A stretch of 64,000 nucleotides of DNA from Acidimicrobiia bacterium (GTDB lineage Bacteria; Actinomycetota; Acidimicrobiia; IMCC26256; JAMXLJ01). Below are positions 1 to 64,000 of the stretch, piece after piece (the stretch's first letter is position 1; each line of letters starts with the position of its first letter). The notes beneath the pieces were generated by a model. The model searched no databases. It saw only the letters and a list, made by a program, of their open reading frames with translations, and was not told the DNA's origin. The DNA lies in NCBI GenBank assembly GCA_035651955.1, contig DASRES010000081.1:62001-126000 (forward strand), read 5' to 3'. Position numbers and translations under genes: made by a program.

Positions 1-1616
1 CAGAACGACCGCGTGCCGACGAGCACCGACGTCTCGTCGTCGCGGAACCGCGCGGTCAGCGCGGCACGCGAGCCCTCGCCCTGCGCGAGGACCGTGACGT
101 CGACGCGCTCGCGCAGCAGCGCCGCGAACCGGGTCACGTTCGCGTTCGTCGTGCACAGCACGAGCGTGCGGCCGCCGGCCGCTTCCACGAGCCGGCACAG
201 CTCGTCGCCCGCGGCGTCGGCCCACTGCGGGTCGCTGGGCGGTGGCAGCGTCCGCTTGGGCACGTACAGCAACGCCTGCTGCCGCCAGTCGAACGCGGGC
301 GCGACCGCGAGCGCGCGGTAGCCGGCACCGGGGCCGTCCGCCTCCGGATCGCCGTCGTCGTTGTCCGGCGATGCGTGGGCCGTACGCAGCGGCGCGTCCG
401 GGTCGAGCCCGATGCTGCCGGCGAACGCGGGGAACGGCTCGCGCGCGCCGAGAGTCGCGGAGACGAAGACGGTCGGCTTCTGCGCGAGCACGGGACCGAG
501 ACGGGCGGCGACGTCGACGGGCGCGGCCCGCAGGAACGGCCGTCCCCGGTCCGACTCGACCCACACGACGTCGTCGTCGTGGTCGTCGATCATCCGGGCG
601 AGCGTGTCCACCCGCGCGGCGACGAGCCTCCGCGCGAGCGCGACCGCGGTCCCGTCGCTCGCCGATCGCTCGAGCTTCGCGAGCGCGCCGTCGACGTCGC
701 GGACGCGCTGACGGACGCCGGTGAGCGCGTCCATGAGCGCGGTATCACGGCCTGGGCGCACGCGCCCGTCCGCCGACCCGATCGCGGTCGTGAGCGCACC
801 GACCGAGCGCTCGAGCGCATCCGTCGCCGACTGCGCGACACCGAGGTTGCGCGCCCGGCTCGCGAGCTGGCTGATCCCGTTGGGCGTGAGCGACGTGCCG
901 AACGCGTTCGTCGCCGCGTCGGCAAGTGCGTGCGCCTCGTCGACGACGACCTGCGCGTGCTCCGGGACGATCCAACCGCCGATCGCCAGGTCGGCGCACC
1001 ACAACGCATGGTTCACGACGACCACGTCCGCGTCAGCCGCACGCGCGATCGCGTGCTCGGCGAAGCACTCGGCGCCGTACGCACACCGTGCCGCGCCGGG
1101 GCACTCCATCGGCGAGCAGCTCACCGCAGACCACGTCGCGTCGGACACGTCCGCGGCGTCGGCACGGTCGCCCGTCTCCGACGTCGCGGCCAGCGCGCGA
1201 CACGCGTCGAGCTCCTCGTCGAACGCGGGCCCGGGCGCGACGTCGAAGAGCGCGTCCGGCGCCGATGCCGCGGCGAGCTTCGCACGGCAGAGGTAGTTCG
1301 AGCGGCCCTTCACCAGGGCAAACGAGACGTCGACGCCCGCGTGCTCGGCGAGGTGCGGGAGGTCCTTGCCGACGAGCTGGTCCTGCAGCGCGATGGTCGC
1401 GGTCGAGACGACCGTACGGCGGCCCGACGCGACCGCGGGCGCGAGGTACGCGAGCGACTTCCCCGAGCCGGTGGGCGCCTCGGCGACGAGGTGGTGGCCA
1501 CGCTCGAACGCGTCGGCCACGGCATCGGCGAGCTCGTCCTGCCCTGGCCGTCGTTCGCCGCCCAGCGCGTCGACCGCGCGTCGAAGGAGGGCGCGCGCGT
1601 CGTTCAACTCACTCAC
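1..1616 (-). CDS. DinG/XPD-family ATP-dependent DNA helicase (partial, C-terminus cut by window edge)
   Basis: Superfamily 2 helicase of the DinG/XPD type, expected to unwind forked or R-loop DNA in 5'-3' direction with an iron-sulphur cluster. I translated the minus strand directly from GTG at 1616, and the frame stays open to base 1, so about 538 residues are visible. Walker A EAPTGSGKS lies at residues 46-54, a DEAH box (VVVDEAHAL) near residue 225, and the four-cysteine FeS region begins at C110 (RSNYLC) and continues in a C-rich stretch with SCSPMEC and AECF. The start overlaps the dnaB stop by 8 nt, so it probably follows dnaB in one transcript. The C-terminal helicase motifs are outside the window. 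Confidence 0.9.
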   Translation of the reverse strand, partial: MSELNDARALLRRAVDALGGERRPGQDELADAVADAFERGHHLVAEAPTGSGKSLAYLAPAVASGRRTVVSTATIALQDQLVGKDLPHLAEHAGVDVSFALVKGRSNYLCRAKLAAASAPDALFDVAPGPAFDEELDACRALAATSETGDRADAADVSDATWSAVSCSPMECPGAARCAYGAECFAEHAIARAADADVVVVNHALWCADLAIGGWIVPEHAQVVVDEAHALADAATNAFGTSLTPNGISQLASRARNLGVAQSATDALERSVGALTTAIGSADGRVRPGRDTALMDALTGVRQRVRDVDGALAKLERSASDGTAVALARRLVAARVDTLARMIDDHDDDVVWVESDRGRPFLRAAPVDVAARLGPVLAQKPTVFVSATLGAREPFPAFAGSIGLDPDAPLRTAHASPDNDDGDPEADGPGAGYRALAVAPAFDWRQQALLYVPKRTLPPPSDPQWADAAGDELCRLVEAAGGRTLVLCTTNANVTRFAALLRERVDVTVLAQGEGSRAALTARFRDDETSVLVGTRSF

Positions 1617-2973
1617 GCGCCATGTTGGCGAACTTCGTGAGGTGGTCGAGGAAGGCGAGGCGCGCGACACCGGTTGGGCCGTTGCGGTGCTTCGCGACGA
1701 TGACCTCGGCGGTGCCGCGCTGGTCCGACTCGGGGTTGTACTGCTCGTCGCGGTAGATGAAGCAGACGACGTCGGCGTCCTGCTCGATGCTCCCGGACTC
1801 GCGCAGGTCGGCGAGCATCGGCCGCTTGTCGGTGCGGTACTCGAGCTGGCGGTTGAGCTGCGAGAGGCACATCACCGGGCAGTCGAGCTCGCGGGCGAGG
1901 ATCTTGAGGCCGCGTGACATGTCGGCCACCTCGACCTGGCGGTTCTCGGCGCGCCGCGTGGACGTCATGAGCTGCAGGTAGTCGACGACGACGAGCCCGA
2001 GGTCGCCGTAGCGCGCCTTCGTGCGCCGCGCCTTCGCCCGCATCTCCATGACGGTCGTGTGCGGGTTGTCGTCGATGAAGAAGGGTGCCTCCGCGAGCCG
2101 GCCGACCGCGTGGCTGAGCCGGTTCCAGTCGCCCTCGGGGATGTTGCCGGTCTGCAGTCTCTTCGCGTCCACGCGCGCCTCGGACGCGAGGATCCGCTTG
2201 GTCAGCTCGAGGTTGCCCATCTCCATCGAGAAGAACAGGACGGGCTTGCGCACCTCGAGCGCGACGTTCGCCGCCGCGCCCAGGGCGAAGCTCGTCTTGC
2301 CCTGACCGGGACGGGCGGCCACGACGACGAGGTTCGACGGCTGCAGTCCGAGCAGGATGTTGTCGAGCTCGTGGTAGCCGGTCGGGACGCCGGTCAGCTG
2401 CTCGTCGCGGCCGTAGAGGGACTCCAGCTGCTCGAGCGCGGTGTTCAGCGACGTCGCGAGACCGACGAGCGACTCCGACACCCGACGCTCGGCGACCTCG
2501 AACACGAGCGACTCGGCGCGGTCCAACGTCTCGGTGACGTCGTCGGGCGGTTCGTAGCCCAGCTCGGCGATCTCGCCCGCGACGCTGATCAGCCGGCGCA
2601 ACAGCGCGAGCTCACCGACGATCTGCGCGTAGTGGCCGGCGTTCGCGGACGCCGGTGTCGTCGCCTGGATGCGCAGCAGTGTCGGCTTGCCGCCGAGCTG
2701 GTCGAGCAGGTTCGCGCGGCGAAGCTCTTCGGCGACCGTGACGGGGTCGACGGGCTCGCCCTGCCCGTAGAGCGACACGACGGCGTCGAAGATGTGCCCG
2801 TGCGCGGGCTTGTAGAAGTCGAACGCCTCGACGCGGCACTCGAGCGCGGCGGTGATCGCGTCGCGCGAGAGCAGCATCGCGCCGAGCAGCGACTCCTCCG
2901 CCTCCAGGTTGTGCGGCGGGACCCGCGCCGTCCCCGAGGACGGCCGTCGCACCTGCTCGATCGACTGGACCAC
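1609..2973 (-). CDS. dnaB: Replicative DNA helicase DnaB
   Basis: Hexameric replicative helicase that unwinds the fork ahead of the polymerase. The N-terminal primase-interacting domain begins at VPPHNLEAEES, and the RecA-like motor has Walker A ARPGQGKTS and a VVVDYLQLM Walker B strand. I prefer GTG at 2973, which has AGGAG ten bases upstream and gives 454 residues, the usual family length. An upstream in-frame start at 3117 would add an unconserved Arg-rich leader. There is no intein, although DnaB is a frequent intein host. Three DnaA-box-like sequences sit upstream. The gene lies downstream of rplI on the same strand, as in Mycobacterium. Confidence 0.96.
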   Translation of the reverse strand: MVQSIEQVRRPSSGTARVPPHNLEAEESLLGAMLLSRDAITAALECRVEAFDFYKPAHGHIFDAVVSLYGQGEPVDPVTVAEELRRANLLDQLGGKPTLLRIQATTPASANAGHYAQIVGELALLRRLISVAGEIAELGYEPPDDVTETLDRAESLVFEVAERRVSESLVGLATSLNTALEQLESLYGRDEQLTGVPTGYHELDNILLGLQPSNLVVVAARPGQGKTSFALGAAANVALEVRKPVLFFSMEMGNLELTKRILASEARVDAKRLQTGNIPEGDWNRLSHAVGRLAEAPFFIDDNPHTTVMEMRAKARRTKARYGDLGLVVVDYLQLMTSTRRAENRQVEVADMSRGLKILARELDCPVMCLSQLNRQLEYRTDKRPMLADLRESGSIEQDADVVCFIYRDEQYNPESDQRGTAEVIVAKHRNGPTGVARLAFLDHLTKFANMARE

Positions 2974-3060
2974 CGTGTCTCCGCTCCTGCACCCCGCCCG
3001 GCGGGGCATCGTCGCGTCGCGGGGCTGTGGGTTGGAAGTAGCGAAACCCTGTGATTTGGA

Positions 3061-3108
3061 TGTGGATTGCGTGTGCGTTGCGTGTGGACAACCCGGCCGT
3101 GATCCACA
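3061..3108. promoter_or_regulatory. Cluster of three DnaA-box-like 9-mers upstream of dnaB
   Basis: Between rplI and dnaB lie TGTGGATTG (3061-3069), TGTGGACAA (3083-3091, a perfect complement of the actinobacterial DnaA box TTGTCCACA) and TGATCCACA (3100-3108), spaced about 17-22 nt apart. Their position in the dnaB leader suggests DnaA-dependent control of dnaB transcription, or titration of DnaA. The boxes are seen directly; the function is inference. The rest of the 250-nt gap shows no other clear signal. Confidence 0.55.
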
Positions 3109-3222
3109 GCGAACCACGGGGGTGTGTCAGCAACGACACGGGCAGCGGTCCATGGTGCCGCGACGCGACACGCGCACCGCGGATCTCGTGGTGCGCGTGT
3201 CTCGTTCGGGACGAGCCGGGCG

Positions 3223-3669
3223 CTACTGGGCGACGACCGCGACGGTGAGGACCGCGTCGACGTCGGTGTGCAGGCGCACGCCGACCTCGTGGTCGCCCAG
3301 CTCCTTCAGCGGCTCGTCGAGCTGCACACGGCGCCGGTCGATCTCGACGCCGAGCTGGTCGCGTACGACGTCCGCGATGTCGGCAGCCGTCACGGAGCCG
3401 AACAGGCGGCCACCCTCGCCCGCGCGCGCACGGACCTCGACGCGCTTGTCGCGCAGCTGGGCCGCGACCGCGGTCGCCGCCTCGCGTTCACGACGGTCGC
3501 GCGCCTCCCGGTTGCGTCGCATCGCTGCCGCCTGCGCGATCGTGCCCTTGCTCGCACGCATCGCGAGACCGCGCGGCACGAGGAAGTTGCGCGCGTACCC
3601 GTCCGCGACGTCGACGACGTCGCCCTTCGTGCCGAGATGCTCGACGTCTTCGCGCAGGACGATCCTCAC
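3223..3669 (-). CDS. rplI: 50S ribosomal protein bL9
   Basis: Large-subunit protein bL9, which binds 23S rRNA near the L1 stalk and influences frame maintenance. The 148-residue product opens with the family signature [18 protein letters not shown] followed by [14 protein letters not shown] long helix comes next, then the C-terminal domain ending in LTVAVVAQ. The length is normal. The start is GTG at 3669, sharing GTGA with the rpsR stop, so translation is probably coupled. It is the last ribosomal gene of the rpsF-ssb-rpsR-rplI operon. Confidence 0.96.
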
Positions 3670-4148
3670 GCCTCGCCGCCCTCCTCGGCCGCGGTCGCGG
3701 CCGGCGCGGGCGCGTTCCCGGTCGCCTCGCCCGTGGCCTCGCCGTCACCCGCGGCACCGACGGTCACGCCCTCGGGCATCTCCGTCGCCTCCGTGGGCTC
3801 GGCCGCCTCGGGGGCCTGCTGCTCGCGCCCACGGTCGCGATCGCGGTCCCGATCGCGGCCGCGCGCACCCTTGCTGCGTTGCGTCACCTGCCGGACGCTG
3901 TAGGGCAGCAAGGCCATCTCGCGCGCGACGCGGATCGCCTGCGCGACGGCGCGCTGCTGCTGCGCGGAGTTGCCCGTGACGCGCCGGGCTCGGATCTTCG
4001 CCCGCTCCGACATGAACCGCCGCAGCAGGTTGACGTCCTTGTAGTCGACCCACGTGATGTTCTCCGACGTGAGGATCGACACCTTCTTCTTCGGGGTGCG
4101 CCGGCGGTCGGCCGCACCGCCCTTGCGCCTCTCGCGATCTCTCGCCAT
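3666..4148 (-). CDS. rpsR: 30S ribosomal protein bS18 with a long low-complexity C-terminal tail
   Basis: Small-subunit protein bS18, partner of bS6 on the platform. Residues 1-100 contain the S18 fold ([20 protein letters not shown], then RRVTGN and MALLPY); no cysteines are present, so it is the zinc-free form. The product is 160 residues, about twice the usual size. After [18 protein letters not shown] comes an RD-repeat stretch and then an acidic, Ala/Glu/Pro-rich tail of roughly 50 residues. ATG at 4148 has GAGGGAG seven bases upstream. A structured hairpin (4165-4199) lies just before the ribosome-binding site. The tail is part of the open frame up to the GTGA overlap with rplI. Confidence 0.93.
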
Positions 4149-4155
4149 GACATGA

Positions 4156-4208
4156 CTCCCTCGGGCCGGGCCGTCCCGCGCATCCGCGCACGGCCCGGCT
4201 TCGTCCGC
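4156..4208 (-). promoter_or_regulatory. Hairpin element, copy 1, leader of rpsR
   Basis: Between ssb and rpsR, read in the direction of transcription, an about 53-nt block forms a perfect 10-bp stem (GCCGGGCCGT with ACGGCCCGGC, 4199-4190 and 4174-4165). It is capped by a GCGC-GGAT-GCGC helix and ends in the rpsR ribosome-binding sequence GAGGGAG. The same block recurs at 43746-43800 before gyrA with one stem pair swapped from G-C to C-G, which keeps the helix intact. This indicates RNA or cruciform structure rather than chance identity. Confidence 0.7.
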
Positions 4209-4223
4209 ACGCGATCGTTCTGA

Positions 4224-4703
4224 TCAGAACGGCTCTTCGCCGTAGTCCTCGTAGCTCGGCACCGGTTCGGGCGCGGGGCGGCCACCGCCGCCCCCGCCAC
4301 CGCCACCGCTGCCACCGCCCGGCGCGTCGCCGCCGCCGCGGCGCTCGTTGCGCTCGACCTTCGCGGTCGCGAAGCGCAGGCTCGGACCGACGTCGTCCGC
4401 GATGATCTCGACGACGTTGCGGCGATCGCCCTCCTTGGTCTCCCAGGTGCGCTGCTCGAGCCGGCCGGTCACCATCACCCGGCTGCCCTTGCCGAGCGAC
4501 TCGCTCACGTTCTCCGCGAGGTCGCGCCAGCACACGACGTCGAAGAAGCTCGTCGCCTCCTGCCACTCACCGGACGCGCGGTCCTGCCAGCGACGGTTGA
4601 CCGCGACGCCGAAGCGGGTGTTCGACTGCCCGCTCGGCGTGTAGCGCAGCTCGGGGTCGCGGGTGATGTTCCCGACGATCGTGACCGTGTTGCCGTTCGC
4701 CAT
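4224..4703 (-). CDS. ssb: Single-stranded DNA-binding protein
   Basis: SSB coats single-stranded DNA during replication and repair and recruits partners through its acidic tip. The OB fold spans about residues 1-112 (NTVTIVGNITRDPELRYTPS, SFFDVVCWRDLAENV, GSRVMVTGRLEQRTWE). A Gly-rich flexible linker follows, then the terminal DYGEEPF, the expected acidic-Pro-Phe tip. At 159 residues it matches other actinobacterial SSBs. It sits between rpsF and rpsR in the classical operon, so it is co-expressed with the bS6-bS18 pair. Confidence 0.97.
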   Translation of the reverse strand: MANGNTVTIVGNITRDPELRYTPSGQSNTRFGVAVNRRWQDRASGEWQEATSFFDVVCWRDLAENVSESLGKGSRVMVTGRLEQRTWETKEGDRRNVVEIIADDVGPSLRFATAKVERNERRGGGDAPGGGSGGGGGGGGGRPAPEPVPSYEDYGEEPF

Positions 4704-4716
4704 CTGAAGTGCCTCC

Positions 4717-5052
4717 CTACCCTTCCGCCGCGGCGGCGCCCGCAGCCTTCGGCGGCCCGTAGACCTCCTCCGGGATGCGCAGCACCTTGTGACGGAGAAC
4801 CTCGTCAGCGAGAGACAGGACGCGGTGCAGCTCGTCCATCGCCGGCGGCTCGGCCCGGACCTGGAGGACGACGTAGTAGCCCTCCCACCGGTGCTTGAGC
4901 TCGTAGGCGAACCGCCGCTTCCCCCAGTGGTCGACGTAGCCGGGCTCCGCGCCCCGCGACTCGAGCAGCTGGACGTAGCGGGTGACGGCGGACCGGATCG
5001 TCTCCTCCTCCAGGTCCGCGTCGAAGATGATCATGACCTCGTACGGCCGCAC
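4717..5052 (-). CDS. rpsF: 30S ribosomal protein bS6
   Basis: Small-subunit protein bS6, which pairs with bS18. The core reads RPYEVMIIFDADLEEE, followed by WGKRRFAYELKHRWEGYYVV and the end of the ferredoxin-like fold, then a short Ala-rich tail. I chose GTG at 5052 because AAGGAGG lies eight bases upstream and the product (111 residues) then begins right at the conserved first strand. The open frame extends to 5274 but the extra N-terminus is unconserved Arg/Gly/Pro sequence. It is the first gene of the rpsF-ssb-rpsR-rplI-dnaB run. Confidence 0.94.
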   Translation of the reverse strand: MRPYEVMIIFDADLEEETIRSAVTRYVQLLESRGAEPGYVDHWGKRRFAYELKHRWEGYYVVLQVRAEPPAMDELHRVLSLADEVLRHKVLRIPEEVYGPPKAAGAAAAEG

Positions 5053-5329
5053 GGCCGTCACCTCCTTCGGACCGCCCGGGTCCTCGGACTCGGTGCGGGC
5101 TCCCAGCTCAGCCCGGGCGTGTGCGCCGGACCGCGAGGAGCAAGATCGGGTCTCGCGTGACGCCCGCCGACGGGGCGGGCCGCATGACCAAGCGGGGCAA
5201 TCTACCAGAAGGGTCCCGCGCTCCCAGAGGGTCCCGTGAGGCCCGCCGGCGCGACCGTCCCGCCGTCTCGACACGTCCTATCCCGACGAACGCTACCGAA
5301 GGGGTGTGACAGCCACCCGGGCCAGGCGG

Positions 5330-5752
5330 TCAGCGCCCGCCGAGCGGCCCCGTCTTGACGAACCTGAGCATCGCGTCCTGCAGCTCGTATCCGAGTGCGG
5401 ACCACAGGCTGGTCGCCGCGGGCTCGTCCCGCACGACGAGCGCGCTGACCCGGACGCACCCTTGATCCGCGAGGTGACGCTCGCCGTGCTCGACGAGACG
5501 ACGGGCGACTCCCCGGCGCCGGTAGCGGGGGTCGACAGCGAGGCGGTAGACGTTCCCGCGCCACCCGTCGAACGTCGCGATGACGCTTCCGACGATCGTG
5601 TCGTCCGTCTCGGCGACGAAGAGCGCACCGCGCGCGGCCATCCGCTGCAGTGACTCCTCGTCGTCGGTGACCGAGGGCGCGGCGGCGGCCCGTGTCCAGA
5701 GCGACAGGACGCTCCTGACGTCCGCGGGTGTCGCGCGTCGGACGACTTCCAC
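5330..5752 (-). CDS. GNAT-family N-acetyltransferase
   Basis: A 140-residue GCN5-related acetyltransferase that would transfer an acetyl group from acetyl-CoA to an unknown amine or protein amino group. The fold is recognisable from VRRATPADVRSVLSLW at the start, GSVIATFDG in strand 4, and the acetyl-CoA loop DPRYRRRGVARRLVEH, ending with LWSALGYELQDAMLRFVK. GTG at 5752 is the likely start; no strong Shine-Dalgarno is visible. It stands alone upstream of the ribosomal operon, with about 280 nt between it and rpsF holding the rpsF promoter region, in which I see no further gene. Confidence 0.8.
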   Translation of the reverse strand: MEVVRRATPADVRSVLSLWTRAAAAPSVTDDEESLQRMAARGALFVAETDDTIVGSVIATFDGWRGNVYRLAVDPRYRRRGVARRLVEHGERHLADQGCVRVSALVVRDEPAATSLWSALGYELQDAMLRFVKTGPLGGR

Positions 5753-5808
5753 ACCGCGAGCATGGCATCCGTCCCGCGGCGCGAGCGCTATGGACCGTGC
5801 TGCCGTCG

Positions 5809-6336
5809 TCAGCCACAGCCGCCGAGCGGAGCGACGGGTTGTGTGCCCCGGGGCGTCTCGAGCGCGAGTCGGTACTCCTGCGACGGGCGAGTCACCGGGC
5901 ACTGGGAGATCGTGCCGGAGCACGGCTCGAGCGCGTGGTGCTCGAGCGGCCGGCCGTCGCGGTCGAACAACGTCAGGTCGAGCGGGAGCGGCGCGCCGGA
6001 CATCGTGTACGCGGTCGCGACGTCCGTGGGATTCACGAACAGCATCCCCGCGTACGGCCCGAGGTCGCGACGCGCGCGCAGGCCTTCCTCGCGTTGCGTC
6101 TCGCTCGCGGCGACGATCACGCGGAGGCAGTGCCCGCCGAGCGCGACGCGCGCCTCGGGCCACGTGAGGAACGGGTCGGACGCGGGACGTGCGTCGCGCA
6201 ACGCACCGGCGAGATCGGGCGCGAGGGGCTGCGCGCGCGCGGCCTGGTTGCGGTCGCGCGCGAGCGCGTAGGCGGCGACCACGAGCGCGATCGCGAGTGC
6301 CCCGGCACCGAGCGCGACCGCGCGTCGTGGCGTCAC
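5809..6336 (-). CDS. DUF192-family membrane-anchored protein
   Basis: A 175-residue protein with one N-terminal membrane segment (about residues 5-24, AVALGAGALAIALVVAAYAL) followed by an extracytoplasmic DUF192 domain. The domain is marked by EEGLRARRDLGPYAGMLFV and the closing GTISQCPV segment; the two cysteines may pair. The biochemical role of DUF192 is unknown. GTG at 6336 overlaps the panB stop by 4 nt (GTGA), so it is translated together with panB, but no functional link to pantothenate synthesis is known. Confidence 0.78.
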   Translation of the reverse strand: MTPRRAVALGAGALAIALVVAAYALARDRNQAARAQPLAPDLAGALRDARPASDPFLTWPEARVALGGHCLRVIVAASETQREEGLRARRDLGPYAGMLFVNPTDVATAYTMSGAPLPLDLTLFDRDGRPLEHHALEPCSGTISQCPVTRPSQEYRLALETPRGTQPVAPLGGCG

Positions 6337-7211
6337 GCGTCGGCGGGCGTCGCCCCGTACAGCCCGAGGGCCTCGGTGAGATCGTCGGCGACGTGGTACG
6401 TCTCGTTGCTCGACGGGAACGACCCGTTGCGCACGTCGTCGGCGAAGCGCGCGACCGCGAGCGTCGCGTCCTCCTTGAGGTCCGCGTACCGCCGCACGAA
6501 CTTCGGGCTGATGCGGTCGTCGAGGCCGACGACGTCGTGGAAGACGAGGACCTGACCGTCGCAGTGACGGCCCGCGCCGATGCCGATCGTCGGTACGGGC
6601 ACGGCGTCCGTGATGACACGGGCGACCGCGTCCGGCACGCACTCGAGCACGATCGCGAAGCATCCCGCGTCGACGAGCGCGGTCGCGTCGTCCACGATGG
6701 CGCGCGCGACGTCGAGCTCCTTGCCCTGTACGCGGAACCCGCCCAGCGCGTGGACCGACTGCGGCGTGAGCCCGAGGTGGCCCATCACCGGGATCTCCGC
6801 GTCGACGATCGCGCGCACGATCTCGGCCCGCTTCGCGCCGCCTTCGAGCTTCACCGCGCTGGCGCCCGCGCGGACCAGCCGGGCCGCGTTCTCGACGGCC
6901 GCCTCGCGTGACACGTGGAACGACATCCACGGCATGTCGCCGATGATCATCGGGCGCGGCTTGGCGCGCGCGACGGCGGCGACGTGATGGGCCATGTCGT
7001 CGATGGTGACCTGCAGCGTGTCGTCGTAGCCGAGCACGACCATCGCGACGGAGTCGCCCACGAGGATCATGTCGACGTCGGCGGCGTCCGCGATGCGCGC
7101 GGTCGGCGCGTCGTACGCGGTGACCATGACGAGCGGGGTGTCCGAGCCCTTCCGGGTGCGGACGTCGGGCGCGGTGAGCGGGCGCGCGTTGCGCGACGCG
7201 TTCGCGGTCAT
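6333..7211 (-). CDS. panB: 3-methyl-2-oxobutanoate hydroxymethyltransferase (ketopantoate hydroxymethyltransferase)
   Basis: First committed enzyme of pantothenate synthesis: it adds a hydroxymethyl group from 5,10-methylene-THF to alpha-ketoisovalerate, giving ketopantoate. The 292-residue TIM barrel shows the family signatures MVTAYDAPTARIADAA, ILVGDSVAMVVLGYDDT (Mg-binding Asp), MPWMSFHVS, SAVKLEGG, VMGHLGLTPQS and PTIGIGAG. ATG at 7211 has GGAGG eight bases upstream; an alternative at 7238 lacks this. The cofactor-binding order is complete and no residue appears lost. It is coupled to the DUF192 gene downstream. Confidence 0.95.
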   Translation of the reverse strand: MTANASRNARPLTAPDVRTRKGSDTPLVMVTAYDAPTARIADAADVDMILVGDSVAMVVLGYDDTLQVTIDDMAHHVAAVARAKPRPMIIGDMPWMSFHVSREAAVENAARLVRAGASAVKLEGGAKRAEIVRAIVDAEIPVMGHLGLTPQSVHALGGFRVQGKELDVARAIVDDATALVDAGCFAIVLECVPDAVARVITDAVPVPTIGIGAGRHCDGQVLVFHDVVGLDDRISPKFVRRYADLKEDATLAVARFADDVRNGSFPSSNETYHVADDLTEALGLYGATPADA

Positions 7212-7327
7212 GACACGGGCCTCCACCGTCCGGGGCACGCTCGGCTCCCGGCGGCGCGGCGATGCTACCCAGGCGGACGAGTGAACGCCCAGGTCGGGCG
7301 CCCGCGCCGGGCCCTACATTCAGGGCG

Positions 7328-7501
7328 ATGCGCGCGTGCGAGAACTGCGCCCACGAGGACGACGAGCTCGTGCTCGTCCGCCGCGTGTACGTCACCCCCG
7401 AGCGGTGGGACGCGCCGGCGTCCTACGAGGTCGTCGACCCGCCGGAGCTGTGGTGCATCTCCTGCATCTCGCAGTACCCGAACGAACCCGTCGAGGAGTA
7501 G
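7328..7501 (+). CDS. Small zinc-ribbon-like protein (57 aa)
   Basis: A 57-residue open frame from ATG at 7328 to TAG at 7501. It begins MRACENC and later has WCISCIS, so two CxxC pairs frame the protein as in a minimal zinc ribbon. The middle is DDELVLVRRVYVTPE, with a charged C-terminus. It is oriented away from panB and toward the convergent DUF5318 gene. The spacing of the four cysteines and the codon usage support a real gene. The function is unknown. Confidence 0.65.
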   Translation: MRACENCAHEDDELVLVRRVYVTPERWDAPASYEVVDPPELWCISCISQYPNEPVEE

Positions 7502-7528
7502 GAGCGCGGCGCCGAGCGTCGCACTCGG

Positions 7529-7894
7529 TCAGCCGGCGTGCCGGCGCCCCAGGAGGAGCCGGCGGTCGAGGTGGTTCCACCGGCAGTCGGGGCAGACCTC
7601 GACGACGTAGCAGGCGAACTCGTCGATCGAGGCGCCGAGCTTCTCGAGCTCGCCGGGGAAGCTGATGCACCGGCCGTTCGCGGCCTTGAGCGCGTCGCCG
7701 TAGACGTACGACACCAGCCGCAGGCTGGCGTTCCCACAGACCGGGCAGTCGCGTCGTGCCTCCTCGCCGACGTTCAGCGCCGCCCGGACCAGCTCGGGGT
7801 GGGCATCACACACGTCGTGACGGCCGACACGCCCGCGCCGCAGATCACGCAACACCGCGCGCCGGGCGAGGGCGTAGTCCACGTGGCGAGCCAC
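7529..7894 (-). CDS. DUF5318-family protein
   Basis: A 121-residue actinobacterial protein of unknown function. It matches the DUF5318 pattern: VDYALARRAVLRDLRRGRV at the N-terminus, VCDAHPELVRAALNVG, a CPVCG zinc-binding pair, then YVVEVCPDCRWNHLDR with a second CxxC. The two cysteine pairs suggest one bound zinc. In Mycobacterium the homologue also lies near ino1 and its PadR gene, matching the neighbourhood here. I chose GTG at 7894 because it begins at the conserved block; the longer frame to 7963 adds only unconserved sequence. Confidence 0.82.
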   Translation of the reverse strand: MARHVDYALARRAVLRDLRRGRVGRHDVCDAHPELVRAALNVGEEARRDCPVCGNASLRLVSYVYGDALKAANGRCISFPGELEKLGASIDEFACYVVEVCPDCRWNHLDRRLLLGRRHAG

Positions 7895-8014
7895 GGCGAG
7901 CAGTGTACCGACGCCCGACCGGCGCCGATCGCGGCGCGCGGGCGGGGTCGTGTCCTCCGGCACACGTCGGGGACGGTGCTTGCACTCGGCCGCCGGGTAC
8001 CGTCATACTGACGA

Positions 8015-8037
8015 CCGATATATCGGCTCGATATATC
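8015..8037. promoter_or_regulatory. Palindromic operator upstream of padR-ino1
   Basis: A perfect 12-bp palindrome CCGATATATCGG (8015-8026) is followed three bases later by a second CGATATATC half (8029-8037), in a short AT-rich island in otherwise GC-rich DNA, 42-64 nt before the padR ATG. PadR-family regulators bind such ATAT-containing dyads, so this is probably the autoregulatory operator for the padR-ino1 operon. It may overlap the -10 region. Confidence 0.6.
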
Positions 8038-8078
8038 ATTCCGTCATATCGCCGAACACCCCCGGAGCCCGACCCCAA

Positions 8079-8699
8079 ATGCTCGAGCTCGCCGTCCTCG
8101 GCCTCCTCAAGGAGCAACCGCTCCACGGCTACGAGCTGAAGAAGCGCCTGGGCGACACGCTCGGGTTCCTCTGGGGCGTCTCGTACGGGTCGCTCTATCC
8201 CGCGCTGCGCCGCCTCGAGCGGGCGGGGGCTGTCGAGGTCGTCGAGCCCGGTGACGAGGCACCCGCGCCCCCGATGCCCGCCACGGGGTCGCTGAGCGGC
8301 GAGGCCGCGGCAGCCCGAGTCCGCCGGCTCGCCAAGCCCGGGCGGCGCAACCGCAAGGCCTACCGCCTCACCGAACGGGGCGAGCAGATGTTCCTCGAGC
8401 TGCTGACGGGCGACACCGCGCCCGGTACGGACGACGAGCGGGCCTTCGCGCTCAAGCTCGCGTTCTGCCGGTACCTCCCGCGCGACGCCCGCATGGCCCT
8501 CCTCGAGCAGCGCCGCGCCGACCTCGTCGCGCGCCTGCACCGCGCGCGCGGGTCGCGCGCCGGCCAGGACCGGTACGCGCTGTCGCTGCTCGAGCACGGC
8601 CGGAAGTCCACCGAACGCGACCTCGAGTGGGTCGACGAGCTGATCGCCGCCGAACGTGCGGCGGCGGCCGAAGCGTCACAGGAAGGAGCCACCGCATGA
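8079..8699 (+). CDS. PadR-family transcriptional regulator
   Basis: A 206-residue winged-helix repressor. The PadR DNA-binding domain occupies about residues 1-105 ([24 protein letters not shown], then [16 protein letters not shown] and the wing with [12 protein letters not shown]). It is followed by a C-terminal coiled helix ([17 protein letters not shown] and [13 protein letters not shown]) for dimerisation. A charged insertion of about 25 residues splits the wing. It overlaps ino1 by ATGA, and a palindromic site lies upstream, so it probably controls itself and inositol synthesis. The padR-ino1 pair is also found in Mycobacterium. Confidence 0.88.
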
Positions 8700-9784
8700 A
8701 CCGCACCAGCGGTCGAAGTCGGATCCGCGTCGCCATCGCGGGCGTGGGGAACTGCGCGAGCAGCCTCGTCCAGGGCGTCGAGTACTACCGCAAGGCCGAC
8801 CCCGCCGAGTCGGTGCCGGGCCTCATGCACGTAGTGCTCGGCGGCTACCACGTCGGCGACGTCGAGTTCGTCGCTGCGTTCGACGTCGACGCCGCGAAGG
8901 TCGGGCTCGACGTCGGCAAGGCGATCTTCGCGGGGCAGAACAACACCATCCGCTTCGCGCACGTCGGCGAGCTCGGCGTGCAGGTGCAACGCGGTCCGAC
9001 ACTCGACGGTCTCGGCAAGTACTACCGCCAGACGATCGAGGAGTCGCCCCTCGAGCCGGTCGACGTCGCGCGCGTGCTGCGCGCGACGCAGGCCGACGTG
9101 CTCGTGAGCTATCTCCCGGTCGGCAGCGAGGAAGCGCAGAAGCACTACGCGCAGGCCGCGCTCGACGCCGGCGTCGCGTTCGTGAACGCGATCCCCGTGT
9201 TCATCGCGAGCGACCCAGTGTGGGCGCAGAAGTTCGCCGACGCGGGTGTGCCGATCGTCGGCGACGACATCAAGAGCCAGGTCGGCGCCACGATCGTCCA
9301 CCGGATCCTCGCCCGCCTCTTCGAGGACCGCGGGCTGGTGCTCGACCGCACGTACCAGCTCAACGTCGGCGGCAACATGGACTTCAAGAACATGCTCGAG
9401 CGCGAGCGCCTCGAGTCCAAGAAGATCTCGAAGACGCAGTCCGTCACGAGCCAGATCGACCACGGCATCGAAGCCGACGACGTGCACATCGGCCCGTCCG
9501 ACCACGTCGCCTGGCTCGACGACCGCAAGTGGGCGTACATCCGGCTCGAGGGCCGCAACTTCGGCGACGTGCCGCTCAACGTCGAGCTGAAGCTCGAGGT
9601 GTGGGACTCGCCCAACTCGGCCGGCGTGATCATCGACGCGCTGCGGTGCGCCAAGATCGCCAAGGACCGCGGCATCGGCGGCCCGCTGCTCGGCCCGTCG
9701 GCGTACTTCATGAAGTCGCCGCCCGTGCAGTACCGCGACGACGAGGCGCACGACATGGTGGAGGAATTCGCGAACCAGTCGTAG
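8696..9784 (+). CDS. ino1: Inositol-3-phosphate synthase
   Basis: NAD-dependent conversion of glucose 6-phosphate to L-myo-inositol 1-phosphate, the source of inositol for phosphatidylinositol, mycothiol and related compounds. The 362-residue product has the Rossmann start [16 protein letters not shown], the [10 protein letters not shown] segment, [31 protein letters not shown] and the [13 protein letters not shown] catalytic block, all typical of actinobacterial Ino1. ATG at 8696 follows AGGAAGGAG and overlaps the padR stop. A strong GC hairpin follows the gene. A mycothiol-dependent-isomerase-like gene 3 kb away fits mycothiol production, though no mycothiol-synthesis gene itself is in the window. 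Confidence 0.95.
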
Positions 9785-9804
9785 GTCGCGCCCAACGCTG
9801 TTCC

Positions 9805-9832
9805 AGCACCCCCGGCTGCCGCCGGGGGTGCT
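9805..9832 (+). terminator. Intrinsic terminator-like hairpin after ino1
   Basis: A perfect 12-bp stem AGCACCCCCGGC / GCCGGGGGTGCT closes on a TGCC loop 20 nt after the ino1 stop codon. It lacks a U-tract, as is common for GC-rich actinobacterial terminators. It separates ino1 from the downstream DUF885 gene. Confidence 0.7.
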
Positions 9833-9861
9833 GTCGCGTATCGTGCCGTATCGTGCCGCCG

Positions 9862-11439
9862 ATGCGCCCGGTCGCAGCGCTCGGGCAGGCGTACGCGGAC
9901 CTCGTGTGCGAGACGTTCCCGGCGCGCGCGACGTATCTCGGCGTCCACGACCACGACGACCGTCTCGGAGAGCACACCGCGGCGACGTTCGAGGCGTTCG
10001 CGTCGGAGCTGCGGGCGCTGCGCACGGAGCTCGCGACGACTCGGGACGACGGCATCGACGCGCGGGCCCTCGACGGCGCGCTCGCCACGGAGCTCCTCGC
10101 GCTCGAGCAGGAGCAGCAATGGCGCCGGAACCCGGAGGGCGCGATCGACGGCGCGCTGGCGGCGTGCCTCGCGCTGTTGCTCCGCGACACCGCGCCGGTC
10201 GAGACGCGCATCAGCGCCTTGCGCGGTCGCCTCGCGGAGCTGCCCGCGTTCCTCGACGGCGCCCGACGGACGTGGTCGGACGTGCCGCGCGTGTGGAGCG
10301 AGTCGGCCCACGAGACCGCAGCGGCGGGCGCGGCGTTCCTCCGCGACGACCTTCTCGAGGCGGTGCCCGAGCCGATGCGCTCCGGCTCGATCGTCGATGC
10401 CGCGACGCGTGCGGCCGACGCGCTCGACGCCGTCGCCGCGCACCTGCGCTCGCTGCCGGACAGCGGGCCGTGGGTCGCGGGGGAGCACGTCGTCGCGCAG
10501 CGACTTCGAGCGCAGCACCACCTGACCGACGGTCCGGAGGCGATCGCGGCGCGCGGACACGCGCTGGTGGCCGAGACCCTCACGCGGCTCGAGGAGCTCG
10601 ATCCCGACTGGCGCGCGCTCGTCGCCCATCACAAGGACGACCATCCCCCGCTGGACGGGCTGCTCGCGCGCTACCGGGACGAGATGGCGCGCACGCGCGC
10701 GTTCGTGGAGGAGCACGACGTCGCCACCGCCACCGACGACCCGCTCGACGTCCGGCCGTCGCCGCGCTTCTGGGCCCACCTCGTGCCGTACGCGGCCTAC
10801 GACCCGCCCGGGTTCTTCGAGCCCGACAGCCCGGGTGTGTTCTGGGTGACGGTTCCCGACGGCGACGACGCAGCGGAGCGGCTGCGCGGGCACGCGCACG
10901 CGTCGGTGGTGCTGACCGCGATCCACGAGGGCTATCCCGGCCACCACCTCCAGCTCACGCGCGCCAACCGCGACGCGGGCGTCGTGGCCGCGATGGCCGA
11001 GTCGCCGCTCACCGTCGAGGGCTGGGCGTTCTACTGCGAGGAGATGCTCCTCGACGCGGGGTTCGACCGCGACGACGCGGTGATGCGCACGTTCCAGCTG
11101 AAGGACCAGCTGTGGCGGGCGGTGCGCGTCGTCGTCGACATCGGGTTGCACACCGGCGAGATCGACTTGGACGCCGCGGTCGACATGCTCGTGCGTGTCG
11201 CGGACCTCGAGCGCCCGAACGCGATGGACGAGGTGCGCCGCTACACGTCGACGCCGACGTACCAGATCGGCTACGCGATCGGGAAGGACGAGATCCTGCG
11301 ACTCCGGGCGCGGTGCGAGAGACTCGACGGCGCGTCGTTCCGCATCGGGCGCTTCCACGACGAGCTCCTGTCCTACGGCTCGCTGCCCGTCCCGTTGGCC
11401 GCGGAAGCCATGCTCGCCGCACGCGAGCAGTCAGAATGA
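9862..11439 (+). CDS. DUF885-family metallohydrolase
   Basis: A 525-residue protein of the DUF885 family, distantly related to zinc carboxypeptidases. The mainly helical chain carries HEGYPGHH at residues 355-362, the zinc-binding motif typical of this family, followed by TVEGWAFYCEEMLL with the probable third ligand and PTYQIGYAIGKDEILRLR near the end. No signal peptide is evident, so it should be cytoplasmic. The substrate is unknown. ATG at 9862 is the first start after the ino1 terminator. The stop overlaps the next gene (ATGA), giving a two- or three-gene unit with a methyltransferase and an OsmC protein. Confidence 0.85.
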   Translation: MRPVAALGQAYADLVCETFPARATYLGVHDHDDRLGEHTAATFEAFASELRALRTELATTRDDGIDARALDGALATELLALEQEQQWRRNPEGAIDGALAACLALLLRDTAPVETRISALRGRLAELPAFLDGARRTWSDVPRVWSESAHETAAAGAAFLRDDLLEAVPEPMRSGSIVDAATRAADALDAVAAHLRSLPDSGPWVAGEHVVAQRLRAQHHLTDGPEAIAARGHALVAETLTRLEELDPDWRALVAHHKDDHPPLDGLLARYRDEMARTRAFVEEHDVATATDDPLDVRPSPRFWAHLVPYAAYDPPGFFEPDSPGVFWVTVPDGDDAAERLRGHAHASVVLTAIHEGYPGHHLQLTRANRDAGVVAAMAESPLTVEGWAFYCEEMLLDAGFDRDDAVMRTFQLKDQLWRAVRVVVDIGLHTGEIDLDAAVDMLVRVADLERPNAMDEVRRYTSTPTYQIGYAIGKDEILRLRARCERLDGASFRIGRFHDELLSYGSLPVPLAAEAMLAAREQSE

Positions 11440-12203
11440 CGTCGATGACGACGGGGAACACCGAGAGCTGGAACCGCATCGCGCGCCGACGCGACGCGAG
11501 CACGCTCCCCACCGACACGATCTCCTACGGGCCGGACGCGCCGACCGAGCAGGAGCTGCGGCTCCTCGGGGACGTGAACGGTCGTCGGGTCCTCGACCTC
11601 GGGTGCGGCAGCGGCGCTTCCGCCGTCGCGTTCGCACGTCAGGGTGCGACGGTCATCGCGGTCGACGCGTCGAACGCGCAGCTCGCGCACGCGCGTGCGC
11701 TCGCCGACCGCGCGGAGGCCCGCGTCGAATGGCACCTCGGGGATCTCGCGGACCTCGCGTTCCTCCGCGCGGACTCCATCGACGTCGCGTTCAGCGCCCA
11801 CGCGCTCGCGGAGGTCGCCGACGTCGGGCGCGTCTTCCGCCAGGTGCACCGCGTGCTGCGACCACAGGGGACCTTCGTGCTGTCCTACGAGCACCCGCTC
11901 GCGCTGCTCATCGCGCGGGAGATGGGTCCCGCGGCTGCCGGGTCGCGGAACGGGGCGATGGAGCTGCCCCTCGACCGGCTCGAGATCCGCCGTTCCTACT
12001 TCGACGAGTCGCCGATCGTCGTCGACCGCGACGGTGAGCCCGTGACCGTCCACCCGCGCACGGTGTCCAGCGTCTTCATGGGCCTCACCCGCTCGGGTTT
12101 CCGGGTCGAGGTGATCACGGAACCCCCGCCCGCGCCGGAGGCGGACGAGGACCTGCCTGTCGCACCGACGATCGTCTGGCGGGCGCGCAAGGAAGGGCTG
12201 TGA
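11436..12203 (+). CDS. Class I SAM-dependent methyltransferase
   Basis: A 255-residue Rossmann-type methyltransferase. Motif I reads VLDLGCGSGASAVAFA, followed by VIAVDASNAQL (motif II acidic residue binding the ribose) and DVAFSAHALAEV, then RVFRQVHRVLRPQGTFVLSYEHP, typical of Methyltransf_11 small-molecule enzymes. The substrate cannot be told from sequence. ATG at 11436 overlaps the DUF885 stop. The OsmC gene begins one base after its stop, so the three genes look cotranscribed. Confidence 0.85.
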   Translation: MTSMTTGNTESWNRIARRRDASTLPTDTISYGPDAPTEQELRLLGDVNGRRVLDLGCGSGASAVAFARQGATVIAVDASNAQLAHARALADRAEARVEWHLGDLADLAFLRADSIDVAFSAHALAEVADVGRVFRQVHRVLRPQGTFVLSYEHPLALLIAREMGPAAAGSRNGAMELPLDRLEIRRSYFDESPIVVDRDGEPVTVHPRTVSSVFMGLTRSGFRVEVITEPPPAPEADEDLPVAPTIVWRARKEGL

Positions 12204-12204
12204 G

Positions 12205-12675
12205 TTGGCCGAGCACCGCTACCTCGCGACCTGCTCGTGGCGGGGGTCCACGGCCGGCGGCTACGACGCGTACGACCGCGCGCACGACGCGACGGTCCCT
12301 CCCGTCGAGGCGACCGTCCCGTTGTCGTCCGACCCGGCGTTCCGCGGCGACCCGTCACGGCTGAACCCCGAGCAGCTGCTCGTGCTCGCAGCGGCGTCGT
12401 GTCAGCTGCTGTCGTTCCTCGCGGTCGCGGCGCGCGCCCGAGTCGACGTCGTCGCGTACGACGACACGGCGGAAGGTGTGATGCCCACGTCGAACCGGCC
12501 GATGTGGATCACCGAGATCGTGCTGCGACCGCACGTCACCGTGAACGGCGACGTGGACGAGGCACGTGTGCGTCACCTCTGTGACGTCGCCCACCGCGAG
12601 TGCTTCGTCGCGAGCTCGCTGCGTACCGAGGTCCGGGTCGAACCCGAGATCACGTTCGGCGCCGCAGCCACCTGA
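12205..12675 (+). CDS. OsmC-family peroxiredoxin-like protein
   Basis: A 156-residue OsmC/Ohr-fold protein that would reduce organic hydroperoxides using a reactive cysteine pair. The first cysteine lies in LAAASCQLLSFLAVAA and the second in AHRECFVASSL, the two positions expected for the family. HRYLATCSWRGS opens the N-terminal beta-hairpin. The start is TTG at 12205, directly after the methyltransferase stop. The last 26 nt overlap the 3' end of the convergent gene on the minus strand. Confidence 0.85.
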   Translation: MAEHRYLATCSWRGSTAGGYDAYDRAHDATVPPVEATVPLSSDPAFRGDPSRLNPEQLLVLAAASCQLLSFLAVAARARVDVVAYDDTAEGVMPTSNRPMWITEIVLRPHVTVNGDVDEARVRHLCDVAHRECFVASSLRTEVRVEPEITFGAAAT

Positions 12676-13309
12676 ACGGCGGCCGCCGTCCCGACCGCCG
12701 CAGCAACGAGGCCCACGGGTCGCCGAAGCGCGCCACCGCCGGTGCGAACGTGCGCAGCATGTTGCCCTCGACGCCGCCGCGCGCGACGGCGAAGCAGTCG
12801 ATGACCGCGTTCAGCAGCGTCTCGGGATCGCCGGGGCGGTGCTCACGGCCGACGGCGCGCGCGACGTCCCACGCGTGCAGGTGCCACTCGGCCGCGGCGA
12901 CGGCCAGGTGCAGGCCCGCCGTAACGGTCCCCGACGGGAACCCGTAGGGCGTGTCCCACGCGTCGCGCACCCGCGCCCCGTACGACGCAGCCCGCTCGGT
13001 GAACTGCTCGATCGCGACGTTTCCCGGCACCGCGACCCGTCGCGCCAGCTCCTGCGCGTTCCGGGCCTCGAGCTCGTCGGACGTGAACGGCGGCGACCCG
13101 TCGCCGGCGAGGCCCCGGTCGAGCCACGCGTGGTACCAGTCCGCGACGGCGAGGACGTGGCGCGCGACCTCCTCGATCGTCCACGTGCCGCACGCGCGTA
13201 CGGCCCACCGGTCGGCGTCGACGCCCATCGTGACCTCGGACAGCGCGCGCACCCCGTCGCGGTACTCGCCGAGCACGGCGACGCGCGAGCAGTGCGGCGC
13301 GGTCGTCAC
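12650..13309 (-). CDS. DinB/mycothiol-dependent maleylpyruvate isomerase-like protein
   Basis: A 219-residue four-helix-bundle protein of the DinB-MDMPI superfamily. The N-terminal region has GTWTIEEVARHVLAVADWYHAWLDRGL, with the family's metal-binding His in the ARHVL helix. LHLAVAAAEWHLHAWDVARAVG supplies further His residues. Members are thiol- (often mycothiol-) dependent transferases or isomerases; this substrate is unknown. The GTG start at 13309 shares GTGA with the stop of the CCA transferase gene. Its 3' end overlaps osmC tail to tail. Confidence 0.78.
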   Translation of the reverse strand: MTTAPHCSRVAVLGEYRDGVRALSEVTMGVDADRWAVRACGTWTIEEVARHVLAVADWYHAWLDRGLAGDGSPPFTSDELEARNAQELARRVAVPGNVAIEQFTERAASYGARVRDAWDTPYGFPSGTVTAGLHLAVAAAEWHLHAWDVARAVGREHRPGDPETLLNAVIDCFAVARGGVEGNMLRTFAPAVARFGDPWASLLRRSGRRPPFRWLRRRT

Positions 13310-14694
13310 GCGTGCGGCAGGCCGCGCTCGTCGGCCCACGCGGCGAGACGCCGGTACGCCTCGTCCTCGGGGATCGGTCCCTCGTCGAGGCGGATCTCGA
13401 GCAGGTGGTCGAGCGCCTCGCCGACGAGGGGCCCGGGCCGGATGCCGAGGAACGCCATCACCTGCCGTCCGTCGAGCGGCGGGCGGATGCGGTCGAGCTC
13501 CTCCTGCGCGCGCAGCGCCTCGATGCGTTCCTCCAGCTCGTCCATGCGGCGCGCGAGCGCGCGGGCGCGCTGCTTGTTGCGCGTCGTGCAGTCGCACCGC
13601 ACGAGGTGGTTGAGATCGTCGAGCAACGGGCCCGCATCGCGCGCGTACCTGCGCACGGCCTTGTCGGTCCATCCCATCGCGTACGTGTGGATGCGGAGAT
13701 GGAGGTAGACGAGCTTCGTGACGTCCTCGACGACGTCGTTCGGGTACTTCAGCGCGCGCAGGCGTTCCTGGGTCATCCGCGCGCCGACGACCTCGTGGTG
13801 GTGGAAGCTCACGCCACCACGGGCGAACGAGCGCGTCTTCGGCTTGCCGACGTCGTGCATCAGCGCGGCGAGCCGGACCTTGAGCTCGGGCCGAGTGTTG
13901 CGCACGACCGCGATCGTGTGCGCGAGGACGTCCTTGTGCTGATGGATCGGATCCTGCTCGAGCTGCATCGCGTTGAGCTCGGGAAGGAACTCGTCGCTCA
14001 ACTTCGTGTCCGCGAGGAACCACAGACCTTCGGACGGGTCGTCGACGAGCAGGAGCTTGGTCAGCTCGTCACGGATGCGCTCGGCGCTCACGATCTCGAG
14101 CCGGCTCCGCAGCTGCTCGACCGCGGTGACCAGACTGGGATCCGGGACGAGGTCGAACGCGGCGACGAAGCGCGCCGCGCGCAGCATCCGCAGCGGATCG
14201 TCGAGGAACGACACCTCGGGGTCGAGCGGCGTACGCAGCCGGTGCGCGGCGAGGTCGACCGCGCCGTCGAACGGGTCCACGAGGAGCGGGTCGGGGAGAC
14301 GGAGGGCCATCGCGTTCACGGTGAAGTCGCGCCGCGACAGGTCGGTCTCGACGTCGTCGGCGTAGGTCACGTCGGGCTTGCGGCTCTCGGGGCGGTACAC
14401 GTCTGCGCGGAACGTCGTGATCTCGAAGCGCGTGCCGTCGACCTCGCAGCCGATCGTCCCGAACCGCTTGCCCTTCGTCCAGACGTGGTCGGCCCAGCCG
14501 CGCACGATCCGCTCGATGGCGTCGGGGCGGGCGTCGGTGCAGACGTCGAGGTCCACGGGCGGCCGGTCGAGCAGCGCGTCGCGCACGCTGCCGCCGACGA
14601 GGTAGCACTGGTGACCGGCGTCGGTGAGGCGCGCCGCGAGCCGCTGCACCGGGGAGCCCGCCGCGAGGACCGCCTGCAGCCGTTCGGGGATCAC
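13306..14694 (-). CDS. cca: CCA tRNA nucleotidyltransferase
   Basis: Adds or repairs the 3' CCA of tRNAs. The 462-residue class II enzyme shows the nucleotidyltransferase signature YLVGGSVRDALLDRPPVDLDVCTDA near residue 30-54, the RRDFTVNAMAL and DDPLRMLRAARFVA segments that form the ATP/CTP-binding neck, and a C-terminal HD domain (LAALMHDVGKPKTR, FHHHEVVGA). This is the PcnA form found next to murJ in Mycobacterium (Rv3907c). Neither tRNA gene in the window encodes CCA, so the enzyme is needed. A 140-nt gap separates it from pilT. Confidence 0.95.
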   Translation of the reverse strand: MIPERLQAVLAAGSPVQRLAARLTDAGHQCYLVGGSVRDALLDRPPVDLDVCTDARPDAIERIVRGWADHVWTKGKRFGTIGCEVDGTRFEITTFRADVYRPESRKPDVTYADDVETDLSRRDFTVNAMALRLPDPLLVDPFDGAVDLAAHRLRTPLDPEVSFLDDPLRMLRAARFVAAFDLVPDPSLVTAVEQLRSRLEIVSAERIRDELTKLLLVDDPSEGLWFLADTKLSDEFLPELNAMQLEQDPIHQHKDVLAHTIAVVRNTRPELKVRLAALMHDVGKPKTRSFARGGVSFHHHEVVGARMTQERLRALKYPNDVVEDVTKLVYLHLRIHTYAMGWTDKAVRRYARDAGPLLDDLNHLVRCDCTTRNKQRARALARRMDELEERIEALRAQEELDRIRPPLDGRQVMAFLGIRPGPLVGEALDHLLEIRLDEGPIPEDEAYRRLAAWADERGLPHA

Positions 14695-14834
14695 GCCCCA
14701 TTGTCGCGGTCCGCGGGCGCCGGGATCGGACCGATTGCCGCTGGCCCGGGATGGACCGGGGAATATCGTCCGCCGGACTCGTCGGGATCCCTACGCACCG
14801 GCGCCCGCGAGCTGACGCGGCTACAAGTTCGCGG

Positions 14835-15929
14835 CTAGGAGTTCGCGGCCTCCATGCGCGCGAGCTCGAACTGCTCCATCTTGAGACGGAGATCGTGCGG
14901 CTGCGTCGCGGTCGCGAGCGCGTCACGCCGGCTGACCATCCCCTGCTTGTAGAGCGACAGCAGGCTCTGGTCGAACGTCTGCATGCCGTAATACTCGCCC
15001 TCGGCGATGATCTGCTCGATGTCGTGGGTGCTGTCCGGGTCGACGATCCGGTCGAACACGCGACCGGTTGCCACGAGCACCTCGACCGCGGGCACCCGGC
15101 CCGCGCGGTCACACCGCTCGAGCAGCCGCTGGCTGATGATGCCGCGCAGCGACCCGGCGATCGACATGCGCACCTGACGCTGCTGGTGCGACGGGAAGAA
15201 GTCGATGACCCGGTTGATCGTGTCCGTCGCGCTGATCGTGTGGAGCGTCGAGAACACGAGGTGGCCGGTCTCCGCGGCCGCGAGCGCGGCCCAGACGGTG
15301 TCGGGGTCGCGCATCTCGCCGATGAGGATGACGTCGGGGTCCTGACGGAGGACGCGCTTGAGCGCGGCATGGAAGTCCTCGGTGTCCGTACCGACCTCGC
15401 GCTGGTTGACGATCGACTGCTTGTCGGTGTGGAGGACCTCGATCGGGTCCTCGATCGTCACGATGTGACGCTGCTGCGTCTCGTTGATGTGGTCGATCAT
15501 GGCCGCGAGCGACGTCGTCTTGCCCGAGCCGGTCGGACCGGTGACGAGCACGAGGCCGCGCGGCTCCTCCGCGAGACGCCGGACGACCGTCGGCAGCCCG
15601 AGGTCCTCGAAGCTCGGGATCCCGGGAAGGACGCGGCGCAGCACGAGCCCGACGGAGCCGCGCTGACGGAACACGTTGACGCGGAAGCGACCGAGGCCCG
15701 CGACGGTGTACGCGAAGTCGGCCTCGTTCGTCGCGAGGAACTCGTCGGCGCGCTGCTTGGGCATGATGGCGAACGCGACGCGCTCCGTGTCCGCAGCCGT
15801 CACGACGTCGAACCGGGTCTCCTCGAGTCGTCCGTCGATTCGCAGGAAGGGTCGCGAACCGACCTTCACGTGGAGGTCCGACGCCCGGTGGTCGACGGCG
15901 TCGCGAAGCAGCTCGTCCAGCTCCAGCAC
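14835..15929 (-). CDS. PilT-type twitching ATPase
   Basis: A 364-residue secretion/pilus retraction ATPase. The PAS-like N-domain (DHRASDLHVKVGSRPFLRIDG) precedes Walker A GPTGSGKT at residues 131-138, an Asp box ATIEDPIE-like block (IVTIEDPIEVLH), Walker B DVILIGEMRDPDT and the His box TGHLVFSTLHT. The C-terminal helix carries the AIRNLIRE-like region in divergent form. In diderms PilT retracts type IV pili. No other pil gene lies in this window, so here it is an orphan. The start is GTG at 15929. Confidence 0.88.
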   Translation of the reverse strand: MLELDELLRDAVDHRASDLHVKVGSRPFLRIDGRLEETRFDVVTAADTERVAFAIMPKQRADEFLATNEADFAYTVAGLGRFRVNVFRQRGSVGLVLRRVLPGIPSFEDLGLPTVVRRLAEEPRGLVLVTGPTGSGKTTSLAAMIDHINETQQRHIVTIEDPIEVLHTDKQSIVNQREVGTDTEDFHAALKRVLRQDPDVILIGEMRDPDTVWAALAAAETGHLVFSTLHTISATDTINRVIDFFPSHQQRQVRMSIAGSLRGIISQRLLERCDRAGRVPAVEVLVATGRVFDRIVDPDSTHDIEQIIAEGEYYGMQTFDQSLLSLYKQGMVSRRDALATATQPHDLRLKMEQFELARMEAANS

Positions 15930-15993
15930 CGCGGCGTTATCGGCACCTTTCGCCCGGAACCTGAGCGTGTGCTCCGCCTGGAGCGCGCTCGGT

Positions 15994-17034
15994 TCAGACG
16001 CCGAGGTCGGACCAGAGGTCGGCGACCGCGTCGACGACGACGTGGCCCGGTCCGCCCGCGCTCGGGGCCTCCTCGTGGGGCGGACGGGCGCCGACGAGGG
16101 CGGGGAGCGTCGTCGCGACCGACCGGGCGAGCGCGTCGAGGTCGTAGCCGCCCTCGAGGAACGCGATCCGCCGGCCTGCGGGTACGAGCGCGGCCAGCCG
16201 CTCCGTGAGCAGGCCGAAGTCGCCCGCGCTCAGCGACAAGCCGGTCAGCGGATCGGCGCGGTGGCCGTCGAAGCCGGCGGAGAGCAGCAGCCACGTGGGC
16301 TCGAAGCGTTCCACCAGCGGGCCGACCACCGCGTCACACGCGGCGAGGTACACGTCACCGGTCGCGCCGGGCGGGAAGGGAAGGTTGCAGTTCGTGCCGA
16401 CGCCGCCGTCGTGGCCGATCTCGTCGAGCCGCCCCGTTCCCGGGTACAGCGGCCACTGGTGGAACGACACGTACAGCACCCGGCCGTCACGCTCGAAGCA
16501 GGCCTGCGTCCCGTTCCCGTGGTGCGCGTCGAAGTCGACGATCGCGACGCGTTCGCCGCGGTCAGCGAGCGCGGCGGCACTGATCGCGACACTGTTGAGA
16601 AGGCAGAACCCCATCGCGCGCGACGGCGTCGCGTGATGACCCGGGGGTCGGAGCGCGAGGAACGCCGCGTCACCGGCACCGCGGTCGAGCGCGTCGATCG
16701 CGGCGAGGCCGGCACCGGCGGCGTGCACCGCCGCCTTCCACGATCCCGGTGAGACGACCGTGTCCGGGTCGACGGCCCCGCCGCGCGCGCACAGGGCGTG
16801 CAGCGCGTCCAGGTGGTCGGGGGGATGAACGCGCTCCAGCTCCGCGCGCTCCGCGGCGCGCGGTGGCAGCGGTTGCAGCGCGTCGACGACGCCCGAACGC
16901 TGGATGCCGACCTCGACGGCCTCGAGCCGCGCCGCGCGCTCCGGATGGCCACGCCCGGTGTCGTGGGCGGCGAACACGGGGTCGGTCGCGACGAGGAGCA
17001 CGCCGTCCATCGTCGCGCCGTACGAATGGGACAC
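15994..17034 (-). CDS. Histone-deacetylase-family (AcuC/class II-like) deacetylase
   Basis: A 346-residue arginase-fold zinc hydrolase that removes acetyl groups from lysines or polyamines. Signatures are RPPGHHATPSRAMGFCLLNS (tandem catalytic His), VAIVDFDAHHGNGTQACF (zinc-binding Asp/His), LLLSAGFDGHRADPL (second Asp ligand) and FLEGGYDL. The set is complete. No Shine-Dalgarno fixes the start; GTG at 17034 or ATG at 17010 are both possible. It is divergent from the GNAT gene with only about 50 nt between them, so an acetylase and a deacetylase share an intergenic region. Confidence 0.9.
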   Translation of the reverse strand: MSHSYGATMDGVLLVATDPVFAAHDTGRGHPERAARLEAVEVGIQRSGVVDALQPLPPRAAERAELERVHPPDHLDALHALCARGGAVDPDTVVSPGSWKAAVHAAGAGLAAIDALDRGAGDAAFLALRPPGHHATPSRAMGFCLLNSVAISAAALADRGERVAIVDFDAHHGNGTQACFERDGRVLYVSFHQWPLYPGTGRLDEIGHDGGVGTNCNLPFPPGATGDVYLAACDAVVGPLVERFEPTWLLLSAGFDGHRADPLTGLSLSAGDFGLLTERLAALVPAGRRIAFLEGGYDLDALARSVATTLPALVGARPPHEEAPSAGGPGHVVVDAVADLWSDLGV

Positions 17035-17083
17035 CGGCCCGGCGGCCCCTGGTCGAGTGGTCCGGCCGGTACTGTCGCCCCCG

Positions 17084-17803
17084 ATGGTCGGCGCGCAGCG
17101 CCCGGATCCTCCGCCTCACCACGTGCTGCGCTGGCGCGGTGGTTGGGCGCGTCTCGGCGCCTGGCGCGGGAGCACGGAGGTCGCCTTCGTCTCGGTCGGC
17201 GCGCAGCGCCCGCCCGACGGCGACCTCGTGGAGCGCGCCCTGCGGACCCTGACCGCAGAGGGCTACACGTCGGTCGTCACGAACGCCCTCGCGCCGGCCG
17301 ACGCGCTCCCGTTCGTGGACGCCGGCTTCGCCGTACGCGAGCGGCTCCACCTCCTCGCCCACGACATGGTCCGCCTTCCCTACACGACGTTGCCGACCCG
17401 TCGCGCCCGGCGGGCGGACCGCGAGCTCGTCCTCGCGCTCGACGGCCGCGCGTTCGACGGGTTCTGGCGGCTCGACGCCCAGGGGCTCGACGACGCGCTC
17501 CACGCGACGCCGGTCACGCGGTTTCGTGTCGCGGAGGACGGGCCAGACGTCGTCGCGTACGCCATCTCGGGTCGCGCGGGCGCGACCGGGTACCTCCAAC
17601 GCATCGCGGTCGATCCGTCCGTGCGCGGCCGCGGCTGGGGTCGCGCCGTCGTCACCGACGCGCTCCACTGGCTGCACCGCCATCACGTCTCGCGCACGCT
17701 GGTCAACACGCAGTGCGACAATGACGCCGCGTTGCACCTGTACGAGGCGTGCGGATTCGCGCGACTCCCCGTCGGGCTCTGCGTGATGGGGCGCGAGCTG
17801 TGA
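17084..17803 (+). CDS. GNAT-family N-acetyltransferase
   Basis: A 239-residue acetyltransferase with an uninformative N-terminal half and a clear GNAT C-terminal half. The acetyl-CoA loop is IAVDPSVRGRGWGRAVV, followed by TLVNTQCDNDAALHLYEACGFARLP. The architecture resembles RimI/MshD-like enzymes but the substrate is unknown. ATG at 17084 is the first start after the divergent promoter gap. The stop shares GTGA with the DUF6049 gene, linking it to the envelope cluster downstream. Confidence 0.82.
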   Translation: MVGAQRPDPPPHHVLRWRGGWARLGAWRGSTEVAFVSVGAQRPPDGDLVERALRTLTAEGYTSVVTNALAPADALPFVDAGFAVRERLHLLAHDMVRLPYTTLPTRRARRADRELVLALDGRAFDGFWRLDAQGLDDALHATPVTRFRVAEDGPDVVAYAISGRAGATGYLQRIAVDPSVRGRGWGRAVVTDALHWLHRHHVSRTLVNTQCDNDAALHLYEACGFARLPVGLCVMGREL

Positions 17804-19902
17804 GACGTACGCGCGACGTCGCCTCGGTCGTGGCCGTCGTCGCGGTTGTCGCGGTCGTGGTGTCGGCGCTGCTCGCATTCGACGCGACACCGGCGCGCGC
17901 GGCGAACGGCACGACGACGACGACAGCGTCGCGAGGACCGGCCGGCACCATCACGCTGCTGCAGCAACCGGCGTGGAGCCCGCTCGACTCGGACGTCGCG
18001 ATGCGCGTCCGCATCGACGGTGACGTCGCACGGCTCGGTGTGTCGTTCGCACTGCACTCGTCGCTGTCCTCGCGTACCGCGTTCGAGGACACGATCGGGG
18101 AGACGGGTCTCGGCGGCCGGATGCACGTGACGACCGCGCCCCTCGCGTCGTTGCCGGCCGCGGGCGACGTGTACACGATCACGGGGCTGGTGCGCGCGCC
18201 GGCCAGCGAAGGCGTCTACGCGCTCGAGGTGGAGCTCTACGACCTGCACACGCGAGGCCGCGTCGACGGGTTCGTCACGTACGTCGTCGCGGTGAGCCAG
18301 ACGCAGCCGGGCGGCTACGCGATCGCGCAGCCGCTGGCGACCGCGTGGATCTGGCCCGCGGTCGCGAACCCCGCCTACCTCCCTGACGGATCGCCCGACC
18401 CGTCCGTCGTCCGGGAGCTCGGCCCGGACGGCCGCCTCGGGCGGATCGCGTCGCTCGTGAAGGCGGCCGCCGGGCTGCCGATCACGGTCGAACCGGGCCC
18501 GGAGACGGTCGAGGCGTGGTCCGCGCTCGCGAACCAGGACCGTGATCTCGCCGCGACGTTCGCCGCGCTCCGCGACTCGACGCAGTCGTTCCTCGCCGGC
18601 GCCTACGTCCCGGTCGACATGCCCGCGCTTGTCGACGCCGGGCTGGCGAGCGAGATCGGCGCGCAGCTGTCGTTCGGCGCCGACACGTTGACCTCGGTGT
18701 TCGGTGTGCGCGCCGACACCCGCACGGTCGCGGTCGACCCGATCGACCAGCGCTCGCTCGGCGACCTCCACGACTCGGGGGTCGACCGGGTGGTCGTCGA
18801 CCCGTCACGCCTGACGCCGATCTCGTCGAAGTTCACACCCGCGCGCCCGTTCGAGCTCGGCGCCGACGGACGGGTGCTGACGGCCGTCGCGACGGATCCC
18901 GGTCTCGCGTCGCTCCTCGCGCCCGGCGACGCGTCACCGGCGCTGCGCGCGCAGCGGTTCCTCGCCGGCCTCGCCGTCGTCGCGTTCGAGGCGCCCGGCA
19001 CCCAGCGCGGCGTGGTCGTCGCGATGCCGACGATGTGGAACGTCGACGCGTCGACGCAGACGGCGGTCACGACCGTCCTCGCCGGGCTGCGGGACAACCC
19101 GCTCGTCAAGGTGGAGAGCGTCGGGACGTTGCTCGACACGGTGCCGGCCGAGACGTCGGGCCGGTCGCGGCAACCTCTCGTCCGGACCACACAGCCCCTC
19201 CGCACCTCGCCGTCGCTGCCGGTGAGCGCGCGTGACGTCCGGACCGAGACCGATCGTCTCGCGTCGTTCGGAACGCTCGTCACACCGGACGACCCCCGCA
19301 TCCAACGCGGCAACCGCGCCATCCTCGTCTCGATGAGCTCGGCATGGACGGGCGCGAGCGGGCGACGGCGCGCCGCGCGCGAGCTCGGCGTTATCGAGGA
19401 CACCATCGGCGCGTTCGTCGCGGAGATCCGCGGCCCGCAGAACTCGACGGTGACGATCACCGCGCGCCGCGCCGAGATCCCACTCTCGTTCCAGAACGCG
19501 ACGGACCAACCGGTGAAGGTCCGGGTCCGGTTCCAGAGCGAGAAGCTGTTCTTCCCGGACGGCGCCGACCGGGTCCTCACGCTCCCGCCGCGGAACACGA
19601 CGGCGCGCTTCGCCGTCGAGGCGCGGACGTCGGGCACGTTCCCGCTCAGCGTCAGCGTGACGTCGCCCGACGGGCAGATCAGCTTCGAGCAGACGCGCTT
19701 CACGGTGCGTTCGACCGTCGTCAGCGGCGTCGGTCTCGTGCTGATGCTCGGTGCCGGCTTCTTCCTCGCGGGCTGGTGGGCCAACCACTACCGGCGACGC
19801 AGGCGCGGTCGCCGGGAGGCGCGGGAGTCCGGACGGACACCGCGCGTCCGCGGCGCGACCGCGTGGGAACCGACCGCGCCGAGTCGTGGGTCCGCCGGCT
19901 GA
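17800..19902 (+). CDS. DUF6049-family secreted/membrane protein upstream of murJ
   Basis: A 700-residue envelope protein corresponding in position and architecture to Mycobacterium Rv3909. It has an N-terminal export segment (VVAVVAVVAVVVSALLAF, ending in a PARA-A cleavage-like site), a long extracytoplasmic region, a late Ig-like part (IPLSFQNATDQPVKVRVRF, LPPRNTTARFAVEARTSG) and one C-terminal membrane helix (VVSGVGLVLMLGAGFFLAGWW) with a basic cytoplasmic tail. The function is unknown; constant linkage to murJ suggests a peptidoglycan-export or envelope role. The GTG start overlaps the GNAT stop, and its 3' end overlaps murJ by 17 nt. Confidence 0.85.
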   Translation: MRRTRDVASVVAVVAVVAVVVSALLAFDATPARAANGTTTTTASRGPAGTITLLQQPAWSPLDSDVAMRVRIDGDVARLGVSFALHSSLSSRTAFEDTIGETGLGGRMHVTTAPLASLPAAGDVYTITGLVRAPASEGVYALEVELYDLHTRGRVDGFVTYVVAVSQTQPGGYAIAQPLATAWIWPAVANPAYLPDGSPDPSVVRELGPDGRLGRIASLVKAAAGLPITVEPGPETVEAWSALANQDRDLAATFAALRDSTQSFLAGAYVPVDMPALVDAGLASEIGAQLSFGADTLTSVFGVRADTRTVAVDPIDQRSLGDLHDSGVDRVVVDPSRLTPISSKFTPARPFELGADGRVLTAVATDPGLASLLAPGDASPALRAQRFLAGLAVVAFEAPGTQRGVVVAMPTMWNVDASTQTAVTTVLAGLRDNPLVKVESVGTLLDTVPAETSGRSRQPLVRTTQPLRTSPSLPVSARDVRTETDRLASFGTLVTPDDPRIQRGNRAILVSMSSAWTGASGRRRAARELGVIEDTIGAFVAEIRGPQNSTVTITARRAEIPLSFQNATDQPVKVRVRFQSEKLFFPDGADRVLTLPPRNTTARFAVEARTSGTFPLSVSVTSPDGQISFEQTRFTVRSTVVSGVGLVLMLGAGFFLAGWWANHYRRRRRGRREARESGRTPRVRGATAWEPTAPSRGSAG

Positions 19903-21574
19903 CCGGACGCGCGTCCGCGCGCCGTCCCCGTCGAGCGTCGACCCCGCGACCGAGAACGCGACCGCGACACCGGGCACACCACGTCAGCTGGTCCGCTCGA
20001 GCGCGATCGTCGGCGTCGGCACGGCCCTGTCGCGCATCACCGGGTTCCTGCGCGTCTCCGCGATGGCGTCGATCGGCTTCGGGCGGCTGACCGACGTCTA
20101 CAACATCGCGAACTCGACGCCCAACATCGTCTACGAGCTGCTCCTCGGCGGCATCCTGACGGCGACGCTCGTCCCGCTCTACGTCGAGAACCTGCACAAC
20201 GACGACAACGACGCGACCGACGCGATCAACTCGGTCGCGATGGTCGGGCTCGTCATCGTGACGCTGCTCGGTCTCGCTGCGACGCCGTGGATCATCAAGC
20301 TCTACACGTTGCGTCTGCACGGTGCGGACCGCGCGGTGCAGCAGCGTCTCGCGACGACGCTCTTGTTCCTGTTCATGCCGCAGATCCTGTTCTACGGCAT
20401 GACCGCGCTCGCCACCGCGATGCTGAACGCCCGCCGCAGGTTCGCGGCGGCGGCGTTCGCGCCCGTCCTGAACAACGTCGTCGTGATCGGCGTGTTCGTC
20501 GGCCTCCCGTACGCGACGACGCACCAGCTCTCGGTGTCGAGCGTCGACCACTCGCTGCCGCTGCTCCTGCTGCTCGGCGCCGGGACGACCGCCGGCATCG
20601 TCGCGATGGCCCTCGCGCTCCTTCCCGCGCTCCGACGCGCCGGTGTCCACGTTCGGTTCACGACGCGGTGGCGTCATCCCGCGGTGCGCAAGCTCGCGCG
20701 CCTGTCCGCGTGGACGTTCGGCTACGTCGCCGCAAACCAGATCGCGGCGCTCGTCGTGTTGTTCCTGTCGTACGGGCGGTCGGGCGACGCGTCCGTGTAC
20801 GTCGCCGCGTTCACGTTCTTCCAGCTCCCGCACGGGCTGTTCGCGGTGTCGCTCATGACGGCGCTCGTACCCGAGCTGTCGCGCGCGGCGAGCGCGGGTG
20901 ACCTGCGAGCGTTCCGCGACCAGTTCTCGCTCGGGCTGCGTCTCATGGCGCTCGTCGTGTTGCCGGCCGCGGTCATCATGGTCGTGCTCGCGCGCCCGAT
21001 CGTGAACGGGCTGTTGCTCTACGGCCACTTCAGCACGCAGTCCGCGGGGCGGACCGCGAGCACGCTCGCACTGTTCGGCGTCGGCGTGTTCTCGTTCTCG
21101 CTGTACCTGTTCGCGCTGCGCGGCTTCTACTCGTTGCAGGACACGCGCACGCCCTTCTACCTGAACTGCCTCGAGAACGCGATCAACATCGTGCTCGCGT
21201 TCGCGCTCTACCCGCTGTGGCACGTCGCGGGACTCGCGCTGTCGTGGTCCGTCGCGTACGTCGTCGCGTCCGTCGCCGCGATGCTCGCGTTGCGCCGCCG
21301 ACTGGTCCGCCTCGAGGGCCGGCAGACGGTACGGTCCCTGGTCCGGGTGTCGATCGCGTCGGTCGCGCTCGGGGTGGTGGCCTGGTTGGTCGCCACGGGC
21401 GTCGGGTATTCGTCCGCGCGCCGCGCACTGGCGGCGCTCGCGGCGGCAGGGGTGGTCGGTGGGCTGGTCTACGGGGGCGTGCTGGTCGTGCTGCGCAGCG
21501 ACGAGATCGGCGACCTGCGGGCCGCCCTGCGCCGGCGCCGACGCACCGGAGGCCACCCAGCCGTGCGAGCATGA
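19886..21574 (+). CDS. murJ: Lipid II flippase MurJ
   Basis: Integral membrane flippase that moves lipid II to the outer face for peptidoglycan synthesis. The 562-residue MATE/MVF-fold protein starts its core at LVRSSAIVGVGTALSRITGFLRV, followed by NIVYELLLGGILTATLVPLYV and fourteen predicted helices, including MTALVPELSRAASAG and FSLYLFALRGFYSLQDTRTPF. It ends after helix 14 with a short basic tail, so the C-terminal pseudokinase and sugar-binding-like module of Mycobacterium MviN (Rv3910) is missing. A separate kinase with an extracellular domain is encoded 1 kb downstream. GTG at 19886 lies inside the end of the DUF6049 gene. Confidence 0.93.
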   Translation: MGPPADRTRVRAPSPSSVDPATENATATPGTPRQLVRSSAIVGVGTALSRITGFLRVSAMASIGFGRLTDVYNIANSTPNIVYELLLGGILTATLVPLYVENLHNDDNDATDAINSVAMVGLVIVTLLGLAATPWIIKLYTLRLHGADRAVQQRLATTLLFLFMPQILFYGMTALATAMLNARRRFAAAAFAPVLNNVVVIGVFVGLPYATTHQLSVSSVDHSLPLLLLLGAGTTAGIVAMALALLPALRRAGVHVRFTTRWRHPAVRKLARLSAWTFGYVAANQIAALVVLFLSYGRSGDASVYVAAFTFFQLPHGLFAVSLMTALVPELSRAASAGDLRAFRDQFSLGLRLMALVVLPAAVIMVVLARPIVNGLLLYGHFSTQSAGRTASTLALFGVGVFSFSLYLFALRGFYSLQDTRTPFYLNCLENAINIVLAFALYPLWHVAGLALSWSVAYVVASVAAMLALRRRLVRLEGRQTVRSLVRVSIASVALGVVAWLVATGVGYSSARRALAALAAAGVVGGLVYGGVLVVLRSDEIGDLRAALRRRRRTGGHPAVRA

Positions 21575-21657
21575 GCGGAGCGCGGCCCGGCGCCGCAGGC
21601 GCCAAGAGCGACGCGTGAGCGAGGCTGGACATCGGCCGTCGACCGAGGAGGGACCCC

Positions 21658-22494
21658 ATGGGGGTACGAGTCGTCACCGACAGCGCCTGCGACCTTCCCC
21701 AGGACCTCGTCGACGAGCTCGGCATCGAGATCGTCCCGCTGACGATCCGGTTCGGGAGCGAGGAGCTCGTCGACCGCAAGGAGCTCGGCACCGGTGAGTT
21801 CTGGCGGCGGCTCGCGACGTCGCCGGTGCTGCCCGAGACGTCCGCGCCGTCCGCAGGCGCGTTCACGGAGGCGTTCCGGCGGCTGATCGCCGACGGTGCC
21901 GACGGCATCGTGTGCATCAACCTCTCGTCGAAGCTCTCCGCGACGATGCAGGCCGCGCAGGTCGCGGCGCGTGCAGTCGCCGACGAGTGCCGCGTGGAGA
22001 TCGTCGACTCGCTCGCCGTGTCCATGGGTCTCGGCAGCCTGTGCCTCACCGCCGCGCGCCGAGCGGACGACGGCGCGTCGATCGACGAGATCCTCGCCGA
22101 CGTGATCGACCGTCGCGACCGGACAAAGTTGTTCGGCACGCTCGACACGCTCGAGTACCTGCGCAAGGGCGGGCGCATCGGCGCAGCGCAGCACCTGCTC
22201 GGCTCCGTGCTCGCGATCAAGCCGGTCGTCGAGGTCCGCGACGGCGTCGTCGCGGAGGCCGGCAAGGTGCGGACGCGATCGAAGGCGCTCAAGCACGTCG
22301 CCGACAAGCTCGAGTCGGGGAGATTCGAGAACGTGTGCGTGCTCCACGGCGACGCGCCGGACCTCGACGAGTTCCTCGACCTGCTCGCGCCCGTCGTGAA
22401 GCGCGACGACATCGTCGTCGGCCAGATCGGCCCGGTCATCGGCACGCACGCCGGCCCGCGTGTGATCGGCGTGACGTACCAGGTTCCCCGTTGA
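21658..22494 (+). CDS. DegV-family fatty-acid-binding protein
   Basis: A 278-residue DegV protein. The family binds fatty acids, and in Firmicutes (as FakB) it presents them to a fatty-acid kinase. Clear markers are VVTDSACDLPQDLVDELGI at the N-terminus, TSAPSAGAFTEAF with the ligand-binding Ser/Thr, LSSKLSATMQAA, and the second-domain block LDTLEYLRKGGRIGAAQHLLGSVLAIKPVV. ATG at 21658 has GAGGAGGGA upstream. No FakA-type kinase is visible in this window. Confidence 0.92.
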   Translation: MGVRVVTDSACDLPQDLVDELGIEIVPLTIRFGSEELVDRKELGTGEFWRRLATSPVLPETSAPSAGAFTEAFRRLIADGADGIVCINLSSKLSATMQAAQVAARAVADECRVEIVDSLAVSMGLGSLCLTAARRADDGASIDEILADVIDRRDRTKLFGTLDTLEYLRKGGRIGAAQHLLGSVLAIKPVVEVRDGVVAEAGKVRTRSKALKHVADKLESGRFENVCVLHGDAPDLDEFLDLLAPVVKRDDIVVGQIGPVIGTHAGPRVIGVTYQVPR

Positions 22495-22524
22495 TCGTCG
22501 CGTGAGCGCGCTCCTTCCCGTCGC

Positions 22525-24096
22525 ATGACCGACGTCCTCTCGTCGGGTCGTGTCCTCGGCGGCCGGTACCGGCTGCTCGAGGAGGTCGCGCGCGGCGGCA
22601 TGGCCCAGGTGTGGGCGGCCGAGGACCCCGTCCTGCGGCGCCGTGTGGCCGTCAAGATCCTCGACCCCACGCTCGCCGACGACGAGACCGTCCACCAGCG
22701 CTTCCGCCACGAGGCGGTCGCGGCCGCGCGCCTCGCGCACCCCGGCATCGTCGCGACGTACGACACCGGCGAGGACCACGGCGTCGCGTACATCGTCATG
22801 GAGTTCGTCGAGGGGACGACGCTGCGGCGCCTCCTCGACGCGCGCAAGCGTCTCGACGTCGACGAGACCGCCGACATCGGCGCGCAGGTCGCGGACGCGC
22901 TCGCCCACGCGCACGCACGCGGCCTCGTGCACCGTGACGTGAAGCCGGGCAACGTCCTCGTCGAGCCCGACGGCCGCGTGAAGGTGACCGACTTCGGGAT
23001 CGCGAAGGCGGCGGGGAGCAGCGAGCTCACGCGCGCGGGCGCGGTCGTCGGCACCGCGCGATACCTCGCGCCCGAGCAGGTGTCCGCCGAGCCGGTCGAC
23101 GAGCGGACGGACATCTACGCGCTCGGCCTCGTGCTCTACGAGATGCTGTGCGGCAACACGCCCTTCGACGGCGAGAGCGAGATCGCCAACGCGGTCGCGC
23201 GGCTCCACGCCGTGCCCGTCCCGGTCGGCCTCGCTCGTCCCGAGGTCCCGCGCGCGGTGCAGGAGGTGATCGCGCGGTGCCTCGCCCGTGAGCCCGACGA
23301 CCGGCCGGGGTCGGCACGCGAGGTGCGTGACGCCCTCGCGCCCTTCCGTCGCGAGCAGTTCCTGGACCTCACGATCGCCGCCGCGCTGACCGACGAGCAC
23401 CGCACCGCGGCCGCACGTCCGCAGCTCACGGTGGCGCGCACGCCGCCACCGATGCCCACCCGCGACGCGCTCGTCGACGACACGGCACCCGACGCCGCGA
23501 CGGACGCGCCGTCACCGCACCGCCTCGCGCGCGGGATCGTCGCTGCACTGCTCGCAACGGTCGCGGCGATCGTCGCGCTCGTCGTGCTCACCGGTGGAGG
23601 GGGCAACAAGTCGGCCCGCCGAGGGGCGTCGGGACCGGCGCAGGCGACGCCGACCGCGACACACGCGCCGCTGCCGATCGCGACGGCGCAGGACTTCGAC
23701 CCGCTCGGCGACCACACGGAGCACCACGAGGAGGTGCAGCAGCTCCACGACGGCAATCCCGCGACCTTCTGGAGCACCGAGCACTACGCCAGCCGGGACT
23801 TCGGTCACGCCAAGCCCGGCGTCGGGGTGTGGCTCGAGCTCGCGAACCCCGCCGCCGTGCGCACGGTCGCCGTCGACACGCAGGCCAGCGGCTGGAGTGC
23901 GGACGTCTTCGTCGCCGACTCGCCCGGCACGTCGCTCGGAGCGTGGGGCAGCGCCGTCGCGACCGGCTCCGACCTGCCCGCAGACGCGACGCTGACGATC
24001 ACCAAGCCCCGCGCGGCCAAGTACGTGCTCATCTGGTTCACATCGCTCCCGCCCACCGACGAGCTGCACGTCTTCGAGGTCCGGCTTGCGTCGTGA
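22525..24096 (+). CDS. Transmembrane Ser/Thr protein kinase with extracellular discoidin-like domain
   Basis: A 523-residue Hanks-type kinase. The N-terminal catalytic domain (about 14-275) has all core residues: GGMAQVW loop, K44 in VAVK, HRDVKPGN at 136-143, DFG at 156-158, GTARYLAPEQ and YALGLVLYEML. A Pro/Asp-rich linker leads to one membrane helix (about 335-356). Outside, a Thr/Ala-rich stem and a beta-rich domain follow (HDGNPATFWSTEHYAS, VGVWLELANPAAVRTVAV), resembling F5/8 type C or NPCBM-like sugar-binding modules. Placed next to murJ, it looks like an active, detached counterpart of the MviN C-terminal pseudokinase module. Confidence 0.92.
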   Translation: MTDVLSSGRVLGGRYRLLEEVARGGMAQVWAAEDPVLRRRVAVKILDPTLADDETVHQRFRHEAVAAARLAHPGIVATYDTGEDHGVAYIVMEFVEGTTLRRLLDARKRLDVDETADIGAQVADALAHAHARGLVHRDVKPGNVLVEPDGRVKVTDFGIAKAAGSSELTRAGAVVGTARYLAPEQVSAEPVDERTDIYALGLVLYEMLCGNTPFDGESEIANAVARLHAVPVPVGLARPEVPRAVQEVIARCLAREPDDRPGSAREVRDALAPFRREQFLDLTIAAALTDEHRTAAARPQLTVARTPPPMPTRDALVDDTAPDAATDAPSPHRLARGIVAALLATVAAIVALVVLTGGGGNKSARRGASGPAQATPTATHAPLPIATAQDFDPLGDHTEHHEEVQQLHDGNPATFWSTEHYASRDFGHAKPGVGVWLELANPAAVRTVAVDTQASGWSADVFVADSPGTSLGAWGSAVATGSDLPADATLTITKPRAAKYVLIWFTSLPPTDELHVFEVRLAS

Positions 24097-24580
24097 GCCG
24101 CGACGCGAGCCGAGCGCGCGCACATCGTCACGACGCACGATCGTCGTCGGCGCCTCCGCGCTCGGCGCGATCGTCGCGGTAGCCGTCCTCGTCGTCGTCC
24201 TGACACGGCACAGCACCACGTCCGCTCGATCGAGCGACGCCTCGACGCCGCCGGTCGCGCGCGGCGCGGACGCGGGCGACGTCGGGGACGTGACGCAACC
24301 GACCGCGCTCCGCGCCGTGCTCGAGCGGCCGTCCGTCCGGGCGGCCGCGCTGTCGCACGCGACGACGGCGCGCGTCGACGGGCCGGGTGCGTCGGCACTG
24401 CACTGCGCCGCGACCCTCGACGGTCCCGCGGCGCGTCACGTCGATCGCGTCGTGCTCCTCGCGACCGCGACGTACGGCGGCCGACCCGCGTTCGTCGTCG
24501 GCATGCACCACGGCGCGCGGACGATCGTCTTCGTCGTCGATCGGCGCGACTGCTCGGTCCTCGTCTCGCAGTCGCAGTGA
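24086..24580 (+). CDS. Single-pass membrane protein, possible RsmA-type sensor-domain remnant
   Basis: A 164-residue protein with a short basic cytoplasmic leader, one membrane helix (TIVVGASALGAIVAVAVLVVVL, about residues 18-39) and an extracytoplasmic domain. The tail (VLLATATYGGRPAFVVGM, then IVFVVDRRDCSVLVSQ) resembles the end of actinobacterial anti-SigM proteins, which occupy this position before trxB in Mycobacterium (Rv3912). No sigma factor and no cytoplasmic anti-sigma domain is present here, so the match is tentative. The TTG start at 24086 overlaps the kinase stop by 11 nt. Confidence 0.6.
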   Translation: MRREPRREPSARTSSRRTIVVGASALGAIVAVAVLVVVLTRHSTTSARSSDASTPPVARGADAGDVGDVTQPTALRAVLERPSVRAAALSHATTARVDGPGASALHCAATLDGPAARHVDRVVLLATATYGGRPAFVVGMHHGARTIVFVVDRRDCSVLVSQSQ

Positions 24581-24744
24581 CGTCGGCCGGGCCGGGTGCG
24601 TAGCCCGCCGCGGGGACGGGAATGTTGGACGGGGCCCGTCCCGACGGCTCGGGTCGTCGCCCGGGTCGCGCACTACGCTCCGCCTCTCGGGTCGGGGCAC
24701 GCCGCGGTGCAGCGCGTGCGCCACCCCCGGCGCAGGAGGAGGGG

Positions 24745-25023
24745 ATGAGCGACTGGACCAGCGACGCCGCCGACACCGTCGAGCGCGTCGTCGGCACGGT
24801 CCGGGACCGGACGGTCGGGCCGGTCCAGACCGTCGCCCGAACGATCGTCTACGGCCTCCTCGCCGCCTTCTTCGGCGTCACCGCGCTGCTCCTCGGCGCG
24901 ATCCTCGTCTTCCGGCTCCTCGCGATCGCGCTCCCGATCTGGGCGGCGTGGCTCGTCCTCGGGGGAATCTCCGTGCTCGCGGGCGCGTTCTGCTGGTCAC
25001 GCCGGTCGGCACGATCGGCCTGA
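24745..25023 (+). CDS. Small two-helix membrane protein
   Basis: A 92-residue protein with an N-terminal amphipathic region ([22 protein letters not shown]) and two membrane helices ([22 protein letters not shown] and [19 protein letters not shown]), ending in a short basic tail. ATG at 24745 follows AGGAGGAGGGG, a strong ribosome-binding site. It resembles the small holin-like or phage-holin-superfamily proteins often found upstream of trxB in actinobacteria, but no function is known. It is probably cotranscribed with trxB, 13 nt downstream. Confidence 0.75.
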
Positions 25024-25036
25024 CGAGGACCCGGCC

Positions 25037-25993
25037 ATGTCCGAAGCACGCAACGTCGTCATCGTCGGCTCGGGACCCGCGGGCCTGACCGCGGCGATCT
25101 ACGCCGCCCGGGCCGACCTGCGACCCCTCGTGATCGAGGGGTTCGCCGCCGGCGGGCAGCTCATGCTGACGACCGACGTCGAGAACTTCCCCGGCTTCCC
25201 GGACGGGATCCTCGGGCCCGAGCTCATGGAGCGCTTCCGCGCGCAGGCGCAGCGTTTCGGGGCCGAGTTCGTCACCGCCGACGCGGACCGCGTCGACCTG
25301 TCCGAGGCGCCGTTCGGCGTCTGGGCGATGGGTGAGGAGTACCGCGCCAGGTCGGTGATCGTCTCGACGGGCGCGTCCGCGCTGATGCTGGGCCTCGAGT
25401 CGGAGCAACGTCTGCTCGGCCACGGGGTGTCGACGTGCGCGACGTGCGACGGCTTCTTCTTCCGCGATCAGGACATCGCGGTCGTCGGCGGCGGTGACTC
25501 CGCGCTGGAGGAGGCGATCTTCCTCACCAAGTTCGCGAGCAAGGTCACCGTCGTGCACCGTCGCGAGGAGCTGCGCGCGTCGAAGATCATGCAGGACCGC
25601 GCGTTCGCGAACCCGAAGATCGACTTCCGGTGGAACACCGTCGTCGACGACGTGCTCGGCAACGACAAGGTGGAGCGTGTCGCGTTGCGCGACGTCCGGA
25701 CCGGGGACACGTCAGAGCTCGCGGTCGGCGGCCTGTTCGTGGCGATCGGTCACACCCCGAACACCGAGCTGTTCAAGGGTCAGCTCGACCTCGACGCCAA
25801 CGGGTACGTGATCACGCAGGACGCGTCGATGCGCACGTCCGTCGAGGGCGTGTTCGCGTGCGGCGACGTGCAGGACCACGTGTACCGGCAGGCGATCACT
25901 GCCGCGGGAACGGGCTGCATGGCGGCGATCGAGGCGGAACGCTGGCTCGAGGCACAGGCGCACGCGCAGGCCGAGCAGCACGCCCGCACGTGA
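25037..25993 (+). CDS. trxB: Thioredoxin reductase
   Basis: NADPH-dependent flavoenzyme that keeps thioredoxin reduced. The 318-residue chain has the FAD-binding [10 protein letters not shown] at 11-20, the redox pair C134-A-T-C137, the NADPH-binding [12 protein letters not shown] followed by [13 protein letters not shown], and the closing FAD site [24 protein letters not shown]. All motifs are intact. It precedes trxA by 110 nt, which includes a possible separate promoter (TAGTAT at 26043-26048). The trxB-trxA-cwlM order matches Mycobacterium. Confidence 0.97.
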
Positions 25994-26103
25994 CAGTCGC
26001 GCCGCGGAATGCGAGCGCCCCGAGTGGTGTTCCGTGCCGTCGGTAGTATCCCAAGGTCCTCCGGCGCATCGTCTCCCGGCGCCAAGGCGAAAGGAAGCGT
26101 TCC

Positions 26104-26433
26104 GTGGCTGACGACATCCTCACCGTCTCCGACGCGACGTTCGACGAGACGGTCGGCGGCTCGTCGAACCCGGTCGTCGTCGACTTCTGGGCCGAGTGGT
26201 GCGGTCCGTGCAAGATGATCGCCCCGGCTCTCGAGGAGATCGCCTCGGAGCACCGCGGCAAGGTGACCGTCGCCAAGCTGAACGTGGACGACAACCCCGA
26301 CACCGCGCGCCGGTACGACGTGATGAGCATCCCGACGCTGCTCATCTTCCGCGACGGCGAGCCCGTCAAGCGGCTCGTCGGCGCGAAGGGCAAGGGACAG
26401 CTCCTCCAGGACCTGGCCGAGTTCATCGCTTGA
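26104..26433 (+). CDS. trxA: Thioredoxin
   Basis: General protein disulphide reductase, 109 residues. The active site WCGPC has cysteines at 33 and 36 after VVVDFWAE. The cis-proline segment is SIPTLLIFRDG, and the sequence ends in a normal C-terminal helix. GTG at 26104 follows GAAAGGAAG. It would be reduced by the adjacent TrxB. The stop overlaps the TTG start of the amidase-like gene by 4 nt, so the two are translated together. Confidence 0.96.
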   Translation: MADDILTVSDATFDETVGGSSNPVVVDFWAEWCGPCKMIAPALEEIASEHRGKVTVAKLNVDDNPDTARRYDVMSIPTLLIFRDGEPVKRLVGAKGKGQLLQDLAEFIA

Positions 26434-27419
26434 CGCTGCTCCGTCGCGGCGACGCGGGCGACGCGGTCCGCGACCTGCAGCAGCGGCTCGCCCGGCTCGG
26501 GGAGGCCGTTCCCGACCCGCCCGGCGCCTACGGCGACGGGACGGAACGTGCTGTCAAGAGCTTCCAGGACAAGCGGGGGCTGCGGGTCGACGGCATCTGC
26601 GGGCCGCAGACGTGGAACGCCCTCGTGGAAAGCGGTTTCCATCTGGGCGACCGCCTGCTGTACGTCCGGCGCCCGATGCTCCGGGGCGACGACGTCGCAA
26701 CCCTCCAGCACCGCTTGAACGCGCTCGGGTTCGACGCCGGCCGCGAGGACGGCATCCTCGGCGACCAGACCGCGGCCGCGGTGCGGGAGTTCCAGCGCAA
26801 CGCGGGCATCGCCGTGGACGGGATCGCCGGCCCCGCGACCCTCGGCGCCCTGGCCCGGCTGGGCGAGGGAACGCATGGCTCGGTCGCCGCGGTGCGCGAG
26901 CGCGAGTCGCTCCGCCACGGACGCCCGCTCCACGGCAGCCGCGTCTACATCTCGACGGTGCCCGGGCTCGAGGTCCTCGGGACCGTGGTCGAGCGCGGCC
27001 TGCTCGAGCACGGCGCCGACGTCGTGTTCGACGCGACGACCGTCGACGACTCGCTCGTGGCCGCCGGCGCCAACCGCTTCGGCGCCGACCTGTTCCTCGG
27101 CGTCCGTCCCGGTGATGTGGCGACGTGCCGGTGCGCCTTCTTCGCGACCGCGACCTTCCGCTCGGAGAGCGGGTTCCGTCTCGCCTCCGCGATCCAACGT
27201 GAGTTGGGCGCGGTGCTCGAACCGTGCGCGGCCGAGCCGTGCGCGAAGACCTACGCGCTGCTGCGCGAGACGCGGATGGCGGCGGTGGTGTGCGAGCCCG
27301 TCCAGCGCGACGACGCCGGCGCGCTGCACGCGCTCGTCCGGCACGTGCGCGACGTCGGCGACGCGATCGTGCGCGGTGTGCGTCGCGGGTTCGAGGAGCC
27401 GGCCGAGGTGCCGGTCTAG
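26430..27419 (+). CDS. CwlM-like protein: two peptidoglycan-binding domains plus degenerate amidase domain
   Basis: A 329-residue protein equivalent in position to Mycobacterium Rv3915 (CwlM). It has two PG_binding_1 repeats (about 8-62, DAVRDLQQRLARLG...GICGPQTWNAL; and about 84-140, VATLQHRLNALGFDAG...GIAGPATLGAL) followed by an Amidase_3-like domain. The zinc ligands look lost: the usual DPGHGG start is STVPGL, and the LFISIHAN segment reads LFLGVRPG. The later Glu (VVCEPV) remains. There is no signal peptide. A cytoplasmic regulatory role, as proposed for CwlM in activating MurA, fits better than hydrolysis. The TTG start at 26430 overlaps trxA. Confidence 0.85.
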   Translation: MTLLRRGDAGDAVRDLQQRLARLGEAVPDPPGAYGDGTERAVKSFQDKRGLRVDGICGPQTWNALVESGFHLGDRLLYVRRPMLRGDDVATLQHRLNALGFDAGREDGILGDQTAAAVREFQRNAGIAVDGIAGPATLGALARLGEGTHGSVAAVRERESLRHGRPLHGSRVYISTVPGLEVLGTVVERGLLEHGADVVFDATTVDDSLVAAGANRFGADLFLGVRPGDVATCRCAFFATATFRSESGFRLASAIQRELGAVLEPCAAEPCAKTYALLRETRMAAVVCEPVQRDDAGALHALVRHVRDVGDAIVRGVRRGFEEPAEVPV

Positions 27420-27432
27420 CGGCTCGGTCCGG

Positions 27433-28344
27433 TCATGCCGGCGCGTGGTCTCCCGCGCCGGCCGCGGCCGGCTCGGTGACGACGCGGTAGATCCGCTCCA
27501 GGTCCTCGAGTGTCGAGAACTCGACGATGACCCGTCCCTTGCGCGTCCCCATCTCGACCTTCACGCGCGTGTCGAGGTAGTCGCCGAGGAGCTCCTCGAG
27601 CTCGAGCAGCCCCGGTGGGCGCAAGCGCTTGGTCGCGCTGTTCGCCGCGGGCGAGCGGCCGCCGTTCCCGCCGTCGTTGTCGTCACGCTCACGGGCACGA
27701 ATCGCGTCCTCGACCGACCGGACGGAGAGATCCTCCTTCACGGCGCGCCGAGCGAGCTGCTCCTGGAACGCGCGGTCGGGCGTCCCGAGCAGGGCCCGGG
27801 CGTGACCCATGTCGAGCTGCCGCTCCTGGACGAGACGCTGGACCGCGGGCGGGAGCTGCAGCAGGCGCAGCTTGTTCGACACGGACGCCCGGCTCTGGCC
27901 GACCCGCGTCGCGACCTGCTCGTGCGTCAGCTGGAACTCCTCGATGAGCTGCTGGTAGGCCGCGGCTTCCTCGATCGGGTTGAGATCGGAGCGCTGCAGG
28001 TTCTCGACCAGCGCGTGCTCGAGCGCGCCCGTGTCGTCGGTCTCGCGCACGACGGCGGGGATCGTCTGCAACCCGACCCGTCGCGCGGCCCGCCACCGCC
28101 GCTCGCCGGCGACGAGCTCGTACTCGTCGCCGATCGGGCGGACGAGCACCGGCTGGAGGACGCCGACCTCACGGATCGACTCGGCGAGCGCGGTGAGCTC
28201 CTCCTCGTCGAAGCGCGCCCGCGGCTGGAAGCGGTTGGGCCGGATCGACGCGACGGGGATCTGCTCGAGCCCGCCGCCCTCGGTCGGCGCCCCCGTCGGG
28301 ATCAGCGCCCCGAGGCCCTTACCCAGTCCGCCTTGCCGCGCCAC
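27433..28344 (-). CDS. parB: Chromosome-partitioning protein ParB
   Basis: CTP-dependent DNA clamp that loads at parS and spreads to form the segregation complex. The 303-residue product has a ParA-interacting N-terminus (GGLGKGLGALIP), the CTP-binding ParB/Srx domain (IRPNRFQPRARFDEEEL, GERRWRAAR, ALVENLQRSDLNPIEEA), the helix-turn-helix (THEQVATRVGQSRASVSNKLRLLQLP) and a C-terminal dimerisation region after an Asp/Gly-rich linker. GTG at 28344 lies 26 nt inside parA. Three parS sites lie 1.4 kb upstream, beyond parA. Confidence 0.96.
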   Translation of the reverse strand: MARQGGLGKGLGALIPTGAPTEGGGLEQIPVASIRPNRFQPRARFDEEELTALAESIREVGVLQPVLVRPIGDEYELVAGERRWRAARRVGLQTIPAVVRETDDTGALEHALVENLQRSDLNPIEEAAAYQQLIEEFQLTHEQVATRVGQSRASVSNKLRLLQLPPAVQRLVQERQLDMGHARALLGTPDRAFQEQLARRAVKEDLSVRSVEDAIRARERDDNDGGNGGRSPAANSATKRLRPPGLLELEELLGDYLDTRVKVEMGTRKGRVIVEFSTLEDLERIYRVVTEPAAAGAGDHAPA

Positions 28345-29659
28345 GGCTGACCTCCTTCGCGAGCTCGCGGTACGCGATCGCGCCCCGAGACGTCGGATCG
28401 AACACGATGATGGGCTGCCCGAACGACGGCGCTTCGGCGAGCCGGACGGTCCGGGGGACGACCGCCCGGTACACCTTGGTGCCGAAGTGGTGGCGCACCT
28501 CCTCCTCGACCTGGTCGGCCAGCTTCGTGCGCGCGTCGTACATCGTCAGCACGACGCCCTGGACGTCGAGGGCCGGGTTGAGGTTCGTCCGGACGAGCGC
28601 GACGTTGCGCAGCAGCTGACTCAAGCCCTCCAGCGCGTAGTACTCGCACTGGATCGGCACGACCACGGCGTCGGCGGCGGCCAGTCCGTTGACGGTGAGG
28701 AGGCCGAGTGACGGTGGGCAGTCGATGAGCGTGAAGTCGTAGTCGTCACGCACCTCGTCGAGCGCCCGCCGGAGCTTGAGCTCCCTGCTGAAGGCGGGGA
28801 CGAGCTCGATCTCCGCGCCCGCGAGATCGATGGTCGCCGGTACGACGAAGAGGTTCTTCAGGCTCGTGGGTTCGACGCAGTCCTCGATCCCGACGTCGTT
28901 CATGATCACGTCGTAGATCGAGCTCTGCAGGTTCCGGGCGTTGATCCCGAGGCCGGTCGTGGCGTTGCCCTGCGGGTCGAGGTCGATGACGAGGACCCGG
29001 AACCCGAGCTCCGCCAGTGCAGCACCAAGATTGACGGCGGTCGTCGTCTTGCCGACACCACCCTTCTGGTTCGCGATCGCCAGGATGCACGGGAGGTCGA
29101 GGGTGTCCGGCTCGGCGTCGGCGTCTGCCTCGGTCCCGACGTCCTCCATCGCCTCGCTGACCGCCCCGGCCATCACCTCGGCCGGCGAGGGCGGCGGATC
29201 CGCGGGGCCCTCGGGCGGCACCGCGACTGCGTCGACCGGCGGCGCCGTGTTCGGCTCGCCTCGAGTGCCTGCGGGCGTCTCATCCGTGTCCGCATCGGCG
29301 TCGTCGCGGGCTGCGGGCTCCGTAGCGACCGGGGTGCCGGCGGCCTCCGGGCGAATGGCCTCGTCCGGGCGGGCCTCCTCACCGGGCGTCGGGAACACCC
29401 GGACGTGCCCGGACGGGCTGACGCCCGCGACGACAGGGGTCGGGCCCGGGACGACGTGCCCGCCCCGTTCCGCCGGAGCGGTTCCTTCCTCGGTGTCGCC
29501 CGCGTGGCTGGCGGGAACGGCCCCCGCTCCGTCCGAGTCGGGACTCACCGCCCGGTCGACCATGTCGGCGGTCTCGTCGGCGGAGTCCTCGTTCGCCTGC
29601 CGGCGCAGGGAGCCGAACAGGCCGCGTCGTCGCTTGAGCTCCTGCCCGTCGGTGCTCAT
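28319..29659 (-). CDS. parA: Chromosome-partitioning ATPase ParA with long N-terminal extension
   Basis: Walker-type ATPase that moves ParB-parS complexes. The catalytic part starts near residue 187 (LPCILAIANQKGGVGKTTT, deviant Walker A about 199-206), followed by VLVIDLDPQGNATTGLGI, FTLIDCPPSLGLLTVNGL and FGTKVYRAVVPRTVRLAEAPSFG. The first about 185 residues are unusual: a basic patch (KRRRGLFGSLRRQ) and then an acidic, Pro/Ala/Asp-rich, probably disordered region. ATG at 29659 has GAGAGGAG a few bases upstream, so the extension is part of the designed start. The 3' end overlaps parB. Confidence 0.95.
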   Translation of the reverse strand: MSTDGQELKRRRGLFGSLRRQANEDSADETADMVDRAVSPDSDGAGAVPASHAGDTEEGTAPAERGGHVVPGPTPVVAGVSPSGHVRVFPTPGEEARPDEAIRPEAAGTPVATEPAARDDADADTDETPAGTRGEPNTAPPVDAVAVPPEGPADPPPSPAEVMAGAVSEAMEDVGTEADADAEPDTLDLPCILAIANQKGGVGKTTTAVNLGAALAELGFRVLVIDLDPQGNATTGLGINARNLQSSIYDVIMNDVGIEDCVEPTSLKNLFVVPATIDLAGAEIELVPAFSRELKLRRALDEVRDDYDFTLIDCPPSLGLLTVNGLAAADAVVVPIQCEYYALEGLSQLLRNVALVRTNLNPALDVQGVVLTMYDARTKLADQVEEEVRHHFGTKVYRAVVPRTVRLAEAPSFGQPIIVFDPTSRGAIAYRELAKEVSRGAARRTG

Positions 29660-29779
29660 CGGGCTCCTCTCTCGAGACCGCGGGGCAAATACTCCGCGGC
29701 GCGGCGTGCGACCGTCAAGCAATGGTCGACGGGACGCCGGATCCGGTGCAGCGTACTCGCCCAAATCCGGGCGTGACGA

Positions 29780-29795
29780 CGTTTCACGTGAAACA
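29780..29795. promoter_or_regulatory. parS site 1
   Basis: CGTTTCACGTGAAACA matches the bacterial parS consensus TGTTTCACGTGAAACA at 15 of 16 positions. It is the best palindrome of the three sites between parA and rsmG and the expected ParB-loading site near the origin. Confidence 0.93.
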
Positions 29796-29812
29796 TTCCG
29801 GTCTGCCCGCGA

Positions 29813-29828
29813 TGGTTCACGTGGAACA
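29813..29828. promoter_or_regulatory. parS site 2 (degenerate)
   Basis: TGGTTCACGTGGAACA differs from the parS consensus at two positions but keeps the TTCACGTG core and near-dyad symmetry. It lies 33 nt after site 1. Confidence 0.8.
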
Positions 29829-29859
29829 TCGGGCGGGCGGTGCCGGGAGCGCGCACCGA

Positions 29860-29875
29860 TGTTTCACGTGGAACA
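29860..29875. promoter_or_regulatory. parS site 3
   Basis: TGTTTCACGTGGAACA matches the parS consensus at 15 of 16 positions. It lies 47 nt after site 2 and immediately beyond the rsmG stop codon, so the three sites fill the parA-rsmG gap. Confidence 0.9.
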
Positions 29876-29884
29876 TCGGTGCCA

Positions 29885-30505
29885 TCACCAGAGCGGCCGC
29901 TTGCCGGGGACACCGTTGCGTCGGGGCCACCGGTGGCCCGTCGCTTCGTCGAGCCGGAGCTCGATGAACGCCGTCCCCGGCTCGTGCTCTCGCCGAACGA
30001 CCTTCAGTCCGAGCCGGGCAAGGCCCGCCTCCGGCCATCGGCCGGGCTGCTCGGTATCGGAGACGACGAGCGAGCCTCCGGGCGGGAGGAACCCGATGGC
30101 GCACTCGGCGGTCACGGCCGGTGGACCGAACGAGCGGGCCACGACGAGCCCGAAGTGGCCGCGCCGTCGGGGGTCCCGCGCCAGGACCTCGGCCCTCCCG
30201 TGGAGGATCTCCACGCGGTCTTCGAGGTTCAGCTCGCGGACAGCCATCCGGAGATGGTCCACTCGCCGTTGCTGCGCGTCGAGCAGCGCGAGGTGAACAG
30301 CCGGCCACGCCAGCGCCAGCACGAGACCCGGGAGCCCGCCGCCCGAGCCGAGGTCCAGCACCCGCTCGGGCGGCGCCGCGACGAAGCGCTCGAGGGCCCG
30401 CGCGTGATCAATCTGTTGCGCGACGGGCGCGGGCCCGAGGAACCCGAGCTGCCGGGCCCGCTCGAGCGCCGCGATCAGCGCAGGCGGTGACCCGCCGCTG
30501 CCCAC
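29885..30505 (-). CDS. rsmG: 16S rRNA (guanine-527-N7)-methyltransferase
   Basis: Methylates G527 of 16S rRNA (E. coli numbering) using S-adenosylmethionine. The 206-residue product contains DHARALERFVA, the SAM motif RVLDLGSGGGLPGLVLAL, LLDAQQRRVDHLRMAVREL and VVARSFGPPAVTAECA, all typical of RsmG/GidB. I chose GTG at 30505 because it gives the normal length; the open frame upstream is antisense-like Arg/Ser-rich sequence that overlaps jag. It is the last gene of the rpmH-rnpA-yidD-yidC-jag-rsmG run. Confidence 0.93.
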   Translation of the reverse strand: MGSGGSPPALIAALERARQLGFLGPAPVAQQIDHARALERFVAAPPERVLDLGSGGGLPGLVLALAWPAVHLALLDAQQRRVDHLRMAVRELNLEDRVEILHGRAEVLARDPRRRGHFGLVVARSFGPPAVTAECAIGFLPPGGSLVVSDTEQPGRWPEAGLARLGLKVVRREHEPGTAFIELRLDEATGHRWPRRNGVPGKRPLW

Positions 30506-30533
30506 GGCAGACGTGTCGTGGCGACGACCGCGG

Positions 30534-31499
30534 TCAGCTCCGGCGCAGGACGACGCGACGGCGCGGGTCCTCGCCCTCCGACGTGGTCTCCACGCCGTCG
30601 ATCGTGGCCGCAACGTCGTGGACGACCTTGCGATCGGCGGCCGACATCGGCTCGAGCGCCTGCTCCCGGCCCGTCTCGAGCACCCGCGCCGCGAGCTGGC
30701 GCGTGAACGCCTCGAGTGCGTCGCGACGCTTCGCCCGGTACCCGGCGACGTCGACGTTGATGCGGACCCCGTGGCCACCGGTCTGCCGTTGCACGACCGT
30801 GCGAACGAGCTCCTCGATCGCGTGGAGCGTCGCGCCGCGCGGGCCGACGAGGAGCCCGAGGTTGTCGCCGGTCACCTCGACGAGGACGGCATCGTCGTCC
30901 GGCGTGACGACAGTACCCACATGCGCCGACGCCCCGAACGCATCGACGAGCCCGCGCGTGAAGACCTCGGCGGCCTTCGCCTGCTCCTCGATCGACACCT
31001 CGGCATCCTGGTCCATCGTCGTCCCCTCGTCCGTCGTCGTCGCCTGCGCACCCGCCGGCCGTCGGCGCCGCCTGCGCCGGCGTGCCCCGCCCGCGGAACC
31101 CGAGCTCCCGCCACGGGCAGCCTCGCCCTCGGTCGGGGTGGTCGGGACCACCGCCGCTGCGGGCGCGTCGCCCGCCGCGATCCCGACCCGGGCCGGTGCA
31201 CCAGTCGTCTCGCGGTCGCCTTTGCCGTCGGGAGGACTCGTCGCGCGCCCGCCCCGCTCGCTCCGTTCAGGACGCTCGCCGCGCCGGTTCCGCCGACGGC
31301 GCTGATTGGGCTTCTCCCGCGAGATCGGCTTGACGCGCGCGCGGATGCGGGCCTCCGTCCCCCCAAATCGGCCGAGGAAGCCCGCCCGCGGCTCGACGAG
31401 GACCTCGTACTCGAACTCCTCTTCGTGGACGCCGAGCTCGTCGAGCGCGGCTTCGACGGCCTCGTCCAGCGTCCGGCCGGTGGTCTCGATCCACTCCAT
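30534..31499 (-). CDS. jag: RNA-binding protein Jag/KhpB
   Basis: Single-stranded RNA-binding protein linked to cell division and envelope growth, usually a partner of KhpA. The 321-residue product has a Jag_N domain (about 1-58, WIETTGRTLDEAVEAALDELG, GFLGRFGG), a long Arg/Pro/Gly/Thr-rich linker, a KH domain (VEVTGDNLGLLVGPRGATLHAIEELV) and a C-terminal R3H domain (DALEAFTRQLAARVLETG, PMSAADRKVVHD). The linker of over 100 residues makes it longer than Firmicute Jag. It follows yidC, its usual neighbour. Confidence 0.93.
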   Translation of the reverse strand: MEWIETTGRTLDEAVEAALDELGVHEEEFEYEVLVEPRAGFLGRFGGTEARIRARVKPISREKPNQRRRRNRRGERPERSERGGRATSPPDGKGDRETTGAPARVGIAAGDAPAAAVVPTTPTEGEAARGGSSGSAGGARRRRRRRRPAGAQATTTDEGTTMDQDAEVSIEEQAKAAEVFTRGLVDAFGASAHVGTVVTPDDDAVLVEVTGDNLGLLVGPRGATLHAIEELVRTVVQRQTGGHGVRINVDVAGYRAKRRDALEAFTRQLAARVLETGREQALEPMSAADRKVVHDVAATIDGVETTSEGEDPRRRVVLRRS

Positions 31500-31505
31500 C
31501 CGGTG

Positions 31506-32528
31506 TCACCGCCGCCGCTTCTTGTTGCGCTTGCGCTGCTGCCCCTGGGCCGGCCGCGCGCCCTGCGCCTTCGCGGCTGCGGGTTTGGGCGGCCCGGCAG
31601 CACCCTTGCCGTTCCCGCCCGGTCCGGCGGACGCCTTGCCGCCCGTCTTGCCGTCCGACTTGCCGTTGGCGGGCGCCGTCGGGTTGAGCAGGCGCTCGAG
31701 GAATGAGCCCGGTTTGGTGCGACTGGTGCCCGCCTCGACCTCGATCACCTCGTCCTCGGGAATGCTCGTCTTGACGGGAGGCAACTTCGACGGGTGCGCG
31801 ATCTTGCGCATGATGAGCTCTTGCTGACCGACCCGCCACAGGTTGCTGATGAAGAAGTAGAGGTTGAGGCCGGCGGGGAACTCGAGCGAGATCACCCCGA
31901 AGAACACCGGCATGATCTTGCCGACCATCGCCATCTGGGGATTGCCGCCCGCGGGCTGGTTGCGTGTCGTCTGCCGCGACTGGAGGTAGCCGGTGAAGAT
32001 GATCAGCGCGATCAGGATGTAGTACGGCAGGGCGTGCACGAACCCGCCGGTGACGTGCGTGGCCGTCTGCGACAGGTCCATCCCCAGGAACTTGAGGTGA
32101 TGCGGTCCCCCCGGCAGCGCCTTGCAGCCGGCGACCGAGTGGGTGGGATGACAGAACGCCTCGAAGAGCTTGGAGTCGACCGGGACGTACTTGTACGGGC
32201 TCCGCAGCGCGCGGTAGAGCGCGAAGAAGACGGGAAGTTGCACAACGAGAGGCAGACAACCCGCGAGCGGGTTGATCTGGTTCTCCTTGTAGAACTTCAT
32301 CATCTCTTCGTTGAGCTTCTGGCGATCGTTCTTGTACTTCGCCTGCAGCCGCTTGATCTCGGGCTGCACGCGTTGCATCGCCAGCATCGACTTGGCCTGC
32401 TTGGCCGTCAGCGGGAAGAGGATCAACATCACCCCGATGGTGAGCAGGATGATGGCCACGCCGAGGTTCGGGATCGCGGCGTAGAAGACGGCGAGCAGCC
32501 AGCCGAAGAACTTGTACAGGGGGTCCAT
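31506..32528 (-). CDS. yidC: Membrane protein insertase YidC
   Basis: Inserts and folds membrane proteins with or without Sec. The 340-residue monoderm-type YidC begins with a membrane segment (LYKFFGWLLAVFYAAIPNLGVAIILL) and continues with FPLTAKQAKSMLAMQRVQPEIKRLQ, the cytosolic coiled hairpin, and the core helices QLPVFFALYRALRSP and NLYFFISNLWRVGQQELIM. The tail is long, Lys/Arg/Gly-rich and ends in KRNKKRRR, suited to ribosome binding. It lies 3 nt after yidD and 6 nt before jag. Confidence 0.95.
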   Translation of the reverse strand: MDPLYKFFGWLLAVFYAAIPNLGVAIILLTIGVMLILFPLTAKQAKSMLAMQRVQPEIKRLQAKYKNDRQKLNEEMMKFYKENQINPLAGCLPLVVQLPVFFALYRALRSPYKYVPVDSKLFEAFCHPTHSVAGCKALPGGPHHLKFLGMDLSQTATHVTGGFVHALPYYILIALIIFTGYLQSRQTTRNQPAGGNPQMAMVGKIMPVFFGVISLEFPAGLNLYFFISNLWRVGQQELIMRKIAHPSKLPPVKTSIPEDEVIEVEAGTSRTKPGSFLERLLNPTAPANGKSDGKTGGKASAGPGGNGKGAAGPPKPAAAKAQGARPAQGQQRKRNKKRRR

Positions 32529-32531
32529 GCG

Positions 32532-32819
32532 TCAGTGCCTGGTCTCTCGCCCGGCCGCGACCGGCTCGGGATCAATCGAACGTACGTTCGGGTCCGGTAC
32601 AGGGTCGACGCCGTGGCCGCCCCAGGGATGGCATCGGGCCAACCGCCGTGCACCGAGCCACCCGCCGCGCAGCGCGCCGTGGAGCTCGAGCGCCTCGATC
32701 ATGTACTGCGAGCACGTCGGCCAGTACCGGCAACGGCTCGGCGTGCCTGCGGCAACCCGTTGATAGCCGCGGACGGCCGCGATCATCGCGCGCGCCACCG
32801 GCGACGGCTTCCCGCTCAT
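32532..32819 (-). CDS. yidD: Membrane protein insertion efficiency factor YidD
   Basis: A 95-residue helper of YidC-dependent insertion, peripheral to the inner membrane. It contains the full family signature [19 protein letters not shown] and [19 protein letters not shown] followed by DPVP. ATG at 32819 overlaps the rnpA stop (ATGA). The order rnpA-yidD-yidC is the standard one, indicating coupled expression with the insertase. Confidence 0.95.
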
Positions 32820-33286
32820 CGCAGCGCCCCGCTCGCGCGCCGCAGCGCGCCGGCGACGTCGCGCCGGAGCGTCGCGGCGTCCAGGCCGTGTGCGCCCGGG
32901 GCCGCGCCGACGAGGTACGCCGCTCCGGCACGCAACGCTGCGCGCTCCTCGTGGACCGCGGCACGGAGACGTCGACGAAGACGGTTGCGGTGCACCGCGG
33001 TGCCCGCGGCGCGACCGACCGCGTAGGCGACGCGCGGCGGGTCGCCGTGACGCGACACGCAGACCGCGCGCACCGTCACGAGTCCCTGTCGCCACGGACG
33101 CGCGTGGCGCAACGCCGCGAACGTCGCACGGTCGCGAACCCGCCAGATCAGGCGGACAGGCGGTGGCGACCCCGCGATCGGCGCGCGCGCAGGATCGCCC
33201 GACCGGCGCGTGTCCGCATCCGGGAACGGAACCCGTGCTTCCGCTTGCGCCGGCGGTTGTTCGGCTGGAACGTGCGCTTCACGCAT
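32816..33286 (-). CDS. rnpA: Ribonuclease P protein component, frame overlapping rpmH
   Basis: Protein subunit of RNase P, which matures tRNA 5' ends. The core is clear: [17 protein letters not shown], then [27 protein letters not shown], the conserved RNR motif. The start is the puzzle: no ATG, GTG or TTG exists in frame between the rpmH stop and the core. The only standard start that preserves the core is ATG at 33286, four bases before the rpmH GTG, which would nest rpmH inside rnpA as reported for Thermus and give 156 residues. The alternative is CTG at 33151, overlapping the rpmH TGA and giving 111 residues. Confidence 0.88.
33148..33282 (-). CDS. rpmH: 50S ribosomal protein bL34
   Basis: A 44-residue ribosomal protein found by direct translation. 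It starts at GTG ([20 protein letters not shown]) and ends RGRHRLSA before TGA at 33148-33150, matching bL34 along its whole length. AGGAGG at 33289-33294 lies six bases before the GTG, which is optimal spacing. The whole gene sits inside the open rnpA frame if rnpA starts at 33286. It is the first gene of the operon, with a good promoter about 95 nt upstream. Confidence 0.96.
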
Positions 33287-33372
33287 GGCCTCCTCGAGCA
33301 CGCGGCATCCGCCTGCGGCAGCGAGAGGAGAAGGGGGACCGCGCCGCGCGGCGGGCACAGGGCGGACGGGCG

Positions 33373-33401
33373 ATTCTAGGCTCGCTCCCGCCGACCCGCA
33401 A
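33373..33401 (-). promoter_or_regulatory. Predicted promoter of the rpmH operon
   Basis: On the minus strand TTGCGG (33401-33396) and TAGAAT (33378-33373) are separated by exactly 17 bases, close to the primary sigma consensus. The start site would be about 80 nt before rpmH. This suits a highly expressed ribosomal protein gene. Confidence 0.65.
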
Positions 33402-33511
33402 CGCGGCGCCCGGGCCGCGCCATGCGAGCTCACGCCGGGGACGTCGCGCGGCATGTGGACGGCGCCACCACAGGGCATCCGACCACGCTGACCAGCGGCC
33501 CCCGGCTCCCC

Positions 33512-33540
33512 TTGTCGCTCCCAGGGGCCGGTGCTACGTT
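33512..33540 (+). promoter_or_regulatory. Predicted dnaA promoter
   Basis: TTGTCG (33512-33517) and TACGTT (33535-33540) are separated by 17 bases. Transcription would start near 33547, leaving a leader of about 160 nt to the GTG start of dnaA. This also argues against the longer dnaA frame opening at 33422. DnaA-box-like TGTGGATGC (33706-33714) and TGTGGAAAA (33718-33726) lie at the start codon region, consistent with autoregulation. Confidence 0.55.
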
Positions 33541-33706
33541 CCGCGGCCTCGCCCGCCGCGACGGCCTCGGTGAGGCGCACTTCCCGGGGGCCGCGAGGTC
33601 CGGACAGGCCGACACAGTCCAACGGACAGTCCGAGGAGAGGACCGACCCGCCGGCTCAGCGAGCGCGACGGCCACGTCCTCCGGACCACGACCCTTCTCC
33701 ACACCT

Positions 33707-35158
33707 GTGGATGCCTCTGTGGAAAACGCTGGCAACGCCGCGCCAACGGCCGGAGACGTCTGGGCACGCGCCACCGAGATCCTCCGCGGTCAGCTCGCGG
33801 AAGCCACCTGGGCCACGTGGTTCCACGGTGTGCACCCAGTCCGCCACGGCGGCGGCGTCCTCGTGCTGGCCGTCCCCAACGCGCTCGCCCAGGAACGAAT
33901 CCGCTCGACCTACAGCGGGATGGTGCTCGACGCCCTCCGCGACGCGACCGGCGAGAACATCACGCTCGAGCTGCTCGTCGACACCGCGCCCCGGGAGGAC
34001 GACCCCGTCACCGCGCCACCGGCAAGCGTCGCCTCGCCACCGGTCGCGTCGGTCTCCTCCCCGAGCGCGGTCGGCGGGACCACGGTGCCCGAGATGGGCG
34101 GCGACCGGTCGGTGTGGGCGCCGGGCACGCTGAACGCGACGTACACCTTCGATCAGTTCGTCATCGGTGCATCGAACCGCTTCGCGCACGCGGCCGCGCT
34201 CTCCGTGGCCGAGCTGCCGGCGCGGTCGTACAACCCGTTGTTCATCTACGGCGCGGCCGGCCTCGGCAAGACGCACCTCCTGCACGCGATCGGCCACTAC
34301 GTGCAGACGATGCACCGCATGAAGCGCGTGCGGTACGTCTCGACCGAGGCGTTCATGAACGAGTTCGTCGACGCGATCCGGGCCAAGTCGATGCCCGCGT
34401 TCAAGCGGCGCTACCGCGACCTGGACGTCTTGCTGATCGACGACATCCAGTTCCTCGAGCGGACACAGGAGCTCCAGGAGGAGTTCTTCCACACGTTCAA
34501 CGACCTGCACCAGAGCGGCAGCCAGATCGTCATCTCGTCGGACCGCCCGCCGAAGTCCATCGCCACGCTCGAGGACCGTCTGCGCACCCGTTTCGAATGG
34601 GGCCTGATCACCGACATCCAGCCACCGGAGTTCGAGACCCGGCTGGCCATCCTCCGCAAGAAGGCCGAGTCGGAGCACCTCGACGGCATCCCTACCGAGG
34701 TGCTGGCGTTCATCGCGTCGAACATCACCGACAACGTGCGCGAGCTCGAAGGCGCGCTCATCCGTGTCGCCGCGTATTCGAGCCTGAACCACTCGCCGCT
34801 CTCCGAGGAGGTCGCGCGTACGGTTCTCGCCGACCTCCTTCCGCCGACGACGCCGCGCGTCATCACACCTCAGCTGATCCTCGACGAGACGGCGAAGATG
34901 TTCGGGTGGACGGTCGACGATCTGTGCGGCAAGAGCCGGCGTCGTCCGCTCGTCACCGCGCGACAGATCGGCATGTACGTGTTCCGCGAGCTCACGGACG
35001 CGAGCTATCCGAAGATCGCCGAGGAGTTCGGCGGCCGCGATCACACGACGGTGATGCACGCGGTCGAGAAGATCAAAGGTCAGATGGCCGAGCGCCACAC
35101 GATCTTCGAGCAAGTGAACGAGCTCATCGGACGCATCAAGCTCGGTACCAGTGGATAA
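33707..35158 (+). CDS. dnaA: Chromosomal replication initiator protein DnaA
   Basis: Binds DnaA boxes and melts oriC. Domain I begins at [27 protein letters not shown] Pro/Ala/Ser-rich domain II linker follows. The AAA+ domain has [20 protein letters not shown] (Walker A), [15 protein letters not shown] (Walker B) and RTRFEWGL. Domain IV has [20 protein letters not shown] and [11 protein letters not shown] for box recognition. GTG at 33707 gives 483 residues; GTG at 33719 is an equally plausible alternative. The stop codon lies within a DnaA-box-like sequence at the edge of the probable origin. Confidence 0.96.
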
Positions 35159-35368
35159 CGCTGTGGACAGCTGGGGATATCGCACGCGGCACTCTGGACA
35201 GCGCGCAACGCCGCCGTCCGCACCGGTCATTCGTTGTGGAAACCTGTGGACGGAACGTGGACGCGGATCTCGTCGTTCAGCTGCGTCATCGCGTGTTCGT
35301 CCCCAATTCACAGGCCAGAAGACGACAACGGCTCAGAAGAACATCTCTTTGAACACAGGGGGTCAGCG
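35150..35368. other. Probable replication origin (oriC): dnaA-dnaN intergenic DnaA-box cluster
   Basis: The 210-nt gap between dnaA and dnaN contains DnaA-box-like 9-mers, all in one orientation: AGTGGATAA (35150-35158, overlapping the dnaA stop), TGTGGACAG (35162-35170), TGTGGAAAC (35235-35243) and TGTGGACGG (35245-35253). A relatively AT-rich stretch follows from about 35320 to 35360, before dnaN. Position and content are typical of actinobacterial oriC. No gene is present here. parS sites lie 5.3 kb away, as expected for an origin region. Confidence 0.75.
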
Positions 35369-36466
35369 GTGAAGTTCCGGTGTGAGCGCGACACGCTGGC
35401 CGACGCGATCTCGACCGCGCAACGCGCCGTCGCGTCGCGTAGCGGCGCGCTCCCGGTGCTGTCCGGTCTGCGCGTCACCGCGTCGGGAAGCGATCTCGAG
35501 CTCGTTGGTTCGGATCTCGAGCTGACGATTCGTGTGCACGCACCCGCGCAGTCGGATGACGACGGTGTCGCAGTGGTTCCGGCGCGGTTGTTCGGTGACA
35601 TCGTGCGCGCGCTCGAACCGGGTCCGGTCGACGTCCACGTGCACGATGACGAAGCGCACATCACGTCTGGTCGGTCGAGCTTCTCCCTGCGCGTCCTCGC
35701 GGCCGAGGACTTCCCGCGTCTCGCCGACGTGGGTGGCGCGGCGGTGCAGGTCGAGGCGCCTGCGCTGGCAGAGGCGTTGCGCCAGGTGGTCCCGGCCGCG
35801 TCGAAGGACGACGCCCGGCCGATCCTCACCGGGGTCCTCCTGACCTCGGCGTCGGGAGGCCTCCGCCTGGTCGCAACCGATTCGTACCGTCTCGCGGTGC
35901 GGGACCTGCAGGGCGTCAGCATGCTGGAGCCCGGGCAGCGGGTGCTCGTGGCGGGCAAGGCGCTGAGCGAGGTCCAGCGGCTGCTGGGCGACGGCACGAT
36001 CGACGTGACGCTGGCCGACCGGGACGCCAAGTTCGGCATCGGCCCGGCCGAGGTGACCACCCGGCTCATCGAGGGCGAGTTCCCGAACTACGAGCAGCTC
36101 ATCCCGTCCGGCTATCCCAACCGGTTGACGGTCGACCGTGAGGCGCTCGGCGAGGCCGTGCGGCGTGTGCGGCTCGTCGGCCAAGGCCGCGACGCGGCGC
36201 CGATCCGCCTCGCGATGAGCACCGCGGGTGTCGAGCTGTCCGCCGTCGCGCAGGAGGTCGGCGAGGCCCGTGAGATGGTCGAGGCCAAGTACGAGGGCGG
36301 CGATCTGACCGCCGCGTTCAACGCCCAGTTCCTGCTCGACGGGATCGAGTCGGTGACGTCGTCGGAGGTCGTCGTCGAGACGGTCGACGCGCTCAAGCCC
36401 GCGACCCTGCGCGCGACGGACGGCGGTGACTTCCTGTACCTGCTCATGCCGGTGCGGATCTCGTAG
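35369..36466 (+). CDS. dnaN: DNA polymerase III beta sliding clamp
   Basis: Ring-shaped processivity factor. The 365-residue product consists of three similar clamp domains, with KFRCERDTLADAISTAQRAVASRSGALPVLSGL at the beginning (listed here in its first part), then RLVATDSYRLAVRDL, GEFPNYEQLIPSGYPNRL, and the C-terminal YLLMPVRIS that forms part of the client-binding pocket. GTG at 35369 follows the origin gap and gives normal length; the frame opening at 35234 only covers non-coding origin DNA. recF follows after 5 nt. Confidence 0.96.
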   Translation: MKFRCERDTLADAISTAQRAVASRSGALPVLSGLRVTASGSDLELVGSDLELTIRVHAPAQSDDDGVAVVPARLFGDIVRALEPGPVDVHVHDDEAHITSGRSSFSLRVLAAEDFPRLADVGGAAVQVEAPALAEALRQVVPAASKDDARPILTGVLLTSASGGLRLVATDSYRLAVRDLQGVSMLEPGQRVLVAGKALSEVQRLLGDGTIDVTLADRDAKFGIGPAEVTTRLIEGEFPNYEQLIPSGYPNRLTVDREALGEAVRRVRLVGQGRDAAPIRLAMSTAGVELSAVAQEVGEAREMVEAKYEGGDLTAAFNAQFLLDGIESVTSSEVVVETVDALKPATLRATDGGDFLYLLMPVRIS

Positions 36467-36471
36467 CCGCA

Positions 36472-37593
36472 GTGCGTCTGCGGCAGCTCTGGCTGACGGA
36501 CTTCCGCTGCTACCAGGAGCTCGAGCTGGCGCCGGCGGAGGGATCGACGGTCGTAGTGGGCGCCAACGGTCAGGGCAAGACCAGCGTGCTCGAGGCGGTC
36601 GGCTGGGTGGCGACGGCGCAGTCGTTCCGGGGCGTCCCCGACGCCGCGCTCGTGCGGTCCGGTGCCGCGACTGCGGTGGTCCGGGCCGAGTTCGAGCGCG
36701 ACGGCCGTGACCAGCTCTTCGAGGCCGAGATCAGGGCCGTCGGCCGGAACCGGATCCAGGTCAACCGGCGGGCCCTGGCCCGGCGGCGCGACCTGGCCGA
36801 CTCGCTCCGGGTGACCGTGTTCTCGCCGGACGACCTCGAGCTGGTGAAGGGTGGGCCGTCCGAGCGGCGCCGCTACCTGGACGACCTCCTCGTCGCGAGC
36901 GCACCCCGGTACGACGCGGCCCGCGCCGACTACGAGCGCGTGCTCCGTCAGCGCAACGCATTGTTGCGTGCCGGCCTCCACGGTCACGACGACGAGTTCA
37001 CGCTCGACGTGTTCGACGAGCAGCTTGCACGCGCGGGTGCGGAGCTCGTGCGCGGGAGGTTGCGGCTGATCGACCGGCTGCACCCGCCACTTGTCGACGC
37101 TTACCGGTCACTCGCGCGCGCAGAGGTCGCGATCGACGCGCGCTACGAGGCGGAGTGGGCCGAAGGTGTGGTCGAGCGCGATCGCGCGGACGACGTCGCG
37201 GACGCGCTGCGTGCCGCGCTCGCGGGTCGGCGTCGGGAGGAGCTTGCGCGCGCGACGACGGTCGTCGGCCCCCATCGTGACGAGTGGAGGTTGCAGGTCG
37301 ACGGTCTCGACGCGCGCACGCACGCGTCGCAGGGTGAGCAACGAACGCTCGCGCTGTCGCTGCGCCTCGCCGGTCACCGCGTCACCGCGGACGTCGTCGG
37401 CGAGGATCCCGTCCTGTTGCTCGACGACGTGTTCTCCGAGCTCGACCCGGGCCGGGCGGCGGCGCTCGTCGAGCACCTCCCGCACGGTCAGACCCTGCTG
37501 ACGACGGCCGGTGTGGTCCCCACCGGGGTGCGGCCCCAGCGCTGGCTGCGGGTGGCGGACGGCCGTCTCACCGAGCTGGACGGACCGTCGTGA
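36472..37593 (+). CDS. recF: DNA replication and repair protein RecF
   Basis: SMC-like ATPase that helps load RecA at gaps. Of 373 residues, the N-terminus reads LRQLWLTDFRCYQELEL followed by Walker A VVGANGQGKTSVLEA. The signature motif ASQGEQRTLALSLRLAGHR lies near 285, and LLLDDVFSELD is Walker B. GTG at 36472 lies 5 nt after dnaN. The stop overlaps the DciA gene start (GTGA), continuing the coupled dnaN-recF-dciA unit. Confidence 0.95.
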   Translation: MRLRQLWLTDFRCYQELELAPAEGSTVVVGANGQGKTSVLEAVGWVATAQSFRGVPDAALVRSGAATAVVRAEFERDGRDQLFEAEIRAVGRNRIQVNRRALARRRDLADSLRVTVFSPDDLELVKGGPSERRRYLDDLLVASAPRYDAARADYERVLRQRNALLRAGLHGHDDEFTLDVFDEQLARAGAELVRGRLRLIDRLHPPLVDAYRSLARAEVAIDARYEAEWAEGVVERDRADDVADALRAALAGRRREELARATTVVGPHRDEWRLQVDGLDARTHASQGEQRTLALSLRLAGHRVTADVVGEDPVLLLDDVFSELDPGRAAALVEHLPHGQTLLTTAGVVPTGVRPQRWLRVADGRLTELDGPS

Positions 37594-37949
37594 GCGCCCA
37601 CGACGACGAGCGGGGGGGCTGGTACGCCCGCCCCGAGCCCCCGGCGCCGAAGCGCCTCGGCGACGTGCTGCCGGAGGTGACCCGCGGGCTGGGGTTGCCC
37701 GACCCGTCCACGATCCGGGAGCTGCGGGCCGCGTGGCCCGACCTCGTCGGCGGGCAGATCGCGTCGCACAGCCACCCGCGCACGTTGCGCGACCGCGTCC
37801 TCACGATCGCCGTGGACTCCGCGCCGTGGGCGACACAGCTGCGCTACCTCGAAGCGGACCTGCTCGCGCGACTGCAGGCACGGGTCGGCCTCGGTGCCGT
37901 CGAGCGGGTACGCCTCGCCGTCGACCCGTCGCGCGGCCCACGCGAATAA
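37590..37949 (+). CDS. dciA: DciA-family (DUF721) helicase-loading factor
   Basis: A 119-residue DUF721 protein, the ancestral bacterial helicase loader or operator of DnaB. The domain is recognisable from LGLPDPSTIRELRAAWPDLVG and the strand-rich LRDRVLTIAVDSAPWATQLRYLEADLLARL. DnaC and DnaI loaders are absent from the window, so this protein is the probable DnaB partner; dnaB itself lies 35 kb away. The GTG start overlaps the recF stop. In Mycobacterium the homologue (Rv0004) also lies between recF and gyrB. Confidence 0.88.
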   Translation: MSAHDDERGGWYARPEPPAPKRLGDVLPEVTRGLGLPDPSTIRELRAAWPDLVGGQIASHSHPRTLRDRVLTIAVDSAPWATQLRYLEADLLARLQARVGLGAVERVRLAVDPSRGPRE

Positions 37950-37985
37950 CACGGATCGCGCGACGCGATCGACCACACTGACTGC

Positions 37986-38558
37986 GTGGAACGCGCACGG
38001 AGCGCCACGCGGCGCGCTCGCGTCGCGGCCGCGGTCGCGACCGTGTCGTTGCTCGCGCTCGTCCTCACGACGGCGGCACCCGCGCGTGGCGCGGGGACGC
38101 TCGACTTCGATCCTCCCGGCGCGCCGTCGCTCGGGTCGTTCACGGCGGTCGTGCTGAACGGCTCGCCCCAGCTCACGAGCGCCGCGCTGTCGCCGTTCTC
38201 CGTCACCGACTCGACGGGCAGCGGCGCCGGCTGGAACCTCGTGTTCCGCATGTCCACGCTGACGACGGGGACACACGCGCTCCCGTCGGGGTCGGTGACG
38301 ATGGCCGCGCCCGCGGTCACCGCCGGCAGCGGGACGACCTCGACGCCACCCACCGCGCAGGACTGCACCGGCTCGTCCGCGCTCGACACCGCGCAGGGGT
38401 GCGCGGTCGCGGTCGCCGACCCCGCGACCGGCGACCACCTCGGCAGCCCGGGCACGTGGCTGTTCTCACCCCGCCCCGCGGTGCTCACGGTCCCCGCCGC
38501 CGCCTTCGCGGGCACGTACACGTCGACGTTCACGGTCACGCTGTCCACGGGCCCGTAG
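37986..38558 (+). CDS. WxL-like secreted protein, pair 1
   Basis: A 190-residue exported protein: basic N-terminus, a hydrophobic signal helix (VAAAVATVSLLALVLTTAAP) with an ARGAG cleavage region, then a beta-rich domain. It contains LNGSPQLTSAALSPFSVTDSTGSGAGWNL and ends SRPAVLTVP-like then AGTYTSTFTVTL. This follows the outline of the WxL cell-wall-binding domain of Firmicutes (GxGW-L first motif, AGxYxSTxTWxL end), but the second Trp is Val, so it is WxL-like rather than canonical. GTG at 37986. Four bases after its stop begins a DUF916-like gene. It is clearly homologous to the protein at 39790-40365. Confidence 0.72.
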   Translation: MERARSATRRARVAAAVATVSLLALVLTTAAPARGAGTLDFDPPGAPSLGSFTAVVLNGSPQLTSAALSPFSVTDSTGSGAGWNLVFRMSTLTTGTHALPSGSVTMAAPAVTAGSGTTSTPPTAQDCTGSSALDTAQGCAVAVADPATGDHLGSPGTWLFSPRPAVLTVPAAAFAGTYTSTFTVTLSTGP

Positions 38559-38562
38559 CGCG

Positions 38563-39639
38563 GTGGGACGGCGGGGCGCGCGGGTAGCGGCGGCGACGGT
38601 CGGGTTGGCGGTCGCGGTCGCGCTCGCGGCCGCGCCCGCGTCGGCATCGGGATCCGGACCCGCGGCGTTCGTCGGTGCCGCACCGGCGCCCGGCTCGTCG
38701 GTCGACCCGACCAGCTCGTACTTCGTGCTGCACGCCGCCGCGGGCACCACGGCCAGGGAGACGCTCGTGCTCACGAATCACGGCAGCGCCTCGGTGACGG
38801 CGCAGGTCCGCGGCGTCGACGCCGGGAGCGCGGTGGGCCGCGGCGCCGTCTACGGCCTCCCGTCCGACACGCCCGCGGGCGTCGGCACGTGGATCCAGCC
38901 CGACGTGCCGGCGGTGACCCTGGGGGCCGGCAAGCAGGCGCACGTCTCGTTCGCGGTGCGGGTCCCCGCGGGCGCGCCCGGCGGGCAGCACCTCGGCGGC
39001 ATCAGCGTCTCCGCGCGCGCGGCGGCCGGCAGCGCGACGGACTCCGGGTCGTCCAACGTCGCGGTCGACGTGACGATGGAGTCGCAGCGGGTCCTCGGCG
39101 TCGAGGTCGACGTGCCGGGCGCGCTGGCGCCGCACCTCGCGGTGACGTCAGCGGCGATCGTGGGCGATGCGGGCGCGCGGCGTCTCGTCGTGAAGGTCAC
39201 GAACGCGGGCAACGCGCTCGTGCGCGCGACGGGAACGCTGCACGTCCCCGCGCTCGGCATCCAGCGTGACGTCGTCGTGCGCACGTTCGTGCCCGGGACG
39301 AGCGTCGACGTCGACGCGCCGTGGCCCGACTCCGCCGGCACAGCGCGGTACCCCGCGCAGCTCGGGCTCGACTACGCGAGCTCGCGCCTCGACTGGTCGG
39401 GCCTCGTCGGCGTCGGAGGCGTGGCAGCGCCAGCGCGGCCGCGTGCGACCGCACGAGGCGCGTCGCACGGCGGCACCTCACCGGTGCCGTGGGTGCTGGG
39501 GGCCGCGGCGGCGGCGCTCGTCGTCGGGGCCGGCATGGCCGTCGCGGCGCGCCGCCGCGCCACGCCCGCACCGGGCCGCCGCCGTCGGGCCCGCGCCGCC
39601 GCGGTTGCCGAGGGTCGGAGGGAGCGCCGCCGGGCGTGA
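38563..39639 (+). CDS. DUF916-like (WxL-interacting) membrane-anchored protein, pair 1
   Basis: A 358-residue protein with a signal peptide (VAAATVGLAVAVALAAAPASA), an extracytoplasmic beta-sandwich region, a C-terminal membrane helix (VPWVLGAAAAALVVGAGMAVAA) and a basic tail. SSYFVLHAAAGTTARETLVLTN and GTWIQPDVPAVTLGAGKQ are followed by FAVRVPAGAPGGQHLGGISV, matching the plan of DUF916/DUF3324 proteins that bind WxL partners in Firmicutes. The start is GTG at 38563. It would hold the upstream WxL-like protein at the cell surface. A homologous copy lies at 40457-41632. Confidence 0.72.
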   Translation: MGRRGARVAAATVGLAVAVALAAAPASASGSGPAAFVGAAPAPGSSVDPTSSYFVLHAAAGTTARETLVLTNHGSASVTAQVRGVDAGSAVGRGAVYGLPSDTPAGVGTWIQPDVPAVTLGAGKQAHVSFAVRVPAGAPGGQHLGGISVSARAAAGSATDSGSSNVAVDVTMESQRVLGVEVDVPGALAPHLAVTSAAIVGDAGARRLVVKVTNAGNALVRATGTLHVPALGIQRDVVVRTFVPGTSVDVDAPWPDSAGTARYPAQLGLDYASSRLDWSGLVGVGGVAAPARPRATARGASHGGTSPVPWVLGAAAAALVVGAGMAVAARRRATPAPGRRRRARAAAVAEGRRERRRA

Positions 39640-39789
39640 GCGAAACCGCCCATACGGTGCCGAATTCCTTCCAGCAACTCCTTCGAACCCCCTCCGACCT
39701 GCCGATTCTCCGATCAACGGCGCAGGAGCGTCGTCATACGCGCCGACCCGGGAACGGAGGTCCGGGTGCGCCCGATCAGGAGGATCACC

Positions 39790-40365
39790 ATGTCCAAGAC
39801 GAAGAGGGTGGTGCTCGGCCTCGCCGTCGCCACCTTGTTGACGGCCGTGTTCGCCGGACCGGCGGTCGCGGACGACAGCAACAACAACACCGCCACCGCC
39901 ACGCTGAACGCGGGGTCGTTGTCGTTCGACAACACGATCGCGAAGCCCACGCTCGGCAACTTCGCGACGATCACCTTGAACGGCTCGCCGCAGCTCACGA
40001 GCGCTGCGCTGACCCGCTTCATGGTCAACGACGCGACCGGTAGCGGCTCCGGCTGGCACGTCGACTACACGCTGACCCAGCTGAGCACGGGCGGCGGCAC
40101 GCCGCACACGCTCGCGACGGGCTCGGTCGACACGAAGGCTCCGGTCGTCACGACCGACCCGGGCACGACGTCGGCGGCCCCCAGCGTGTTCGACGCACCG
40201 GGTGTCGACGACGGCGCTGCGCACAAGGTCGTCTCGGCGGCGATCGGTGCCGGCATGGGCGTGTACCTCGTCTCGCCCCGCCCGTTCGTGCTCCACGTCC
40301 CCGCGGACGCCTACGCGGGCACCTACAGCACGACGGCGACGGTCGACCTCGTCACCGCCCCGTAA
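39790..40365 (+). CDS. WxL-like secreted protein, pair 2
   Basis: A 191-residue exported protein homologous to the one at 37986-38558. ATG at 39790 follows AGGAGG with six bases spacing. The signal peptide is VVLGLAVATLLTAVFAGPAVA, followed by a short Asn/Thr-rich linker and the domain LNGSPQLTSAALTRFMVNDATGSGSGWHV, ending SPRPFVLHVPADAYAGTYSTTATVDL. The GW motif is kept and the terminal TWxL is TVDL. The 150-nt gap before it contains a small hairpin (ACCCGG/CCGGGT, near 39746-39767) but no gene. A strong hairpin follows it, before the partner gene. Confidence 0.72.
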   Translation: MSKTKRVVLGLAVATLLTAVFAGPAVADDSNNNTATATLNAGSLSFDNTIAKPTLGNFATITLNGSPQLTSAALTRFMVNDATGSGSGWHVDYTLTQLSTGGGTPHTLATGSVDTKAPVVTTDPGTTSAAPSVFDAPGVDDGAAHKVVSAAIGAGMGVYLVSPRPFVLHVPADAYAGTYSTTATVDLVTAP

Positions 40366-40377
40366 CCAACCACCACT

Positions 40378-40420
40378 CGAGCACGCGGCCCCGGGTCCAC
40401 TCGCCCGGGGCCGCTGCTCG
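40378..40420 (+). terminator. Strong hairpin between the WxL-like and DUF916-like genes of pair 2
   Basis: Arms 40378-40395 and 40404-40420 form about 17 base pairs (CGAGCA and GCGGCCCCGGG, with their complements) around an 8-nt loop, with one unpaired base on the left arm. It lies 12 nt after the stop codon. It would act as a terminator or attenuator, so that the secreted protein is made in excess over the membrane protein downstream. Confidence 0.7.
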
Positions 40421-40456
40421 CCGCCCGACAGAGGACAAGAGGGGAAGCAACGCACG

Positions 40457-41632
40457 ATGCGCAGGCTCACGGCAGTGATGACCGTCGCCTTGGTCGCGCT
40501 CGTCGCGACGGCGCAGGCTGCGTCGGCGGGGAACACCAGCGACCAGATCGGCGCGGTGCCCGCGCCGGGCTCGGCGCTCGTGCAGACCGGCGGGTACTAC
40601 CAGCTCGCGATGGCGCCGGGCGCGACGCTCACCCAGAGCGTGCGCGTCACGAACCCGAACGACCACGAGGTGGACGTGCGGCTCGCCGGTGTCGACGGCC
40701 TGACGTCGCCCGAGACCGGGTCGTCCTTCGCGAGCCCGACCGCGCAGCAGACGGCCGCGGGCACGTGGGTCACGCCGCGCGACGTCGAGTTCACGATGCA
40801 ACCGGGTGAGACGCGTGACGAGCCGTTCACCGTGCACGTGCCGCTCGACGCGACGCCCGGTGTCCACCTCGCGGGGATCACGGTCTACTCGCCCGTCGCG
40901 CACTCGGCGCCGTCGGCGACCGGGCACTTCGGTGTGGTCGCCGACGTCCAGCTCGCGCGCACGATCGCGGTCGAGATCGACACGCCCGGCGTGGCGGTCG
41001 GGAACCTCACCGTGACGGGCGCGAAGGCGATCGCGAACCACAGCGGGGTGTTGCTCGGCCTCGACCTCGCGAACACCGGTACGGGCTACGCGCACGGCAA
41101 CGGCATCGTGCGGGTCGACAAGACGCAGCTCGTCAAGGAGTTCAAGATCGACACGTTCGTCCCTGGCACGTCGATCACGTACAAGGTGCCGTGGATGGAC
41201 GACGCCCGCGAGGGCACGTACCCGGTGCACGTGCATCTCGCGTGGGAGAACGGCAAGACGTTCGACTGGGACGGTGTCGTCACCGTCACGGGTGCGACGA
41301 AGTCCGCGCTCGCGAACGTCAAGCCGCACAACGACACGCAGACACCCGCGAAGCAGACGCGCTCCACGAGCATGTTGACGGTCGCGCTCGTCGCGGCGGG
41401 CACGGTGATCGCGCTCGCGGTTCTCGTCGGCATCGTCGTCGCGTTCACGGGTCGCCGCCGCCGCCGCCCGCGACGCGGCTCCCGCGCGACGCGCGTCGCG
41501 GGCGCGACCGCCGACGAGACCGTCTCGCGACAGGACCGTCGCCGTCATCGTCGCAACACGTCGCGCGGGCGTCACAGCCGCACGCGCGCGGGGCGCGGTC
41601 AGCCGGCGGGTCGCGGCGCACGACGCCGCTGA
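40457..41632 (+). CDS. DUF916-like (WxL-interacting) membrane-anchored protein, pair 2
   Basis: A 391-residue homologue of the protein at 38563-39639. Signal peptide AVMTVALVALVATAQAASA, then GGYYQLAMAPGATLTQSVRVTN, GTWVTPRDVEFTMQPGET, FTVHVPLDATPGVHLAGITV, a second beta domain, one membrane helix (MLTVALVAAGTVIALAVLVG) and an Arg-rich cytoplasmic tail of about 60 residues. ATG at 40457 has AGGGGAAG upstream. With its partner it forms the second WxL-like pair between dciA and gyrB, a place where other actinobacteria have no such genes. Confidence 0.72.
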   Translation: MRRLTAVMTVALVALVATAQAASAGNTSDQIGAVPAPGSALVQTGGYYQLAMAPGATLTQSVRVTNPNDHEVDVRLAGVDGLTSPETGSSFASPTAQQTAAGTWVTPRDVEFTMQPGETRDEPFTVHVPLDATPGVHLAGITVYSPVAHSAPSATGHFGVVADVQLARTIAVEIDTPGVAVGNLTVTGAKAIANHSGVLLGLDLANTGTGYAHGNGIVRVDKTQLVKEFKIDTFVPGTSITYKVPWMDDAREGTYPVHVHLAWENGKTFDWDGVVTVTGATKSALANVKPHNDTQTPAKQTRSTSMLTVALVAAGTVIALAVLVGIVVAFTGRRRRRPRRGSRATRVAGATADETVSRQDRRRHRRNTSRGRHSRTRAGRGQPAGRGARRR

Positions 41633-41680
41633 CCCGGCTACCGCGCGCGGTCGGAGGAGCACGAGGGCGTCACACCCGTC

Positions 41681-41689
41681 TGGTACACT
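41681..41689 (+). promoter_or_regulatory. Predicted gyrB promoter -10 region
   Basis: TGGTACACT at 41681-41689 is an extended -10 (TGnTACACT) 131 nt before the gyrB start; no good -35 is seen. It lies after the WxL-like cluster, implying that gyrBA has its own promoter. Confidence 0.4.
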
Positions 41690-41744
41690 GACAGGAGTGG
41701 CAATACGGGCCCTGACCAGGTCTTTCGTCGGGTTTTCCACCTGA

Positions 41745-43724
<1,980 letters not shown>

Positions 43725-43745
43725 TCGAGCTGTGCGCGGGTCGGC

Positions 43746-43800
43746 GCGGACGAAGCCGGCCCGTGCGCGGATGCGCGGGACGGGCCGGCCCGAGGGAGCC
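43746..43800 (+). promoter_or_regulatory. Hairpin element, copy 2, gyrB-gyrA spacer
   Basis: An about 55-nt block nearly identical to that before rpsR. The 10-bp stem is GCCGGCCCGT (43755-43764) with ACGGGCCGGC (43780-43789), topped by GCGC-GGAT-GCGC and followed by GAGGGAGCC. Relative to copy 1 one stem pair is inverted (G-C to C-G), so pairing is kept. It lies 33 nt before the gyrA start in the same transcriptional orientation as copy 1. Confidence 0.7.
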
Positions 43801-43832
43801 AAGGAAACCGAGTCGGGAAGGGGTGTCGGCGC

Positions 43833-46800
43833 ATGCCCGACGACCAGCAGACGCTGGGCAACATCGAGCCCATCGAGATCCAGGAGGAGATGGAGCGCTC
43901 CTACCTGGACTACGCGATGTCGGTCATCACCGCGCGCGCGTTGCCGGACGCGCGCGACGGGCTGAAGCCCGTACACCGCCGGATCCTGTACGGGATGTAC
44001 GAGGGCGGCTTGCGTCCCGACCGTCAGCACCGCAAGTGCGCGACCGCGGTCGGCGACGTGATGGGCAAGTACCACCCGCACGGCGACACCGCGATCTACG
44101 ACGCGCTCGCGCGCATGGCGCAGGACTTCTCGCTCCGGTACCCGCTCATCGACGGTCACGGGAACTTCGGCTCCCCCGACCCGAACGACCGCCCGGCGGC
44201 CATGAGGTACTGTGTGACCGGCGACACACTCGTTCGTGTCGAGGGTGCGACGCGGCGCATCGACGAGCTTGCCGAGATCGAGCCCAACTCGGAGGTCGAC
44301 GTCGACCTGAAGGTCCGCGACGAGTACGGCGATCCGGTTCGCGCGACGAAGCTGTTCCACAGCGGCGACCACCCGGCGCTGCGTCTGCGCACGCGTGAAG
44401 GGTTCGAGCTGACCGGCACCTCCAACCATCCGGTCCTGTGTGTCGAACGCATCGCCGGCGTGCCGATGCTCCAGTGGAAGCTGCTCGAGGAGATCGAGCC
44501 CGGCGCGCGCGTCGTGATCTCGCGTGCGCGCGAGCACGAGCTCGGCGAGCTCACCGACCGCGATCGCAAGCTCGCTCTGCTCGCGGGCGCGATGGTCGCC
44601 GAGGGTTGGGCAACGGAGAAGAGCGTCGGATTCGCGAACACCGATGGCGCGTACTTCGCAGCGGTCCTCGACGCGTTCGACTTCCTCGTCGGCGGGTATC
44701 GCCGTGTCCGGACGGTCGCACAACCGTCGGGCAAGGCTCTCTACCGCCTCGACACTCACTCGCAGCAGTTCCGTGAGAGCGGGATTGGTGAACTCGCAGA
44801 TCTGCGCAGCGCCGACAAGCGGGTGCCGTCGTTCGTGTGGACCGCGAGCCCCGACTTCAAGCGCGTCTTCCTGCAGGCGCTGTTCGAGGGGGACGCCTCG
44901 TCGTCGCTGCACCCACGCAACAGCATCCAGGTCTGCTACTCGACTCGCAGCGAACAGCTCGCCAAGGACGTCCAGCTCCTGCTGCTCGAGTTCGGCATCG
45001 TCGCCCGTCAAGCGCACTACGCCAATGGCGAGATCGAGCTGTTCATCGGCAACCGCCGCGACGCCGCGCGCTTCGCCTCGTACGTCGGCTTCCTCGGCGC
45101 CAAGCAGGACAAGCTCGAGCGCGAGCTCGCGCAGGTCCCGGTCGGCCCGAGCACGCGCACCACCGACCGCATCCCGTTCGTCGCCGAGTACATCCGCGAC
45201 GCGAGTGGTGCGCGCGGGGCCGACAAGAAGTGGCTCGAGAAGCACACGCTCGACGCGATCGACCGGTGGGACCGCGGCGAAGGCCGCGAGGTTCTCGCGC
45301 ACATCCCGAGCGACGAGTGCCAGCGTGTCATCACGCCGCTCGTCGCGAACGACTGGTACTTCGCGACGGTCGAGTCGGTCGAGGATGCGGGCGTCCAACC
45401 GGTCTACTCGATCCGGGTCGACTCCGAGAGCCACGCCTTCCTCGCCAACGGGTTCGTCAACCACAACACCGAAGCCCGGCTTGCTCCGCTCGCGATGCAG
45501 CTGCTCGGCGAGATCGACGAGGACACCGTCGACTTCGCGGAGACGTACGACGGCCAGAACAACGAACCGGTCGTCCTGCCCGCGCGCTTCCCCAACATGC
45601 TCGTCAACGGGGTCGGCGGCATCGCGGTCGGGATGGCGACGAACATCCCGCCCCACAACCTGCGTGAGGTGATCGACGCGTGCGTCCACCTCATCGACCA
45701 CCCCGACGCGACACCCGACGACCTCATGCAGTTCGTGCAGGGTCCCGACTTCCCGACCGGCGCGCTCATCCTCGGTCGTGCGGGCATTCTCGACGCGTAC
45801 CGGACCGGTCGTGGCTCGGTGAAGATGCGCGCCGTCGCTGAGATCGACGAGGACCGCAAGGGCACGCAGCGGATCGTCGTCACCGAGGTGCCGTATCAGA
45901 CGTCCGTCGAGGTGATCGGGCAGAAGATCGCCGAGCTCGTGAACGAGCGGAAGATCGACGGCGTGCGCGACGTGCGCAACGAGTCGTCGGGTGACTCCAC
46001 GCGGCTCGTCGTCGACCTGAAGCGCGACGCGAACGCACAGGTGGTGATGAACCAGCTGTGGAAGCACACGCCGATGCAGACGAACTTCCCGTGCCACATG
46101 CTGGCCCTCGTCGACGGCGTGCCGCGTCTGCTCAACCTCCAGCAGGCGATCCAGGTGTACGTCGACCACCAGGTCGAGGTCGTCCGCCGCCGTACCGAGT
46201 ACCGGCTCAAGAAGGCGCGCGACCGCGCGCACATCGTCGAGGGCCTGATCCGCGCTCTCGACATGATCGACGCGATCGTGGCGCTGATCCGCGGCTCCGA
46301 GGACGCCAACGCCGCGCGCGAGGCGTTGATGGCGGAGCCGTTCTCGTTCACCGAGATCCAGGCCAGCCACATCCTCGACATGCAGCTGCGCCGGCTCGCC
46401 CAGCTCGAGGGCCAGAAGCTGCGTGAGGAGTACGAGGAGCTGACCGCGACGATCGCCGAGCTCGAGTCGATCCTTGCCGACGAGCAGAAGCTGCGGGGCG
46501 TGATCAAGACGGAGCTCATCGAGGTCCGGGACGAGTTCGGCGACGACCGGCGCACCGAGATCACCTACGACACCGGCGACCTCGACGTGCTCGACCTCAT
46601 CGAGGACGAAGAGGTCGTCGTCGTCCTCTCGCACAAGGGCTACGTCAAGACGGTCCCGGTCGACGCCTTCCGCCGCCAGGGCCGGGGCGGGAAGGGGGTC
46701 AAGGGCGGGAACCTGCGTGACGAGGACTACGTCGAGCACCTGCTCCAGACGACCGCCCACTCGTACCTGCTGTTCTTCTCGAACCGAGGCCGCGTGTACC

Positions 46801-47540
46801 GGCTGCGTGCCCACGAGATCCCGATGAAGGAACGCACCGCGCGCGGCACCGCGCTCGTGAACCTCGTCGCGCTCCAACCGGACGAGAAGATCCAGGCGGT
46901 CATCGACACGCGCACCTACGAGGAGGGCGCGTTCCTGTTCTTCGCGACGAAGCACGGCATCGTGAAGAAGACGAAGATGTCCGAGTACGACTCGTCGCTG
47001 CGGACCGGGTTGATCGCGATCAACCTGCGCGACGACGACGAGCTCGTGCGTGTCGTGCAGACCCGTGGCTCGGACGACATCTTCATGGTGTCGAAGGCCG
47101 GCATGACGATCCGGTTCAGCGAGGACGATGTCCGCGCGATGGGCCGTGCCACCGCGGGTGTGCGGGGCATGAAGCTGAAGAACGCGCAGGACGCGGTCGT
47201 CTCCTGCGACGTCGCGCGCGACGACGCGGTGATGCTCTTCGTGAGCTCGAGCGGCCACGGCAAGCGGACGAAGCTCGACCGGTTCAACCGGCAGGGACGC
47301 GGCGGGCAAGGTGTGCGCGGCATGCGCGTCACGGCGAGTCGCGGCGAGGTCGTCGCCGCGTTCATGGTGGGCGCGGACGACGAGATCCTCGTCTTCTCCT
47401 CGGGCGGCAATATCATCCGCATGGGAGCCAGCGAGATCTCCTCTCAGGGGCGGGACGCGACGGGCGTCCGGGTGGCCCGCCTCGGTGAGGGCGAGAACGT
47501 CGTAGCCGTCGCGCCGGTCCTGGAGGCCGACGGGGAGTAG
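43833..47540 (+). CDS. gyrA: DNA gyrase subunit A, intein-containing precursor
   Basis: DNA-cleaving subunit of gyrase. The 1235-residue precursor minus a 419-residue intein leaves 816 residues, the normal GyrA size. The N-terminal exon has [28 protein letters not shown] and ends at RPAAMRY, whose Tyr126 is the DNA-cleaving residue. The C-terminal extein resumes [17 protein letters not shown], then [13 protein letters not shown] and the beta-pinwheel domain with GyrA box [13 protein letters not shown] and later blades. ATG at 43833. Because the intein sits directly after Tyr126, gyrase is inactive until splicing. Confidence 0.96.
44211..45467 (+). mobile_element. GyrA intein with LAGLIDADG homing endonuclease
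   Basis: Residues 127-545 of the GyrA precursor. It begins with Cys ([13 protein letters not shown]), has the block B TSNHPVLC, and ends [10 protein letters not shown] with Thr as the next extein residue. This matches the insertion point of the mycobacterial GyrA inteins. Two dodecapeptide-like blocks ([11 protein letters not shown] near residue 250 and [10 protein letters not shown] near 347) mark a LAGLIDADG endonuclease, so this is a full-length intein, not a mini-intein. All splicing residues look intact. Confidence 0.95.
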
Positions 47541-47544
47541 GGAC

Positions 47545-48015
47545 GTGGCCCGATTCGATGCAGCGGTCGACCCGGCGTCGGGTGCCGCGTCCAGACGATC
47601 GAAGAAGGCGGGTCGCGACGCGCTCCCGGTGAGCCCGGCGGCGCGCCTTCCCCAGCGCCGCTACCGCCAGACCGTGCAGAAGCTCGACCTGTGGTCGGTG
47701 CTGAAGCTGTCGCTGTGCTTCTACCTGTGTGGCCTGATCGTGACGATCGTCGCCGGTGTGGTGCTGTGGCTGATCGCCGACGCGTTCGGTGTCATCCACG
47801 ACGTCGAGCACTTCATGGGCGACCTGCTCAGCTCGAAGGACTTCAAGTTCCTGTCGGCGCAGATCCTCGAGGGCACGATCCTCGTCGGTCTCGTCCTCGT
47901 CGCGCTGATGACGATCATCACCGTGGTCGCCGCCGCGTTCTACAACCTGTTCGCCGAGCTCGTCGGCGGCGTCGAGGTCGTGATCGTCGAGGACGACATC
48001 GGCCCGAGGATCTGA
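47545..48015 (+). CDS. DUF3566 transmembrane protein
   Basis: A 156-residue protein with two membrane helices (LSLCFYLCGLIVTIVAGVVLWLIA and EGTILVGLVLVALMTIITVVAAAFYNLF) after a basic N-terminus containing the conserved YRQTVQKLDLWSVLK. It corresponds to Mycobacterium Rv0007, always directly after gyrA. GTG at 47545 lies 4 nt after the gyrA stop. Its function is unknown; linkage suggests a cell-division or envelope role. Confidence 0.9.
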   Translation: MARFDAAVDPASGAASRRSKKAGRDALPVSPAARLPQRRYRQTVQKLDLWSVLKLSLCFYLCGLIVTIVAGVVLWLIADAFGVIHDVEHFMGDLLSSKDFKFLSAQILEGTILVGLVLVALMTIITVVAAAFYNLFAELVGGVEVVIVEDDIGPRI

Positions 48016-48050
48016 CGCGACAGCCGCTCGGGTAACGTGAACGTCTCCCC

Positions 48051-48124
<74 letters not shown>

Positions 48125-48153
48125 CTGACTGACTGACTGACCGGACCGAACGG

Positions 48154-48771
48154 TCACGGCTTGGTCGCCCGTCCCTCGAACGTGTACCCGAAGGACTTGG
48201 GCTCGCCGTCCATGAAGTAGCGGTCCATCGACTCGACGGCGAACCCCGCGCCCTCGATCAGCTCGTCGATGCGGCGCGTGAGATGGCATCCGCCCGCGAT
48301 CGGCTTCCACACCGGCTCGATGCGATGCTGCCACCGCGCGACGGCAGGGTCCGGCGCGTGGCCGTGCTCCACGAAGTGCAACGTGCCACCCGGCTTGAGG
48401 ACGCGGCGCAACTCCGCCAACGCGGACTGAACGTCGGGGATCGTGCACAGGGTCCACGTCGAGAGGACCGCGTCGAACGCGCCCGACGGCAGATCGAGAC
48501 GCTCACCGGTCAGACCGGCCGCGTCCACGGGGACCGCTGCCTGCTCGATCCTCGGTCGTGCGATGCGCATGCACACGCGCGACGGCTCCACGGCGTACAC
48601 CTTCGTCACCTCGCCCGGGTAGTACGTCGCGTTGAGGCCCGTCCCGAAGCCGATCTCGACGACGTGACCCTTCAGGCCGGCACAGACGCGTGCCCGTACG
48701 TCGCGCATCCGCGCGACCGACATGACCTTGTCCTGCACGCGGGGGAGGATCTGCTCCCGGTAGAGGCCCAT
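48154..48771 (-). CDS. Class I SAM-dependent methyltransferase
   Basis: A 205-residue methyltransferase. SAM motif I is VVEIGFGTGLNATYYP, followed by VYAVEPSRVCM and the acidic motif II, then FDAVLSTWTLCTIPDVQ and LAELRRVLKPGGTLHFVEHG. The C-terminal RYFMDGEPKSFGYTFEGRA is typical of UbiE/phospholipid-type or METTL7-like small methyltransferases; the substrate is unknown. ATG at 48771 has AGGAGGAAG upstream. It is transcribed toward tRNA-Ile. Confidence 0.85.
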   Translation of the reverse strand: MGLYREQILPRVQDKVMSVARMRDVRARVCAGLKGHVVEIGFGTGLNATYYPGEVTKVYAVEPSRVCMRIARPRIEQAAVPVDAAGLTGERLDLPSGAFDAVLSTWTLCTIPDVQSALAELRRVLKPGGTLHFVEHGHAPDPAVARWQHRIEPVWKPIAGGCHLTRRIDELIEGAGFAVESMDRYFMDGEPKSFGYTFEGRATKP

Positions 48772-48937
48772 CGCTTCCTCCTGGTCGCGCGACTCGCGCG
48801 CGAAGGCTAACGACGCGCACCGATGATGGCGATCGGGTCGGCGTCGGGGTCGCGCAGCAGCAGTCGCCGCGAGGGTGATAGCACTCGACGGCTTGCGGCG
48901 CGATCATCCGCGGGTCGCCGGACGGGGAGGCGCGCCC

Positions 48938-49699
48938 GTGGACGGTCGGAAGCTCGTCGCCGAGTTCCTCGGCACGATGATGCTCGTGGTGTTCGCCGTC
49001 GGCGTCGCCACGTTGTCGTTCGGGTTCAAGTTCGCGGGCGCGAGCACCTCGGCCGGTGTCGTGACGACCGCGTTCGCGTTCGGGCTCGTGCTGCTCGCGC
49101 TCGTGTACGCGATCGGCCCGATCTCGGGATGTCACGTCAACCCGGCCGTCACGATCGGCTTCGTCGCGTCGGGCCGGATGACGATCAGCGAGGCGATCGG
49201 ATACTGGATCGCGCAGTTCGCGGGCGGCATCGTCGGGGCCGTCGTGCTGTGGGCGATCTTCGAGGGGTCGCCCCAGTACTCGCGCTCGACGACCGGTCTC
49301 GGCGCCGACGGCTGGGGCAAGCACTCGCTCGTGCACATCAACGTGAGCGGCGCGTTCGGCGCCGAGGTCGTGCTCACGTTCCTGTTCGTCCTCGTCGTGC
49401 TGTCGGCGACGAGCTACGTCGCGTCGGCCGGCTTCGCCGGGCTCGCGATCGGGATGGCGCTCACCGTCGTGCACCTGCTCGGCATCCCGATCACCGGCAC
49501 GTCCGTCAACCCGGCCCGGAGTCTCGGTCCCGCGGTGGTGCTCGGGGGTGACGCGCTCCGGCAGGTGTGGCTGTTCATCGTGGCGCCGCTCGTCGGCGGC
49601 GTCATCGCCGCGATCGTGCATCGGTACGTGCTCCTGCAGACGGAGCCCGAGCCTCCCGTCGCGGGCGGCGTCGAGCCGTCCGACATCACGATCAGCTGA
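48938..49699 (+). CDS. Aquaporin (MIP family)
   Basis: A 253-residue six-helix channel. Both half-helix NPA motifs are intact: GCHVNPAVTIG and GTSVNPARSLGPAVV. The His in HVNPAVT and the Arg of the second NPAR support a water-selective AqpZ-type pore. The helices are KLVAEFLGTMMLVVFAVGVA, TAFAFGLVLLALVYAIGP and so on. I chose GTG at 48938 with GGGGAGG upstream; the longer frame to 48875 adds only a charged leader. It stands alone in its orientation. Confidence 0.92.
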   Translation: MDGRKLVAEFLGTMMLVVFAVGVATLSFGFKFAGASTSAGVVTTAFAFGLVLLALVYAIGPISGCHVNPAVTIGFVASGRMTISEAIGYWIAQFAGGIVGAVVLWAIFEGSPQYSRSTTGLGADGWGKHSLVHINVSGAFGAEVVLTFLFVLVVLSATSYVASAGFAGLAIGMALTVVHLLGIPITGTSVNPARSLGPAVVLGGDALRQVWLFIVAPLVGGVIAAIVHRYVLLQTEPEPPVAGGVEPSDITIS

Positions 49700-49762
49700 G
49701 CGGGCGTCGCGCCCGCGAGGCGGGCTGCGGGTGCTCGTGTGCGTGTCGGTACACTCGCCGCC

Positions 49763-49900
49763 GTGAGGGTGTTCCGCCGGGGTCTGCTCGTCGCCGTCAT
49801 CGCCGCGCTCGTGGGAGGCGTCATCCGCCTGCGCGGCACCGGAGGTGTCCCGCCGACGAGCGGCGGCTGGCGCGAGCTGCAGGGCCCGGACTTCCGCTGA
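49763..49900 (+). CDS. Very small membrane-anchored protein (45 aa)
   Basis: From GTG at 49763 to TGA at 49900. The sequence is a basic start (VRVFRRG), one short hydrophobic helix (LLVAVIAALVGGVI), then RLRGTGGVPPTSGGWREL and a charged end. The one-helix-plus-Gly/Pro/Trp layout and its position 16 nt before the next gene suggest a real small protein. The function is unknown. Confidence 0.5.
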   Translation: MRVFRRGLLVAVIAALVGGVIRLRGTGGVPPTSGGWRELQGPDFR

Positions 49901-49916
49901 CGTCGGACGCCGCCCG

Positions 49917-50927
49917 ATGACGACGCTCCTCCTGGTTGGTCTCGGCGCGGTCGGGGCCCGTGCCGCCCGCCAGATCATCGATACCCCCGCCGTCGACCGG
50001 CTGCTCGTCACCGACCGCAGGTCCGACCGGGCCGAGATGGTCGCCGACGCGCTGGGTGATCGCGTCGAGGTGATCGACTGGAGCGCGGATGCACCGTTGC
50101 CCGACGGCGTCGACGCGGTGGCCTGCGCGGCGAACGGCGATGCCGACCCGCTCGTCGCGGACCGCGCGCTCGAGGTCGGTGTCCCGTTCGCGTCGTCGTG
50201 CGACGACACGCGCATCCTCCACGACCTGCTTGCGCGTGATCGTGACGCACGCACGCGCGACGTCGCGATCGCGGTCGGCTGCGGGCTCGCGCCCGGCCTC
50301 TCCGATGTGCTCGCCCGCCACGCGGCCGGAGCGCTCGACACGGTCGACGAGGTCCACGTCGCGCGTGCGGGCGCGGCCGGGCCCGCGTCCGCGGCGACGG
50401 TTCGTCGCGCGCGACACGAGCACGCGCTCGAGTGGCACGACGGGCAGCTCGTCGAGTCGCGCCGTCGCGTGGGTGCGGAGCTCGTGTGGTTCCCCGACCC
50501 GATCGGCGCGCTCGAGTGCACGCTCGTGGCGAACGGTGTCGAGCTGCTCGCGTCGAGCTTCGCCGGGCTGTCGCACGTCACCGTTCGCTACGCGGAGCCG
50601 CCCGAGCAGCGGCCCGTGCTGCGATGGCTCCGCCCGCCGGTTCCGGGCGCGGGATGGGGTGCCGCGCGCGTCGAGGTATGGGGCAGCCGTGGTCGTGCGC
50701 GCGAGAGCATCGTGTACGGCGTGATCGAGCAGACGTCGACCGCCGCCGGGAGCGTTCTCGCGGTCACCGCGGCCGCGCTCGCCGGCGCGCTCGACGTGCT
50801 CGCCGAGGCGCGGCCGGCGGGTGCGCACAGTCTCGCCACGCTGGTGAGCGCGGTGCCGTTCCTCGGCGAGCTCTCGGCGCGCGGCGTGCGCGCCGCGGTG
50901 TTCGAGGGCGTCCCGGTCGCGTCGTGA
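49917..50927 (+). CDS. Saccharopine dehydrogenase-like NAD(P)-binding protein
   Basis: A 336-residue Rossmann protein: MTTLLLVGLGAVGARAARQI is the dinucleotide-binding loop, LLVTDRRSDRAEM the following strand with the ribose-binding Asp, and GVDAVACAANGDADPLVADRALEVGVPFASSCDDTRI resembles the saccharopine-dehydrogenase or homospermidine-synthase substrate face (in part VAIAVGCGLAPGLSDVLARHA). The actual substrate is unknown. ATG at 49917. The stop overlaps the kelch lipoprotein start by 4 nt. Confidence 0.78.
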   Translation: MTTLLLVGLGAVGARAARQIIDTPAVDRLLVTDRRSDRAEMVADALGDRVEVIDWSADAPLPDGVDAVACAANGDADPLVADRALEVGVPFASSCDDTRILHDLLARDRDARTRDVAIAVGCGLAPGLSDVLARHAAGALDTVDEVHVARAGAAGPASAATVRRARHEHALEWHDGQLVESRRRVGAELVWFPDPIGALECTLVANGVELLASSFAGLSHVTVRYAEPPEQRPVLRWLRPPVPGAGWGAARVEVWGSRGRARESIVYGVIEQTSTAAGSVLAVTAAALAGALDVLAEARPAGAHSLATLVSAVPFLGELSARGVRAAVFEGVPVAS

Positions 50928-51964
50928 CGCGTCGTCGCGTGCGCGGCGCGGCGACGTGCGCCTCGTTCGTCGCGCTCGCGCTCGGCGTCGTCGGGTGCTC
51001 GAGCAGCGCGAGCAAGGGTGGGCACGGTGCGACGACCACGGGCGCCACCACGCGCGCGCCGTCGTCGCCGACGTCCACCACCGCCGCGCCCGCACCCGCC
51101 ACCGTGCGTGTCTCCGTCGCGCCGTGGTCGTTGCCGCACGCGCTCGCGCGCGAGGTCGTGGTCGCGGTCGGGAACCAGCTCGTCGTGCTCGGCGGTACGT
51201 CCGTCGGCGGCACGACGGCCGCGGTCCTCGCCGTCGACGCGACGACGGGCGCGGCCCGGTCCGACGGGTCACTCGCGATGGCGGTGCACGACGCCGCCGG
51301 TGCTCTGGTCGGCGGACGGCCGGTCGTGTTCGGCGGCGGCTCGTCGGCAACGACGGATGCCGTGCAGGAGCTCACGACCGCGGGCGCGGCGGCGCGTGTC
51401 ATCGGGCACCTGCCGACGCGCCGAGCCGACGTGAGCGCGGCGTCGGCGGACGGCACGGTGTACGTCGTCGGCGGGTACGACGGCACGAACCTCGTTCCCG
51501 ACGTGCTCGCGACGAGCGACGGCGTCGCGTTCCGCTCGATCGCACGTCTTCCCGTCCCCGTGCGGTACCCCGCGGTCGCGGTCGTCGGCGGGAAGCTGTT
51601 CGTCGTCGGGGGCGCGACGAGCGGCGGCGAGAACGCGGGCGTGGACACGAACGCGGTGCAGGTGATCGACCTCGCGACCGGCGCGGCGTCGGTGCTCGCG
51701 CGCATGCCGCAGACGCGCTCGCACGCGACCGCGGTGACGCTCGACGGCCACGTGTACGTCCTCGGTGGTCACGTCGCCGGTAGCTGGACCGACGACGTCT
51801 CCGAGCTCGACCCGGCAACGGGTTCGCTGCACACCGTCGCGCACTTGCCGCGCGCGATCTCTGACGCGGGCGCGGCCGTCATCGGCTCGACCGCCTATCT
51901 CGTCGGTGGCGAGGCCGCGCCGTCGTCGTACGTGAACGGCGCCGTCGAGCTCGCCGTCGGATGA
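50924..51964 (+). CDS. Kelch-like beta-propeller lipoprotein
   Basis: A 346-residue secreted lipoprotein. The signal peptide ends in the lipobox LGVVGCSS, so the mature Cys is lipidated at the outer face of the membrane. A Ser/Thr/Ala-rich linker follows. The rest is six kelch-type repeats with recurring GGxxxG hairpins (VVLGGTSVGGTT, VVFGGGSSATT, VYVVGGYDGTNLV, LFVVGGATSGGE, VYVLGGHVAGSW, AYLVGGEA). GTG at 50924 overlaps the preceding stop. The ligand is unknown. It converges on another beta-propeller lipoprotein. Confidence 0.85.
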   Translation: MTRRRVRGAATCASFVALALGVVGCSSSASKGGHGATTTGATTRAPSSPTSTTAAPAPATVRVSVAPWSLPHALAREVVVAVGNQLVVLGGTSVGGTTAAVLAVDATTGAARSDGSLAMAVHDAAGALVGGRPVVFGGGSSATTDAVQELTTAGAAARVIGHLPTRRADVSAASADGTVYVVGGYDGTNLVPDVLATSDGVAFRSIARLPVPVRYPAVAVVGGKLFVVGGATSGGENAGVDTNAVQVIDLATGAASVLARMPQTRSHATAVTLDGHVYVLGGHVAGSWTDDVSELDPATGSLHTVAHLPRAISDAGAAVIGSTAYLVGGEAAPSSYVNGAVELAVG

Positions 51965-51977
51965 GCTCGACGACGGC

Positions 51978-53135
51978 TCAGCGGTAGTTGCCGGTGTGTC
52001 CGATGCTGTAGCGGCCGGGCTGCGGGAAGACGTCGAGCCCGTGCGGGCCGTTGCCGACGGGGATGGTGTGGATCACGCGGCCCGTCGCCGTGTCGATCAC
52101 GTAGACCACCGAGTTGTAGCGGCCGCTGAGCCACAGCTGGCTGCCGTCCGCGGTCACGCCGCCCATGTCGGGCGATCCTCCGATGTGCCAGGTGGCGATC
52201 ACGGAGCGGGTGGCGAAGCTGATCACGGAGATGGAGCCGGCCGCGCGGTTGCTGACGTAGAGCAGCTTGCCGTCGCGACTCGGGTACAGACCGTGCGCGC
52301 CCGACCCCGTCGGGATGAACTGCACCTCGCGCATCGTCGCCGGGTCGATCACGGACACGCCGCTTCGCGACTGGTTCGCGACGTACATCACGGTCCCGTC
52401 GGGCGACAGCTTCACGTCGATCGGTTGACCGCCGACCCGCAACGAGCCCGTGACGGTCATCGTGTTGACGTCGACGCGCTCGAGCCAGCCCGAGAACTCG
52501 CAGCTCGCGACGAGCTGCGACCCGTCCGCGGTGAAGTCGAGGTGGTCGACGCCCGCGGGGCCGATGGACACGCTCTTGATGAGCTTCCACGTGTGCGGGT
52601 CGCGGAAGTCGAGGCGGTGCAGGCGCTCCGCGACGACGATGGCCTTCGAGCCGTCGGGCGTGAAGTAGAGGTTGTACGGGTCCTCGACGGCGATAGGCGT
52701 GCCCGGCGCGGCCGTGCGCGGGTCGATCGGCGTGAGCGTGTTGCCACGGTCGTTGTCGACGTAGAGCGTGCGCAGGTCCCACGACGGCGTCACGTGCTGC
52801 GGGAGCGCACCTGTCGCGAAGTGCTCGATGACCTTGTACGTCGTCGGGTCGATGACGTCGACGGTGTTCGCCTCACTGTTGGGGACGTAGACACGCGTCG
52901 GCACGCCGGCGACCGCCGGGCTCAACATCCCCGCGCGCGTGTACGCGTAGACGTCGCCGTTGAACGGAACGGTCGTCGACGTCGACGACGCGACCGCGTG
53001 CGCAACGGTCGTGCTCGTCGCGTTGCCCTTCGCCGACTTCGAGGCGTGCGACCCGCCGCCCGACGAGCATGCGGCCAGCGCGACGGCCGCGACCGCGGCC
53101 ACGACGAGGATTCGGCGGATCGGCGTCTCGGTCAT
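51978..53135 (-). CDS. YncE-like beta-propeller lipoprotein
   Basis: A 385-residue secreted protein with a lipobox (VAALAACSSGG-like, ending ACSSGGGS) and a Ser/Thr/Ala linker. It then has YVTN/YncE-type propeller repeats, each with a pattern such as VYVPNSEANTVDVIDPTT, LYVDNDRGNTLTPIDPRT, MYVANQSRSGVSVIDPATM and LYVSNRAAGSISVISF. ATG at 53135 is the start of the signal peptide. It ends 14 nt from the kelch gene, tail to tail. Role unknown, perhaps in surface binding. Confidence 0.85.
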   Translation of the reverse strand: MTETPIRRILVVAAVAAVALAACSSGGGSHASKSAKGNATSTTVAHAVASSTSTTVPFNGDVYAYTRAGMLSPAVAGVPTRVYVPNSEANTVDVIDPTTYKVIEHFATGALPQHVTPSWDLRTLYVDNDRGNTLTPIDPRTAAPGTPIAVEDPYNLYFTPDGSKAIVVAERLHRLDFRDPHTWKLIKSVSIGPAGVDHLDFTADGSQLVASCEFSGWLERVDVNTMTVTGSLRVGGQPIDVKLSPDGTVMYVANQSRSGVSVIDPATMREVQFIPTGSGAHGLYPSRDGKLLYVSNRAAGSISVISFATRSVIATWHIGGSPDMGGVTADGSQLWLSGRYNSVVYVIDTATGRVIHTIPVGNGPHGLDVFPQPGRYSIGHTGNYR

Positions 53136-53282
53136 CGGTTCCGTTCGTGTCGATGGGGACGCATACGTTGCCGCGCGCGCCCCGACGGCCGCCACGATGC
53201 AGCTGGCGGCGGGCGAAGCTCAGCCGAGCGGCGATGAGGCCGCGATGAGAGGGTGCTCGCGACGCCGATAAGTTGAGGAATC

Positions 53283-54095
53283 GTGGCGTTCGAGTTCGAC
53301 GAGGACACCGCGGTCGAGCGGGCCGGCGACCGGTGGCGGGCGGACGTCTCCGACCGCTGGGACATCGGCGTCAACCCGAACGGCGGGTACGCGCTCGCGA
53401 TCGTGGTGCGTGCGATGGCGGACGCCGTTGCCGCGCCTGATCCGTTGACCGTGACCGCGCACTTTCTCCGCCCTCCTGATCACGGCGCTGCGCACGTCGA
53501 CGTGGACGTCGTGCGCTCCGGTCGCCGCTTCGCGACGGCGTCGGGCGCGCTCGTGCAGGACGGAAGGCCGCGCATCCAGGCACTCGCGACGTTCGGCGAC
53601 CTCGGCGAGGTGCACGGCCCGACGCTCGTGGACGCGTCACCGCCCGAGCTGCCGCCGGTCGAGGAGTGCGTCCCGATCGTGAGCGGCCGACCACCGGCAG
53701 GCGTGGGCGCGCCGCCGACGATCATGCACCGCTTCGATACGAGGCTGCCCGAGTTGCTCGGCTGGTCGCGCGGCGAGCGGGGCGGTGTCCCGCGGATCGC
53801 GGGCTGGACACGGTTTGTCGACGGCCGTCCGGCCGATCTTCTGTCGCTGGTGCTGTTCGCCGACGGGTTCCCGCCGCCGATCCTCGACGTCGTGAGCGCG
53901 TCCTGGGTGCCGACGCTCGAGCTCACGGTCCACCTGCGCGGGCATCCCGCGCCGGGCTGGTTGCGGGCGGTGTTCCGGACCCGTGTGCTGCGCGACGGCC
54001 TGCTCGAGGAGGACGGCGAGCTGTGGGACGAGGACGGCGAGCTCGTCGCGATGAGCCGTCAGCTCGCGATGGTCCTGCCCGCGGAGTCCGGCTGA
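53283..54095 (+). CDS. Acyl-CoA thioesterase, double hot-dog (TesB-like)
   Basis: A 270-residue thioesterase-family protein. The first hot-dog domain has DRWDIGVNPNGGYALAIVVRAM, then LTVTAHFLRPPDHGAAHVDV and GRRFATASGALVQDGRPRIQALATFG. The second has PADLLSLVLFADGFPPPILD and PTLELTVHLRGHPAPGWL, followed by GELWDEDGELVAMSRQLAMVLP, the usual end of actinobacterial acyl-CoA thioesterases. GTG at 53283 lies opposite the YncE-like gene with a 147-nt divergent gap. Preferred acyl chain is unknown. Confidence 0.86.
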   Translation: MAFEFDEDTAVERAGDRWRADVSDRWDIGVNPNGGYALAIVVRAMADAVAAPDPLTVTAHFLRPPDHGAAHVDVDVVRSGRRFATASGALVQDGRPRIQALATFGDLGEVHGPTLVDASPPELPPVEECVPIVSGRPPAGVGAPPTIMHRFDTRLPELLGWSRGERGGVPRIAGWTRFVDGRPADLLSLVLFADGFPPPILDVVSASWVPTLELTVHLRGHPAPGWLRAVFRTRVLRDGLLEEDGELWDEDGELVAMSRQLAMVLPAESG

Positions 54096-54142
54096 GGCCC
54101 GGACGCCGTTTCCCCGACCGACCGCTACGATCGCCGACCAGC

Positions 54143-54216
54143 GGGGACGTAGCTCAGCTGGCTAGAGCACCTGCTTTGCAAGCAGGGGGTCGTGGGTTCG
54201 AGTCCCATCGTCTCCA
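54143..54216 (+). tRNA. tRNA-Ala (TGC)
   Basis: A 74-nt cloverleaf: acceptor GGGGACG/CGTCTCC, D-arm AGCTCAGCTGGCTAGAGC, anticodon stem CCTGC-TTTGCAA-GCAGG with TGC anticodon, and T-arm CGTGGGTTCGAGTCCCA. CCA is not encoded. Its 3' part is repeated 5.7 kb downstream and marks the attachment site of an integrative element; the tRNA itself is complete. Confidence 0.96.
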
Positions 54217-54217
54217 C
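54175..54217 (+). repeat. attL: left copy of the 43-bp attachment repeat, inside tRNA-Ala
   Basis: Starts TTTGCAAGCAGGGGG and ends GTCTCCAC. It covers the anticodon loop through the discriminator base plus one base of tRNA-Ala and is identical to 59907-59949. Tyrosine integrases commonly use the tRNA 3' half as attB. Confidence 0.9.
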
Positions 54218-54286
54218 CGCGAAAGCCCAGGTCAGCAGGGTCGTCGCGCGTCCTGCCGGCGTGTCCACCCTCCGCCGCGCCATCCG

Positions 54287-54305
54287 CGTGCCACTTCCGT
54301 GCCAC
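54287..54305 (+). repeat. Left 19-bp repeat, possible integrase arm site
   Basis: CGTGCCACTTCCGTGCCAC, itself a near-tandem of CGTGCCAC units, lies 70 nt inside attL and recurs in the same orientation at 59781-59799. Paired short repeats inside both ends of an integrating element fit integrase arm-type binding sites; this is inference. Confidence 0.6.
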
Positions 54306-54306
54306 A

Positions 54307-54332
54307 AGACGGGGAGCCTACGCTCCCCGTCT
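54307..54332 (+). terminator. Hairpin near the left end of the element
   Basis: AGACGGGGAGC pairs with GCTCCCCGTCT over 11 bases around a CTAC loop. It lies between tRNA-Ala and the first cargo gene and may terminate the tRNA transcript or insulate the cargo. Confidence 0.55.
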
Positions 54333-54396
54333 CGAAGCGCGGGTCTGCCCCTTCCTAGTGATCCTGGGCAGAGCGCGAAGCTGTCGGGAGCGGAGC

Positions 54397-55293
54397 GTGG
54401 AGAGCGCCGACAACCCTGCACTGGGGGGATTCTCAGAGTGCGACGAGCTTACGGATCCCTTGCCTGTCAGGCAGGGCGACGTCTTCGTCTTCCTTGACGA
54501 GTACCAGGGCCCCTGGGCGCGCCTCGGCATCGTCGTTACTGCGGACTGCGACATCGCGCTGCACAAGCACGCAGGGATCCTGTCGTATGTACCTGTTCTG
54601 GAACTCACGGAGTACCTGCAGAGGTTCGTGCTCCCCCGGCAGTTGGAGCGTGCTTCGACGCCGGTCCTCGATGAGGTCCACAGGCGCGTGCGCGAACTGC
54701 AGGCGGAGCGGCGGCCTGAGTTCCCTGATCCGCTCGCGGACGACGCGATCGATCGCTGGGTGAAGGAGGCAGAATCGGCGCGCATCGCTGACGACCTCTG
54801 CGTTCCGGACGACGCGCGACCGTCCTTCGCAGAACTGATTGACCTCGCTAAGGGCTGCCTCACCGCCGGCGTCGGCGACTTTGATACGCAGTTCGAGATG
54901 CTCCGTACGCTTCGCGGCCGGGCGAGCCGCACAAAGAGGCCGGTAGGCGAGATCCTTTGGGATGAGATCCGTGAGCGCGTGCGGTCGCTTCCAGGTGACG
55001 CCTTCTTCTTGAACGCCCTAACGTCGACCGAGCGGTCGGGCTACGTCGCGTATCTTCGACTGATCCGCGAGATCAACGAGACGGAGATCGCGTTGCGGCC
55101 CCGCGATCTGCATATGAATCCCATTCGCGCGCGCCGGGTCGCTCGACTGCGGTCCCCTTATGTCTACCGCCTTACGCAGCAGTTGGCCCAGGTATTCTCA
55201 GCGATTGGTCTACCAACGGATTATGAAGATCAACGCGACAACACGGTGATGGCGCATTATGCGAGCCGACAAGTGAAGGCAGAGGACACGTAA
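54397..55293 (+). CDS. Cargo protein A of the tRNA-Ala element, unknown (partner of UvrD-like helicase)
   Basis: About 298 residues from GTG at 54397 (GGGAGCGGA upstream; the frame opens at 54358). I do not recognise the family. The N-terminal part (RQGDVFVFLDEYQGPWARLGIVVTADCDIA, shown in part) looks like a small beta-barrel with a conserved-looking CD pair and HKHAGILSYVPVLEL. The middle and C-terminal parts are helical and charged (FDTQFEMLRTLRGRASRTKR, PYVYRLTQQLAQVFSAIGLP). It shares TAATG with the helicase gene, so the two are translationally coupled and probably act together. Lower G+C and codon use (TTA, ATA, AGG) differ from the host. Confidence 0.75.
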   Translation: MESADNPALGGFSECDELTDPLPVRQGDVFVFLDEYQGPWARLGIVVTADCDIALHKHAGILSYVPVLELTEYLQRFVLPRQLERASTPVLDEVHRRVRELQAERRPEFPDPLADDAIDRWVKEAESARIADDLCVPDDARPSFAELIDLAKGCLTAGVGDFDTQFEMLRTLRGRASRTKRPVGEILWDEIRERVRSLPGDAFFLNALTSTERSGYVAYLRLIREINETEIALRPRDLHMNPIRARRVARLRSPYVYRLTQQLAQVFSAIGLPTDYEDQRDNTVMAHYASRQVKAEDT

Positions 55294-57539
55294 TGGGTCG
55301 CAATTGCGTATTTACCATCCGCTCACTCCAGGCCGTCCTGGAACATGGTGGCGATCAACGGTGGTTAGCTGAGCGGACCATTCCCAAGAATGGCGAGTGG
55401 GATGTTCTGTTAGTACATGGACCGACGGCTGATTTCATTCTGCATCGTTCAGACGATGCATCTTCGACCCGAACGATCGTATTCGCGCAGAACGAGCACT
55501 TGCTTGCCGGGCTCGCACCCGACGTATACCGCGTGGTACTTGAGCGCGTCCACCGCGTTGCCCTGGAGGCCGAGCATCCGCCCGTAACCCTGCCACTCGC
55601 GTGGAACGAGTATTGGCAGGACAACTTGATTGCGTTCTTTGCCTGTCCGCGCGACGAGGGCGCTCTGCGCTGGATCGCGGAGATACACCCACGAGGTAGC
55701 TGCGACGTCTGCTTCTGGCGGATCACGTCATCGAGTCATCAGACTGATCTCGCGCAGTTCTCGTCCGATTACTCCGCACTAGATCGCACCGTTGAAGAAT
55801 GGAACGACGCCGTAGAGTCCGCGCGGCAGCGATTTGCTGAGCTTCCCGCGCCACCGGCCAGCGCTTCCGTCCAGAACGTTCTGGATCTCGACGCGGTGAC
55901 CTTCGGTGCCGTGACGGGCCATCGCAGCTACTCGAGGTGGCTTCCGGAGCTAACTACACACCAGCGCGAGTTCGTCGAGAGTGCGACCGACCTTTCCATC
56001 AAGCTGCGAGGGCCTGCCGGTAGCGGAAAGACTCTCGCTCTCGAGCTCAAGGCGCTGCGCGAGCTTTACGGCGCTCGAGAAGCCGGGCTTTCTACGCGAA
56101 TCTTGTTCGCGACGCACAGTTGGGCGACCGCTGAGCAAGTGGATCAGGGCATCAGACGCCTGGATGAGTCTGGCGATGTCTCGCCGATCGAGGTTTACCC
56201 ACTGTTGTCGATAGCCCAGGACAAGTTGCCGGCTGAGCGGTCAGGCCATGGTTTCGACATTCTCGGCGAGGACAGCTTGAGCGGAAAGAAACTTCAGCTG
56301 GAACGTATCGACAACGTGCTGACGAGTGCCAAGCGGGGAGAATGGCTGTCTTACAGATCGAGGGTTTCCAGTCAGCTTCGCGAGCGGGTAGAGAGCGACC
56401 CCGGTTCGCGCGCGTTCAACGCGTTCGTCTGGGACCTGATGATCGAGTTCTCGTGCGTCCTGTCAGCAAACGGGATTCTCCCGAGCATCAATGCTGAGGC
56501 ACAGTACCGACATGTGCAGCGGACGCCCTGGATGATGCCGTTGGAGACGGACGCAGACAGGGCCTTCGTGCTGAGCATCTACTCGAACTACGTGTCCGCA
56601 CTCCGGGGCGAGGGCCTGCTGACGTCAGACCAATTGATCAACGACTTCCTGAACTACTTGGAGACATTCACCTGGAACATCCGTCGCGAGCACGAGGGGT
56701 ACGACCTAGTGTTCGTCGACGAGCTGCACCTCTTCAACGAGCAGGAGCGCCTGGTTCTCCACTACCTGACCCGTGATCCCGATGTGTATCCCCGTATGTT
56801 CATGGCGCTAGACCCGCGGCAGTCTCCTGCGGAGATGTATGTAGACGTGGATCGGGCCGCGATCACACGCGGCGAGAGCGGCATGGCAGACGCGTTCCTT
56901 GGAACGATTAGGTCCATGGAGCTTTCGACGGTGCACCGGTTCACGCCGCAGATCTTGCATCTCGTGCGGCACGTTAACGACACGTACCCTGCTCTTGGGC
57001 TTGGCGAGGAATGGGAGCTCGACCTGTCAGCGGTCGAATCGAGCGCTCCTAGCGGTGAAACGCCGCGACTCGTCCGTCACGCAACGCGGGCCCTAGAGGC
57101 CGAAGGTGTCCTCGCTAGGGCCGTCGACTTGGCGAGGGGTGCGACGGGAGATGCTCGTGTGGCGGTCGTCGTCCTCGAGCCGTCGTGTTTGGAGCAACTG
57201 ATCACCGCGGCTGGTAATGCCCGGTTGGGCAATGTCTCTGTGATTCAAGGTCGTGACGATATTGAGGCTTTGAGGTACACGCGCCGGAGCACTGTACTAG
57301 CGGCAGCCGAGTACGTAGGTGGACTGCAGTTCGATTCGGTGCTAGTCGCGGGTCTCCCCGACACACACACGGGTGTCGCGCACCTTGGGCACGTCCGGCG
57401 CAGATTTCTATCCCTGCTGTACTTAGCCATCTCTCGTGCAAGCAGGTACGTCGAGATTCACGTGAACGATGCAGACGGTGGCGTGCCGGACATCTTGGAA
57501 TCTGCGATCTCGAATGGAGCGCTTACAGAGCTCGTATAG
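55293..57539 (+). CDS. Cargo protein B of the tRNA-Ala element: UvrD-like superfamily 1 helicase with novel N-terminal domain
   Basis: 748 residues. The first about 225 residues are of unknown type. A superfamily 1 motor follows: LSIKLRGPAGSGKTLALELKAL (Walker A near 236-243), LVFVDELHLFNEQERLVL (Walker B DELH), MALDPRQSPAEM (motif III-like, with Q), VHRFTPQILHL (motif IV region), FDSVLVAGLPD and LYLAISRASRYVEIHV (motif VI-like SRA arginine). All catalytic motifs look present. The 5' ATG overlaps the stop of cargo A. In a tRNA-borne island with no other cargo this pairing suggests a phage-defence or DNA-processing system; that is inference. Confidence 0.85.
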   Translation: MGRNCVFTIRSLQAVLEHGGDQRWLAERTIPKNGEWDVLLVHGPTADFILHRSDDASSTRTIVFAQNEHLLAGLAPDVYRVVLERVHRVALEAEHPPVTLPLAWNEYWQDNLIAFFACPRDEGALRWIAEIHPRGSCDVCFWRITSSSHQTDLAQFSSDYSALDRTVEEWNDAVESARQRFAELPAPPASASVQNVLDLDAVTFGAVTGHRSYSRWLPELTTHQREFVESATDLSIKLRGPAGSGKTLALELKALRELYGAREAGLSTRILFATHSWATAEQVDQGIRRLDESGDVSPIEVYPLLSIAQDKLPAERSGHGFDILGEDSLSGKKLQLERIDNVLTSAKRGEWLSYRSRVSSQLRERVESDPGSRAFNAFVWDLMIEFSCVLSANGILPSINAEAQYRHVQRTPWMMPLETDADRAFVLSIYSNYVSALRGEGLLTSDQLINDFLNYLETFTWNIRREHEGYDLVFVDELHLFNEQERLVLHYLTRDPDVYPRMFMALDPRQSPAEMYVDVDRAAITRGESGMADAFLGTIRSMELSTVHRFTPQILHLVRHVNDTYPALGLGEEWELDLSAVESSAPSGETPRLVRHATRALEAEGVLARAVDLARGATGDARVAVVVLEPSCLEQLITAAGNARLGNVSVIQGRDDIEALRYTRRSTVLAAAEYVGGLQFDSVLVAGLPDTHTGVAHLGHVRRRFLSLLYLAISRASRYVEIHVNDADGGVPDILESAISNGALTELV

Positions 57540-57835
57540 AGTCTTCGCGCGATCATGGCATCTCCGGACCAGCGTGTGAATGCAAGGCTATCGGTTCTCG
57601 ATACTGAGGCGAAGGGTTTGCGCACTGGCTCAATACACTCGGCTGGCGCGCCTCGGGCGAAGTATTCGACGATGGAACCGCGCGCCTATTGGAAGACATC
57701 TCTGAAGCCGGAGATGCGAGCGGTCCACCAGAGTGTTAGCGTGAAGGGCTTGCGAGCGTCGCTCGCATGACTTTCGCGACATTCGCCGGGCCGCGCGCCG
57801 GCGACGGCCTGTTCATTTGGTTGGCTCCGGCGACA
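57540..57835. other. Intergenic region between cargo helicase and integrase
   Basis: About 296 nt between convergent genes. Two short plus-strand open frames (57555-57770 and 57767-57976) have no recognisable family, weak starts and no ribosome-binding site, and the second runs into the integrase gene. I see no clear terminator or RNA gene. Confidence 0.5.
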
Positions 57836-58987
57836 TCATGCGAGCGGTCCGGAATGCTGGGCGTTACGGGGCTCGCGGGTGTTGCTCACCGGGATAGCGA
57901 CGCTATCGAGGAAGGCTGCAATCGTCTGATCCTGTCCGTCCATGCGGTGCTGGTACCGGAGGGCGGCGGCTGCTGACGCGTGGCCGAGGCGGTGCATGAC
58001 GGCACGGAGCGGGGCACCGCTGGCGGCGGCCAGCGTCGCGTTGGTGTGGCGGAGGTCGTGGAAGCGGACGCCCTCGACTCCCGCCTTCCGGCACGCGGGC
58101 AGCCACACTCGCCTTCGGAAGTTCTCCCGTCGGAGAGGGGCGCCGTCAGGCATCGTGAAGACGAGGCCCTCGGTGCCGGGCTCGCTCCATCTCGCCAGGT
58201 GCTCGACCATGACGTCGCAGATGAACTGCGGGAGCACCACGGTCCTCGTCCCCGCGCTCGTCTTCGGCGGGCCCCACACGAAACGGCCGTTCACCTGGGT
58301 GCACTGCTCGACGACGCGGACCGTCTTGTGCAGCGGGTCGAGGTAGCGCCTCCGTAGGCCGGCGAGCTCGCCCCAGCGGAGGCCGCTGTACGCGGCCAGA
58401 AGCACAAGCGCTTGCCACCTCGGCTCGACTGCTTGCGCGATCGCGCTGACCTCTTCGACCGTCGCGCAGCGCATCTCGGGCAGCCGCTCGGTGCCGGCGC
58501 CCTTGACTCGGCACGGGTTGCGCAGGATCAGGCCCGCGTCGAGGCCTGACTCCATGACTGTACGGAGCAGCTTGTAGGTCTTCGCGACGCTGTTCGCTCC
58601 CATCCGCGTGTTGGCGTGTCGGTCCGCGATCCAGACCTGGACGTCGAGCGTCGTGATCGAGCCGACGGCGCGCTCGCCGAACGTCGGCAGGATGTGGTTG
58701 TCGAGCAGCGTCCGGTAGATGTACTTCGTGGACTCCCGCAGGTGCTGCTTCGTCATGTACCACTGCTCAGCGACGTCGACGAACAGGACCTCGCCGCGCT
58801 TCGGGTCGTGCCACACGCCGCGTGTCATGTCGGCCTCGAGGATCGACAACCACCGCGCCGCGTCGGTCTTCGTGGCGAACGTCGTCTCCGCCGTGCGGTA
58901 GCGGTTTGTCTCCGGATCGCGGTACCGCGCTTGCCACCGACCCGACGACAGCTTGCGGATCGCGCCGAACCGGCGCCGGCCGTTCAC
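57836..58987 (-). CDS. Tyrosine-type site-specific integrase
   Basis: A 383-residue phage-type integrase that would recombine the element at tRNA-Ala. An AP2-like arm-binding N-terminus (GRWQARYRDPETNRYRTAETTFATK, in part) precedes a SAM-like core-binding domain (VAEQWYMTKQHLRESTKYIYR). The catalytic domain has all residues: Arg in SGLRWGELAGL, Lys in PPKTSAGTRTV, HDLRHTNATL (His-x-x-Arg), HRLGHASAAAALRYQHR (His and the nucleophile Tyr). GTG at 58987 overlaps the upstream gene by GTGA. The gene appears complete and active. Confidence 0.93.
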   Translation of the reverse strand: MNGRRRFGAIRKLSSGRWQARYRDPETNRYRTAETTFATKTDAARWLSILEADMTRGVWHDPKRGEVLFVDVAEQWYMTKQHLRESTKYIYRTLLDNHILPTFGERAVGSITTLDVQVWIADRHANTRMGANSVAKTYKLLRTVMESGLDAGLILRNPCRVKGAGTERLPEMRCATVEEVSAIAQAVEPRWQALVLLAAYSGLRWGELAGLRRRYLDPLHKTVRVVEQCTQVNGRFVWGPPKTSAGTRTVVLPQFICDVMVEHLARWSEPGTEGLVFTMPDGAPLRRENFRRRVWLPACRKAGVEGVRFHDLRHTNATLAAASGAPLRAVMHRLGHASAAAALRYQHRMDGQDQTIAAFLDSVAIPVSNTREPRNAQHSGPLA

Positions 58988-59697
58988 TGCCCGCCGCCTT
59001 CGTGACGCTTCGCTTCACGCTCGACCAGGAGACCGACGAGCCGGCCGGCGGACACGTCCGCGTCGAGCGCCAACGCCCGGAACGCCGCCCACGTCTCCTC
59101 GTCGACGAACAGCCGCGCGAACCGACGTTCAGGCGTCCGTGCAGGCGAGCGTCGAGGGACCACGCGGTCCTGTACAGCGCGATCGACGAGCTGCGCGACC
59201 TTGTCGCCCATCGCGAGGCGCTCCCAGTACGCGGCGCCCTTCACCGTCGCCCACGCGGCGGCGTCGACGTCGATCTTCACCGGGTGGTTCGGACGGCGCC
59301 GTTCCGTCGCGGAGTCGCGCTCCGACTCCCGCCGGCGTCGATTGCGGATCGCGTCGGCCTTGCGCGTCAGGCGTCGTCGTTCGATCGCGCCACGCCGCAA
59401 CGCTTCGTCGTACTCGTACGCGGCGTCCGCGAGCGCCATCGCGTGCTCGTAGCGCGCCACGTATCGGCGCGTGAACTCGTCGACCGACTCGGTCCGCGTG
59501 CGATCGACGCCGGGCTCGGGCTCCAACAACGCCGCCGCGTCGTCGAGCATCACGGCCGGGTCGAGCGTGCCGTCCCGCGTGCTTCGCGTGCTTCGGCCGG
59601 TGCCGGTAGCGGCACCGGCAAGTCTGTAAGAGAGCTTCGGGGCGGATTCAGGCGCGCGCGTGAACAGCGCGTCGCGGTCGTCGGGGTTCGGGTGCAT
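58984..59697 (-). CDS. Ribbon-helix-helix-like element protein
   Basis: A 237-residue basic/acidic protein with no certain family. Two similar segments, KIDVDAAAWATVKGAAYWE...KVAQLVDRAV and LFVDEETWAAFRALALDAD...RLVGLLVERE, each have the strand-helix-helix pattern of ribbon-helix-helix DNA-binding proteins found on actinobacterial plasmids and islands. The central part is a charged helix rich in Arg and Glu. ATG at 59697 has GGAGACG upstream. It overlaps the integrase start, so it may regulate excision or bind the element ends (excisionase-like role is inference). Confidence 0.6.
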   Translation of the reverse strand: MHPNPDDRDALFTRAPESAPKLSYRLAGAATGTGRSTRSTRDGTLDPAVMLDDAAALLEPEPGVDRTRTESVDEFTRRYVARYEHAMALADAAYEYDEALRRGAIERRRLTRKADAIRNRRRRESERDSATERRRPNHPVKIDVDAAAWATVKGAAYWERLAMGDKVAQLVDRAVQDRVVPRRSPARTPERRFARLFVDEETWAAFRALALDADVSAGRLVGLLVEREAKRHEGGGQ

Positions 59698-59780
59698 GTG
59701 CGTCTCCGTAGTGGTCGACGGTGATGGCACCCGAGGGGAAGCGCGTGATGCAGCTGACGCGCGACCGATCGGGTGCCCGT

Positions 59781-59799
59781 CGTGCCACTTCCGTGCCAC
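59781..59799 (+). repeat. Right 19-bp repeat, possible integrase arm site
   Basis: CGTGCCACTTCCGTGCCAC, identical and same orientation as 54287-54305, 107 nt inside attR and directly upstream of the RHH-integrase operon. Confidence 0.6.
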
Positions 59800-59906
59800 T
59801 ACGGACGGCAACTCGGGGTGACGCGAGGGCACTCAGCGGTAGCGCCCAGCCCCGCTGACCAGCACTTCCGCGAATACGCCCTACTCCCAGAACCGCCTGA
59901 TCGCCG

Positions 59907-59949
59907 TTTGCAAGCAGGGGGTCGTGGGTTCGAGTCCCATCGTCTCCAC
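59907..59949 (+). repeat. attR: right copy of the 43-bp attachment repeat
   Basis: Identical to 54175-54217. It lacks the 5' half of the tRNA (the preceding sequence TGATCGCCG is unrelated), so it is not a tRNA gene but the right junction of the element. Confidence 0.9.
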
Positions 59950-59998
59950 GTGAAGCCATGAGACAGCCGTAGTCGCTGACCACGGCGCGCCGCGCCCG

Positions 59999-60733
59999 TC
60001 ACTTGTCGAGGAGCAACTCGCGGATCCGGTTGCTGGACGCGGCCGCGGCGACTGTCTTGCCTCGCGAATCCGTGTCCGCCGGGCTCGCTCCGTGTTCGAG
60101 AAGGATGGCGATGACCCGGGCCTGCTCCTCCTTTGCCGCGTCCGTCCCCGAGTTGCTTCGGCCCGTGTTCTGGACGGCGAGGTGGAGCGGCGTCGAGCCG
60201 CTCTTGTTCTTCAGTCGCGGATCCGCGCCGTGTTCGATCAGGGCCCTCACCGTCGACGAGGAGCGAGTCCTCACCGCTCGATGGAGCGGAGCGACGCCGC
60301 TCTTGTCGAACGTGTTGGGGTCGGCGCCTTTGTCGATCAGATAGACGACGACGTCCCGCTGCGCATCCGGATCCCACCGCGGCGCGCCCGGACTCCCGTC
60401 GGCGGCGTAGTGCAGTGGTTCAGCTCCTCGGCGGTTCCGCGCCCGCACAGCCGCGCCGCGTGCGACGAGCGACTCGGCGATGTCTCGTCGGTACGCGGCC
60501 GCTGCGATGTGCAGCGGTGTGTCACCCCGATACACGTGACGACGGATCTCGGTGAGGAACCAAGTGTCGGGGTGTTCGCGGCTCGCGCCGATCTCGACCG
60601 CTCTCGTCGCGAAGTCGGGCGATCGGTCCAGCTGGCGCGCAATCTCGTCGTCATCTCGCGCCGCGATCGCGCGAAACAGCGCAAGCAGCGACTCGTCGTC
60701 GGATCCGCCGCGTCGCCCACCCGACGTCGTCAC
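59999..60733 (-). CDS. Ankyrin-repeat protein
   Basis: A 244-residue protein built of about five ankyrin repeats: GDTPLHIAAAAYRRDIAESLVARGA, GAEPLHYAADGSPG...LIDKGADPNTF, GVAPLHRAVRTRSSSTVRALIEHGADP and STPLHLAVQNTG...LLEHGASPADT. No catalytic domain, signal peptide or membrane helix. I chose GTG at 60733, where repeats begin soon after; the frame extends to 61120 with unrelated sequence. It lies 50 nt outside attR. The partner protein is unknown. Confidence 0.82.
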   Translation of the reverse strand: MTTSGGRRGGSDDESLLALFRAIAARDDDEIARQLDRSPDFATRAVEIGASREHPDTWFLTEIRRHVYRGDTPLHIAAAAYRRDIAESLVARGAAVRARNRRGAEPLHYAADGSPGAPRWDPDAQRDVVVYLIDKGADPNTFDKSGVAPLHRAVRTRSSSTVRALIEHGADPRLKNKSGSTPLHLAVQNTGRSNSGTDAAKEEQARVIAILLEHGASPADTDSRGKTVAAAASSNRIRELLLDK

Positions 60734-60823
60734 CCACTCAGGTTGCCCGGCGGCAACGCACGACGCCAGCGAGACCCCGCGCGACGCCACGGCGCGACGC
60801 CACGGCGGCAGTACCCTCCGCGT

Positions 60824-61399
60824 GTGCCGAAGGGGCGGCTCGAGGCCTTCAGCGATGCCGTCATCGCGATCCTCATCACGATCATGGTCCTCGACCTGAA
60901 GATTCCGCACGGCACGCACCTGCACGCGCTCCGTCCCGACGTCCCGATCGTCCTGAGCTACGCGCTGAGCTTCGTCATCCTCGGCATCTACTGGAACAAC
61001 CACCACCACATGCTCCAGGCGACCGAGCGCGTCAACGGCACGATCCTGTGGGCGAACCTGCACCTGCTCTTCTGGCTCTCGCTCTTTCCCTTCGGGACGG
61101 CCTGGATGGGCGAGAACCACTTCGCGTCGCTGCCGACCGCCGGCTACGGCGTCGTGCTGCTCCTCGCCGCGATCGCGTACTACGTGCTCCAGTCGTGCAT
61201 CGTCGCCATGCAGGGTCCCGACTCCGTCCTGCGCGACGCGATCGGCCGCGACGTGAAGGGCAAGATCTCACCCGCGATCTACGCGATCGCGATCCCGCTC
61301 GCCTTCGTGAACCAGTGGATCGCGGTCGCGCTCTACGTCGTCGTCGCGCTCATGTGGCTCGTGCCCGACCGTCGCGTCGAGTCGCGCCTCTCCAGCTGA
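60824..61399 (+). CDS. TMEM175/DUF1211-family potassium channel-like membrane protein
   Basis: A 191-residue six-helix protein. Helix 1 carries the family signature RLEAFSDAVIAILITIMVLDLK (FSDAV motif, potassium filter in bacterial TMEM175). YALSFVILGIYWNNHHHMLQ, NLHLLFWLSLFPFGTAWMGE and YVVVALMWLVPDRRVE follow. It is predicted to form a tetrameric K+ leak channel. GTG at 60824; divergent from the ankyrin gene with 90 nt between the starts. Confidence 0.88.
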   Translation: MPKGRLEAFSDAVIAILITIMVLDLKIPHGTHLHALRPDVPIVLSYALSFVILGIYWNNHHHMLQATERVNGTILWANLHLLFWLSLFPFGTAWMGENHFASLPTAGYGVVLLLAAIAYYVLQSCIVAMQGPDSVLRDAIGRDVKGKISPAIYAIAIPLAFVNQWIAVALYVVVALMWLVPDRRVESRLSS

Positions 61400-61415
61400 C
61401 GGCCGACCTCTCCGC

Positions 61416-61865
61416 CTACAACCACTGCGCGAGCTCGACCACCGCGTGGCCCGGCCCGTCGAGGAACACGAGCTTGCGGTCCGCGAACACCATCGGCGTG
61501 TTGCGCGCGTGGAACCCCGCGTCCGCGAACGCGGCCGCCGTCGCGTCGAGGTCGCTCACGCGGAAGCAGATGTGGTTGAACCCCACGCGGTCCAGGTGCC
61601 CGGAGCCCGCGTCGCGCACGGCGTGCGGATGGTGGAAGCGCAGGAGTTGCACCTCCTCGTGCGGCTCCGCGCCCGGAACGCTCAGCGTCACGTGGTCCGC
61701 CTCGAGCCCCGAGATCCCCATGTACGCATCCATCTCCGGGCCCGAGATCACGACCGAGCGCGTCACGCGGAAGCCGAGCACGCCGAGGAACCGCGTCGCC
61801 TCGTCGAGGTCGGTGACGAGCAGCGTCAGGTGGTCGAACCGCACCGGCTCCGCGGCCTGAGGCAC
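61416..61865 (-). CDS. VOC-family (glyoxalase/dioxygenase-fold) protein
   Basis: A 149-residue vicinal-oxygen-chelate protein: two beta-alpha-beta-beta-beta modules, with FDHLTLLVTDLDEATRFLGVLGF in the first and GFNHICFRVSDLDATAAAFADAGF in the second. The metal-site residues (His in FDHLTL, Glu near EVQLLRF, His in FNHICF, Glu in VVELAQWL) are all present, so it should bind a metal. The reaction is unknown. It lies 9 nt after the hydroxyacid oxidase gene on the same strand and may act with it. Confidence 0.83.
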   Translation of the reverse strand: MPQAAEPVRFDHLTLLVTDLDEATRFLGVLGFRVTRSVVISGPEMDAYMGISGLEADHVTLSVPGAEPHEEVQLLRFHHPHAVRDAGSGHLDRVGFNHICFRVSDLDATAAAFADAGFHARNTPMVFADRKLVFLDGPGHAVVELAQWL

Positions 61866-61874
61866 GCGCGGAAC

Positions 61875-62939
61875 CTAGCCCCGATCGGTGACGACGACGT
61901 CGCGCGCGACGGCCGCCGCGGACGTCTGACCGGTCAGCGCCATCGCGTTGTGCAGCTCGGTGCGGAACCGCTCGACCAGCGCGAGCACGCCGGCCTCGCC
62001 GCCGATCGCGAGCGCCCACAGGTACGGCCGCCCGATCGCGACGGCGCCCGCGCCCAGCGCCAGCGCGCGCAGCACGTCACGCCCGTCGCGCACGCCGCCG
62101 TCGACGAGCACCGGGATCCGGTCCGCGGCCGCGTCGACGATCCCGGGCAGCGCGACCGCGGTCGGCACGACTCCTTCGAGCTGCCGGCCGCCGTGGTTCG
62201 ACACGATCACCGCGTCGACGCCGTGCTCGACGGCCCGCTCGACGTCACCGGGATGGAGCACCCCCTTCACGACGACCGGCACCTCGATCCTCCGCCGGAT
62301 GCGCGCGACCGCCGCCCAGTCGAGCCCCGGCCACAGCGACGCGTTCCCACCCGTCGTGAACGCGCCTGCGTCCGCCGACGCTGCGAAGCGGCTCATCCCG
62401 CGCGTCCGGATGCCGCCGACGGGCGCGTCCGCCGTGACGACGATCGCGCGGCAACCCGCGCCGACCACGCCCGCGAGGACGCGATCGCTCACGTCGGCGT
62501 CGGCCCCCGGGTAGCACTGGAACCAGATCGGCCCGTCGGACGCGCGCGCGACCTCGTCGAACGGCAGCGTCGCCGACTGCGACACGATCGGGACGATGCC
62601 CGCGCGATGGGCGGCGCGCACGACCGCGGCCTCCCCGTCCGGGTGGGCCCAGCCGTTGAACGCGCACGGCGCGAGCAGCAACGGCATCGACAGCGACGTA
62701 CCCAGCACCGAGGTGCGCGTGTCGAGCGCCCGCACGTCCAGGAGCACGCGCGGGCGCAGGTACCACTCCCTCCACGCGCGCTCGTTGTCGTGCACGCTGC
62801 GCTCGTCGCCCGCGCCCGACGCGTAGTACGCGTACGTGTCGGCATCGAGCACGTCACGGGCGACGGCCTCGAGCTCATCGCGGCTCGGAAGCTGCACGGT
62901 GTCGCCGTCTCCGGCCGACGACGGGACGCCGCGACTCAT
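61875..62939 (-). CDS. FMN-dependent alpha-hydroxy-acid oxidase/dehydrogenase
   Basis: A 354-residue TIM-barrel flavoenzyme that oxidises an L-2-hydroxy acid (lactate, glycolate or mandelate type). It shows DADTYAYYASGAGDERSVHDN, MPLLLAPCAFNGWAHPDGE, SQSATLPFDEVA, WFQCYPGADAD, PVVVKGVLHPGD and VIVSNHGGRQLEGV with the catalytic His and substrate Arg, then VLVDGGVRDGRDVLRALALGAGAVAIGRPYLW for the FMN phosphate (quoted in part). All catalytic residues are in place. It pairs with the VOC gene. Confidence 0.92.
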   Translation of the reverse strand: MSRGVPSSAGDGDTVQLPSRDELEAVARDVLDADTYAYYASGAGDERSVHDNERAWREWYLRPRVLLDVRALDTRTSVLGTSLSMPLLLAPCAFNGWAHPDGEAAVVRAAHRAGIVPIVSQSATLPFDEVARASDGPIWFQCYPGADADVSDRVLAGVVGAGCRAIVVTADAPVGGIRTRGMSRFAASADAGAFTTGGNASLWPGLDWAAVARIRRRIEVPVVVKGVLHPGDVERAVEHGVDAVIVSNHGGRQLEGVVPTAVALPGIVDAAADRIPVLVDGGVRDGRDVLRALALGAGAVAIGRPYLWALAIGGEAGVLALVERFRTELHNAMALTGQTSAAAVARDVVVTDRG

Positions 62940-63020
62940 CGCGGCGGAGGCTACGCCGGCATCACGAGAACTTCACGACCGGCTGCCTGTCGCATCACGG
63001 ACGCGTCGTACCTTCGACCG

Positions 63021-64000
63021 GTGAGAACGGCGTCAGCATCCAGAACGCTCGTCGCCGCCGTGGCGTGCGCGGTGATCGCGTCGGCGTGCTCGTCGGGTGG
63101 CGGCTCGGCAGCGAAGCACACGACCACGTCCAAGGCCGCGCCGGCGCCCGGCCCGTCGACGCAGCCCACCCCGCCGACGAGCGCACCGGCGCCGATCCCC
63201 GCGCAGTACGGCGCGCTCACGACGACCCTCGGTGCCGGACTCGACGCGTACCAGGCGACGGTCGACGCGCTCCCGTCCCCGAGCACGTCGTCGGCATCAC
63301 CCGTCCACGCGGCCGAGCTGCTCGTCGCGAACGGCAACCGGCTGCGCGCGTTGCTGCAGCCCGCGACCCTCACCGCGGCCGATCGGTGGCTGGACCGCTT
63401 CGCCGCCATCGGGATCAAGGGCGTGACCCTGGGCATCAAGCTGCCGATGCTCCTCCCCCAGTTCGGTCCCGACGGCGACGCGTACGCGTCCTTCTACGCG
63501 GCCGTCGCCGACCACGCGCGCGCCCGCGGGCTGACCGTCGACGTCGAGCTCGGAGCCCTGTTCTGCGGAACCGTGTTCGCGCAGTGCTCCTACTCGTTCC
63601 ACGGGTCGTACGACGCGTTCGTCCGCGCCACGGTCGACCAGGCGCGCATCGTCGTCGAGCGCGTCCGTCCCGACTACCTCACGATCCTCGCCGAGCCGAC
63701 GACCGAAGCCGCGCTGACGGGCGTGCACGACTTCGACACGCCGGCCGGCAGCGCGCGCTACGTCCACGACGTGCTCGCGGGGATCGGGCCACGGGGCTCG
63801 ACGAAGGTCGGCGCGGGCGCGGCCACCTGGGTCGCGCCCACGTACAACCAGGCGATCCTCCAGGAACCCGTCGACTACCTCGACCTGCACATCTATCCGG
63901 TGAACGCGCACATCGCCGCGACGATCGCCCAGGACACCGCGCTCGCGCGCGGGGCCGGCAAGCCGATCGTCGCCGACGAGGTCTACCTGTACAAGGTTGC
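63021..64000 (+). CDS. Glycoside-hydrolase-like secreted lipoprotein (partial, cut by right edge)
   Basis: I translated from GTG at 63021; the frame is open to base 64000 (about 326 residues). The signal peptide ends in lipobox VIASACSSGG, followed by a Thr/Pro-rich linker. The domain looks like a clan-A glycosidase TIM barrel: WLDRFAAIGIKGVTLGIKLP, RPDYLTILAEPTTEAAL (Glu in the strand-4 AEP position), VDYLDLHIYPVNAH and PIVADEVYLYK (second Glu). Two Glu at these places fit an acid/base-nucleophile pair. The substrate is unknown, and the C-terminus is missing. Confidence 0.72.
   Translation, partial: MRTASASRTLVAAVACAVIASACSSGGGSAAKHTTTSKAAPAPGPSTQPTPPTSAPAPIPAQYGALTTTLGAGLDAYQATVDALPSPSTSSASPVHAAELLVANGNRLRALLQPATLTAADRWLDRFAAIGIKGVTLGIKLPMLLPQFGPDGDAYASFYAAVADHARARGLTVDVELGALFCGTVFAQCSYSFHGSYDAFVRATVDQARIVVERVRPDYLTILAEPTTEAALTGVHDFDTPAGSARYVHDVLAGIGPRGSTKVGAGAATWVAPTYNQAILQEPVDYLDLHIYPVNAHIAATIAQDTALARGAGKPIVADEVYLYKV

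Follow-up and report, generated by a model that had tools for sequence, protein, structure and literature searches.

The 64,000-nt stretch of Acidimicrobiia DNA analyzed here (hereafter the window) carries a mobile element of 5.7 kb at positions 54175-59949, inside a tRNA-Ala (TGC) gene identified with ARAGORN (54143..54218, forward strand). The element is bounded by exact 43-bp direct repeats: attL (54175..54217, forward strand), which corresponds to the 3' end of the tRNA-Ala gene, and attR (59907..59949, forward strand), a copy of this 3' end that is identical to attL at 43 of 43 bases, with a spacing of 5732 between the two. It encodes a tyrosine integrase on the reverse strand (57836..58987; PF00589, E 1.6e-19), a coupled pair of genes on the forward strand that we term gene A and gene B, and an accessory ORF of 282 aa (58984..59832, reverse strand) that overlaps the start of the integrase gene and found no match in Pfam, NCBIfam, PADLOC or PHROG. 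The accessory ORF is possibly a directionality or partition factor. It has one relative in the order (genome G475, 33% identity), located close to another integrase from the family of the window integrase. An earlier reading of this DNA from its sequence alone (the sequence-only reading) had described the pair as the only cargo of a small tRNA-integrated element. The exact repeats, the integrase and the coupled genes bear this out, and the pair is the sole recognizable cargo apart from the 282-aa ORF.

The pair differs in composition from its surroundings, as had been noted before. Its G+C content is 60.7%; the integrase gene has 68.8%, the accessory ORF 71.1% and the window upstream of the element (positions 1-54142) 71.6%. 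The two genes of the pair have GC3 values of 0.75 and 0.70, whereas those of the integrase and a gene in the flank are 0.89-0.90. In two genomes from other families of the order (G403 and G452), integrases of the same family (77% and 65% DNA identity, respectively) are found directly after the same tRNA-Ala gene and without either gene A or gene B. Thus, this integrase family targets tRNA-Ala and its cargo is exchangeable, which agrees with the earlier proposal that the pair was acquired separately from the integrase. For an empty-site comparison, one genome of the same genus was available; its contig stops ~200 bp past the tRNA gene, with the right flank placed on a different contig.

Gene B (55293..57539, forward strand) begins with an ATG that overlaps the TAA stop codon of gene A (TAATG) and encodes a 748-aa UvrD/PcrA/Rep-like SF1A helicase. 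The protein matches PF00580 from residue 220 (E 1.6e-7), and its top fold matches are UvrD, PcrA and Rep (E 8e-17). Its Walker A motif is GPAGSGKT (residues 240-247; 56010..56033, forward strand), and the pattern GxAGxGKT, the Walker B residues DE (476-477) and the motif VI arginine R715 are invariant in 36 of 36 family members. Ahead of the PF00580 region lies an extra N-terminal domain (approximately residues 1-205; 55293..55907, forward strand) for which no database match was found, followed in the structural model by a low-confidence linker at residues 189-207. Judged from these motifs and profile matches, gene B is an intact UvrD-like SF1A helicase with an added N-terminal domain, and both this architecture and the coupling to gene A are as the sequence-only reading had described them.

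Gene A (54397..55293, forward strand) encodes a 298-aa protein that starts at a GTG codon with a GGAG sequence just 5' of it; another possible GTG start lies at 54358. The window protein had no match in Pfam, NCBIfam, PADLOC or PHROG, which leaves it outside the housekeeping families of these libraries. A scan of 31 homologues yielded only single, weak and inconsistent matches in Pfam, with PF02452 absent from the matches of all 31 members at E <= 1, and no PDB sequence matched either gene A or its profile. An AlphaFold2 model based on 31 sequences (mean pLDDT 91.6) predicts a beta-barrel, with a helical insertion at approximately residues 70-196. The barrel expected by the sequence-only reading is therefore predicted, but not as a feature of the N-terminus alone, as strands from both the N- and C-terminal parts of the chain build it.

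Several comparisons suggest that this barrel has the MazF/PemK fold. A Foldseek search of the PDB returned mostly MazF chains, with probabilities of up to 0.99 and full-length alignments with TM-scores on the target of 0.65-0.78; the best E value of 0.066 is weak, so the fold call is based on the consistency of these matches and on profile similarity. A fold search of viral structures gave nothing convincing. Profile comparison with hhalign matched gene A to PemK proteins of related genomes at P 6e-4, a value reached by 0 of 60 column shuffles (best P of 0.16 among the shuffles and the reversed profile), and aligned QGD...IVIT...YVPV of gene A with RGE...VVVS...VVPVT of PemK. The positions in gene A that align with the MazF catalytic residues, which we take to be the Arg of RP and the Thr of PxT, show no conserved Arg or Thr. 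Only C51, D52, K57 and G271 are, besides the start Met, fully invariant (36 of 36 homologues), the first three forming the motif C51-D52-x4-K57 (54547..54567, forward strand), and R221 is kept in 34 of 36. The family occurs in three sequence variants: ADCD, ARCD and PACD. Based on the model, gene A is a MazF-fold protein, yet not a canonical MazF, since the MazF catalytic positions are not kept and C51, D52, K57 and G271 are invariant instead. With those positions unconserved, gene A may not be an RNase.

A short relative of gene A was found in genome G264 (L075:1258-1818), adjoining a TIGR04255 gene at 36-851. Like gene A, it has a QGDI...TCDLAxxK motif and a C-terminal RxGLP region, and it scores 49 bits against the gene A profile. 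Unlike gene A, it is only 187 aa long with a short insertion, and no helicase is seen in its 3.3-kb locus. Thus, the CD-type MazF-fold family extends beyond its helicase-paired members.

The A-B pair is a conserved module. A search for the same arrangement in other genomes, as the sequence-only reading had suggested, recovered adjacent A and B genes in many of them, spanning Actinomycetota, Pseudomonadota, Spirochaetota, Bacillota, Verrucomicrobiota and Fibrobacterota, as well as plasmids, a P2-like Klebsiella phage and a P4-like satellite. Scanning genomes with the helicase gave 24 loci, in hosts that include Mycolicibacterium, Microbacterium, Treponema, many Pseudomonadota, Lachnoclostridium, Verrucomicrobiota, Fibrobacterota and a deltaproteobacterium, and further loci were found on viral contigs. 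A gene A homologue lies directly upstream of every helicase relative that has enough upstream sequence, the three exceptions (L018, L022 and L041) beginning at contig ends, and in most loci the two genes overlap by 4 bp or lie a few bp apart. The distances within the A and B families are strongly correlated (Mantel r = 0.93 for 36 pairs, with 0 of 10,000 permutations as high), as predicted by joint inheritance. In two loci the gene A frame is disrupted, by a stop codon in one (L028) and by a start that lies in a different frame from the remainder in the other (L033). Within the phylum of the window, a full-length gene A was found in 1 of 397 genomes, namely the window's own.

On plasmids, A and B were found adjacent in Agrobacterium pusense (two plasmids), Undibacterium, Paraburkholderia, Azoarcus and Escherichia coli. 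A match was present in 65 of 5426 E. coli genomes and was plasmid-borne in every one. On the E. coli plasmid pACN001-B (L009:8577-9354), gene A is broken into two ORFs that overlap, whereas the annotation of pF11-2 (L057:7542-8318) shows it as one intact gene. One plasmid copy of the pair has the accessions WP_001610297-WP_001610298. The Shewanella plasmid pSx1 (L010:9983-10555) carries a shortened gene A without the helicase, slightly downstream of an integrase gene, which is probably a decayed copy. On the two A. pusense plasmids and that of Undibacterium, a cassette of multiubiquitin, ThiF (E1) and DUF6527 genes adjoins the pair in differing orientations (L004:8438-10765, L005:5806-8430 and L006:14069-16396), which may reflect either a common defense island or a functional link. 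A regular link between this cassette and the pair was considered and set aside, with Multi_ubiq matching 0 of 24 other hosts; as the control genomes gave no match either, the cassette may still be present in these hosts.

We examined the genomic surroundings of the pair. In the complete genome of the P2-like Klebsiella phage ST16-OXA48phi5.4 (NC_049450), it (gp16-gp15) is flanked by the portal gene and the gene for the replication-nicking protein gpA, and the gpA-gpQ region of P2-like phages is a hotspot of anti-phage systems (PMC9122126). On a P4-like satellite contig (L042), the pair is located between psu, identified by its match to PDB entry 3rx6 (E 1e-73), and an integrase gene that adjoins a tRNA; the psu-int interval of P4 is a hotspot of validated anti-phage systems (PMC9122126). 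In another locus (L049), an integrase gene is found directly upstream of the pair. Three loci lie at type I restriction-modification (RM) genes, with hsdM called from its NPPY/NPPF motif and Pfam tallies. In Treponema (L014) the gene order is hsdR, hsdS, hsdM, hsdS, A, B, and A is only 4 bp away from the adjacent hsdS; L034 has the order hsdM, hsdS, A, B and a 25-bp interval at the hsdS-A junction; and in L032 A and B are followed downstream by hsdM and an HsdR-like ORF. The Treponema RM cluster also contains, two genes past the pair, an ORF that appears macrodomain-like by eye (L014:12531-13067).

The 128 genes located within three genes of the pair matched 121 PADLOC models at 1e-15, which correspond to a handful of genes as the models are often near-duplicates. 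Type I methylases and specificity subunits headed the matches, and BrxL was found by Pfam as well. By comparison, a control set of 92 genes, drawn from the first contigs of 17 of the 24 hosts, matched 1 model at this threshold. No transfer or conjugation genes adjoin the pair in the annotated neighborhoods, contrary to the placement that the sequence-only reading had associated with a role in transfer. The pair is thus located in defense islands and hotspots, and the P2 gpA-gpQ and P4 psu-int positions, the type I RM operons and the neighbors rich in defense models indicate that its context is clearly one of defense and not of generic DNA processing.

Our combined findings suggest, with somewhat better than even probability, that A and B make up a two-component anti-phage system composed of a helicase sensor and a MazF-fold effector, carried as exchangeable cargo by mobile elements; the pair is probably a defense system undescribed in the databases searched. 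The sequence-only reading had proposed a defense or DNA-processing system, and it is from the hotspots, the RM operons and the defense-rich neighbors that we infer the former. In the mechanism that we envisage, gene B would translocate on DNA and sense the ends or single-stranded regions that are typical of invading or replicating phage. Its N-terminal domain would probably contact gene A, the MazF-fold effector, which would be kept inactive by, or together with, gene B until ATP-driven translocation by gene B frees or positions it. Gene A would then cut or block nucleic acid, with RNA the likeliest target in view of its fold, and its action would halt the infection, probably at a cost to the cell. 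A more specific proposal, which we put forward tentatively and consider somewhat doubtful, is that gene A founds a new family of effectors in which a MazF barrel carries a Cys-Asp-Lys center in place of the RNase center and is switched on by a DNA-translocating UvrD-like helicase. If this proposal is true, the pair would be a widespread and as yet unnamed anti-phage system that ties a sensor of DNA state to an RNA- or protein-directed effector.

Gene A may instead be a non-enzymatic subunit, a nucleic-acid-binding protein or adaptor that picks the substrate while the helicase acts on intermediates of phage replication or recombination by unwinding or stripping them. This is consistent with the lack of conservation at the Arg and Thr positions that are catalytic in MazF, with how few residues of gene A (C51, D52, K57 and G271, besides the start Met) are fully invariant, and with the fully intact helicase. 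However, an invariant Cys-Asp-Lys set shared across several phyla resembles an active or ligand-binding site more than a scaffold, and we consider this explanation unlikely. The pairs that directly abut hsd genes in the same direction (L014 and L034), and the one near hsdM (L032), raise the question of whether the pair serves type I RM systems, either as a guard or accessory that becomes active when restriction is inhibited or as a helper of HsdR. PrrC is a known protein that acts when restriction is inhibited. Yet most copies, including those in the window, in the P2 and P4 hotspots and on plasmids, have no adjoining RM genes, making such a dependence quite improbable.

Two further explanations look to the mobile element itself. 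A toxin-antitoxin or addiction module, with gene A as the toxin and the helicase as its antitoxin or regulator, would stabilize the element, and the MazF fold of gene A, the coupling of the two genes on mobile elements and the existence of short gene A relatives without a helicase fit this role. Nonetheless, an ATPase of 750 aa would be an unusual antitoxin, gene A lacks the MazF catalytic residues and a location in defense hotspots requires no function in addiction; we therefore regard such a module as very unlikely. Lastly, the pair could take part in replication, excision or transfer of the element, since helicases are known from such elements and the pair adjoins an integrase gene in the window and in L049. 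This is highly improbable, given that the pair recurs where the replication modules are unrelated, namely on plasmids, in a complete P2-like phage and P4-like satellites and within RM operons, that related integrases occupy the same tRNA-Ala gene without it, and that conjugation genes do not adjoin it.

Pairs of a helicase and an effector constitute one of the major classes of bacterial immune systems, and we compared the A-B pair, read as a helicase-sensor and MazF-fold-effector system, with known members of this class. Hachiman (HamAB) likewise consists of two genes for a small effector and a helicase and follows a sensor-helicase/effector logic, in which HamB holds back the effector nuclease HamA until HamB meets damaged DNA (PMC12278908). 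However, HamA is a DUF1837 nuclease, whereas gene A has a predicted MazF fold and no Pfam match; no DUF1837 match was found among the gene A members with Pfam or PADLOC, and the match to the helicase core was weak. HamB is an SF2 helicase, whereas the helicase of the pair is a UvrD-like SF1 protein with PF00580. Gabija (GajAB) has a UvrD-like SF1 helicase partner, as does the pair, and GajB models gave more PADLOC matches to the helicase family than any others, with an E value of 0.009 for the window helicase, again a weak helicase-core match. In contrast, the OLD ATPase/TOPRIM protein GajA is unmatched in gene A, which is unrelated and much smaller and gave no GajA-type match in PADLOC or Pfam. 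The proposed system resembles Hachiman and Gabija in its logic, but the suggestion of the sequence-only reading that the pair is neither of them stands, the defining partner domains of both having been sought in gene A and not found.

AbiO and NERD-UvrD were rejected as well, with weak matches to the helicase core only. Helicase-DUF2290 (Rousset 2022) resembles the pair in combining a helicase with a small partner protein and in its presence in P4 hotspots. Its gene order is reversed, with the helicase preceding DUF2290 (locus L105), and its profile matches gene B weakly, over the P-loop region (E 1e-11). No DUF2290 (PF10053) match was found in the gene A members, and the true DUF2290 locus had no match to the gene A profile. 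The MazF/PemK mRNA interferases share the barrel fold and the aligned barrel motifs with gene A, but gene A has a large helical insertion and C-D-K in place of RP/PxT, and it is paired with a helicase whereas they are paired with MazE. In the open literature, which was the scope of our search, no paper was found that names the pair or its accessions. The pair appears to belong to the helicase-effector type of defense, with an effector family that is undescribed in the libraries searched: it spans at least six phyla as well as phages, satellites and plasmids, while Pfam, NCBIfam, PADLOC 2.0 and PHROGs all lack the effector family. The predicted fold of gene A offers a concrete link, open to testing, from DNA sensing to an effector of the MazF type, and the natural copies in the P2-like phage, the P4-like satellite and the enterobacterial plasmids should be directly usable in E. 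coli K-12.
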